Made by a program: the position numbers and the translations under genes. Source: Pseudomonadota bacterium (GTDB lineage: Bacteria > Bdellovibrionota_B > Oligoflexia > Oligoflexales > CAIYRB01). Taken from it: a DNA stretch of 38,401 nt. The DNA lies in contig JAPLFX010000150.1 in assembly GCA_026390445.1 (NCBI GenBank), forward strand, positions 1 to 38,401. The letters are read 5' to 3'. The number at the start of each line of letters is the position of its first letter. Within the stretch, counting starts at the first letter, position 1. This document shows, piece after piece, positions 1 to 38,401 of this stretch. The notes under the pieces were generated by a model. The model had not been told where the DNA came from, made no database searches, and saw nothing but the letters and a program-made list of their open reading frames with translations.

Positions 1-254
1 AGGCGCGCGCCGCGCACATGGAGCACGATATGGAGGAGTCCGGTGTGGCCCTGCTCCTATGTGAATATATTGGTGAATACTTCGCCGAATACTTCCGCGA
101 GGGCGGCGAACTATACCTACCCATCGATTGGGCTGATTACAGCTGGGAAGGCGTGCCCTTGCAGATGCGAGGCCAGATCTTAAATCTCGAGGCTGAGCGC
201 CTTGCCGATGAGCTGCTGTCGAACGACAAGCCGCATGACGCCGAGCTGCATTAG
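1..254 (+). CDS. Small acidic hypothetical protein, possibly the C-terminal part of a longer ORF running off the window (frame is open upstream of the ATG at 18)
   Basis: ORF 18..254 (MEHDMEESGVALLLCEYIGEYF...DAELH). No in-frame stop between base 3 and the ATG at 18. Stop TAG at 252-254. Confidence 0.45.
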   Translation, partial: ARAAHMEHDMEESGVALLLCEYIGEYFAEYFREGGELYLPIDWADYSWEGVPLQMRGQILNLEAERLADELLSNDKPHDAELH

Positions 255-286
255 GCTGCGGTCACGGCCATCTTTCGTTGATCAGT

Positions 287-329
287 GGTCTGCGCAAACC
301 CTGTCCTTTAGGGCAGGGTCGAGCAGACC
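287..329 (+). repeat. Nested left-end hairpin of the IS element
   Basis: 7-bp outer stem GGTCTGC/GCAGACC and 8-bp inner stem CCCTGTCC/GGGCAGGG (one G-T) with a TTTA loop. Confidence 0.75.
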
Positions 330-403
330 GGCCCGACTCGGCGCGGGCGCCGAGGAGTTGTGCGGCCGAAGCGGCCACTCCGCGTCATCAAAGTTCTAGT
401 TTT

Positions 404-422
404 TACCATACGATGTATGGTA
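404..422. promoter_or_regulatory. Perfect 8-bp inverted repeat just upstream of tnpB (possible operator or RBS-sequestering hairpin)
   Basis: TACCATAC-GAT-GTATGGTA at 404-422, ending 10 bp before the ATG at 433. Confidence 0.5.
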
Positions 423-432
423 CCTATGTGGC

Positions 433-2184
433 ATGACGCGCAAGACCACACCAACCTTTATCGCTGAATTCGAGCTTCTTGAAGGCTCTCCTGGCGCTTT
501 TGGCGTTGTCGACCGAGTCGAAAGTTTGGCCCGGTCGCTGACCAATGCGGCTTTAGGAAGGTTTCGAGATAGGGTGCGAACGGCTAAGTCTACCCCAGCG
601 TGGGCAGTGGCCAGGCGTCAGCCAAAGGGGATGGCAAGAAACCAGGCATTCGACGCGGTGCGTGAGGCGTACGGCCTCACTAAATACGATGTGTCTGGCG
701 TTGTAACTTCGATGAAAAACTCCTACCCAGACGCCGCTAATTATTTGGGTGCTCACGTCACTCAGAAGATCGCTGCGAGGGTTTGGCAGGCGGTCGAAAG
801 GCTTTTATTTGCGAAAGCAAAGCGCATTCGTTTCAAGAATAAGAATGAAAGCCTAAGTTTTGAAGGGCAAAACAACGCCACGTTTTTGCGTTTTTTCTTC
901 GGACACGGTCCTCTTTTTGCGCCGTTTGTCACGCTAGATGGGGCCCTGCTTCTTGCAAAGTTCGAGTACAAAAACCCCTACCACCGGCATGCAAGCGAGC
1001 ACCGAGTCAAGTATGTCCGCATTGTAAAGCGCGTGATCCGCGGTCAAACGCGGTACTATGCGCAAGTGGTCTTGGAGGGCTTCGCCTACCGGGACTTGAA
1101 AAAGGAGGAAACGCACCGACTGAAGATGGCGGAACATCTTCTAGGCGAGGGATATGCTGGTGCTATGCACTGCGTTGAAAAGGCGTACCAGAACCGCGTC
1201 GCCGTGGATTTTGGCCCTTCTCGCGTCGCGATCTCCAATGCTGTCGTCAGTTTCGAAAGAGACATTGCCGGGGAGATCAAAGACAAGACCAAAGCCACCC
1301 GGCGCTACAATCGCAAGATGGACCGGCAACGGCGAGCGGCAAATCCCCAAAATTATAACGCCAACGGCACCATCCGCAAAGGCCGCAAGACCTGGCTAAA
1401 GAAAATTAGGTATCAGCAAACGCAAGCTAAGCATGCCGAATCTTGCAGGCAGGCTTCGGCACAGAGAAAGTCCATCCACGGCAATCTTACTTACGACGTG
1501 CTGACACTTGGCACAGAGGTGATTGTCGAGAAGGTTAGTTACAAAGCTTGGCAACGGTCAAGGTTTGGTAAGTCGATTGCAAAGCATGGCCCATCAGCCC
1601 TAGAAGGCACGTTAACCCGTAAAGCTGAAAACGCTCGGGGATCGGTCACGCGCGTCAATACTTACCAAACAGCCCTTTCGTCTACATGCCTTTGCGGTGC
1701 CAGGTGCAAAAAGACGCTTAGTCAGCGTTTTCATGCCTGCACTGCCTGCGGCCTGGGGACGGCGGCGCCGCTGCCTCGCGATACGTTTTCAGCCTATCTT
1801 GCGATCTTTACGGAAAGCGAGACGGTTAGCAGGAAGAAGGGCAAGGCAGCAACGCTGTCCTCGAGGCTTGACCTCGAGGCAGCCAACAGCCACGCCCCAG
1901 GACATAGAACTTTGTCCTGCGTTTTGTCCGCCGCGGCTTTCTCCCAGAAGCCGCGGCCAGCAAGTCGGCCTGCCGTCGAAGTCGCCACGCAAGTGGCTGC
2001 GCAAGTCCAATCACCCGAGGCTTTAAATACCGACGGTGGGCACGAGCTACGCGTGCCTAGAGGACTAGGAGCGAAAAGTGGTAGTAGGGCCGACCTAGAG
2101 TCCGCGAAACCTCGCCAGCGAAAGCCAGCGAGACAGGTACGGAATGCGGTCACGTCCGATGCTTCAAGAATCCCCTTCCTTTAG
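433..2184 (+). CDS. tnpB: TnpB-like RNA-guided RuvC nuclease with zinc ribbon and long basic C-terminal tail
   Basis: RuvC-I VAVDFGPSRVAISNA (D259), RuvC-II VIVEKVSYKAW (E366), zinc ribbon CLCGARCKKTLSQRFHACTACG, RuvC-III RDTFSAYLA (D450). Stop TAG at 2182-2184 lies in the right-end hairpin. Confidence 0.85.
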   Translation: MTRKTTPTFIAEFELLEGSPGAFGVVDRVESLARSLTNAALGRFRDRVRTAKSTPAWAVARRQPKGMARNQAFDAVREAYGLTKYDVSGVVTSMKNSYPDAANYLGAHVTQKIAARVWQAVERLLFAKAKRIRFKNKNESLSFEGQNNATFLRFFFGHGPLFAPFVTLDGALLLAKFEYKNPYHRHASEHRVKYVRIVKRVIRGQTRYYAQVVLEGFAYRDLKKEETHRLKMAEHLLGEGYAGAMHCVEKAYQNRVAVDFGPSRVAISNAVVSFERDIAGEIKDKTKATRRYNRKMDRQRRAANPQNYNANGTIRKGRKTWLKKIRYQQTQAKHAESCRQASAQRKSIHGNLTYDVLTLGTEVIVEKVSYKAWQRSRFGKSIAKHGPSALEGTLTRKAENARGSVTRVNTYQTALSSTCLCGARCKKTLSQRFHACTACGLGTAAPLPRDTFSAYLAIFTESETVSRKKGKAATLSSRLDLEAANSHAPGHRTLSCVLSAAAFSQKPRPASRPAVEVATQVAAQVQSPEALNTDGGHELRVPRGLGAKSGSRADLESAKPRQRKPARQVRNAVTSDASRIPFL

Positions 2185-2200
2185 TGAGGGGAGGTTCAAC
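1859..2200 (+). ncRNA. Candidate omega-RNA (reRNA) scaffold overlapping the tnpB 3' end and element right end
   Basis: Hairpins in series: CCTCGAGG 1859-1866/1872-1879; CAGGACA/TGTCCTG 1898-1904/1913-1919; GCCGCGGCTT/AAGCCGCGGC 1930-1939/1948-1957; GCCAC-GCAA-GTGGC 1984-1997; CCTAG/CTAGG 2056-2060/2065-2069; CTCGC/GCGAG 2111-2115/2128-2132; right-end hairpin 2172-2191. Position agrees with known TnpB reRNAs. The 5' boundary is a guess. Confidence 0.55.
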
Positions 2201-3233
2201 AGTGACCGACGATTCGCCCAGAAAGCCAGCTGACGGGGCGCGGCTTGCAAGGCTTAGCCCGGGCCTCGGCGCGCTCGGCTAACTTAAGATAGCGTGGCGG
2301 TAGCTCGAGGATGAACTCCTGGGCTTGCTTGCCGGCGTTGGTGCGTACGTCGATGCGCTCGATCTCCCACAGGCGCACCAGATGTTGCATAATGCGGGCA
2401 TAGTCCATAGTGGTGTAAATGCCATTGCGTTGTGTGATCGCGGAGAACCAAGAGAACAGGTCGGTATCGGCGTCGGTGCCGTCCTGCATAGTGCGGGATG
2501 GCATGATGATGGTCTTACGCAGCATGGACGCCAGCGCCAGCATGCAATCATCGGGTGTCAGCTCGAAAATCTTGGCGACCAAGCGCTCGTAAGCCCGCTC
2601 GTGGCGAACTTCGTCCCCAGCGATGTGGTCGCATAAGGTAGCGATCTGCGTCTCGCCGTGCTGGCGGGCTAAGCGCGCGACGCCGCTGTGCGAGATGTAA
2701 GTCGCGCGTTCTTGGAACGAGGTATAGATAAAACCCTGCGCAAAGCTGTTCTCGGTAAGTGGGTTAAAGCCATTGCGCAGGAGGTTTTGAATAGTGACCT
2801 CGACAGCACGCATATCGACTCGTCCGGACAAATACAGATAGCTGGCTAGGGCATCACCATGGCGCTTTTCCTCAGCGACCCAACCGCGGATCCATCTTGC
2901 CATGGCGTTGCTGCCGGTACCGCTGCGGTCAAAGCCGCTGCCGAGATTGGCCAGCCAGGCATGGTAGCTGGGCAGAGCCTCTTCAGTGATCATATTGGCA
3001 ATCAGGGTGACTAGGACGTCGTCCGGCAGGGCCGCAGCCATGCGGCGAAAGTCGCTGACCTCATCAACCCAGTCGGGTGAGCGCAGGTCTGGCAGGAGAT
3101 CGCTGGGCTGCCAGCACTTATCCACGGGCAGCAGAGACCCAAAGTTGTTTTCCATGTACGCGTCTAGAGCGGCCATCACCTCATGCGGAGGGGTAGGCGT
3201 TCCAGGGTCGTAGTGTTTTGATGTTTTGGTCAA
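2196..3233 (-). CDS. Acyl-[acyl-carrier-protein] desaturase, ferritin-like diiron family; 3' end altered by the adjacent IS
   Basis: Diiron motifs VAEEKRHGDAL (EExRH) and IAGDEVRHERAY (DExRH); overall FA_desaturase_2-like layout. The stop codon (2196-2198) lies in the IS right-end sequence. Confidence 0.88.
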   Translation of the reverse strand: MTKTSKHYDPGTPTPPHEVMAALDAYMENNFGSLLPVDKCWQPSDLLPDLRSPDWVDEVSDFRRMAAALPDDVLVTLIANMITEEALPSYHAWLANLGSGFDRSGTGSNAMARWIRGWVAEEKRHGDALASYLYLSGRVDMRAVEVTIQNLLRNGFNPLTENSFAQGFIYTSFQERATYISHSGVARLARQHGETQIATLCDHIAGDEVRHERAYERLVAKIFELTPDDCMLALASMLRKTIIMPSRTMQDGTDADTDLFSWFSAITQRNGIYTTMDYARIMQHLVRLWEIERIDVRTNAGKQAQEFILELPPRYLKLAERAEARAKPCKPRPVSWLSGRIVGHC

Positions 3234-3404
3234 AGCGGTCCTCGTTGATGCTGAAGCCTGAGACCCGAGAGTAGTCAGCAGGGAGTCATACCAAGCGCAG
3301 CCAGGGCATGATGCGGTGAGGCAGTGCTTTTACGAACAAATCAGTACACTCTTTGCCCCACCATAGCCGTCTTTAGGACGAAATGAACAGCTTTATTTTC
3401 CTTA

Positions 3405-5957
3405 TTAAAAAGTCCAATCGAAGCGGTAGGTCAAGAGTTCCCGCTTGTAGCCGTTGACGCTGCGACTCGATTTTTGCTTGTCATAGCCCAGTTCCAAGGT
3501 TTGGCTCAGTGGCGGGAGGAAATACCAGCGCCACCCTGCATTGACCTCCATCAAGGTGTCCTTGCGGTGATCATCGGACGTGGAGAAGGTGCGCGTCGTG
3601 CCGCCCAGTCCGGCGCTCCATATGCTGCGTGGAGTGGAGGCGTAGTCGAAGTGTGCCTTTAGACCGAGGAGTCGATACGATTCTGCTGCTTCATAGCTCG
3701 ACTTATAGGTGGTTTTGCCGGAGCTTAGATCAATATCGCAACGCAGGTGATCGCCTCGCAGCGGGGTGATGCCAACGCTGTAGTAAAGGAGACGCGAGGA
3801 GCGGTCGCCAGGCGTGACCACCTCCCAAAGCAGCGGATCGACAATGATAGCGCGGGCTGGCAGTGGATCTACCGCATTGGTTGGAGCGATAGCTAGGCGA
3901 AGGTCGAAGAAGGCCGGCGACGAGATCGACAGGACTTGGCCGAGTTCATCCATGGCCGGCTGGCCGCCAATCGCCAGGCTCCGGGCGAACAACTCCAGGC
4001 CAAGGGCTAGAGGCTGGGGTCCATCACCGTCGCCAAAGCCCAGGCGAAACCGCAGGGCAAGGTTTTGGTCGATGCGTGCGAGCGGTCCCAGAGACTTTGT
4101 GAAATATCCGGTTTTGCCGTCGTCAAAGGCGATTTCGGTGCTGAAGCCCGAGGTGCGCCAAGGCCAAAGACTAAAGCCGATGGCGCCGACATAGCCGACT
4201 CCTTTTTTGGTCTTTAAGCCGGCGCCGAGCGTCGTTGGATCCAGATTGTCGGAGTGAAGGAGGTTTGAGTCATAAAGAAGGCCGCCGTGCGCCCTGAGGT
4301 CATACCATCGCGACGGCGTCGTGCGTTGCCGGAAGTCGCGCGCTGAGAGTGCTAATTCTGGGCTACCATCGTCTACCCAGAGGGCACGATCAAAGGCCGA
4401 TGCCGCGGTTGAACCGTCCTTGGCATAAAAGGCGGCGACGCCGAGTTCATAGTTGAGCCGTTGGCTGTCTGGTGCATCTTTGTCGCGGGCACTGCTGAGG
4501 TAGCGCTCAGCAGTGGCCCATTGCTGCGATAGCAGCGCCATCTCTCCCAGTAGCAATAACGGCTCAGGGGCATTTGGTTGCAGCGCAGCAGCGGCTTTTA
4601 GGGCGGTGACCGCAGCCTCGAAGAGGTAGAGGGCTTTGTAGGCTTCGCCGAGGGCCAGCTGGCCTTGATAGCTGGATTTGGCATCGGCGTATTTGGGCAG
4701 AAGGACTTCGAGGACCAGGATAGGGTCACCGCGCAGGGCGGCAGCTTTGGCCAGGGCCCCCTCTAGGCTTTTGGTTTTTGGCGCGCTGGCGGTGAAGGCG
4801 AGGGCGTTGCTGACACCCTCTTCCCAATGACCTTGGAGGTATTGCGGTGAGGTTTCAGCAACCAAGGCGGCAGTGGCTTTCAGCGGGGGAAGGCCGAGGC
4901 TGCTCGGATCTTCATCGGGACGTAAGGTCACCGATAGCCCTGCGGGAATGATCACGGCACTTCCGGCATCGTCGCCTTTACCCCCGCTGCGACTCCGGAT
5001 AAAGACTCGAGCATTGCCTCGCAGCACGGTGATCGTCACTGGGGTGTTGCTGAGGCCTGCGGCGCTTGGCTTGCTCTTCCTGTCGGAAGCCGGCGGCTTC
5101 TCGCCATCCGGAGAGTCGCCTGGTGAATCTTGGTCAGCGGACTGCTCGCCCTCCTCCCCGTCGTCATCGGTCGGAGCTTTTGCCGTGAATGCTTTGAGAT
5201 CATCCCGTGAAACGAGGATATCACCGTCGGCGTCGGTATCGATCTGCACGAGGTCGGGCACCACCACCGACCAGCGCGGGGCCGCTTTACCCAGGCTCCG
5301 CGAGCGCAGGGTGCCGCGCTTTAGGATAATAGCGCGCCGTTCTTGATCGGTAGTCATAAGGCGGACGGCAGAGCCCCCGGCTAGGGTGTGAGCTTCGACG
5401 CCGACCCGGCCAAAGTCTAGCCCACCGAATTTATTGGTACGTAGACTCTCGCTCCAGTCGAGGGCTCGGGGCAAAGGGCCGAGAACCTGGAGCTTTTTCT
5501 GATGGTAGCTGTAGCCTCGGCCGTGGACGGATTTGACCGTGAGGTCATAAGCATTGGCGGACTCGGCTTCATCTGAAGCTGGGATCATATCCGGCTGGAC
5601 TTGCTGTGGCCGATGACTCTCTGGGGCGGCGACGACACGGATGTGATAGCGCACAAACTTGGACCCGGCCTTATTGTAGACGACGAACACCAAATGGTGC
5701 AGGCCGATCTCCCAATGGCTGGTGTCGATGCTGCAGCTTAGGGTGCGGCAAAAAACCGTAGGACCCTTGAACCACTTGGCTTCCACCTCGCTACTGGTGG
5801 TTTTAACGGCCACCGCGACGGTGTCGCCTTGGTAAACGGTAAACGATTTGTCCGAGTGTGCGGTGATCTCAGGCAGAATGTCGGCGCGACTGGGCGAAGT
5901 GGCGAACATTGCCGCTAAGGCCAGCCATAGGGTGGTGAAGTGAGCTTGAAAGCGCAT
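3405..5957 (-). CDS. Exported FecR-domain/TPR protein with C-terminal beta-barrel-like region
   Basis: Signal peptide from M at 5957 (MRFQAHFTTLWLALAAMFATSPSRA); FecR-like segment (GGSAVRLMTTDQERRAIILKRGTLRSRSLG); TPR-like helical repeats; C-terminus of alternating strands ending in YRFDWTF. Confidence 0.65.
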   Translation of the reverse strand: MRFQAHFTTLWLALAAMFATSPSRADILPEITAHSDKSFTVYQGDTVAVAVKTTSSEVEAKWFKGPTVFCRTLSCSIDTSHWEIGLHHLVFVVYNKAGSKFVRYHIRVVAAPESHRPQQVQPDMIPASDEAESANAYDLTVKSVHGRGYSYHQKKLQVLGPLPRALDWSESLRTNKFGGLDFGRVGVEAHTLAGGSAVRLMTTDQERRAIILKRGTLRSRSLGKAAPRWSVVVPDLVQIDTDADGDILVSRDDLKAFTAKAPTDDDGEEGEQSADQDSPGDSPDGEKPPASDRKSKPSAAGLSNTPVTITVLRGNARVFIRSRSGGKGDDAGSAVIIPAGLSVTLRPDEDPSSLGLPPLKATAALVAETSPQYLQGHWEEGVSNALAFTASAPKTKSLEGALAKAAALRGDPILVLEVLLPKYADAKSSYQGQLALGEAYKALYLFEAAVTALKAAAALQPNAPEPLLLLGEMALLSQQWATAERYLSSARDKDAPDSQRLNYELGVAAFYAKDGSTAASAFDRALWVDDGSPELALSARDFRQRTTPSRWYDLRAHGGLLYDSNLLHSDNLDPTTLGAGLKTKKGVGYVGAIGFSLWPWRTSGFSTEIAFDDGKTGYFTKSLGPLARIDQNLALRFRLGFGDGDGPQPLALGLELFARSLAIGGQPAMDELGQVLSISSPAFFDLRLAIAPTNAVDPLPARAIIVDPLLWEVVTPGDRSSRLLYYSVGITPLRGDHLRCDIDLSSGKTTYKSSYEAAESYRLLGLKAHFDYASTPRSIWSAGLGGTTRTFSTSDDHRKDTLMEVNAGWRWYFLPPLSQTLELGYDKQKSSRSVNGYKRELLTYRFDWTF

Positions 5958-6026
5958 CCATGCCTCTGTTTGATGATCTGCAGGGGCCATCGGAGCAAAT
6001 GCCGGAAACCTTTAAGCTGGATCTCC

Positions 6027-6044
6027 GCCCCCTGACTTGGGGGC
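6027..6044. repeat. GC-rich hairpin between coaD and the FecR/TPR gene
   Basis: GCCCCC-TGACTT-GGGGGC; no strong T tract, so not called as a terminator. Confidence 0.35.
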
Positions 6045-6077
6045 AGGCCGTTACCCTGCGTAAATCCTCGGGGTTTG

Positions 6078-6647
6078 CTAGGTCTTTTGTAGTTTTTGTT
6101 GCAGTGCTGAAGCGATCGCGGCGGGTACGAGTAGGCCGGCGTCGCCGCCGTGTTTGGCGATGTCCTTGGCTAGGCTCGACGAGATGTGGCGCAGCTGCGG
6201 TGATGTAGGCAGGAACAGGGTTTCGATGCCAGGGTAAAGCTGGCTGTTCATCTGCGCCATCTGCATTTCATAGTCAAAGTCGCCCTGCGACCGCAGGCCG
6301 CGCAGCAGCACGCTTGCACCCTTTTGTCGGGCAAAGTCAACGGCCAGTCCGGTGAAGCGTTCGACCACGACATTGGGGAAGGAGGCGCAAGCGGCGGTGA
6401 TCTGAGCGAGGCGCTCAGCAGCGCTGAACACCGGCGACTTTCCTTGGGCTTCGCCAATTGCTACGACCAGCGTGTGAAAAAGGGGGCTGGCCCGCTGAAT
6501 CAGGTCGACATGGCCGAGGGTAAGGGGGTCGAAGCTGCCCGTAAAGAGCGCGACGCGGCGTTGATCCTTAGACGCTTGAGGCGACATCTGCATCTCCATC
6601 TGGGTTGCCTGCGTTCTTAGTGAAGATGGTGAGCATGGTATCACCAT
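6078..6647 (-). CDS. coaD: Phosphopantetheine adenylyltransferase
   Basis: VALFTGSFDPLTLGHVDLIQRASPLFHTLVVAIG and LRGLRSQGDFDYEMQMAQMNSQL are hallmark CoaD segments. True start is probably internal (MQMSPQ... or later). Confidence 0.95.
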   Translation of the reverse strand: MVIPCSPSSLRTQATQMEMQMSPQASKDQRRVALFTGSFDPLTLGHVDLIQRASPLFHTLVVAIGEAQGKSPVFSAAERLAQITAACASFPNVVVERFTGLAVDFARQKGASVLLRGLRSQGDFDYEMQMAQMNSQLYPGIETLFLPTSPQLRHISSSLAKDIAKHGGDAGLLVPAAIASALQQKLQKT

Positions 6648-7197
6648 AGGCGCGCTGCTTCAGCAAGGACCAGATGGCAGACTCCTGCTTTGCCAACTCC
6701 GGGCCATCTCCAGCCGCACTCTCGACGACGAAGGTCGCCCCATCCATGGTCAGATCAGGTAAGGCTGCAAGGGCCGCCTTGGCCAAGGCAACCGCCTGCT
6801 TGTACGGTGGATCGATAAACACCGTGGCAAATGGAGCCAGAGGGTTTCGCTGAAGCCGACCGATAGCCTGCGGTAGTTCCCCAGGGATGACCAGGAGCTG
6901 TGGAACAGGCAGCTGCTGCGCTCTGGCTCGCCGGGTGACCTCAGCCGCATTGCCCTTCAGGCAGCTGAGCGCTTTGGTCGAAAGCTCGATAAAGGCGGCG
7001 CCGGAGGCGCCCCGACTGACTGCTTCTAGCCCCATCGCGCCGCTTCCCGCGCAGAGGTCAAGAAAGGTGCCGTCCGCCATATAGGGGGCGAGCATATTGA
7101 TCGCCGCCGCGCGCACCTTTGCCGATGTCGGCCTTGTTAGCTCGCCCTGTGGTACGGCCAACTCCGTGCCTTTCGCCCAACCCGCCTGGATGCGCAC
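6568..7197 (-). CDS. rsmD: 16S rRNA (guanine(966)-N(2))-methyltransferase RsmD
   Basis: RPTSAKVRAAAINML, FLDLCAGSGAMGLEAVSRGA, VFIDPPY motifs. Confidence 0.93.
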   Translation of the reverse strand: MRIQAGWAKGTELAVPQGELTRPTSAKVRAAAINMLAPYMADGTFLDLCAGSGAMGLEAVSRGASGAAFIELSTKALSCLKGNAAEVTRRARAQQLPVPQLLVIPGELPQAIGRLQRNPLAPFATVFIDPPYKQAVALAKAALAALPDLTMDGATFVVESAAGDGPELAKQESAIWSLLKQRAYGDTMLTIFTKNAGNPDGDADVASSV

Positions 7198-7313
7198 CGC
7201 AGCCTCCTCGCCCCAAGGGCCAAGCCAAAACTCAATAGTCCGTAACAGTTACCTTTTTATGTCGGCTTTGGGTAGAGTCTTAGCGGCTTGCACCGCGCAT
7301 TGATTTTCTGCTT

Positions 7314-7342
7314 GTAAATTGGGGACAATGTCGCCAATTTAC
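7314..7342. promoter_or_regulatory. 29-bp dyad/hairpin in the speA upstream region
   Basis: GTAAATTGG g GAC aat GTC g CCAATTTAC; 12 of 13 arm positions pair; centre at 7328. Confidence 0.6.
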
Positions 7343-7382
7343 GCGTCTTACGTCGTCCCTCTTTTCGTGAAGCGAGCCGCCT

Positions 7383-9293
7383 ATGAATATCCGCCAAATC
7401 CAAGAAGCCCGTGAGCTTTATGGAATCGATGATTGGGGGGCAGGGTATTTTGGCATCGATGATGAAGGCCATGTCGTCAGTCATCCGACCGGCGAAGAAC
7501 ACCTGAGCGTCTCGCTGCCAGAGGTGATAGCCAAGCTCAAGAAACAGGGCATGCATACACCGGTGATTCTGCGCTTCCCGCAGATCATTGAAGGTCAGCT
7601 TGAGCGCATGCATTCGGCGTTTCGCCAGGCGATTACCGAGTTCCAATTCAAGGGTAAACACATCGGCGTGTTCCCGTTTAAGGTCAATCAGCGCCGCGAG
7701 TTTATCGATGCTGTGGTGTCCTGCGGTCAGCGCCTTAATTATGGCCTTGAGGTCGGTAGCAAAACCGAATTTATCGCGGCGATGAGCTATCCGCTGACGG
7801 CTGAGTCGCTGCTGATTTGCAACGGCTTTAAAGACCGTGAGTTTATCGAGATGAGCTTCCTTGGCGCGGCCATGGGCAAGCGCGTCGTCGTGGTCGTCGA
7901 AGGACCTGACGAGCTCGAGACCTTTATCGAGCTAGCCAAACGTCAGACGATCGTACCGGAAGTCGGTCTGCGCGTGCGTCTTTACGCCAAAGGCGCTGGC
8001 AAATGGGAGAAGAGTTCTGGTGACTCCTCGAAGTTCGGCCTGACGACCACCGAGGTGCTCAACTGTCTTGCCTTGCTTGAGGCTGCCAATCTGCAGGATC
8101 GCTTGGCGATGCTGCATTTTCATATTGGCTCGCAGATCACCGAGATCAAACGCTTTAAGAATGCCATCAAAGAGGCCTCGCGGGTTTACGCTAAGGTCTG
8201 CAAGATGGGTTACAACCCAGCCTTTCTTAACATCGGTGGTGGGGTTGGCGTCGACTACGACGGTAGCAAAAGCTCGTTTCTATCGAGCGCCAATTACACC
8301 ATGCAGGAATTCGCCAACGACGCCATCTATGTTCTCGGCGATGTCTGCGCCAACGAAGGCGTTCCTTATCCGACCATCGTCACCGAGAGCGGTCGGGTCA
8401 TCGCTGCCTACCACTCGGTCGTCGTCACCGATATCCGTGAGGTCCAGGGCGAGGAAGCCCTGCCGATCGAAACCGACCTGCCCGAGCACAGCGATGGCGA
8501 AGTCCACAAGAGCATCAAAGAGCTCAAATATATCCTCGACAACATCAATCGCAAGAACTACGTCGAGTTCTATCACGATGCAATCGAGTACCAAGAAGAG
8601 TTGTTCACGCTCTTTAACTTGGGCTACCTCAATCTGGCCGACCGTGCTTTTGCCGAAGATCTGTTTCGCCGCGTGTGCCGCAGGGCCCTCTATTTCTCTG
8701 GGTTTCAGCGTCACCAACTCGAGGAGTTCGAGGATCTACAAAAGGTGATGGTCAGCAAATACCTGGCCAACTTTTCGATGTTCCAATCGATCCCAGACTC
8801 TTGGGCGATTGACCAACTGTTTCCGGTGATGCCGCTTAGTCGCCATGACGAGAAGCCTTCGCATAAGGCGACGATTGTCGACATCACTTGTGATTCCGAC
8901 GGTTGCCTGGATACCTTCGTCGATCGCGCCGATGTGAAGACAGCTCTTGATCTGCATGTGCCAAATAATCAGCCTTATTATATCGGCTTCTTTCTGGTTG
9001 GTGCCTATCAAGAAAGCTTGGCAAATGAGCACAACCTGTTTGGCGCCATTCATGAAGCTGAGCTCCACATCAATGCCGATGGTGATTGGGAAATCACCAA
9101 GGTCACCAAGGGTGACCCCATCGATGAGCTGCTGGAGTCGCGCAACTATGATCTTAAGGAGATCGTTGGTTGCTATGAGTTGCAGTTCAATCGGGCTGTG
9201 GCCGAAGGCCGTCTGACGCCTGAGGAGGGTAAGAACGGTCTGCAACGGATGGCCAAATTTATGAAGAGCTACCCTTACCTGCTCGACCGTTAG
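7383..9293 (+). CDS. speA: Biosynthetic arginine decarboxylase
   Basis: 636 aa; PFKVNQRREFIDAV (PLP lysine region), FHIGSQITEIKRFKNAIKEASRVY, NIGGGVGVDYDGS, CDSDGCLDTFVDRADVK. Confidence 0.96.
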   Translation: MNIRQIQEARELYGIDDWGAGYFGIDDEGHVVSHPTGEEHLSVSLPEVIAKLKKQGMHTPVILRFPQIIEGQLERMHSAFRQAITEFQFKGKHIGVFPFKVNQRREFIDAVVSCGQRLNYGLEVGSKTEFIAAMSYPLTAESLLICNGFKDREFIEMSFLGAAMGKRVVVVVEGPDELETFIELAKRQTIVPEVGLRVRLYAKGAGKWEKSSGDSSKFGLTTTEVLNCLALLEAANLQDRLAMLHFHIGSQITEIKRFKNAIKEASRVYAKVCKMGYNPAFLNIGGGVGVDYDGSKSSFLSSANYTMQEFANDAIYVLGDVCANEGVPYPTIVTESGRVIAAYHSVVVTDIREVQGEEALPIETDLPEHSDGEVHKSIKELKYILDNINRKNYVEFYHDAIEYQEELFTLFNLGYLNLADRAFAEDLFRRVCRRALYFSGFQRHQLEEFEDLQKVMVSKYLANFSMFQSIPDSWAIDQLFPVMPLSRHDEKPSHKATIVDITCDSDGCLDTFVDRADVKTALDLHVPNNQPYYIGFFLVGAYQESLANEHNLFGAIHEAELHINADGDWEITKVTKGDPIDELLESRNYDLKEIVGCYELQFNRAVAEGRLTPEEGKNGLQRMAKFMKSYPYLLDR

Positions 9294-9419
9294 TCCTTAC
9301 TTAAAAGATATACCGTTTAAATTCATATAGTTAGCAATTGTATAGCGGCTTACCCCTCAAGCTTTGTGGAGGGGGTGCCGAACAGTCCCTTGAGAAGTCT
9401 TCGCAGGGGAGTTGCTCGT

Positions 9420-9902
9420 ATGGGTATTACTTTAAACGTCGAAAAAAAGGGCCAGTGGGAGCAGCTGCTCTATTCTGGGCCGATCAACGAAGATACCGAA
9501 GTCCACTTGATGCCGATGATCAAGGGGCTTGGGCCTAATGTGATCATCAACTTCCGCAAGGTCGATTCTGTCAACAGCTGCGGGGTTCGTGCTTGGATCA
9601 ATTTCATTCGCGAAGCTGAGAAGGGTCGCAAGCTGATCTATGAGGAATGCACTCCCGAGATCGTAAGCCAGATCAATATGATCCCGAACTTTCGCGGCAC
9701 GGCGCATATCAAATCAGTCTACGCCTCTTTTGCCTGTGACAGCTGTGATCACCATTGTTGGGTGATCTATGAAGAAGGCCGCAATATGCCAGCCTCGGCC
9801 GATGCCGGGGTGCCGACCCACAAATGTGAGAAGTGCGGCAACAATATGGAAATGGAAGAGATGGAAGATGAATTCTTTGCTTGGGTCGACCAAGCCGGTT
9901 AA
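9420..9902 (+). CDS. STAS-domain protein with C-terminal zinc-ribbon-like cysteines
   Basis: Start chosen at ATG 9420 with AGGGGAG upstream. NVIINFRKVDSVNSCGVRAWINFIREAEKGRKLIYEECTPEIVSQINMI is STAS-like; CDSCDHHC and CEKC cysteine pairs. Confidence 0.75.
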   Translation: MGITLNVEKKGQWEQLLYSGPINEDTEVHLMPMIKGLGPNVIINFRKVDSVNSCGVRAWINFIREAEKGRKLIYEECTPEIVSQINMIPNFRGTAHIKSVYASFACDSCDHHCWVIYEEGRNMPASADAGVPTHKCEKCGNNMEMEEMEDEFFAWVDQAG

Positions 9903-9929
9903 TTCCCTTTACGGGTTGGGATCATTGTG

Positions 9930-10931
9930 ATGGATCAGTCGCCACCAGTTGCAGCAGCAGAAGAACCGGGATCTCCAGTTCTAGCGGCATTCAAGCAATA
10001 TGAACACTTTTCTAAGTGCTTACTGGATGCCTATGCCGTGGTCGATATGACTGGCAAGGTTCTTAAGTGCAATGCCCTGTTGACACAACTGATCGGCATC
10101 AAACCCAAGCAGATTCTCAAAGCAGATTCGATCGCCAATTTGTTGACCTTAAAGATCACCGACAAGCCGTTGCAGATCTCCGATCTGCTAAATGTCACGG
10201 GCCCCACGCGTTTTGACGAAGTCACCGGATCTGCCAGTGGTAGCGAGGTCACGCTAAACCTGATTATTGGCGTCTATCCCTTTTTGGCTGATGGCAAGAA
10301 TCTCGGCGGGTTCATCCTCCTGCGCGATGTCACTGCCGAAACGAAACTCCAAGATAAATACAAAGATAAGGCAACGCAGTCGATCACGGATAACCTGACC
10401 GGGTTGTTTAACCGTAATTACTTCGCCGAGTATCTTAAGGGACAAGTGTCGACCTTAGAGAGCTTCCCGGCCAGTGCGGCTCAGCGGATCGTCTCGGTCG
10501 TCATGATGGATATCGATTTTTTCAAGAAGATCAACGACGTCTATGGCCACCAAGCCGGCGACTTCGTGTTGGCCAACACCGGTGAGCTGATGCGCAAATG
10601 CTTTCGCAAAACGGATATCGTGGCGCGCTACGGTGGCGAGGAATTTCTTGCAATCATGCCAGGAACCGATCTGCAAGGTGCGGCGGTCGCCTCCGACAAA
10701 TTGCGCCAAGCGATCGAGGCCTTTCGCTTTGAGACCGGTGGCAAGGTCGTGCCGGTGACCATCTCCAGTGGAGTGGCGCAGATCGATATCGGCAAGGAAA
10801 CAGGCGAGGGTGCGATTGCCCGCGCCGATGCGGCTTTGTACTTTTCTAAGCAAAGCGGCCGTAACCGGGTCAGCGTGCACGAGGATGGCGCACCGAAGGC
10901 ACCGAAGTTTGGGCTGCCGGCGAAGGATTAG
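9930..10931 (+). CDS. PAS-GGDEF diguanylate cyclase
   Basis: DNLTGLFNRNYF, MDIDFFKKINDVYGHQAGD, RYGGEEFLAIMPG. I-site RKTD lies five residues before GGEEF. N-terminal PAS-like region. Confidence 0.92.
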   Translation: MDQSPPVAAAEEPGSPVLAAFKQYEHFSKCLLDAYAVVDMTGKVLKCNALLTQLIGIKPKQILKADSIANLLTLKITDKPLQISDLLNVTGPTRFDEVTGSASGSEVTLNLIIGVYPFLADGKNLGGFILLRDVTAETKLQDKYKDKATQSITDNLTGLFNRNYFAEYLKGQVSTLESFPASAAQRIVSVVMMDIDFFKKINDVYGHQAGDFVLANTGELMRKCFRKTDIVARYGGEEFLAIMPGTDLQGAAVASDKLRQAIEAFRFETGGKVVPVTISSGVAQIDIGKETGEGAIARADAALYFSKQSGRNRVSVHEDGAPKAPKFGLPAKD

Positions 10932-10950
10932 TAGACCTATGGCGCCGTTC

Positions 10951-12429
10951 TTAGAGCTGCGGCGGATGGCCCAAAGGTAAGTCCTGCGGCATATCGCCTC
11001 GGCTTTCATCCTCGCTGAGCTCTAACCAGAGGAATAGCCGTGAATTCGAAGTTTGTCGGCCTCTGCGTTGGAACCAGGGGCCGATCAGCGGAATCTTGCT
11101 TAGCACTGGTAGCCGTTCCTGTTCGCTAGCGGACGTTTGCAGGTCGAGGATGCCAGCCATCGTGGCGACGCCAAGGATGAGGTCAGCTTCGCTCTTTAGT
11201 ACATGCAGGGTGAGTGCTTGGTCGCTGCCCTCGGAGCGGGATTTTAGCGTCATGTCGAAGCCCAGCCGCACCCTTTGGTCATTCAGTGGGGTGGCGACGA
11301 GCTTCAGCGTTAGACCGTGCTGCTTCCATGCCACTTTTTCGATCGCATCTTCGTCTTCACCGCGGTGTAGGGTGCGTTGCGTCACTTGGAACTCGCCACC
11401 GCTGGCAAGCTCTGCCGGTTGATTCGCCGTGAGACGCAGCATCGGTTCGCCGACGATCTCAGCCTTTCGCTCCTGCTCCAGGGCTTTGAGCTTAGCTAAC
11501 AGCTGGACATGGTTTTGGCCGCCGCCGAACAGTCCAGCCTGCACCGTGGCGGTGGAGGCAAAGCCAAGCTCCGCAGCAGCGGCTGCCTCGACCAGGAACA
11601 CCTGCGCGTGCATCCGGTAGTGTGGCAGGCCGCGATCTTCGCGGCATTTAAACCAGGCTAGGCCTGAGCTAAGCGCGCGACTAGTCAGGGCATCGACCAT
11701 GGGCAAGCGGGCATCACGTCCACCTTTGCCACAGTAGGTCTCAATGATCGCAAGGACGCTGCCGCGAGCGGTGGGGGTGACGCTATAGTCGGCGCCTAGT
11801 GCTTGACGCAGTGCAGAAGTCCACTCTGCTTGTGCGGCCGCGGTGAGGACAACGGCAAAGGTGCAGCGGGGGCTGGCCTGACACGAGGCGCGGGCTTGAT
11901 GAAACCAGATGGACGAGGCGACTGTGCCGGTGACCAAGCCTGAATCCTGCCTGCACGTCACCGCCTCAGTGTCTTGGCAGATCCATTTTGGGATCGGGCG
12001 CGACTCTTCCTCGCTCTCCTTTGGACCTTGCCGCAACTCGTCTTCGCTGCGGCGCGCATCGATAAACAAGCGCGGCATTCGTGCAGCACCAGTGCCACCG
12101 TCGTGGGCGTCGACCACGACAAAACCTGGACGCAGCGCCGTGATCTGCCAGCGGCCGTCGCCGAGATGAAACACGTCGATGATACCGCGGCGGGATATCG
12201 CTAAGTCGGTGCCGAGGGGGTAGCTGACCTCTTGCGTGCTGCCAATCGTCATGGTCAAGTGCCGAGCTTCAGCTGGTTCTGGAGGCGGTGTCGTGTTGCT
12301 TGCAGCAGCCGCCCAAAGGTCAGTGCCCCGAAGCGTGGTGATAGGCAAGGCCAGCAACAATATCCGGATCCAGATAGAGATCCAATTCATGGTGGGAGTG
12401 GGGGTGTAGCGGGAATTAGGCGCCGCCAT
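10951..12429 (-). CDS. Secretin-family outer-membrane protein (CpaC/RcpA-like)
   Basis: N-terminal MTIGSTQEVSYPLGTDLAISRRGIIDVFHLGDGRWQITALRPGFVVVDAHD (pilus-formation N-domain-like); C-terminal ERLPVLSKIPLIGPWFQRR secretin signature. Confidence 0.8.
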   Translation of the reverse strand: MAAPNSRYTPTPTMNWISIWIRILLLALPITTLRGTDLWAAAASNTTPPPEPAEARHLTMTIGSTQEVSYPLGTDLAISRRGIIDVFHLGDGRWQITALRPGFVVVDAHDGGTGAARMPRLFIDARRSEDELRQGPKESEEESRPIPKWICQDTEAVTCRQDSGLVTGTVASSIWFHQARASCQASPRCTFAVVLTAAAQAEWTSALRQALGADYSVTPTARGSVLAIIETYCGKGGRDARLPMVDALTSRALSSGLAWFKCREDRGLPHYRMHAQVFLVEAAAAAELGFASTATVQAGLFGGGQNHVQLLAKLKALEQERKAEIVGEPMLRLTANQPAELASGGEFQVTQRTLHRGEDEDAIEKVAWKQHGLTLKLVATPLNDQRVRLGFDMTLKSRSEGSDQALTLHVLKSEADLILGVATMAGILDLQTSASEQERLPVLSKIPLIGPWFQRRGRQTSNSRLFLWLELSEDESRGDMPQDLPLGHPPQL

Positions 12430-12853
12430 AAGTGACCTTTGGCCTTGCCGCGCACCTGGGCAAGGACAGGGCGCTGGCTGCAGCGCGCAGGGTTAATTCG
12501 CCGTCAAGAGCCGCCTGCACGCTAGCGCTGACTTCTGCTAGGGCGCTCATACCGGCACTGACGATCGGAGCGGGTGCGGCCTCAAGCAGCGCAAAAGGTT
12601 CGTTGGATAGTCGGCAGGCCGGTAAGCCGCTGGGGCTGTGGAGGAGGTGGACGCGCATGCCGCGTTGCAGGCCGCCGGCGCCAGTCGCCTTCATCAGTGC
12701 TGGGGACAGACTAAGAATGACGGCGCGCGGTGGTAGCTGAAGCGGCGTGGGGCCGTCCCGCCAAGACAGATGCGCTAGGCTGACGCCAAACAGCAGGCTG
12801 GTGATGTGGGAAGCAACCGGTGGCCAGCCGGCTAGCTGGAGATTTATCCGCAA
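12416..12853 (-). CDS. Small CpaB/RcpC-like (SAF-type) pilus assembly protein, tentative
   Basis: 145 aa with RGMRVHLLHSPSGLP segment; overlaps the secretin start. Confidence 0.4.
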   Translation of the reverse strand: MRINLQLAGWPPVASHITSLLFGVSLAHLSWRDGPTPLQLPPRAVILSLSPALMKATGAGGLQRGMRVHLLHSPSGLPACRLSNEPFALLEAAPAPIVSAGMSALAEVSASVQAALDGELTLRAAASALSLPRCAARPKVTYGGA

Positions 12854-13250
12854 GGCCGCACCCCCATGCCGAGGAGATCAGTCTTGGTGAGGCCAAGGCG
12901 TTTAGCCAGTAAGCAAAGGACCTCCGGTGCTAAGCTTAGGTCGGAGCCGGGAGCGGCGTAGTCGCTTCGCCTCATGACGCAAAGCCGGTCTGTGGCAAAG
13001 GCCCGGACGCTTTGGCCTGGTGGCTTCGCGGTGCGAAGCGCTTCGCTTAGAGTGCCACTGCAATAGAGCGGCGAGTAGGGTTCGTCGTCAAACAAACTCA
13101 GGTGCCTCTGCGTTGACTTACAGATCCATCCCCACATCGTGAGGACGCCGACACCAATGACTAAGCTAGCGAAACATAGCAGCAGCCAGCTGACCTCGCC
13201 CAGCTGTCTATCCGGTTCGTACGGTTTACGACGTAGGCTTGAGGTGCAAG
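12844..13250 (-). CDS. Membrane protein of unknown function; 5' end unresolved, possibly the 3' part of a frameshifted gene
   Basis: TM segment VSWLLLCFASLVIGVGVLTMWGWI followed by soluble region. The frame is open further upstream but there overlaps 13226..13636 in a different frame. The 13250 bound is approximate. Confidence 0.4.
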
Positions 13251-13636
13251 ATCCAGTTCGGCCAAGTGTCGCTTTGTCCTCTGTGATGTTGTCGGTGTAG
13301 CTCGCTGTGCAGCGGCCAAGGACCTGCTTGCCGACAGATGCCGCCGCTGTTGATCTGGCTCGATGCGCCGGCCCAAAGAACGGCTCCCAGTTCGCCTTCG
13401 ATCTGGTCCACCAGTCCACGTAGTTGCGGCCTTTGCTGGCTAAGAAAGCGTCCACTCGCATGGAGGTTGGCGGCCGTCGCCGCTTTGGCGCCGCACTGAC
13501 GCAGTAGATACTCCTGCTGCCAACTGTTGCGAAGCGTTGTCGCAACCTCGTCAAGGAACCGTAAGGCCTTGGCCTCATGTCCAAGCGCAGCAAGTCCGCA
13601 CAGTAGAAAACCGATCGTACTAAGGCCATCGCCCAT
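13226..13636 (-). CDS. TadE-like pseudopilin candidate
   Basis: MGDGLSTIGFLLCGLAALGHEAKALRFLDEVATTLRNSWQQEYLLRQCGAKAA: short leader, GxSTxxF followed by hydrophobic and helical segments. Confidence 0.4.
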   Translation of the reverse strand: MGDGLSTIGFLLCGLAALGHEAKALRFLDEVATTLRNSWQQEYLLRQCGAKAATAANLHASGRFLSQQRPQLRGLVDQIEGELGAVLWAGASSQINSGGICRQAGPWPLHSELHRQHHRGQSDTWPNWILHLKPTS

Positions 13637-13721
13637 CGCATGACATCCTCCCTGGTGTTGGGGATCTTGTAGCGAGAGGCCTTGACCGAGGGAAGCGACC
13701 TTACAATGTCGTGCGCAGATC

Positions 13722-16700
13722 TTACTGCCTTCGTAAAATGACATAAGCGCAATCGTCGGCAGGCTTCGCGTCGTTGAGCGAGAGCTGGTAGGCTTCATCA
13801 AGGCATCGCTTGATGTCATTGATCGTGGCCTCTCTTTCGAGAATTTTGCGGATCACCTTGAAATTGATGCGCTTTGCGGAGTGAGCTCCGTTCTCGATGA
13901 GTCCATCGGTGTACGCAAACAGGACATCTCCAGGGTCGAGTTGGAAGTTGACCAGCTCAGGTGTGGCCCCAGGCTCGAAATCTCCGAGCAATCGTCCACC
14001 TCGCAGCAGCGAGGACACGACGCCTTGTCTGCGCACATAGACCGAGATATGGGCGGCATTGAAGTAAATGCCCGCTCCCGTGCGCACATTGAGGCCGATA
14101 AATGCCATGCTCATCGCTCGTCCAACGAGAGTCCCAGTGGCCGCGACGGCGTCGTTCGCGGCCAAGGCCAGACGCCATATATCCTGGTCGAGCGAGTGCT
14201 CGTGCATGGCTGCAATGGGCCGGTAGGCGCCCAGAATCGCCCCGCACACCGCTGCCGTAACCAACGCCGATGAAATCCCGTGTCCGGTTACATCACCGAC
14301 TTGCAGGTAGAACACTTCCTTGGCAGCATCATAGTGCGAACCAAACCAATCGCCACCAGTGTGTTCCGCCGGTTGATAATAGGTTGCCAGGTCGATTCCA
14401 GGAATCACGACATTGTTGACTGGAAGGAGTGCTTCCTGCACCGCTTGTGCTGCGAGCAGGTCATTTTCCAGACGGGCCTTGTCTTTTAGACTCTCCACAT
14501 ACTGGACATTGCGCAGCGATATGGCGCCTTGGGCCGCCAGCAAGGCAAGTATTTTCATCCGTTCGGCGGTGAAGGCGCCGATGGTTAGGTCGTTCTCGAC
14601 ATATAGGACGCCGGTGCATTCACCGCGGTTTTCAATCGGTAGGCAGGCCATCGAACGGCGTATTCCTGAGGACATATAGGGGTCATTTGCGTACGTACCT
14701 TCACCGTGGGCGTCTGCCAACACCACCGTACGCCTTGTCCGTGCGACGTAAAGGGCTAGAGCGGTGCAGAATTCTTGCCTAAGTTCGTCTACTCGGACAT
14801 TCATCGTTGCGATCGTCACGACCGGGTCGACGCTAGCGCGAACGCGGCAGTAGAGTTCCTTGTCCTCCAGTAGCAACAAGAAGGACTTCTGAGCGCCGGC
14901 CGTCTCTAGGGTAATCTTCATCAAGCGTTGAATCATGGTGTCAAACTGTAACTCGCTCGACACCGCTTGGGAGGCTTGAATCATGCTTTCTAAATCGAGG
15001 CTATTCGCACTGTGGCTAAGATTTTTTATGGATAGAGCGTCGCTCTCAGCTGTCCCATGATCGATGCCAGAGGTCTCCCGCAATATTTTGAACTCGTCCT
15101 CCAGATGACCCACCTTGCCAAAGGCGCCCCAGTCGAGATAGATGCGACGTGCTTCGCGAAGGGCTTGTTGGCCCGAGATGAAGTCGCCGCGCCCGATATA
15201 GTAGCGCCCCATGCATTCATTGACGAAGGCCTGTGGCATGAGGTAGCCGGACACGCGCGCTTGCAGCCGGGCCCGCCGCAGGTTTTCAAAGGCGAGTGAG
15301 TGCCAACCAAAGAGGCGACACAACTCGGCTTGCATCAGCAGGCGAATCCATCCGTAGGAAACCTTATTGGCGTTGGCTATCGCAGCGATTAAATGCAAGT
15401 CGCTGATCTTGCTAAGTAGTGCCAAAAGAGTTTTTAGGCGGCGCGGCTTGAGCAACTGGAAGTGCGCATAGACTCTGAATATTTGCGCCTCAGGCGCCGT
15501 GGAAGAAAAGGCGTGGTACCCGAGGCTGTAGGGAGCCGCCTCGGCAAAGGCCGCCACGGCCTCGGCATACTGGCCATAGAGGCAAGCGATGACGCCCTTT
15601 TCCCGCCAAAAAAGGGACCGACTGAAGTTGTCGGCGGTTGCATCAATCGCTTTCTTTAGGTCTTTCTCCGACGCAAATGCGCCATCAAGAACCCAGGGTT
15701 TGTCGACTTTATTGGCGAGATTGGCTAAGCCCTGAACGTTGGCCTTAAAATAGTTTTCGATGCTGACGAGGTTAAATCTGCGAATCGTCTTCAACCAGCC
15801 AGGTGCGCTGGCGAGCAGCGAACCAATTTGTTCCCACGTAAACTCACGACTATAAATGCACGATGCCAATGCTTGACAACCGTCTTCGTAGTTTCCTTGG
15901 TCAAAGCAATCCTGCGCGACATCCTCAAGTTTTGGTCCGTCGCGGCGCTGTGGCTGAGTCCAACCATTGATGAGTGCGACGGCGAAGTAACTCGATTGCG
16001 CATAACCCCGAAGGTAACCCCGATCCAGCATGATTTTTTGAGCGGCCTGGATGGCTACTTGACTCAACTGATAGTGGCGAGTAATCGTCGAATTCAGGAC
16101 GCATGACAGATTGGCAAGGCCGACGAGACCGTCTTCGCAAACACCGTGACGAAGCAATAACAACACCTGCTTGATCGAGATAATTGCGGATAGAATCGGA
16201 TCGTAGAAGACGGCAATATGCGTCATGACGGCGAGAGTTCGGTGAACCGCCAAGATCTTTTTATCCTGCAGCTCAGGGTCCGTTTCAAGTCGGACCAGCC
16301 GCGATTTTTGTACCTTCAAATAGATGTACGCTCCGATGCCCAAGGCATAGAGCAGAGTACCCCGGCGTGGGATGCTGACGCCAAGGCGGGCAAGGTAGGC
16401 GCTGGATAAATGCAGTGCCTCCGTGCAGAGGCCTCGCTGCGCCAAGGATTCCATCATCGCGATCTGCACATCAAGTTGCGCGACGACGTCTGGGGTGTGG
16501 CTAACAAACGCTCGAAAATAAGCGGGCATGTTCTCGATTTGGCCGGCGTGATGGGAAATGATCAAAAGCCGCTTATACAGGGTCCGGCATAGGTCTGGGT
16601 CCTGGCGCCATGGATCGGTACCGAGGGCGTCGATTCCTAGCCTTAATAAGTTAAATGCTGCGTCATAAGCAGACGATAAAGTGGCCTGAGCTCCTGCCTC

Positions 16701-18977
16701 GGCGGCCAGTGCGGAAAGCGCAATCAGCTCGTCTTCAGATAGCAAGGTGCGAGCGGTGTGAAGGCGAAGGACCGAGTCGATGAGGTGCGATCCATCACTC
16801 TTGTATTGCTGCTCGAAGTAACGACCAATTCGAAGATTTGTCGATCTCAGCTCGTCATCGCTCAGGAGCTGAAGTGCCGCCTGTTGGACGCGGTCATGGA
16901 CAAAGCGGTAGCGGACGTTAAACGAGGCCGCTTCGTCCACGGCCTGCCGATATTCTGGGTCTAACGGTATCATGAGCTGTTGGGTCAAAGCTTGGGCTAG
17001 TTGCATGGCCACTTCGTGGGGTCGCAGGTGCAAGATGTTGGCGAGAACGTTTAGGTCACATTCACCGCCAACGCATGCTGCCTGGGAGATGACCTGCTGG
17101 GCCCCCTCATCTAATTGGCGAAGGACTTCTAAGACGACATCGACGACATTGTCGGCAATGGGTATTTTCCGAACTTCTTCGATGTTAAAACCAAAGGTTT
17201 GTGTTGTTGGCTGAAAATAAATCTGCTTTTGCTCATGGAGCAGGCGAAGAATTTGCCTGAGGAAAAACGGGTTGCCACCGGACTTTTGCGCGCATAATTC
17301 CGCCAGTGCCATGGCTCTTTCGGACGTTGTTCGCAAACAGTCGGCAAGCATCTCGGTGATATCAACAAGGTCGAGCGGACCAAGGATCAGGGTGCTCGCC
17401 TCCACGCCGCGGTTTTTTAAGGTCAAGAGCGTGCCGCGAAGGGGGTGATCTGGACCCACTTCATTGTCGCGGAAGGCCAAAATCAACAACAGCGCTTGTT
17501 GATCCTGTTGGCCACAAAGAGTTTCGATCAAATTGAGTGAACTTAGATCTGCCCATTGCAGATCATCGAGAAACAGCACCAGTGGCTGCTCTGGCGTGGC
17601 TACTGCGCGAACGAAGTCTTGGATGACGGAGCGAAAGCGGCTTAGCGCTTCAAGCGGCGGCAGGTCGACGACGGGCGGAAAGGGACCCGTCAAGGTGCTC
17701 AGTTCTGGGAGCACCTCCGCGAGGACGGCGCCCTGTTGCTTGAGTGCTTGGCGAATGCGCTGGCGCCAGGTCTCAAGTAGTTGCGACTCCTGTGCCATCA
17801 GCGTGTTGATGAGCTCGCGAAATGCTCGAATAAATGGTTCGTAGGGGGTGCTTTGCTTATATTGATCAAACTTTCCGGCGATGAACAGGCCGTGAACCGC
17901 GTCGACCTCCTTACGAACCTCACCTACTAGAGCTGACTTGCCGATTCCAGAGCTTCCCTGAACGACAACGACCTCGGTGTGTCCTCTGGTGATTCGAACA
18001 AAGGCCTGCATCAGTGCCGTGATTTGCGGCTTTCTACCGTAAAGGTGGTGAGGAATGGAAAAGTGACTTTGGATATCACCCTGACCTAGGATCAGTACCT
18101 GCGTTTCGTTCCACAGCTGGGTACACTGCCGCAGGTCAAAGGCGATGCCGACCGCCGATTGATAGCGCTGCTCCGGATCCTTAGCCATGAGTTTAAAAAC
18201 GATCTGCTGCAGAGCCAGCGGTAAACTCAAGTGCGCTGAGAATGGTTGAGGGTTAAGCGCCATATGTTGATGGATGAGCTTGAGGGGGTCAGTACCAGCA
18301 AAGGGTGGTTGTCCGGTGAGCAAAACATAAAGTGTCACGCCGAGGGAGTAAAAATCCGTACGGTAGTCAAGCGGCCGGTTCATCCTTCCAGTTTGTTCAG
18401 GCGAGATGAAGGCAAGGGTTCCTTCGAGGACTGTAGAGCTAGAGTAGAAGGATTCCTCCCGGGATAGTTCGGTGGCGATGCCGAAGTCAATGATCTGTAA
18501 GCGACCGGTCATTGGTTCATAGATGATATTGCTAGGATTGATGTCTTTATGGACGATACCCTGGGCATGGATGGTACCAAGCGCTTCACACATGTGCATG
18601 GCTAACCGAACCGTGCCCTTTGGGTCATGCAGTAACGATGGTAGCAGCTCGTGTAGCGAGGTCCCCTGGATATCCTCGAAGGTGATGGTCCACTGCTCGC
18701 CCGAGTAGGTGAGATCGTAGACCCTTGGGATGTATGGCGACGAAAGCGCAGCAGTTAGCTGGAATTCACGGCGAAAGTTCGCCAGGTTCGCGGGGTCTTG
18801 GCTCGCCGCATGGAGCATTTTAAGAATCACTGGGACGTTGTCGGATAGACGCACGCCGCGCAGGACTCGAGTTCGTTCACCTTCGAACAACACGTTCGAA
18901 ATTCTATAACCAGGCACAGCCCATTCGGCCGTGCTTGCAGTCTGCTGTAGCGTCTTGCTCGCCAAATTTGTCACCAA
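13722..18977 (-). CDS. Giant signalling protein: Ser/Thr kinase, AAA/ORC-type ATPase, helical repeats, GAF, SpoIIE-type PP2C phosphatase
   Basis: Kinase HKDINPSNIIY...IIDFGIA; Walker A GSSGIGKSALV, Walker B LVLFLDDLQWAD; GAF-like AGAQKSFLLLLED...ACLPIENRGECTGVLYVEN; SpoIIE QVGDVTGHGISSALVTAAVCG and DVLFAYTDGLIENG. Confidence 0.9.
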   Translation of the reverse strand: MVTNLASKTLQQTASTAEWAVPGYRISNVLFEGERTRVLRGVRLSDNVPVILKMLHAASQDPANLANFRREFQLTAALSSPYIPRVYDLTYSGEQWTITFEDIQGTSLHELLPSLLHDPKGTVRLAMHMCEALGTIHAQGIVHKDINPSNIIYEPMTGRLQIIDFGIATELSREESFYSSSTVLEGTLAFISPEQTGRMNRPLDYRTDFYSLGVTLYVLLTGQPPFAGTDPLKLIHQHMALNPQPFSAHLSLPLALQQIVFKLMAKDPEQRYQSAVGIAFDLRQCTQLWNETQVLILGQGDIQSHFSIPHHLYGRKPQITALMQAFVRITRGHTEVVVVQGSSGIGKSALVGEVRKEVDAVHGLFIAGKFDQYKQSTPYEPFIRAFRELINTLMAQESQLLETWRQRIRQALKQQGAVLAEVLPELSTLTGPFPPVVDLPPLEALSRFRSVIQDFVRAVATPEQPLVLFLDDLQWADLSSLNLIETLCGQQDQQALLLILAFRDNEVGPDHPLRGTLLTLKNRGVEASTLILGPLDLVDITEMLADCLRTTSERAMALAELCAQKSGGNPFFLRQILRLLHEQKQIYFQPTTQTFGFNIEEVRKIPIADNVVDVVLEVLRQLDEGAQQVISQAACVGGECDLNVLANILHLRPHEVAMQLAQALTQQLMIPLDPEYRQAVDEAASFNVRYRFVHDRVQQAALQLLSDDELRSTNLRIGRYFEQQYKSDGSHLIDSVLRLHTARTLLSEDELIALSALAAEAGAQATLSSAYDAAFNLLRLGIDALGTDPWRQDPDLCRTLYKRLLIISHHAGQIENMPAYFRAFVSHTPDVVAQLDVQIAMMESLAQRGLCTEALHLSSAYLARLGVSIPRRGTLLYALGIGAYIYLKVQKSRLVRLETDPELQDKKILAVHRTLAVMTHIAVFYDPILSAIISIKQVLLLLRHGVCEDGLVGLANLSCVLNSTITRHYQLSQVAIQAAQKIMLDRGYLRGYAQSSYFAVALINGWTQPQRRDGPKLEDVAQDCFDQGNYEDGCQALASCIYSREFTWEQIGSLLASAPGWLKTIRRFNLVSIENYFKANVQGLANLANKVDKPWVLDGAFASEKDLKKAIDATADNFSRSLFWREKGVIACLYGQYAEAVAAFAEAAPYSLGYHAFSSTAPEAQIFRVYAHFQLLKPRRLKTLLALLSKISDLHLIAAIANANKVSYGWIRLLMQAELCRLFGWHSLAFENLRRARLQARVSGYLMPQAFVNECMGRYYIGRGDFISGQQALREARRIYLDWGAFGKVGHLEDEFKILRETSGIDHGTAESDALSIKNLSHSANSLDLESMIQASQAVSSELQFDTMIQRLMKITLETAGAQKSFLLLLEDKELYCRVRASVDPVVTIATMNVRVDELRQEFCTALALYVARTRRTVVLADAHGEGTYANDPYMSSGIRRSMACLPIENRGECTGVLYVENDLTIGAFTAERMKILALLAAQGAISLRNVQYVESLKDKARLENDLLAAQAVQEALLPVNNVVIPGIDLATYYQPAEHTGGDWFGSHYDAAKEVFYLQVGDVTGHGISSALVTAAVCGAILGAYRPIAAMHEHSLDQDIWRLALAANDAVAATGTLVGRAMSMAFIGLNVRTGAGIYFNAAHISVYVRRQGVVSSLLRGGRLLGDFEPGATPELVNFQLDPGDVLFAYTDGLIENGAHSAKRINFKVIRKILEREATINDIKRCLDEAYQLSLNDAKPADDCAYVILRRQ

Positions 18978-19312
18978 TGGTCAGAACGCAGCTAAATCTT
19001 TGACTAAAGGCTTATCGGTAGATGGCAAGGTTAGTTGAGACATCAGGCAAGTGGTACGGATCGGTCGAGATTTCAGCCTATCTGTCAGAGTAGGCGCAGC
19101 TTTGATTCGACTTTTATCATGCTGCCTAGCCAGAAGGTGTCGATGTGGACTCGCACGTTCCTTTAGCCGCGGCACGGCCCGTGTGCCGCTTCCGGCCGCC
19201 CATCTGATAAACTAATAAATGTTGATGGATGTAACCCCGGACTCGAGCTGCAGCGGCTCCACTGTCGCTGCTGCAGGCCTGCTGCTCAGTCATTGCTTTG
19301 AGGCTCAACCCG

Positions 19313-20749
19313 ATGGGAAGATTGGTGAAAGCATGTATCCTGGTACTACTATGCGGCTGTCGTGCGACCCAGCACAGGGCAAGTCTTGTCGAGGCCTCCA
19401 GCACGGAAGCGGTTCCAGCGTCTGCGACCCCGTCATGCATCGATCCAGCTGTGGTGACCAGGGTTTCCGAGTGCATCGACCAGGCGACCAAGAGCCCCTG
19501 GCAATGCTTTGTGGATGTGGCTGGTGAAAGGGCGCCGTGTGATCAGGACAAGGATGGACTAGACGATCAGTTTGAAGCGGCGCTAGCTCGCAGCTACGTC
19601 TTTGCCGTGGCCTTCAACGCTCAGGGCCCTGCAGAAAATTGCTGGCCTGGCAATGTTCAGCAATTTGTCCAGCAGTCACTGCTCCTTTATAGTCCAAGTG
19701 GCAGCACCTCCCTAGGTTCGGAAGCTAAAACCGGATATGCGGTCGTCAATGAATCGCCACAGCTGAATGGTCTTGATGTGGAAAAGGCGCTTGTCAGCGG
19801 CGGTGAGCGGCTAGCGAATGACCCCAAGCAGTACCAGGGGCCGAATTTCTGGCTGTGCCAAAAAAAGGCATACAATCCGCCGAAATATGGCGGGATGCTT
19901 GGAGCCGATGAAAAGCTGGCAACGTCGGAACGATCGATCAATGTACCAGGAGGTGTTCACGCCTATATGATCGTTCATCCGGTAAACCAGGGTCCGCTGC
20001 CTAAAGCGCAAGATCACGTTCTAACTCCACGCTACGTGCTAGTCGCCACCGAATTATTCTATCCCTACAATCAAAGGCCTTTCGACAATCACGAAGGTGA
20101 CTGGGAAGGTGGCGGTGTTTTTGTCGACACCCAAGATCCACGCGGTGCGGTCATTGGCGCCTATTTTGATCGTCACCCAACGACCGATCATCTGCAGCTG
20201 ACGATGCTCGGTCAGGATGTTGAGGCGATCGACCCGAGTAGCGAATCTGGCGGGGCCATGCAATGTAGCAATGCCGGCAAGGGAATCGCTGGACTTCGTT
20301 TTTGGGACTTTGACGGGCCCCGACATCACGTGGTGATCTATCCAGCCGCAGGTGGGCATGCGACCTACGGCTATCCAGGTGTGACCAAAATCTTTGGCAT
20401 TGGCTGCAGTGAAAATGGGCCTGAGGCTAACGATACGCACCATGGCGATGGCCTGAAACTTTTGCCTTGGCTGGGGATTTTTGCTGAACACTGGGGCGAT
20501 CATACCGGCGTTGCGGTTCGCGACGGAGTTGAACTTGTCAACTTGGGTGAGGAGTTAACGCCGCTGGTATCTTGGGCAGCATACCGTGGTCAATGGGGAT
20601 GTCAGAATGGCCTGGAAGGAAAGTTAGCGTCCTCTTGGCCTGGTCCGTTTGGTAATCACCGGCATTGTCGCGGTTGGCTGCGCCATGATTGGCATGCGTC
20701 GCCACCTTTTTCGCCGCCGTCTGCAGCAGTCGATTGCGTCGGACTCTGA
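19313..20749 (+). CDS. Secreted lipoprotein with Vps62/DUF946-like domain
   Basis: Lipobox MGRLVKACILVLLCGC; YPYNQRPFDNHEGDWEGGGVFVDTQ, GPRHHVVIYPAAGGHATYGYPG. Confidence 0.65.
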   Translation: MGRLVKACILVLLCGCRATQHRASLVEASSTEAVPASATPSCIDPAVVTRVSECIDQATKSPWQCFVDVAGERAPCDQDKDGLDDQFEAALARSYVFAVAFNAQGPAENCWPGNVQQFVQQSLLLYSPSGSTSLGSEAKTGYAVVNESPQLNGLDVEKALVSGGERLANDPKQYQGPNFWLCQKKAYNPPKYGGMLGADEKLATSERSINVPGGVHAYMIVHPVNQGPLPKAQDHVLTPRYVLVATELFYPYNQRPFDNHEGDWEGGGVFVDTQDPRGAVIGAYFDRHPTTDHLQLTMLGQDVEAIDPSSESGGAMQCSNAGKGIAGLRFWDFDGPRHHVVIYPAAGGHATYGYPGVTKIFGIGCSENGPEANDTHHGDGLKLLPWLGIFAEHWGDHTGVAVRDGVELVNLGEELTPLVSWAAYRGQWGCQNGLEGKLASSWPGPFGNHRHCRGWLRHDWHASPPFSPPSAAVDCVGL

Positions 20750-20783
20750 CCGCGCTTAGAGACAAGTCATATGCAGCCGAGTA

Positions 20784-21902
20784 TCAAAAGTCGCTGAGCC
20801 CGTAGCTGACTTTTGATCCATCGGCAAAGGCAAACACGCCGCTTTGCAGATCTGTAGAATGGGTCGCTGTGCCAATCAGGTTGGTCCTGGCGCTGTCGCA
20901 ATAATACTTGGTGTAGTTGCTACTGCGCTCCGATGCGACGCCAGACTGGTACATGGTCAGGTCGCCTTTGACGACGCTGGCCTCGTAAGTCAGTGACCAA
21001 TAATAGCCTGTGTCATCCTTCTTTATCAGCGCTGGGGATGACCCATAGGTTTGGACGATGCCGTAGTAGAGGCTGTTGTAGGTGGTCCCATCAAACAGCA
21101 AGCCGAAGCCGCCTGCAGCAAACTGGCTTTGAATGGTCGTTAAGCTAGCGGCGGTTGTCGCCATCTTCCATAGCAACGTGTCATGGTCTCTGGGGGCTTG
21201 GCCCAGGTAGGTTTTTTGGCTCGCCAGGACAAAGTTGATCAGGTCTGTCCTTAGTTTGAAGTTAGCCTGTATTCCTGCGAGGCTTGTGCCGGAGACCGAT
21301 GCGCTGCCGTCGATGAGATCATACAGTGGACCGTGCGAGTAAGAAAAATTCGGGGTCGACAGGATATTGAAGCTGATACCGGTGAGATAGGACTTATAGT
21401 CAAAGACGTTGTACGGGATTTTATCGCCGGCCTTGGCGCTGCCAAAGTCGGCAGCGTAGTAAAGACTGAAGGTGTAGCCTTCGTCGCCGGCCTTATAGGT
21501 GTAGTCGCCACTGGCAAAGCTCAGATCGTAGTCCTTGAGCTTAGCTGGATCGATTCCATTGCCGACAAGCATGGCGATCAGTCCGCCAATCTGTTGTGCT
21601 GAGCTTCGGCCATGGCTGATAGCACTAGCCGTAAAGACTAGATTGCCGTCTAGTCCCTTGAGAAATTCGCGTTTACTTAGTGTGGTGGAACACAAGGAAT
21701 ATTGCTGCGAACCGCTGCCGAGTCCACTTCCGCTCAGCACCGTGACGCCGCCAGTTGGACTCGTGCCATCGCTTCCAGTACCGCTCGTGCTGCTACTACT
21801 GCCACAACCTTGGATGGCAAGGACCAAGAAGATCGCTGGCGGCACCATCCAGGTGAACAGGCGCATGGCGCGCGCGCCAGTCGATCCTATTTTGTAAGTC
21901 AT
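20784..21902 (-). CDS. Hypothetical lipoprotein
   Basis: Start chosen at 21902 (RBS AGAGGTG); MRLFTWMVPPAIFLVLAIQGCGSSSST lipobox. Confidence 0.7.
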   Translation of the reverse strand: MTYKIGSTGARAMRLFTWMVPPAIFLVLAIQGCGSSSSTSGTGSDGTSPTGGVTVLSGSGLGSGSQQYSLCSTTLSKREFLKGLDGNLVFTASAISHGRSSAQQIGGLIAMLVGNGIDPAKLKDYDLSFASGDYTYKAGDEGYTFSLYYAADFGSAKAGDKIPYNVFDYKSYLTGISFNILSTPNFSYSHGPLYDLIDGSASVSGTSLAGIQANFKLRTDLINFVLASQKTYLGQAPRDHDTLLWKMATTAASLTTIQSQFAAGGFGLLFDGTTYNSLYYGIVQTYGSSPALIKKDDTGYYWSLTYEASVVKGDLTMYQSGVASERSSNYTKYYCDSARTNLIGTATHSTDLQSGVFAFADGSKVSYGLSDF

Positions 21903-21921
21903 AAGCACCTCTGGGTCTTGA

Positions 21922-22524
21922 TCATAAGCTACTACCGACGCCAATCATCAGTGGCAAACAGGTCTGCGTGAAGGATTTGAGCTTTGCCGAGGGGTTGCCG
22001 CTCTCTTGGCCGTTCGCATACATTCGGTAGGTGACGTCGAAGCCAAAAAACAAGTGGGCTGCGGGCGTTCCAAGAAGTCCAAGCTTGCCGTTCAGGCGAC
22101 CTACCCAGCCGGGGAAGCTATCGATGCGTTTGACTGGAGCCGACTGAGTGATCAGCGTCTTCGCGTAGCCCAGGCCAATCGACAGCGACACCATGCCGTC
22201 CGATGTGGCGAATCCATAGGTCAGGCCGTAGACTTTAGTCGTCATGACTTCTTTTGACGCATTGCTATGGTAGTTGTTTTCTAGGGAATCGGCCGAGCCA
22301 AAGGCACCTACGAATTGGTTTAGCTTGCCGGTTGGAATCATGAGTGAGATGCTAGAAGTAGGGCCACTCAAGCGATAGACTTTGGCGTCTCCTTTAATTT
22401 TGGTATTAGCTCCAGAGACAAAGCCGGCGCTGACATCGGCGATAAAGATGGTGGCGAGGGCTGGTGCCGGGTGCAGCATCCACATGGCAAATAGAATGGC
22501 GGTGGCGAGTTGCTTTAGCGACAT
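21922..22524 (-). CDS. Exported beta-barrel-like protein of unknown function
   Basis: Signal peptide MSLKQLATAILFAMWMLHPAPALA; alternating hydrophobic strands. Confidence 0.6.
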   Translation of the reverse strand: MSLKQLATAILFAMWMLHPAPALATIFIADVSAGFVSGANTKIKGDAKVYRLSGPTSSISLMIPTGKLNQFVGAFGSADSLENNYHSNASKEVMTTKVYGLTYGFATSDGMVSLSIGLGYAKTLITQSAPVKRIDSFPGWVGRLNGKLGLLGTPAAHLFFGFDVTYRMYANGQESGNPSAKLKSFTQTCLPLMIGVGSSL

Positions 22525-23189
22525 AGTTGGACCTTCGATACACCGGCGCGGCCGAGACTGCGCCAAGAAGCGACTAACGTCGATGTGTCGACGGTATAGG
22601 CCTCGAGATCAGAGCCTGGAATGGTGTACCACAGGACTTTGTCGCTGCCGTTAGTGCCCGCCACGGCCGTCACATGGAGGTAATAGTTGGCATTCGCCTG
22701 GACGGGAATGATGCTACCGAAGTCGACCAGCAGCCAGGTGGCCCCTTGGGTGATTTTCTCGCCTTTAATCGACTTAGTCGCAGCGGCACCACTGATTGTC
22801 ACTGGCAAATCAGTCGCCCCCGTACCCGAGTGATTTTGTACCACGAGGTCAACCTTTACATCTGAGGCGCTGGCTCCTAGCGACGTGAGCTTTAGCGCGG
22901 CACCCCAAATATCGCCGTCTGCTGGCGTTGTAATGAGTTGCCTAATCGTAGTCTGCAGGCCAGCGCTGGTTGCTAGGGGAACAGTGGTTTCGCTGCTGCT
23001 GTGTTGGGCGTCGTAGTCAGCAACATCCTTAGCGACTTCGGCAACCGAAGCATTGCAGACCAAATGATCTGTAAGTAGGCCGGCCGAGCTTCCGCCAACC
23101 TTGCCGCAACTGCTCAGTGACGCACTGTAGAGAATCAGCGAGCAAATCTCGACCTTTCGCTGGTGTCTTGAAGGACGTGATAAAACCAT
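22515..23189 (-). CDS. Hypothetical lipoprotein
   Basis: SLILYSASLSSCG lipobox; RBS GGAG upstream of ATG; Thr/Ser-rich extracellular-type sequence. Confidence 0.6.
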   Translation of the reverse strand: MVLSRPSRHQRKVEICSLILYSASLSSCGKVGGSSAGLLTDHLVCNASVAEVAKDVADYDAQHSSSETTVPLATSAGLQTTIRQLITTPADGDIWGAALKLTSLGASASDVKVDLVVQNHSGTGATDLPVTISGAAATKSIKGEKITQGATWLLVDFGSIIPVQANANYYLHVTAVAGTNGSDKVLWYTIPGSDLEAYTVDTSTLVASWRSLGRAGVSKVQLCR

Positions 23190-23420
23190 AGTCGAACTCC
23201 ACTGGGCGGCTCTTCAAGCCCTGGCCATGGAGATCGGAAGAGATAGACGTGGACATTAGCGTGATGGAGGGCATTTCGCGGAATACTGGTCATGGCCATC
23301 TTGGCGACAATGTTATGGGGTGTGAATGCAGCACCAATTGCCGAGGCTTAAACCGACCGGCCTGGTGCCAGGTAGTTACCCAATCAGTCGCCCGACCATT
23401 CGCTGGCTCAGAGGCTCGTC

Positions 23421-24410
23421 CTAGTCGGAACCTTTCGCACTGGCGTAGCAAGTGGAGTCGCGAAACGGAATCACCGATGCAATATGGTCGAGTCCGAGCA
23501 GCAAAGCCAGCCAGCGGTCGAAGCCAAGTGCATTGCCTGAGCACGGCTTGATCCCTTTGTTTAGCGCTGCTGTAAACCCAGCGTCAATTCCGGGGACTTC
23601 GTAGCCATACTCGGTGCGCCGTCGGTTGCTCTCACTTAGGCGCATCTGGTTTGCCGCGGCGCCGAGTAGTTCATCAAAGCCGTTACACAGCTCCACCCGC
23701 CCCAAGTAAAACTCAAAGCGCTTCGCAACTCCACCAACGACCTGTGCTAATGCCGCTTGTGAGGCCGGATAATCCATCAAGACCGCGCCGCCAAGTGCAG
23801 CCATACCCGGCTCGACCCGTTCGATCAACAGTTTAAAAAAAGCTGTCTCAAAATCATCATCGTCACGTAGCGAAACGGCTCCAGCCGCGGTACCCTTTGT
23901 CGCCAACTCCTCGTCGCCATCGATCAGGTCCAGCCCAACCCAGCGCTTAAAGGCCTCGGCCACTGAGATTCGTGCGAACTGCTTTGGCAGCACCAAGCGA
24001 CTGCCCATGTATTTGTGGCTAAACCGTAGCAATTCCTCGGTCTGGTCGATGAGGCCACTAAACGACAGGCCGCACTCATACCATTCGAGCATGGTGAATT
24101 CCGGATGGTGCCACTGCGAGTACTCGCCGCCACTGCGGAAGCACGGCGCCAGCTGAAAGATCCGTTCAGCCCCAAGCGCCAAGGTTTGCTTCATATGCAA
24201 CTCAGGGCTCGAGCGTAAATAAAGCCGCTGCGTCCGCCCCTGGTAATCCAGCCATTCGGTTGGAAAGTAGCGAAGGTGAACCTCGGTGCCGGGACACACC
24301 ACGGCCAAGGGGGTGTCGACCTCCAGAAAGGCTCGGGCGCCAAAGAAGGCGCGAACCGCCTCCTTTAGTTTGGCGCGCGCCTGCAGGGCGGCAAGGGGGC
24401 TCACACCCAT
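23421..24410 (-). CDS. epmA: Elongation factor P--(R)-beta-lysine ligase (GenX/PoxA-like)
   Basis: Class II LysRS-like without an N-terminal anticodon-binding domain: FLEVDTPLAVVCPGTEVHL, YLRSSPELHMKQTLALGAERIFQLAPCFRSGGEYSQWHHPEFTMLEWY, NALGFDRWLALLLG. Confidence 0.88.
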   Translation of the reverse strand: MGVSPLAALQARAKLKEAVRAFFGARAFLEVDTPLAVVCPGTEVHLRYFPTEWLDYQGRTQRLYLRSSPELHMKQTLALGAERIFQLAPCFRSGGEYSQWHHPEFTMLEWYECGLSFSGLIDQTEELLRFSHKYMGSRLVLPKQFARISVAEAFKRWVGLDLIDGDEELATKGTAAGAVSLRDDDDFETAFFKLLIERVEPGMAALGGAVLMDYPASQAALAQVVGGVAKRFEFYLGRVELCNGFDELLGAAANQMRLSESNRRRTEYGYEVPGIDAGFTAALNKGIKPCSGNALGFDRWLALLLGLDHIASVIPFRDSTCYASAKGSD

Positions 24411-26932
24411 CAGGTCGCCTTGGCCTTGCTTGAAGATGCCTTGCTTGATCCCTTGGCTTTGCTCCGTTCGGCCTGCCGCCGCTCGCGAAGGTCCTCTAGC
24501 CGTTTGTGGATTGCCTCCAGTGCCGATTTGGCTGGATAGCTGTCTTGCTGCATGCCGGTGAAGCCAAGGGGCACACCGGTTGCCAACTCGAAGGCATCGT
24601 TGATGCTGGTGATCGGAAAGATGCGAAACTTGCCGCTGTCGATCGCGGCGCGAACGTCGCCGTGCAGCATCAGATTCGGCACGTTCTGCACCGGAATCAG
24701 GACATCGTTGCGGCCGGATTTACCGATCAACCGGCAGGTTTTAAAGTACCCTTCGATCTTCTCGTTGACCCCGCCGATGGGCTGGACGTCGCCGAACTGG
24801 TTAAGGCTACCGGTCATCGCTACGCTTTGGCGCACCGGCGTGTTGCTAAGCGCACTCAGGATGGCCACGAGTTCGGCGACCGTCGCGCTATCGCCGTCGA
24901 TGAGTCCATAGGACTGCTCAAAGCAAACGCTCGCCGCCAGGCCAAGATCATGCTCTTTGGCCAAAAGCGCATTGAGAAAGCCGCTGAGGATGTGGATGCC
25001 CTTGTCGTGGATCTTGCCCGACAGTTTACTCGCCCGCTCGATATTCAGGACGCCCTTATCGGCGCTGGAGATGCTGCAGGTAATGCGACCGATCTTGCCA
25101 AACGAATAGTCGCCCAGGTCGTACACAGCGAGGCCGTTGACCTGGCCGATGCGTTCGCCGTCGACCGACAGCAGGACGTCCTCATGGCGAACCATGTCTA
25201 GGAGTTGCTGCTCGACCAGGTTGACCCGGTGAAACTTTAGGTTGAGCGCCTTTTCGACGTGACCGCGCGTCACTTCTTTGGCGCCTTCGCCGCGAGCCAC
25301 GTAGTCACTTTCAATGCTCAGATCTTTGATTTCGGCAAATTGCGTCGACAGGTAACGTTGGTCTTCGACCAGCCTTGAGCCAAACTCGACGACTGCGGCA
25401 ATGCCTTCGGCATTAAACGGCAGCAGATGCTCGACTTGGGTGCGGGTCGCGATAAAGCCAGCATAGGCGTTGACCGTCTCCGCATCCCTCGGCATGCGGT
25501 GATCGAAGTCGGCCTTGATTTTGAAGATCTTGTGGAAGTCTTCATCGCCGTCGTGGAGGATGTGATAGATCTCATCATTGCCGATCAAAATCACCTTGAC
25601 GTCGAGGGGGATCGGCACCGGCCGCAGGCCCGAGGTCGGAAGCAGTGAATACTGCTCGCCCATATCCTCGATAAAGCCAAGGCGGTTCTTCAGTGCCCGC
25701 TTCAGGGTGTCCCAGATGCTCTGGGTCTTAAAGATATCCATGGCGTTGAGCACGAGATACCCGCCGTTGGCGCGGTGGATGGCTCCGGCCTTGATCATCG
25801 TGAAGTCGGTCAAGTACATGCCGTGTTCGACGTTCTTTTCGATGCGCCCAAACAGGTTGTAGTAGGTCGGATTGGACTCGATGATGACCGGTGCGCCTTG
25901 CACGTTGGTGTTATCAACGAACACGTTGACCTTGTACTTGACGTGGGGATCGCGCTCCTCGGGCATGGCATGGTGGGAGCCTTCGCCTTCACCCTCCTCG
26001 CTATCGACGAAGTCGAGCAGGTTTTCGAGGATATGGGCTTTGACCGCCTGCAGATGCGCCGCGATCAGGGCATGGTCTTTATACTCTTCGCAGATCGGGT
26101 CGAGCTCGCGCGCGACCAGCTGTAGGCCGAGGTCGCTGCGCAGGGACTCGACAAAGCCGCTGGTCTCTTGTTCGATGGCGCGGACCTTACGGGCAAAGTC
26201 GAGCACCTCTGGTTCCAGCTGGGAACGTTTGTCCTCGATGACTTCGCGGTCGGTGTCGCCAAGCTTGCCATACTCTTTTTCGGTTAAGGAGCGACCATCG
26301 ACGACCGGAATCGTCTCGATGCCCATACGCGTCGACTTGATAATGAAGTCCATCGACTTGGCCAGGCGCTCCAGATCAGCGTAGAGCTTGGCCTTGCGTT
26401 CATTGGAGGCGGAGACATAGGCATTGACCGCGTTCTCATAATCTTCGCTCTGCAGGGCATTGGGGACCAGCTCGCGCAGTTGCTTAACCAACGCATCCAT
26501 GCGCTTTTTAAACTTACGCCCCTCGCCGGCGGGCATACTGATGGCCTTGGGGGTCTCGGTATCCTCGAAGTCGTAGACATAGATCCAGTCCGATGGCTTC
26601 GGCGAGTCGCTCGACCACTTTTCTAAAAACGAGCGAATGACGCTGGTTTTGCCGGTGCCCTGAATACCTGCCACATAGATATTGTAGCCGGGCTTGCGGA
26701 TGCCCAGACCCATGTTGATCGCACCAACGGCGCGGTCCTGGGAGATGATATCGTGGGACTTGCCGAGGTGCGTGGTATCCTTGAATTTAAACAAACTCGT
26801 GGGGCACCGCAGGTACGTCTGACGCGTCGCCAATGGTTTCGGCAGGGCCCACTTACTGCCGGGCTTGGTGTTGGGCTTCTTGACCGTCGAGGGTGACCGG
26901 CGCGAAGCCGCCCGTTGCTGCTTCTTAGCCAT
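24410..26932 (-). CDS. Lon-related ATP-dependent protease (AAA_32/LonB-like)
   Basis: Walker A GIQGTGKTSVIRSF; HRANGGYLVLNAMDIF; Lon catalytic region GDSATVAELVAILSALSNTPVRQSVAMTGSLNQFGDVQPIGGVNEKIEG. Confidence 0.92.
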   Translation of the reverse strand: MAKKQQRAASRRSPSTVKKPNTKPGSKWALPKPLATRQTYLRCPTSLFKFKDTTHLGKSHDIISQDRAVGAINMGLGIRKPGYNIYVAGIQGTGKTSVIRSFLEKWSSDSPKPSDWIYVYDFEDTETPKAISMPAGEGRKFKKRMDALVKQLRELVPNALQSEDYENAVNAYVSASNERKAKLYADLERLAKSMDFIIKSTRMGIETIPVVDGRSLTEKEYGKLGDTDREVIEDKRSQLEPEVLDFARKVRAIEQETSGFVESLRSDLGLQLVARELDPICEEYKDHALIAAHLQAVKAHILENLLDFVDSEEGEGEGSHHAMPEERDPHVKYKVNVFVDNTNVQGAPVIIESNPTYYNLFGRIEKNVEHGMYLTDFTMIKAGAIHRANGGYLVLNAMDIFKTQSIWDTLKRALKNRLGFIEDMGEQYSLLPTSGLRPVPIPLDVKVILIGNDEIYHILHDGDEDFHKIFKIKADFDHRMPRDAETVNAYAGFIATRTQVEHLLPFNAEGIAAVVEFGSRLVEDQRYLSTQFAEIKDLSIESDYVARGEGAKEVTRGHVEKALNLKFHRVNLVEQQLLDMVRHEDVLLSVDGERIGQVNGLAVYDLGDYSFGKIGRITCSISSADKGVLNIERASKLSGKIHDKGIHILSGFLNALLAKEHDLGLAASVCFEQSYGLIDGDSATVAELVAILSALSNTPVRQSVAMTGSLNQFGDVQPIGGVNEKIEGYFKTCRLIGKSGRNDVLIPVQNVPNLMLHGDVRAAIDSGKFRIFPITSINDAFELATGVPLGFTGMQQDSYPAKSALEAIHKRLEDLRERRQAERSKAKGSSKASSSKAKAT

Positions 26933-26955
26933 AAGTCATACCCCCAGGTAGACGA

Positions 26956-27646
26956 CTAGATGATTTGTAGTTCTTTGACCAAGGCCTCATAGCGGGGCAG
27001 GAGGTCGTGGATGGTGGCGTGTGATTTGACGGACTCAAGGACATGGACGATTAACCTTTTGCCGGGTTCGCTGCTGCTGGTCATGAAATAGTCGCCGTAG
27101 GCGTCGAGGAAATCGAGTGCGTCCTCCGTCGCATCCTGCGACTGCAGGCTGATACAGGCGGCCACGCCTTTGCGCAGCCACTGGCTTAGCTCTTGCAGAT
27201 TTGCTTCGCTCTTAATGCCAAGGCGTAAACACTCGCCGCACAGGGTGAGCATCAAATCCTTGGGCAGATCCTTTTCATGGCAGCCTACATAATAACTCAG
27301 GGTTTTGTAAGCATTACGCCAGTTTTTACTGGTCTGGAGGACGCGCACCTTTTCCATGGTCAGGTCGAAGGCCTGGACGGCCTTGTCGCGCCGCTGATCT
27401 AGCCGGCGCTGCCGTGCCGCCAGCTCGCCTGACATCCGCTCTTTCAGCGTCGTCAGGACCTTGATCGCTTCTGGTTGGGTCAGAGTCTCGTGCACTTCAA
27501 GCTCGCGCTCGAGCGTGTCCGAGAGGATGTCAACCACCTGTGGAACGCCGCTGCCGGTCTGATCCGCGATTTGGGCCAACGTCCAGCTGTCGTTTTCTGG
27601 CCACTTTGCCATGACTCGTTCGAGTTCACAGATAAAGTCGAGCATC
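26956..27646 (-). CDS. Hypothetical mostly helical cytoplasmic protein
   Basis: ORF 26956..27807; M at about 27646 (MMLDFICELERVMAKWPENDSW) is a likely start. No family recognised. Confidence 0.55.
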
Positions 27647-27888
27647 ATTGAGGCCTTCCCCATTCCATGGTTGAGACGTCCGAGAAACATGTGCGGGCGT
27701 TTCGTAAGAGTACCATGGTGAGTCGACGCACAGCATGCAAAAATTGCATACCCGCGCCTAAAAAGGCTGGCCTCTCCAGCGGATGGCTGGATTAGATGAA
27801 AAATCATTGTTTAGAAGCACCCTGGCCAAGCAATTTTTTGAAAAATTACAACCCGGCCTTGGGTGCGACTAAGATGTGATGCTGCCGA

Positions 27889-28011
27889 CTATACGGTGCG
27901 AAGCTGGCGGCGTTTGCGCATCATGCGGCGCTTTTTACGACCAACTTTACGACGACCCTTCGGATGTTTTCTTCTGTGTCTGGAACCGTGCAAGAGTAAA
28001 CTCCGTATCAT
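27889..28011 (-). CDS. Small highly basic protein candidate (ribosomal or nucleic-acid-binding type)
   Basis: MIRSLLLHGSRHRRKHPKGRRKVGRKKRRMMRKRRQLRTV. The C-terminal half uses CGT/CGC, GGT, AAA codons. No clear RBS; longer start sites exist up to 28125. Confidence 0.4.
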   Translation of the reverse strand: MIRSLLLHGSRHRRKHPKGRRKVGRKKRRMMRKRRQLRTV

Positions 28012-28208
28012 GTGAATCAAGGTCCGCGAAGTTAACCAGCCCGTTAAAAAAGTGCAAGCACATTCTTTCATCATATGTATCGGGAGGTTGTGGACTCTGG
28101 GGCGACCTTCCCCCGTGGCCCCCATGGCCTTCAGGGCTCAAGTTCCGTTTCGGGACGCCGATTGTTACGCTAGGTCATGGAATTGTCTGGCGCGAAAGGA
28201 ACAAGGCC

Positions 28209-28754
28209 GTGAGTGAAGAGCCGATCACCAGTATGGAACGAGCCCGTCGTAGCCTGCGCTCGACGGTGATCGAACCGTTCAAACAGATTCGTTTTGGTCT
28301 TTATGTGATCGGCATCTCCGTAGCCTTTGTGGCCGTCTGTGCCTTGATGTTCTTGACCGCCTTTATCGATCAGTACAAACACGTGATGAACATCTTTCAT
28401 GTGGTCGACCCCAACCTGCAGTGGGAGCTGGTCACCAACGAAGTGTTTTTGACCAATGCGATCCGCATCGGCCTGATGTTTGCCGTCTTTATCACCGTCA
28501 TGTTCACCGTCGTGTTTCGCCTGACCCATCGCTATTACGGACCCTTGGTCAGTATCGAGCGCTTCGTTGATCAGGTGCTTGCCGGGGACTATCACGTCCG
28601 TTGCAAGATCCGCGAAAAAGACGAACTCCATGCGCTATGCGACAAGCTCAACGCCATGGCCGAGGCTTTAGAGTCGCGCCACGGCTACGGCGAGGGTCAC
28701 ACCTACACGGTCGAGGAAGCTGCTGCTGGCAAGCGCCACGGCAAGGTGAGCTAA
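28209..28754 (+). CDS. Two-TM HAMP-domain protein without an output domain
   Basis: GTG start at 28209; two hydrophobic segments; YYGPLVSIERFVDQVLAGDYHVRCKIREKDELHALCDKLNAMAEAL is HAMP-like. Confidence 0.75.
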   Translation: MSEEPITSMERARRSLRSTVIEPFKQIRFGLYVIGISVAFVAVCALMFLTAFIDQYKHVMNIFHVVDPNLQWELVTNEVFLTNAIRIGLMFAVFITVMFTVVFRLTHRYYGPLVSIERFVDQVLAGDYHVRCKIREKDELHALCDKLNAMAEALESRHGYGEGHTYTVEEAAAGKRHGKVS

Positions 28755-28759
28755 GTGCC

Positions 28760-29944
28760 CTAAAACGGTAGGTAGGTGCCGTCTTGGAACCTCGCCGGAA
28801 ACAGCATGAGCCAGTTTTGCGCCCAGCCTCGTGCGTACATTTGCTGATGCACGAAGTTGGCGACCAAAGCATGGCCGTAGGGCGTTGGATGGACGCTATC
28901 GGCGTAAAAGAAGTGACTGGAGTCTGCGGCTGTGGGCGTCGTCGTGGCCTCCGTGCAGAGTAAGCCGCTGGTGCTGCCGCAGGCCGGTTTGCTGGCGTCT
29001 GCGATGCCGTAGTCGTTGGGATGACTGATTTCTTTGGCCGTCGTTTGCACCAGGTCCAAGTAGAGCACGTTCGGGCTGGTGAGGCCTGCTTGCAGCTTGG
29101 TATTAAACGCGCTGATCAGTGTCGCGATTACCTCTTTGCTGTCCTTGTAAGTCGCACCAAAGGGCGACGAATTAACGTCGGGAACGCCGAGAACGACAAC
29201 GTAGCGTGCTCCCTTCGCGATGATCTGATCTTGCACATAGCCGGCCAATTCGCTCCCAGCCTTGCCGATCTCGGCCACGGCCGTCGGCAGTTCTGCCGCC
29301 GCTGCTGCCGCTCCCGCGGCAGCAGCAGCAGCGGCGTCGCCGCCCTTGGTTACAGTTTGCGTTGCGGCCGTCTTAGCTGCCTGGCCGACGGCACCAAACC
29401 AGGTAAAGAAGTCGTTGCCCCCAGCCCAGACAAACACCACCTCGGTACCGGTAAAGCTACCCCCAACTTTCGTCAGATGAGTTTGAATCTGCGTTGCCAC
29501 CGGCACGGTCAGAGGGCCAATGGCGGCGACCGCAGCAGTCGTGGCGGGGTTCTTCTTATTGCCGATGCCGATGGGGTTGGTCACCATGGAGCCGCCCTGG
29601 GCATAGCTGAAGCAGCTGTCGTTATTTGTCGGTGGCATCAGCTGGTTGTTGCCGGTGCCATCCAGCCCGGTCTGCGCTGGGCAAACCGCTGGTAGTCCAA
29701 ACTCGACGCCGAGAAGTTCGGTCCAGACCTGGGGCGTCGGACCGGATGCGGAATTGATCGTATATTTACCACCCCCCGCCGCTTTGACGTCGCCCAGCCG
29801 GTAGGTGCCGACGTCGCTTAGGCTATCACCAAAAGAGACGAGGCGACTAAAGCTTGGAGCGCTGCTTTGACCCTGGTTGCTGCGACCGCAGCCAGTGAGT
29901 ATTGCGGCTGCCAAAGCGCCTCCCATCAAAAACCACTGCCGCAT
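28760..29944 (-). CDS. SGNH/GDSL hydrolase lipoprotein
   Basis: Lipobox AAAILTGCG; LVSFGDSLSDVGTY (block I); VWAGGNDFF; DSVHPTPYGHALVA (block V). RBS AGGAGG upstream. Confidence 0.9.
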   Translation of the reverse strand: MRQWFLMGGALAAAILTGCGRSNQGQSSAPSFSRLVSFGDSLSDVGTYRLGDVKAAGGGKYTINSASGPTPQVWTELLGVEFGLPAVCPAQTGLDGTGNNQLMPPTNNDSCFSYAQGGSMVTNPIGIGNKKNPATTAAVAAIGPLTVPVATQIQTHLTKVGGSFTGTEVVFVWAGGNDFFTWFGAVGQAAKTAATQTVTKGGDAAAAAAAGAAAAAAELPTAVAEIGKAGSELAGYVQDQIIAKGARYVVVLGVPDVNSSPFGATYKDSKEVIATLISAFNTKLQAGLTSPNVLYLDLVQTTAKEISHPNDYGIADASKPACGSTSGLLCTEATTTPTAADSSHFFYADSVHPTPYGHALVANFVHQQMYARGWAQNWLMLFPARFQDGTYLPF

Positions 29945-29974
29945 CTTGTATCCTCCTGGCTAAATCGATATCCG

Positions 29975-30000
29975 CTAGACAGACCGAAAGTCTGGTCTAG
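29975..30000 (-). promoter_or_regulatory. Hairpin in the GDSL gene leader
   Basis: CTAGACAGAC-CGAAA-GTCTGGTCTAG: 10 bp with one bulged G; about 30 bp upstream of the minus-strand ATG at 29944. Confidence 0.4.
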
Positions 30001-30168
30001 ATGAATATTGTCGCAGCGTTTTCCTGTTTAGGGTAGTCGCCTGAAGTAGCGGGAGCCAGGTACCACTTTTGTCTAGCATTTTCTCGCTGCTTTTATTTTG
30101 CCGCGGACTGACAATGCTGTCATCGTATAAACAGTAAGTCGTCCACCTGTAAACTGATTGAGGTTGGC

Positions 30169-31455
30169 ATGCGTTGTCTTTATCTGTCGGCGTTCATCGG
30201 CTGTCTTGTTGCCGACCTGGCCGTAGCCGAGAACGGCTCATTGCCGATTGGGTCATCGGCGGCCTCACGCGCGCTCGGCGGCACCGGTATCGCCGCCTTC
30301 ACCGGTGTGGTCGACAGTGAATATAAGAATCCCGCCACGCTGAGCCAACTGCCTAAGGCAAGCGGCCAGGCCGAGCTGTCGCTTGGCTTTTTTAGCGTCG
30401 ATGCGCAGGCCCAGCAAAAGGTCACCAACCCAGTGCTCCAGGGTGACGACACCGGCCGCTACCAGTCCGGCGCCACGCGGCTCGTGGCGCCAACGGCGAT
30501 CGGTGTCGCCTACCGAGTCACCGAGGACTTGGCGCTAGCCCTTGGCGCTAGCGCCTTTGGCAGTCAGTTAGACTACGGCAATCACCGTGGCGTCTCCGGC
30601 GTCAAGCGTACCACCTCGCAGATCAACCTCATGCTGGGAGCATCGTATCAGCTTTGTCCTGAGGTCAGCATCGGCGCGACGTTGATCGGCCAAAGCTTCG
30701 CCAGTAAGTCCAGCCTACTGTATTCGAAAGCTCAATTTGCCCGTACCGAGTGGAATTCAAGCGGCAAGGCTGGCAGCGCCTCCATCGGCGCACTTTACAG
30801 CGTCACCCCCATGCTGACGGTAGGGGTCAGCTACATGCTGCCTAAGACGGCAAAGATCAAAGGCTTCCTCGATGCTGACACCTACAATGCCGATTATTCG
30901 CCGAATACCGTGGTCAATCACAGCGATCTTAAAGTGTCTGACCCAAAGGAAATCGGCGTTGGCACACAGCTGCGCTTGACCACAGAGTGGACCGTGTTGG
31001 CCGACTTCAAGCGCCTGCTGTGGGCCAGCGACGCATTTTACAAGGACCTAGGGTGGCGCGATCAAAACATCTACGCCGTGGGCAGCGCTTATACGGCGGG
31101 AGCGCACACCTGGAAGGCTGGATATAACTATGCGAAGATGCCGATGCCAAAGAGTCTCAGTGGAGACAATGGTCTCGAGCCGGTGCGCATTCAAGGGCAC
31201 CTCCTGAGTAAACTCAATGTGGCCATCTTAAATACGCTGGTGCTGCCAGCAACCAGCGAGCAGTCCTTTACCCTAGGGTCGTCGCACGCTCTGACGGACA
31301 GTATCACCGTCAATACTGCCTTAGTCTACAACCCACCGAGTTCAGTGACGCGTTCAGGGGTGTTGCAAGAACCGACGGGTGCAGTCGGCACTTACAACTA
31401 CGAAGCGAAGCTAAGCCTGACGGCCTTGACCCTCGATGCGACGATTAAATTCTGA
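30169..31455 (+). CDS. FadL/OmpP1-family outer-membrane transporter
   Basis: NGSLPIGSSAASRALGGTGIAAFTGVVDSEYKNPATLSQLP is a classic FadL N-terminus; C-terminal aromatic strand LTLDATIKF. Confidence 0.88.
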   Translation: MRCLYLSAFIGCLVADLAVAENGSLPIGSSAASRALGGTGIAAFTGVVDSEYKNPATLSQLPKASGQAELSLGFFSVDAQAQQKVTNPVLQGDDTGRYQSGATRLVAPTAIGVAYRVTEDLALALGASAFGSQLDYGNHRGVSGVKRTTSQINLMLGASYQLCPEVSIGATLIGQSFASKSSLLYSKAQFARTEWNSSGKAGSASIGALYSVTPMLTVGVSYMLPKTAKIKGFLDADTYNADYSPNTVVNHSDLKVSDPKEIGVGTQLRLTTEWTVLADFKRLLWASDAFYKDLGWRDQNIYAVGSAYTAGAHTWKAGYNYAKMPMPKSLSGDNGLEPVRIQGHLLSKLNVAILNTLVLPATSEQSFTLGSSHALTDSITVNTALVYNPPSSVTRSGVLQEPTGAVGTYNYEAKLSLTALTLDATIKF

Positions 31456-31479
31456 GGACTCGCTTCGGCAGCGCTGCTT

Positions 31480-32772
31480 TTAAATCCCAATGGCCACTGG
31501 TTGTCCGGTGGTTTCCAGCACGTTGAACCAAGTCTCGCCATGCGGATTGATCGCTTGCTTGACGTTGGCCAGCGCTTGCGTCGGGACATGGGTCATCAGG
31601 CCATGCCAGTAGCCGATGAGGAGGCCCGACTTGCCAGCCATGGCGGCGTGCACGGCGTTTTGCGCCAAGCGAGTGCAATGCAGCAGGTCGGTCGGATTCG
31701 CTGGGGCCGAGCGGATCAGATAGCTCGGGTCGATATATTTTAATGAGACATTCAGGTTTTTCTGGTGAAAGTGCTGATTGATCCGCTCTTGCAGATACGA
31801 TCCAATATCACCCAGTTTAGCGTTGCCGGAAGCATCGACGCCGAGTCGAGCTGGGTCAAATACAGACTGGCCCGCTCCTTCCGCCACGACGATCACCGCA
31901 TGCCGCCGCAGGAGGACCCGGTCCTCGATCAATTGCAGCAGTCCGGTCGGTCCGTCCAAGCCAAACGGCACTTCAGGGATGAGGCAGATATTCGCTTGCC
32001 CGGCGGCCAGGCAGGTGGTCGCCGCGATGTACCCGGCGTTTCGACCCATCAATTTGACCAGGCCGACGCCATAAGGTGCTCCAGTCGCCTCGACGTGAGC
32101 CGAGTGCACCGACTGGGTGGCCACGGTGACCGCCGTTTCAAAGCCAAAGGCGCGACGGACAAAGGGAATATCATTGTCGATGGTCTTAGGTACGCTGACC
32201 AAGCTGATCGGCAGCTTGCGCCTTTTGACCTCGGCCCAGATCGCTGTAGCTCCGCGCATCGTGCCGTCACCACCGATCGAAAACAGCATATCGATCTTTT
32301 GGCTGACTAAAAAGTCGACGATCTCTTGCGGCGGCGGTGTTCCACGCGAGGAGCCTAGCATCGTGCCGCCCTGCATATGCACATCGCTGACGCTATCAGG
32401 CTCAAGCTGGATCGGTGTCTCGCCCTCATCTGAAAGGCCGCCAAAGCCATACCGGATGCCTAGCACGTCGCGGCAGTTGTAACGGTACCAGAGCTGCAGG
32501 ACGATCCCGCGGATCACGGCGTTGATACCAGGGCACAGCCCACCGCAGGTGACGATAGCAGCCCGGGTCTTGGGCGGATTAAAGTACACCTTGGCCCTGG
32601 GGCCGGCGATTTCAAAGCCTTCGCCCACACCATGCCCACCGCCGCCGTTGCCGAGGTAGGGGTTGAAGGCTATCCTATGGTCATCACTAGTGAATCCGAA
32701 ATTTTCGGCGCGATCGATCGGCGATGGATAGACGGCCTCGCCGAGGTTTTCAATTCTAAATCGATCGGTCAT
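31480..32772 (-). CDS. 6-phosphofructokinase family protein
   Basis: TCGGLCPGINAVIRGIV, IRYGFGGL, SIGGDGTMRGA, VPKTIDNDIPF, KLMGRNAGYIA. Confidence 0.92.
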   Translation of the reverse strand: MTDRFRIENLGEAVYPSPIDRAENFGFTSDDHRIAFNPYLGNGGGGHGVGEGFEIAGPRAKVYFNPPKTRAAIVTCGGLCPGINAVIRGIVLQLWYRYNCRDVLGIRYGFGGLSDEGETPIQLEPDSVSDVHMQGGTMLGSSRGTPPPQEIVDFLVSQKIDMLFSIGGDGTMRGATAIWAEVKRRKLPISLVSVPKTIDNDIPFVRRAFGFETAVTVATQSVHSAHVEATGAPYGVGLVKLMGRNAGYIAATTCLAAGQANICLIPEVPFGLDGPTGLLQLIEDRVLLRRHAVIVVAEGAGQSVFDPARLGVDASGNAKLGDIGSYLQERINQHFHQKNLNVSLKYIDPSYLIRSAPANPTDLLHCTRLAQNAVHAAMAGKSGLLIGYWHGLMTHVPTQALANVKQAINPHGETWFNVLETTGQPVAIGI

Positions 32773-32870
32773 ATGTTACTCACGTCGCGTGCGCCGGGCG
32801 CAGTCCGCAGACCCTCTCCTGAGACTTTGGTTCCCAACATCCCCCCTTTTATAACGGATAAAATCCTCCT

Positions 32871-34031
32871 TTGGCGAGCCCTTCCATCATCACTTTGACC
32901 TCGCCAGGCTCGCCGGCGGCTTTAGCGCCCCAGACGGACAGCTTTTACGGCCTGACCCGGGAGGCCTTGGAGGCCTGGTGCACGCTCCATGGCTTTAGCC
33001 GGGTGCATGCCAAGACCCTGTTTCGTAGCGCTTACAAAGCGCTAAACCCGGAACCTTGGTCGGCACCTTCACTGCCGCGGGCCTGCGCCGCTCTCTTACC
33101 ATTATCTCTTTCCAGCGCACCCTTGCGCTTGGTTGCCGAGCAGCGCTCTGGCTATGACCACAGCCTTAAGTTTCTTGTTGGATTGGCTGGCGGGCGTGAA
33201 GTCGAAGCGGTGTTGATGCCTGAGACCAAGCGCTTGACCTTGTGCCTCTCCTCCCAAGTTGGTTGTGCCCAGGGCTGTGTGTTCTGCCACACCGGTCGCA
33301 TGGGTTTGATTCGCCAGCTAAGCACGGACGAAATCGTCGGTCAGGTGCTGCTAGCCGAGCGCTGGATCGCGGCTCATCCTGAATGGCTGCAGCAGGTCCG
33401 CCTGCCTGCAAGCACTCGCATCAGCAACATCGTGTTTATGGGGATGGGCGAACCGCTCGACAATGTCGATGCCGTCATTGCCGCTCTGCGCATCCTGTCT
33501 GATCCCTTCGGCCTCGCTCTGGGCTTGTCCCACATCTCCGTCTCGACCGCCGGCCACCTTGACGGCATTGAGCGCCTCTATGCCGCATTGCCCAAAGCCC
33601 GTTTAGCGCTTTCCGTGCACAGCACGGACGATGCCCAGCGCTCGCGCATCATGCCGATCAACAAGCGCTGGCCTTTGACCGAAGTGGTCGATCGACTGCG
33701 CACCATCCTTGGTGGGGAGGGCCCCCCGGTTTTGCTGCAGTACACGTTGATTCGCGGCGTCAATGACCGCCTAGAAGACGCCGAGCAGTTAGCTCGCCTG
33801 AGCCAGGGACTGAATGCCAAGATCAATTTGATTCCGCTCAACGTCGTCGGTCCGTCCCGCCTTAGTGCGCCATCACCCGAGGCCATCAAGGCTTTTCGAG
33901 ATTTGCTTTGCAGTCATGGCCTGAGGGTCATGGTTCGTTATAGCAAGGGGCAGGACATCGCCGCGGCATGCGGGCAATTGGTCCGGGACGCGAACTCTCA
34001 GTCTGGCTCGTCGTCTAGTGGCGAGACATAG
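32871..34031 (+). CDS. rlmN: 23S rRNA (adenine(2503)-C(2))-methyltransferase RlmN (radical SAM)
   Basis: CLSSQVGCAQGCVFCHTGRMG (CxxxCxxC), NIVFMGMGEPLDN, LALSVHSTDDAQRSRIMPINKRW, DIAAACGQL. Confidence 0.93.
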   Translation: MASPSIITLTSPGSPAALAPQTDSFYGLTREALEAWCTLHGFSRVHAKTLFRSAYKALNPEPWSAPSLPRACAALLPLSLSSAPLRLVAEQRSGYDHSLKFLVGLAGGREVEAVLMPETKRLTLCLSSQVGCAQGCVFCHTGRMGLIRQLSTDEIVGQVLLAERWIAAHPEWLQQVRLPASTRISNIVFMGMGEPLDNVDAVIAALRILSDPFGLALGLSHISVSTAGHLDGIERLYAALPKARLALSVHSTDDAQRSRIMPINKRWPLTEVVDRLRTILGGEGPPVLLQYTLIRGVNDRLEDAEQLARLSQGLNAKINLIPLNVVGPSRLSAPSPEAIKAFRDLLCSHGLRVMVRYSKGQDIAAACGQLVRDANSQSGSSSSGET

Positions 34032-36229
34032 CTGCCGCGGATGCGCTTAGGATTGATGGCCACTTCGCGCACGTCATTGACGATGGGCACGCTTTGTCCA
34101 CCGACGGTGATGTGGACATTGGCAAACAACACCCCTTTGACAATGATGCGCGAGGTGGCGTTGTAGGTAACGGTGGCGGCGGCGTTGGAGATAAGCTGCT
34201 CCAAGGTCTCGGTCATGGTTCGCATCCGCGGCAGGCGCGCTTGCAGTTCGTCTTTTTGTTCGCGGTGCTTGGCGGTCATCTGTGCGGGCTTTTTCTGCGT
34301 CAGGTCGCGCAGGGCCAGACGATCATCGGCGAGGCGCTTTTTAAGCTTTTCAAGTCGCCGTTGCTTGATATCAATCGAGCGTGCGACCTTCCAATCGACG
34401 CCGACACTGGCGCTGGTGATGCTGCCTCGGGCAGTACCTAGGGAGCCGGTGATTAGGGACCCCAGGGAGAACAAACTGCCACCTGAGATGACCCCGTTGG
34501 GGGCGATGTTGACGCTGCCTGAACAGAAGATGCGGCTGTTCATGATGGCTTTTTGCACATTGATATTGCCGCGGCAGATGATCGTTGCTTGCTCGATGAA
34601 TTGCGCGGTGATCGATCCGCGCACTTCGATGCTGCCGGTGGTCCCGGTCGTGATACCGGCGTCGACTTTTAGGTCACCCTTGATGTGGATATGGGCTCCC
34701 GTGATGGTGCCGTGTACCGTCAGATTGCCAGAGGTTTGAATGGTGGCACCGGTCTCGACGTTGCCGTTGATCTCGATGGGGCCGTCAAAGATGATGTTGC
34801 CGGTGCTGAGATTGACATCACCATTATGCACTAGGGCCGGAGACAAGGAGATATTGAGGCCGTCGATCACGGGAATGCCGTCTACCTGCGCCACAAACTC
34901 ATGGCTGCCGCGCTGAACGATGCCTTCGCCGACGTGGACGTCCAACTTCTCGCTCGGTGGTACGTTGAGTGCTTCATTGAAGACGTTACGGGGTGGTACC
35001 GGTTCTTTGTGGTAGCGGATCTCCGCAACCACCTGACCGGCGACTGCGGTGCTGCGCTGCTGCAGCATGCGAATATCGACCTTGCCTTCATTGATATTGC
35101 CCTTAATTCGGCTTGCGGCGTCTTTATAGGTGGGGTGAAGATAGGGGTCTTTACCACCTGAACCCTCGCGGCCGTGGCAAGCAACGAGGTCGTTTAAATC
35201 GGCGAGCTTACGGATCGCCTCAGCGATCGCTGGTTCGAGGCTTTCAGCCATCGGCATCGTGATCTTGGCCGCGACCATTTGCTCCTTCACCCACTCGACA
35301 TCGATGAACAAGTTTTCGTTATCGTAGATCTTCTTATTAAATCCGGTGATCGTGGCCTCCATTTGGTCGGCCGAGATTTTGAACTTAATGAGGTCACTGC
35401 CAACGATGGACGGCCGCGCTGAGGCAGCTTTGGCAGCGCCATGCGTGGACCCTGTGGCGGCAAGAAGTGAGACGGGTAATTCAAGGCCAAGGCCCTCCGG
35501 CCCGTCGAGGGATGATTGCAAGGCCAGCAAAAAATCCCTCTTCAACAGGTGAAACTCAATGCCATCGACCGACATCTGCTTCACCGCCTGATTGATCAGT
35601 GTGAGCATATGGTCGCGCTGCACACGGTCGCGCAGGTCGGCGATGTTGCGAATGATGACGCCGATCTCCTTGCGTTGCTTGTTGCCGACCACCGAGATGG
35701 ATTTGCCAGTGGTATCGGTAGGCATGGCGCTGATGGCATATGGCTCAAGGCCGTTGCCGAGCTTGAGCTTGAGAAAGGCGCCGTAGAGTTGGGCGTGGTT
35801 TGGCACGGACTTAATACCGAGCTCTAGGACGCGGCGGCGGATCCAGAGTTTGAACCACTCCCATTTCCAATTCTCGGTTCGTGGTGCTGGTAGTGCGGTG
35901 GCAATGGTGACGATGGCCTTGTCCGATGTCACGGGTTCGACGATCAACCCGGTCAAATCCGGACTTCCGGCGGCGAGGGTCAGAGAAACGATGCGGTCCC
36001 CTGCCGAGTCTTCGGCCTGGCGTAGCGCCGTCCAGCAGTCCAAAAAGCGCCGCTCATAGGTGACGTAGAAGGCGATTTCACCGGTCGATTTGACGGCATC
36101 CATCTTCGCTTTGACGCGCTTTAGAATATCGTCTGGGGGCGCATCTTGGGTCAGCGCCAAATTGCGGCTAAATTCGCAGCGAACCCGAGTGGCGGCGGCG
36201 CTGTATGCAATTTTAACCGATTCGGCCAA
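33998..36229 (-). CDS. FapA-family (DUF342) polymer-like beta-solenoid protein
   Basis: GEIQRGSHEFVAQVDGIPVIDG-type region followed by GNVETGATIQTSGNLTVHGTITGAHIHIKGDLKVDAGI...GSITAQFIEQATIICRGNINVQKAIMNSRIFCSGSVNI repeats and coiled coil. Confidence 0.88.
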   Translation of the reverse strand: MAESVKIAYSAAATRVRCEFSRNLALTQDAPPDDILKRVKAKMDAVKSTGEIAFYVTYERRFLDCWTALRQAEDSAGDRIVSLTLAAGSPDLTGLIVEPVTSDKAIVTIATALPAPRTENWKWEWFKLWIRRRVLELGIKSVPNHAQLYGAFLKLKLGNGLEPYAISAMPTDTTGKSISVVGNKQRKEIGVIIRNIADLRDRVQRDHMLTLINQAVKQMSVDGIEFHLLKRDFLLALQSSLDGPEGLGLELPVSLLAATGSTHGAAKAASARPSIVGSDLIKFKISADQMEATITGFNKKIYDNENLFIDVEWVKEQMVAAKITMPMAESLEPAIAEAIRKLADLNDLVACHGREGSGGKDPYLHPTYKDAASRIKGNINEGKVDIRMLQQRSTAVAGQVVAEIRYHKEPVPPRNVFNEALNVPPSEKLDVHVGEGIVQRGSHEFVAQVDGIPVIDGLNISLSPALVHNGDVNLSTGNIIFDGPIEINGNVETGATIQTSGNLTVHGTITGAHIHIKGDLKVDAGITTGTTGSIEVRGSITAQFIEQATIICRGNINVQKAIMNSRIFCSGSVNIAPNGVISGGSLFSLGSLITGSLGTARGSITSASVGVDWKVARSIDIKQRRLEKLKKRLADDRLALRDLTQKKPAQMTAKHREQKDELQARLPRMRTMTETLEQLISNAAATVTYNATSRIIVKGVLFANVHITVGGQSVPIVNDVREVAINPKRIRGSYVSPLDDEPD

Positions 36230-36326
36230 GACAAGGTCCTCCTACCAGGGGTATCGGAGGAAGCCGGCAAAAGCTTAGGCTTGGATGTTAAAATATAGTT
36301 ATTACTGTGGGTTGTAGAAAATAGGG

Positions 36327-36349
36327 CCGAGGCTTGGTCACTGCCTCGG
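36327..36349 (-). terminator. Intrinsic terminator candidate after the large surface-protein gene
   Basis: On the minus strand: CCGAGGC-agtgaccaa-GCCTCGG then CCCTATTTTCT, directly after stop TAG (36351-36353). Confidence 0.5.
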
Positions 36350-36350
36350 A

Positions 36351-38401
36351 CTATTTGAAGATATTGACGTTGATGGAGGGGGCGGAACTCGGCGAGGACG
36401 TGCTGACGTAGTAGACGCGACCGTAGCGGTCAACGCTGGTGGCGGTAGGGTTGGCGACGGTTGTTGGGGTTGAGGGGGGTGACAGCGTGAACGTGGTGTC
36501 CGAGGTGCTGTTGATGGCGCTCATCGGCGACCAGTTGGTTTGGCCGCGGGGGATGCGTGTGGTGTAGAGCGTGCGTGAGGTGGAGATGTTCAACCCGAGC
36601 ATCGTGGCGTTGCCGGATTGGTCGAGGGTGAGCGACAGGTTGGAAAGCGCAGTGCTGCTGAGGACTGATGTATAAACGGGCGTGGAATGGCCGACGCTGA
36701 GGTTGCAGCCATAGTAGGCTGCGCTGGATGGGGCGCCCCAGGCGATTGCGGTGTCGCCTTGGTTGTTAGTGGTTAGGAGCAGGTGCGACGGGGTGGTGGT
36801 GTCGAACACGGTGGTGGAGGCATTGATGACGTCGGGAGCTGCTTGCCAGGTGCCGCTGGTAGCGGCGGAGGTTTGGACTCCACTGACGGAGTCAAACCAG
36901 GCAACGCGAGCGCGGCTGCCGCTGCTGACGGAGAGCACTGGGCTTGAGATGGTTGCAGAGAAGGACAGGCTGGTTAGGGGGTGGGGCGTCCATGTCGCAT
37001 TTTGGCGGACATTGGCGATCAATTTGGTGGAGGAAGTGCCGGAGTTTTTCGCCACGTACATCAAAGTTGCGCGGCCTGCATCGTCGATGCCTGATTGGAG
37101 ACTCGAGAGTTGGTCGGGTGAACTGGCGATCGTCACCGGCGTAGTACCGGAACTGTCTGTGCCATGCGCCAGCTGATACGAAGCGGCGATGCTCCCAGTG
37201 TTCATCCAGGCGATGATGTAGTCGCCGAAGTTGTTCACGGACATGCTCAACGCACTCGGAGCTGATGTCATAGACGAAGCACCGCTAACCGCCGTGAGCG
37301 TATTCAGGCCACCAATATTGCTGTAGCTCGTCGTCTTAATTGCCCCAGTGCCTCCATTCGGATAACTATACCAAACAAGACGCAGCTGATTGCCGCCGAA
37401 AACGGACATCTGCGGTAAGGAAAGTATGCCTGCGGTAGCGCTATCGACGGTGAATGTCGACCATGTGGCACTCTGCTTATTGAACACACTGAGCATGAGA
37501 GTGTATGACGCCTGGATCCACAGGGCATAGGCATTGCCTTGGTCATCGACTGCGGCTTGGACCGCGGTGTTGGAATGTGTGTCAGGCGTTGTAATCGTCC
37601 AAGTCGTCGCACCCGCTGGCAGATAATGTGCGTAAAGCGCCGTGGATTCAGTGCGCAGCGCCAGAATATCGCCATTGGCACCAACGGCAGAGACCATCGG
37701 ACTAACAGGCGATGTTGCCGGAGACAAAGCTGTTTTCGCGTCCGGCGTCGCCGTCCAAGATCCATCGCGAGTCATAAATGACCACTGTTTAGAAGCGATG
37801 GAATTTATCCCGTTAGTGCCCGCCACACCAGAACTCAGTTGAGCGGTCATACGGCTTAGTAATGGATAATTCGCAGCCGGCATAAATGCCAGGGTGTTGG
37901 CGTTAGGCTGAGTCATGGTCCCAGGAAAGGCGATGCTTCCTGCTGGTACAGGCAGAGTGGGATCATCGACGTTATTGATGTTGAGCTTAAACAGGCTGGC
38001 CAAAGCGGAGCCACTTTGGGCAACAAGAGGTGAGTCGAATAGTGCGCTCACTGGGATGTCTAGCGCAACCGCGCTCGCGCCATCAGCTGGATTCACGGAC
38101 TGGAGCTGAGGCGCCGCGGAGACAGGCTTTGGTGTACTCGGCGTTGCAATCGGAGCAGGTGTCGCGACAGGAACGACCGGAGCGGTGATGGTGACGGTGA
38201 TGGCATCGGACCAGGATGACGCACTGCTGCGACCGCTGACTTCGTTGCAGGATATTTGCGCGTAATAGGTGCCGGCGGCCAGCGATCCAATCGCAACCGA
38301 GCCACTGGTAGCAGCACCTAAACTGGCGTTAAAGCCAAATGGCGGCAGTTTATTTTGGCTGAGGACCAGCCCGCAGGCGCTGACGGTTGAGAAGCCGCTG
38401 A
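36351..38401 (-). CDS. Large exported surface protein with Ig-like (Big_5-type) domains and repeat region; 5' end outside window
   Basis: ORF 36351..38096 is open upstream to the window edge (reads ...PVVPVATPAPIATPSTPKPVSAAPQLQSVNPADGAS). SVNPADGASAVALDIPVSALFDSPL is Big_5-like; Ser/Thr-rich repeats. Confidence 0.75.
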   Translation of the reverse strand, partial: SGFSTVSACGLVLSQNKLPPFGFNASLGAATSGSVAIGSLAAGTYYAQISCNEVSGRSSASSWSDAITVTITAPVVPVATPAPIATPSTPKPVSAAPQLQSVNPADGASAVALDIPVSALFDSPLVAQSGSALASLFKLNINNVDDPTLPVPAGSIAFPGTMTQPNANTLAFMPAANYPLLSRMTAQLSSGVAGTNGINSIASKQWSFMTRDGSWTATPDAKTALSPATSPVSPMVSAVGANGDILALRTESTALYAHYLPAGATTWTITTPDTHSNTAVQAAVDDQGNAYALWIQASYTLMLSVFNKQSATWSTFTVDSATAGILSLPQMSVFGGNQLRLVWYSYPNGGTGAIKTTSYSNIGGLNTLTAVSGASSMTSAPSALSMSVNNFGDYIIAWMNTGSIAASYQLAHGTDSSGTTPVTIASSPDQLSSLQSGIDDAGRATLMYVAKNSGTSSTKLIANVRQNATWTPHPLTSLSFSATISSPVLSVSSGSRARVAWFDSVSGVQTSAATSGTWQAAPDVINASTTVFDTTTPSHLLLTTNNQGDTAIAWGAPSSAAYYGCNLSVGHSTPVYTSVLSSTALSNLSLTLDQSGNATMLGLNISTSRTLYTTRIPRGQTNWSPMSAINSTSDTTFTLSPPSTPTTVANPTATSVDRYGRVYYVSTSSPSSAPSINVNIFK

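Follow-up and report, generated by a model that had tools for sequence, protein, structure and literature searches.

A tnpB-only IS200/IS605 element inserted 3' of TTGAT in an Oligoflexales genome, and its unoccupied sites in sister genomes

The IS200/IS605 element ISDra2 of Deinococcus radiodurans inserts 3' of TTGAT without target duplication, has subterminal hairpins, and encodes a TnpB with a RuvC triad; its RNA scaffold derives from the tnpB 3' end together with the right end (PMC8612924). TTGAT serves ISDra2 both as target and as TAM, and in the model proposed for this element, cleavage by TnpB is followed by repair that restores the element (PMC8612924). In IS608, the right cleavage site TCAA is paired by the guide GAAT (PMC5934647). 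Elements of the IS1341 group carry only tnpB between IS200/IS605-type ends, and their TnpBs are 362–489 aa long in six species; whether such elements are mobilised by TnpA in trans or are dead remnants is an open question (PMC9956272).

The stretch of DNA analysed here (the window; 38,401 nucleotides) is one whole contig of genome G000. By its ends, its target, and its single gene, the element it contains is an IS1341-type (tnpB-only) member of the IS200/IS605 family. Like ISDra2, it is inserted 3' of TTGAT without duplication and has subterminal hairpins and a RuvC triad; an RNA scaffold from the tnpB 3' end and the right end is expected in the window by analogy (PMC8612924).

Ends and boundaries of the element

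An earlier, sequence-only reading had proposed a tnpB element lacking tnpA at 278–2200. tnpB is indeed the sole gene between the ends in the ORF list, and the features named are all present, yet the element proper is shorter by the TTGAT, which is the target, and by C2200, which belongs to the host flank (Table 1).

Table 1. Features of the element, and related loci in sister genomes
Feature	Position	Strand	Remarks
TTGAT: target, left cleavage site, presumed TAM	278–282	+	host sequence, single copy; kept once in unoccupied G002:C98
Complete element, 1,917 bp	283–2199	+	from G002:C98 empty site and copies with different flanks
Left-end structure	287–329	+	outer stem 287–293/323–329; inner hairpin 298–319, apex TCCTTTAGGG
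Guide-like GCAAA in left-end structure	294–298	+	between outer stem and inner hairpin
tnpB, 583 aa	433–2184	+	RuvC triad D259/E366/D450; CxC...CxxC zinc-ribbon-like motif 419–439
Presumed omega/reRNA scaffold	2060–2199	+	overlaps tnpB 3' end; ~150 nt extent by ISDra2 analogy (PMC8612924)
Right end	2168–2199	+	guide GAAT 2168–2171; hairpin 2172–2191; cleavage site TTCAA 2195–2199
Presumed RNA guide CAGTGACCGACGATTC, from 3' flank	2200–2215	+	~16 nt length taken from ISDra2 (PMC8612924)
Acyl-ACP desaturase-type gene (FA_desaturase_2)	2196–3233	−	stop codon replaced through the insertion
105-bp insert loci	G002 L095, L097–L105; G000 L096		both orientations
~165-nt tnpB-less forms	L034 G002:C172; L037 G002:C97; L038 G002:C25		C25 form: site empty, with exact junctions, in both G001 and G003

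Folding and comparison of copies revealed subterminal imperfect palindromes at both ends and no terminal inverted repeats. The left hairpin begins 4 nt after TTGAT, as had been described, with CAGT followed by GGTCTGC at 287, but it is not a simple hairpin: an outer stem encloses GCAA(A) and an inner hairpin. Read inwards from TTGAT, the order is CAGT, GGTCTGC, GCAA, ACCCTGTCC, TTTA, GGGCAGGGT, CGA, and GCAGACC. The predicted folding energy of the 55 nt 3' of this TTGAT, −30.5 kcal/mol, is the best among the 119 TTGATs of the window, and is equalled by 0.1% of random stretches. The right end reads GAAT-CCCC..CCTTTAG..GGGG-AGG-TTCAA. The common apex TCCTTTAG (positions 304 and 2177) and the AGGTTCAAC directly following the right hairpin are found where the sequence-only reading had them. 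The tnpB stop codon (2182–2184) lies within the right-end apex CCTTTAG; two A. caldus elements and one viral-contig relative likewise have a stop codon in the right-end apex. The presumed reRNA region folds into a stable structure that ends in the right-end hairpin. An Rfam search of the window gave no match, so no curated RNA family covers this region.

The right-end combination GAAT/TCAA is a pair of the IS608 type. In right ends of this tnpB branch, the base that follows GAA pairs with the base that follows TCA in 14 cases out of 14 (12 scored by script; L108 and L148, which the script anchored wrongly or missed, by eye). The pair is T/A in the window, in the relative from genome G031, in Vibrio, and in Calothrix, and C/G in all others. 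At the left end, GCAAA accompanies TTGAT in the window, while relatives have GCAAG with an apparent TGAC; this combination would fit the same pairing logic, with the left boundary of the relatives not independently fixed.

Copies and unoccupied sites in sister genomes

G002, a genome of the same genus, contains many partial copies of the element; its assembly is broken at repeats, and none of the copies is assembled end to end. At least four copies of tnpB, other than the one in the window, are present in G002, at different flanks. Left ends found at 16 or more places in G002 are common from TTGAT inwards and different outside, and every intact left end of the family, in G000 as well as in G002, is preceded by TTGAT. 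Right ends, in the window and in the G002 copies, all terminate in GGTTCAA, with differing flanks beyond. At least four left-side copies (C23, C206, C193, and C7) run towards or into tnpB, three right-side copies (C143, C202, and C60) do so from the other end, and C212 encodes TnpB residues 250–583 and stops exactly at TTCAA. Copies that are 97–99% identical share the same tnpA-less left end at several sites. A check of recent copies for purifying selection did not show it: there are few differences, and over half of those in coding sequence are non-synonymous.

Unoccupied sites could be read for five loci. The insertion site of the window is empty in G002:C98, where TTTCG-TTGAT/CAGTGGCCGACGAT corresponds to the occupied TTTCG-TTGAT/element/CAGTGACCGACGAT of the same locus. 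The right flank of the G002:C110 copy was found in G000:C67 directly behind TTTTGAT, and that of the copy at G002:C206:9911 in G000:C107 directly behind GATTGAT. These two sites are true predictions: with nothing but the right flank to start from, TTGAT turned up at the position demanded by the model. Both flanks of the G002:C25 copy are contiguous in G001:C196 and G003:C32 (TTTTGAT/GCTTGGG). In the case of G002:C172, the left flank ends with GGGTTGAT in G000:C265, and there is a 3-nt difference on the right. Thus, four of the five sites are exact wherever flanks are readable, and the fifth (C172) is exact on the left. TTGAT is at the junction in all five, and no target duplication was seen. 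Insertion 3' of TTGAT without duplication, as well as the ends themselves, for which the sequence-only reading had recommended a comparison of multiple genomic copies, are borne out by these data, which show that members of this element family have moved to several places in the sister genome. We considered whether the G002:C98 junction might be a deletion between CAGTG repeats and not a never-occupied site, since the left end and the target at that site have CAGTGG in common; however, the other four unoccupied sites have no such repeat and the same boundary.

In the window, the insertion hit the stop codon of the desaturase gene, changing the predicted C-terminus from ...IVGH to ...IVGHC, i.e., adding one Cys. 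The presumed guide CAGTGACCGACGATTC differs from the unoccupied site by one mismatch in the first 15 positions and another at position 16, a match that is as expected from the model. CAGT, the tetranucleotide with which the element itself begins, also opens 3 of 11 right flanks (window 2200–2207 and G002), which has a chance of ~1e-5 under equal base use. A single base is preferred after the cut in IS608 (C) and in ISDra2 (G) (PMC5934647), which does not account for a preference of four bases. Pairing of the left-end 3' arm extended to the target was tried as the cause of CAGT flanks and rejected: in IS608 such pairing occurs upstream of the site (PMC5934647), and extended pairing thus does not account for them.

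Three further observations concern individual segments of the window copy. Between the left end and tnpB, positions 331–382 form a GC-rich double stem-loop that is near-identical in G002 left-end copies covering it. Just 5' of the tnpB start, an 8-bp inverted repeat, TACCATAC-GAT-GTATGGTA (404–422), is mostly retained in the diverged G002:C23 copy and is a possible operator or part of a promoter; a promoter scan found none. Position 2185 is T in the window, where every right end read in G002 has G, which makes the right-end hairpin stem of the window copy weaker than that of the G002 copies.

A 105-bp hairpin-apex insert and tnpB-less forms

A 105-bp insert with inverted repeats, CTGACTTTTACCCA...TGGGTAAAAGTCAG, is present in 11 copies, one in G000 and the rest in G002. 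Every copy abuts the hairpin apex TCCTTTAGGG on all readable sides except one broken side (G000:C107), and TCCTTTAGGG is repeated on both sides of the insert when both can be read. At three loci, forms of ~165 nt consist of the left half-hairpin, the 105-bp insert, and the right half-hairpin, with TTGAT and TTCAA ends and no tnpB. These forms could be explained by recombination of two inserts, one at either end of the same element, with assembly breaks limiting the reading of their origin. Joined insert ends could form a hairpin, GTCAG-TCCTTTAGGG-CTGAC, with the same TCCTTTAGGG apex. A palindrome of ~62 bp at another G002 locus (L030, G002:C156:3732–3793) is a left-end hairpin closed by its own mirrored copy, TTGATCAGTGGTCTGC...GCAGACCACTGATCAA.

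SMR-A of Haloquadratum walsbyi, about 110 bp long and bounded by inverted terminal repeats, is inserted into palindromes close to the ends of both IS605-type elements and PATEs, and its movement was called enigmatic (PMC3119063). PATEs resemble the G002 family in being short tnpB-less forms with the same ends, and SMR-A resembles the G002 insert, found there in both orientations, as an inverted-repeat insert inside near-terminal palindromes (PMC3119063). Unlike SMR-A, the G002 insert is bacterial and has TCCTTTAGGG on both sides, which looks like a 10-bp duplication, while SMR-A was reported to be without any (PMC3119063). A literature search limited to open-licence papers found no bacterial report of an SMR-A-like repeat. 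We tentatively suggest, at somewhat less than even odds, that the insert is a bacterial counterpart of SMR-A, a parasite of IS200/IS605 end hairpins that could be mobile through exchange between hairpins of the same kind and would lead to loss of tnpB where both ends of an element carry it.

TnpB, mobilisation, and relation to known systems

The window TnpB matched the NCBIfam guided_TnpB profile with 69.5 bits (E 3.2e-19), under the 100-bit cut-off, which is a database threshold and not a biological definition; some relatives exceed it, including tnpA-linked ones of A. caldus and Pontibacillus. This score and the length of the protein agree with the earlier remark that it is not of the compact ISDra2 type. 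The three RuvC acids have exactly the numbering given in the sequence-only reading, and are invariant in 18 distinct homologues (two alignments, with a Geobacillus phage copy in both). Relatives with 25–38% identity occur on plasmids, phages, and viral contigs; among 58 genomes of the class, relatives at E 1e-20 are found only in G002, G054, and G031, and a scan of genome contigs with the single window protein returned a G002 contig only. The window protein on its own had no match in a phmmer search of the PDB; LaTranC, RdCas12n, and ISDra2 TnpB were reached only with the family profile. The AlphaFold2 model (pLDDT 71, pTM 0.42; residues 222–250 and 480–583 unreliable) had ISFba1 TnpB (E 1.5e-11) and ISDra2 TnpB (E 5.5e-11) as best Foldseek matches, a fold match that, given these confidence values, holds at domain level only. 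An extra segment before RuvC-I (residues ~222–258, about 1096–1206) is shared, among sequences aligned or read, only by the same-order G031 relative. The C-terminal 120 residues are unconserved and overlap the presumed reRNA.

An IS200-type tnpA was not found in the element or in G000 (93% complete), so mobilisation would have to occur in trans. Y1 matches in G000 are limited to two pieces at contig ends (G000:C207 and G000:C215), apparently one gene split by the assembly, which look RAYT-like by the motifs of that family; for this reason, and because they lie at broken contig ends, they were set aside as mobiliser. The best candidate for mobilisation in trans is probably encoded in G002:C39 (L144, 2354–4440), a complete IS605-type element with tnpA (2411–2887) and a different tnpB (2948–4330) in divergent arrangement. 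Its hairpins have the apex CCTTTAGGG, the same as in the window's family, and it adjoins a decayed left end of that family. Its tnpA is the only intact Y1 gene in G002, and the product is 40% identical to an A. caldus TnpA which sits beside a relative of the window tnpB.

We propose, with a probability of roughly 0.85, that the window contains a tnpB-only IS200/IS605 element whose site-specific insertion, observed here, involves TnpA acting in trans and TnpB with its reRNA. Judging from the ends and from what is known of the family, a Y1 transposase TnpA would read the end hairpins as single-stranded DNA, GCAAA and GAAT would guide its cuts after TTGAT and TTCAA, and one strand would be excised as a circle and pasted behind another TTGAT. 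TnpB would bind an RNA that derives from the 3' end of tnpB itself, from the right end, and from ~16 nt of flanking sequence; with CAGTGACCGACGATTC as guide, it may cut the resealed site of TTGAT plus flank. Repair from the sister would then restore the element, leading to its retention, or copy it. TnpB is thus a presumed nuclease, with TTGAT as its presumed TAM.

The same data bear on other readings of the locus. The window could hold a decayed IS605 copy that lost tnpA, no longer moves, and carries tnpB as a passenger, as the absence of tnpA from the element and from elsewhere in G000, the position of tnpA just upstream of tnpB in relatives, and the changed stem base at the right end might suggest. 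Yet the ORF is intact with its full triad, and G002 copies at several sites, 97–99% identical and alike in their tnpA-less left end, together with a site-specific window insertion that is absent from G002, imply that the tnpB-only form itself moved recently; we consider a dead copy improbable. Far less probable still is a domesticated, nuclease-dead RNA-guided repressor of the TldR kind: though tnpA is missing and the C-terminal region is long, the three RuvC acids are present and family-invariant, and the element is mobile and multi-copy with intact ends, in line with the sequence-only reading, which had also favoured an active nuclease over a TldR. Weak matches of some relatives to the C2c8 model and of the window protein to Cas12f might point to a small CRISPR-associated Cas12, which we regard as equally implausible, as these matches are far under cut-off and weaker than that to guided_TnpB, the gene sits between transposon ends, and no repeat array was found in the range scanned (1–2600).

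The preferred reading, a mobile tnpB-only element, places the locus among described systems as follows. ISDra2 differs from it in having its own tnpA and a TnpB of 408 aa, compared to 583 aa. IS605 elements of A. caldus pLAtc1, Pseudomonas sp. FeN3W, and Pontibacillus encode TnpBs 30–34% identical to that of the window, and share its left-end plan (outer stem, GCAAR, and inner hairpin), with the outer stem recurring in different sequences, as well as the GAAN/TCAN right end. Unlike the window element, they have tnpA just upstream of tnpB and G instead of A as the right cleavage base; their left target looks like TGAC instead of TTGAT, as judged from one or two copies only. With the IS1341 group, the element shares the presence of tnpB only and IS200/IS605-type ends, while its TnpB is longer than the 362–489 aa range of that group (PMC9956272). 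The element bears on whether IS1341-type elements move or are dead remnants, and is unusually well bounded for a tnpB-only element, as sister genomes supply unoccupied sites both for this insertion and for four relatives; no guessing is therefore needed to state its target, RNA guide, and presumed TAM, which are directly testable. The hairpin-apex insert, for its part, offers a bacterial system for studying SMR-A-like repeats.
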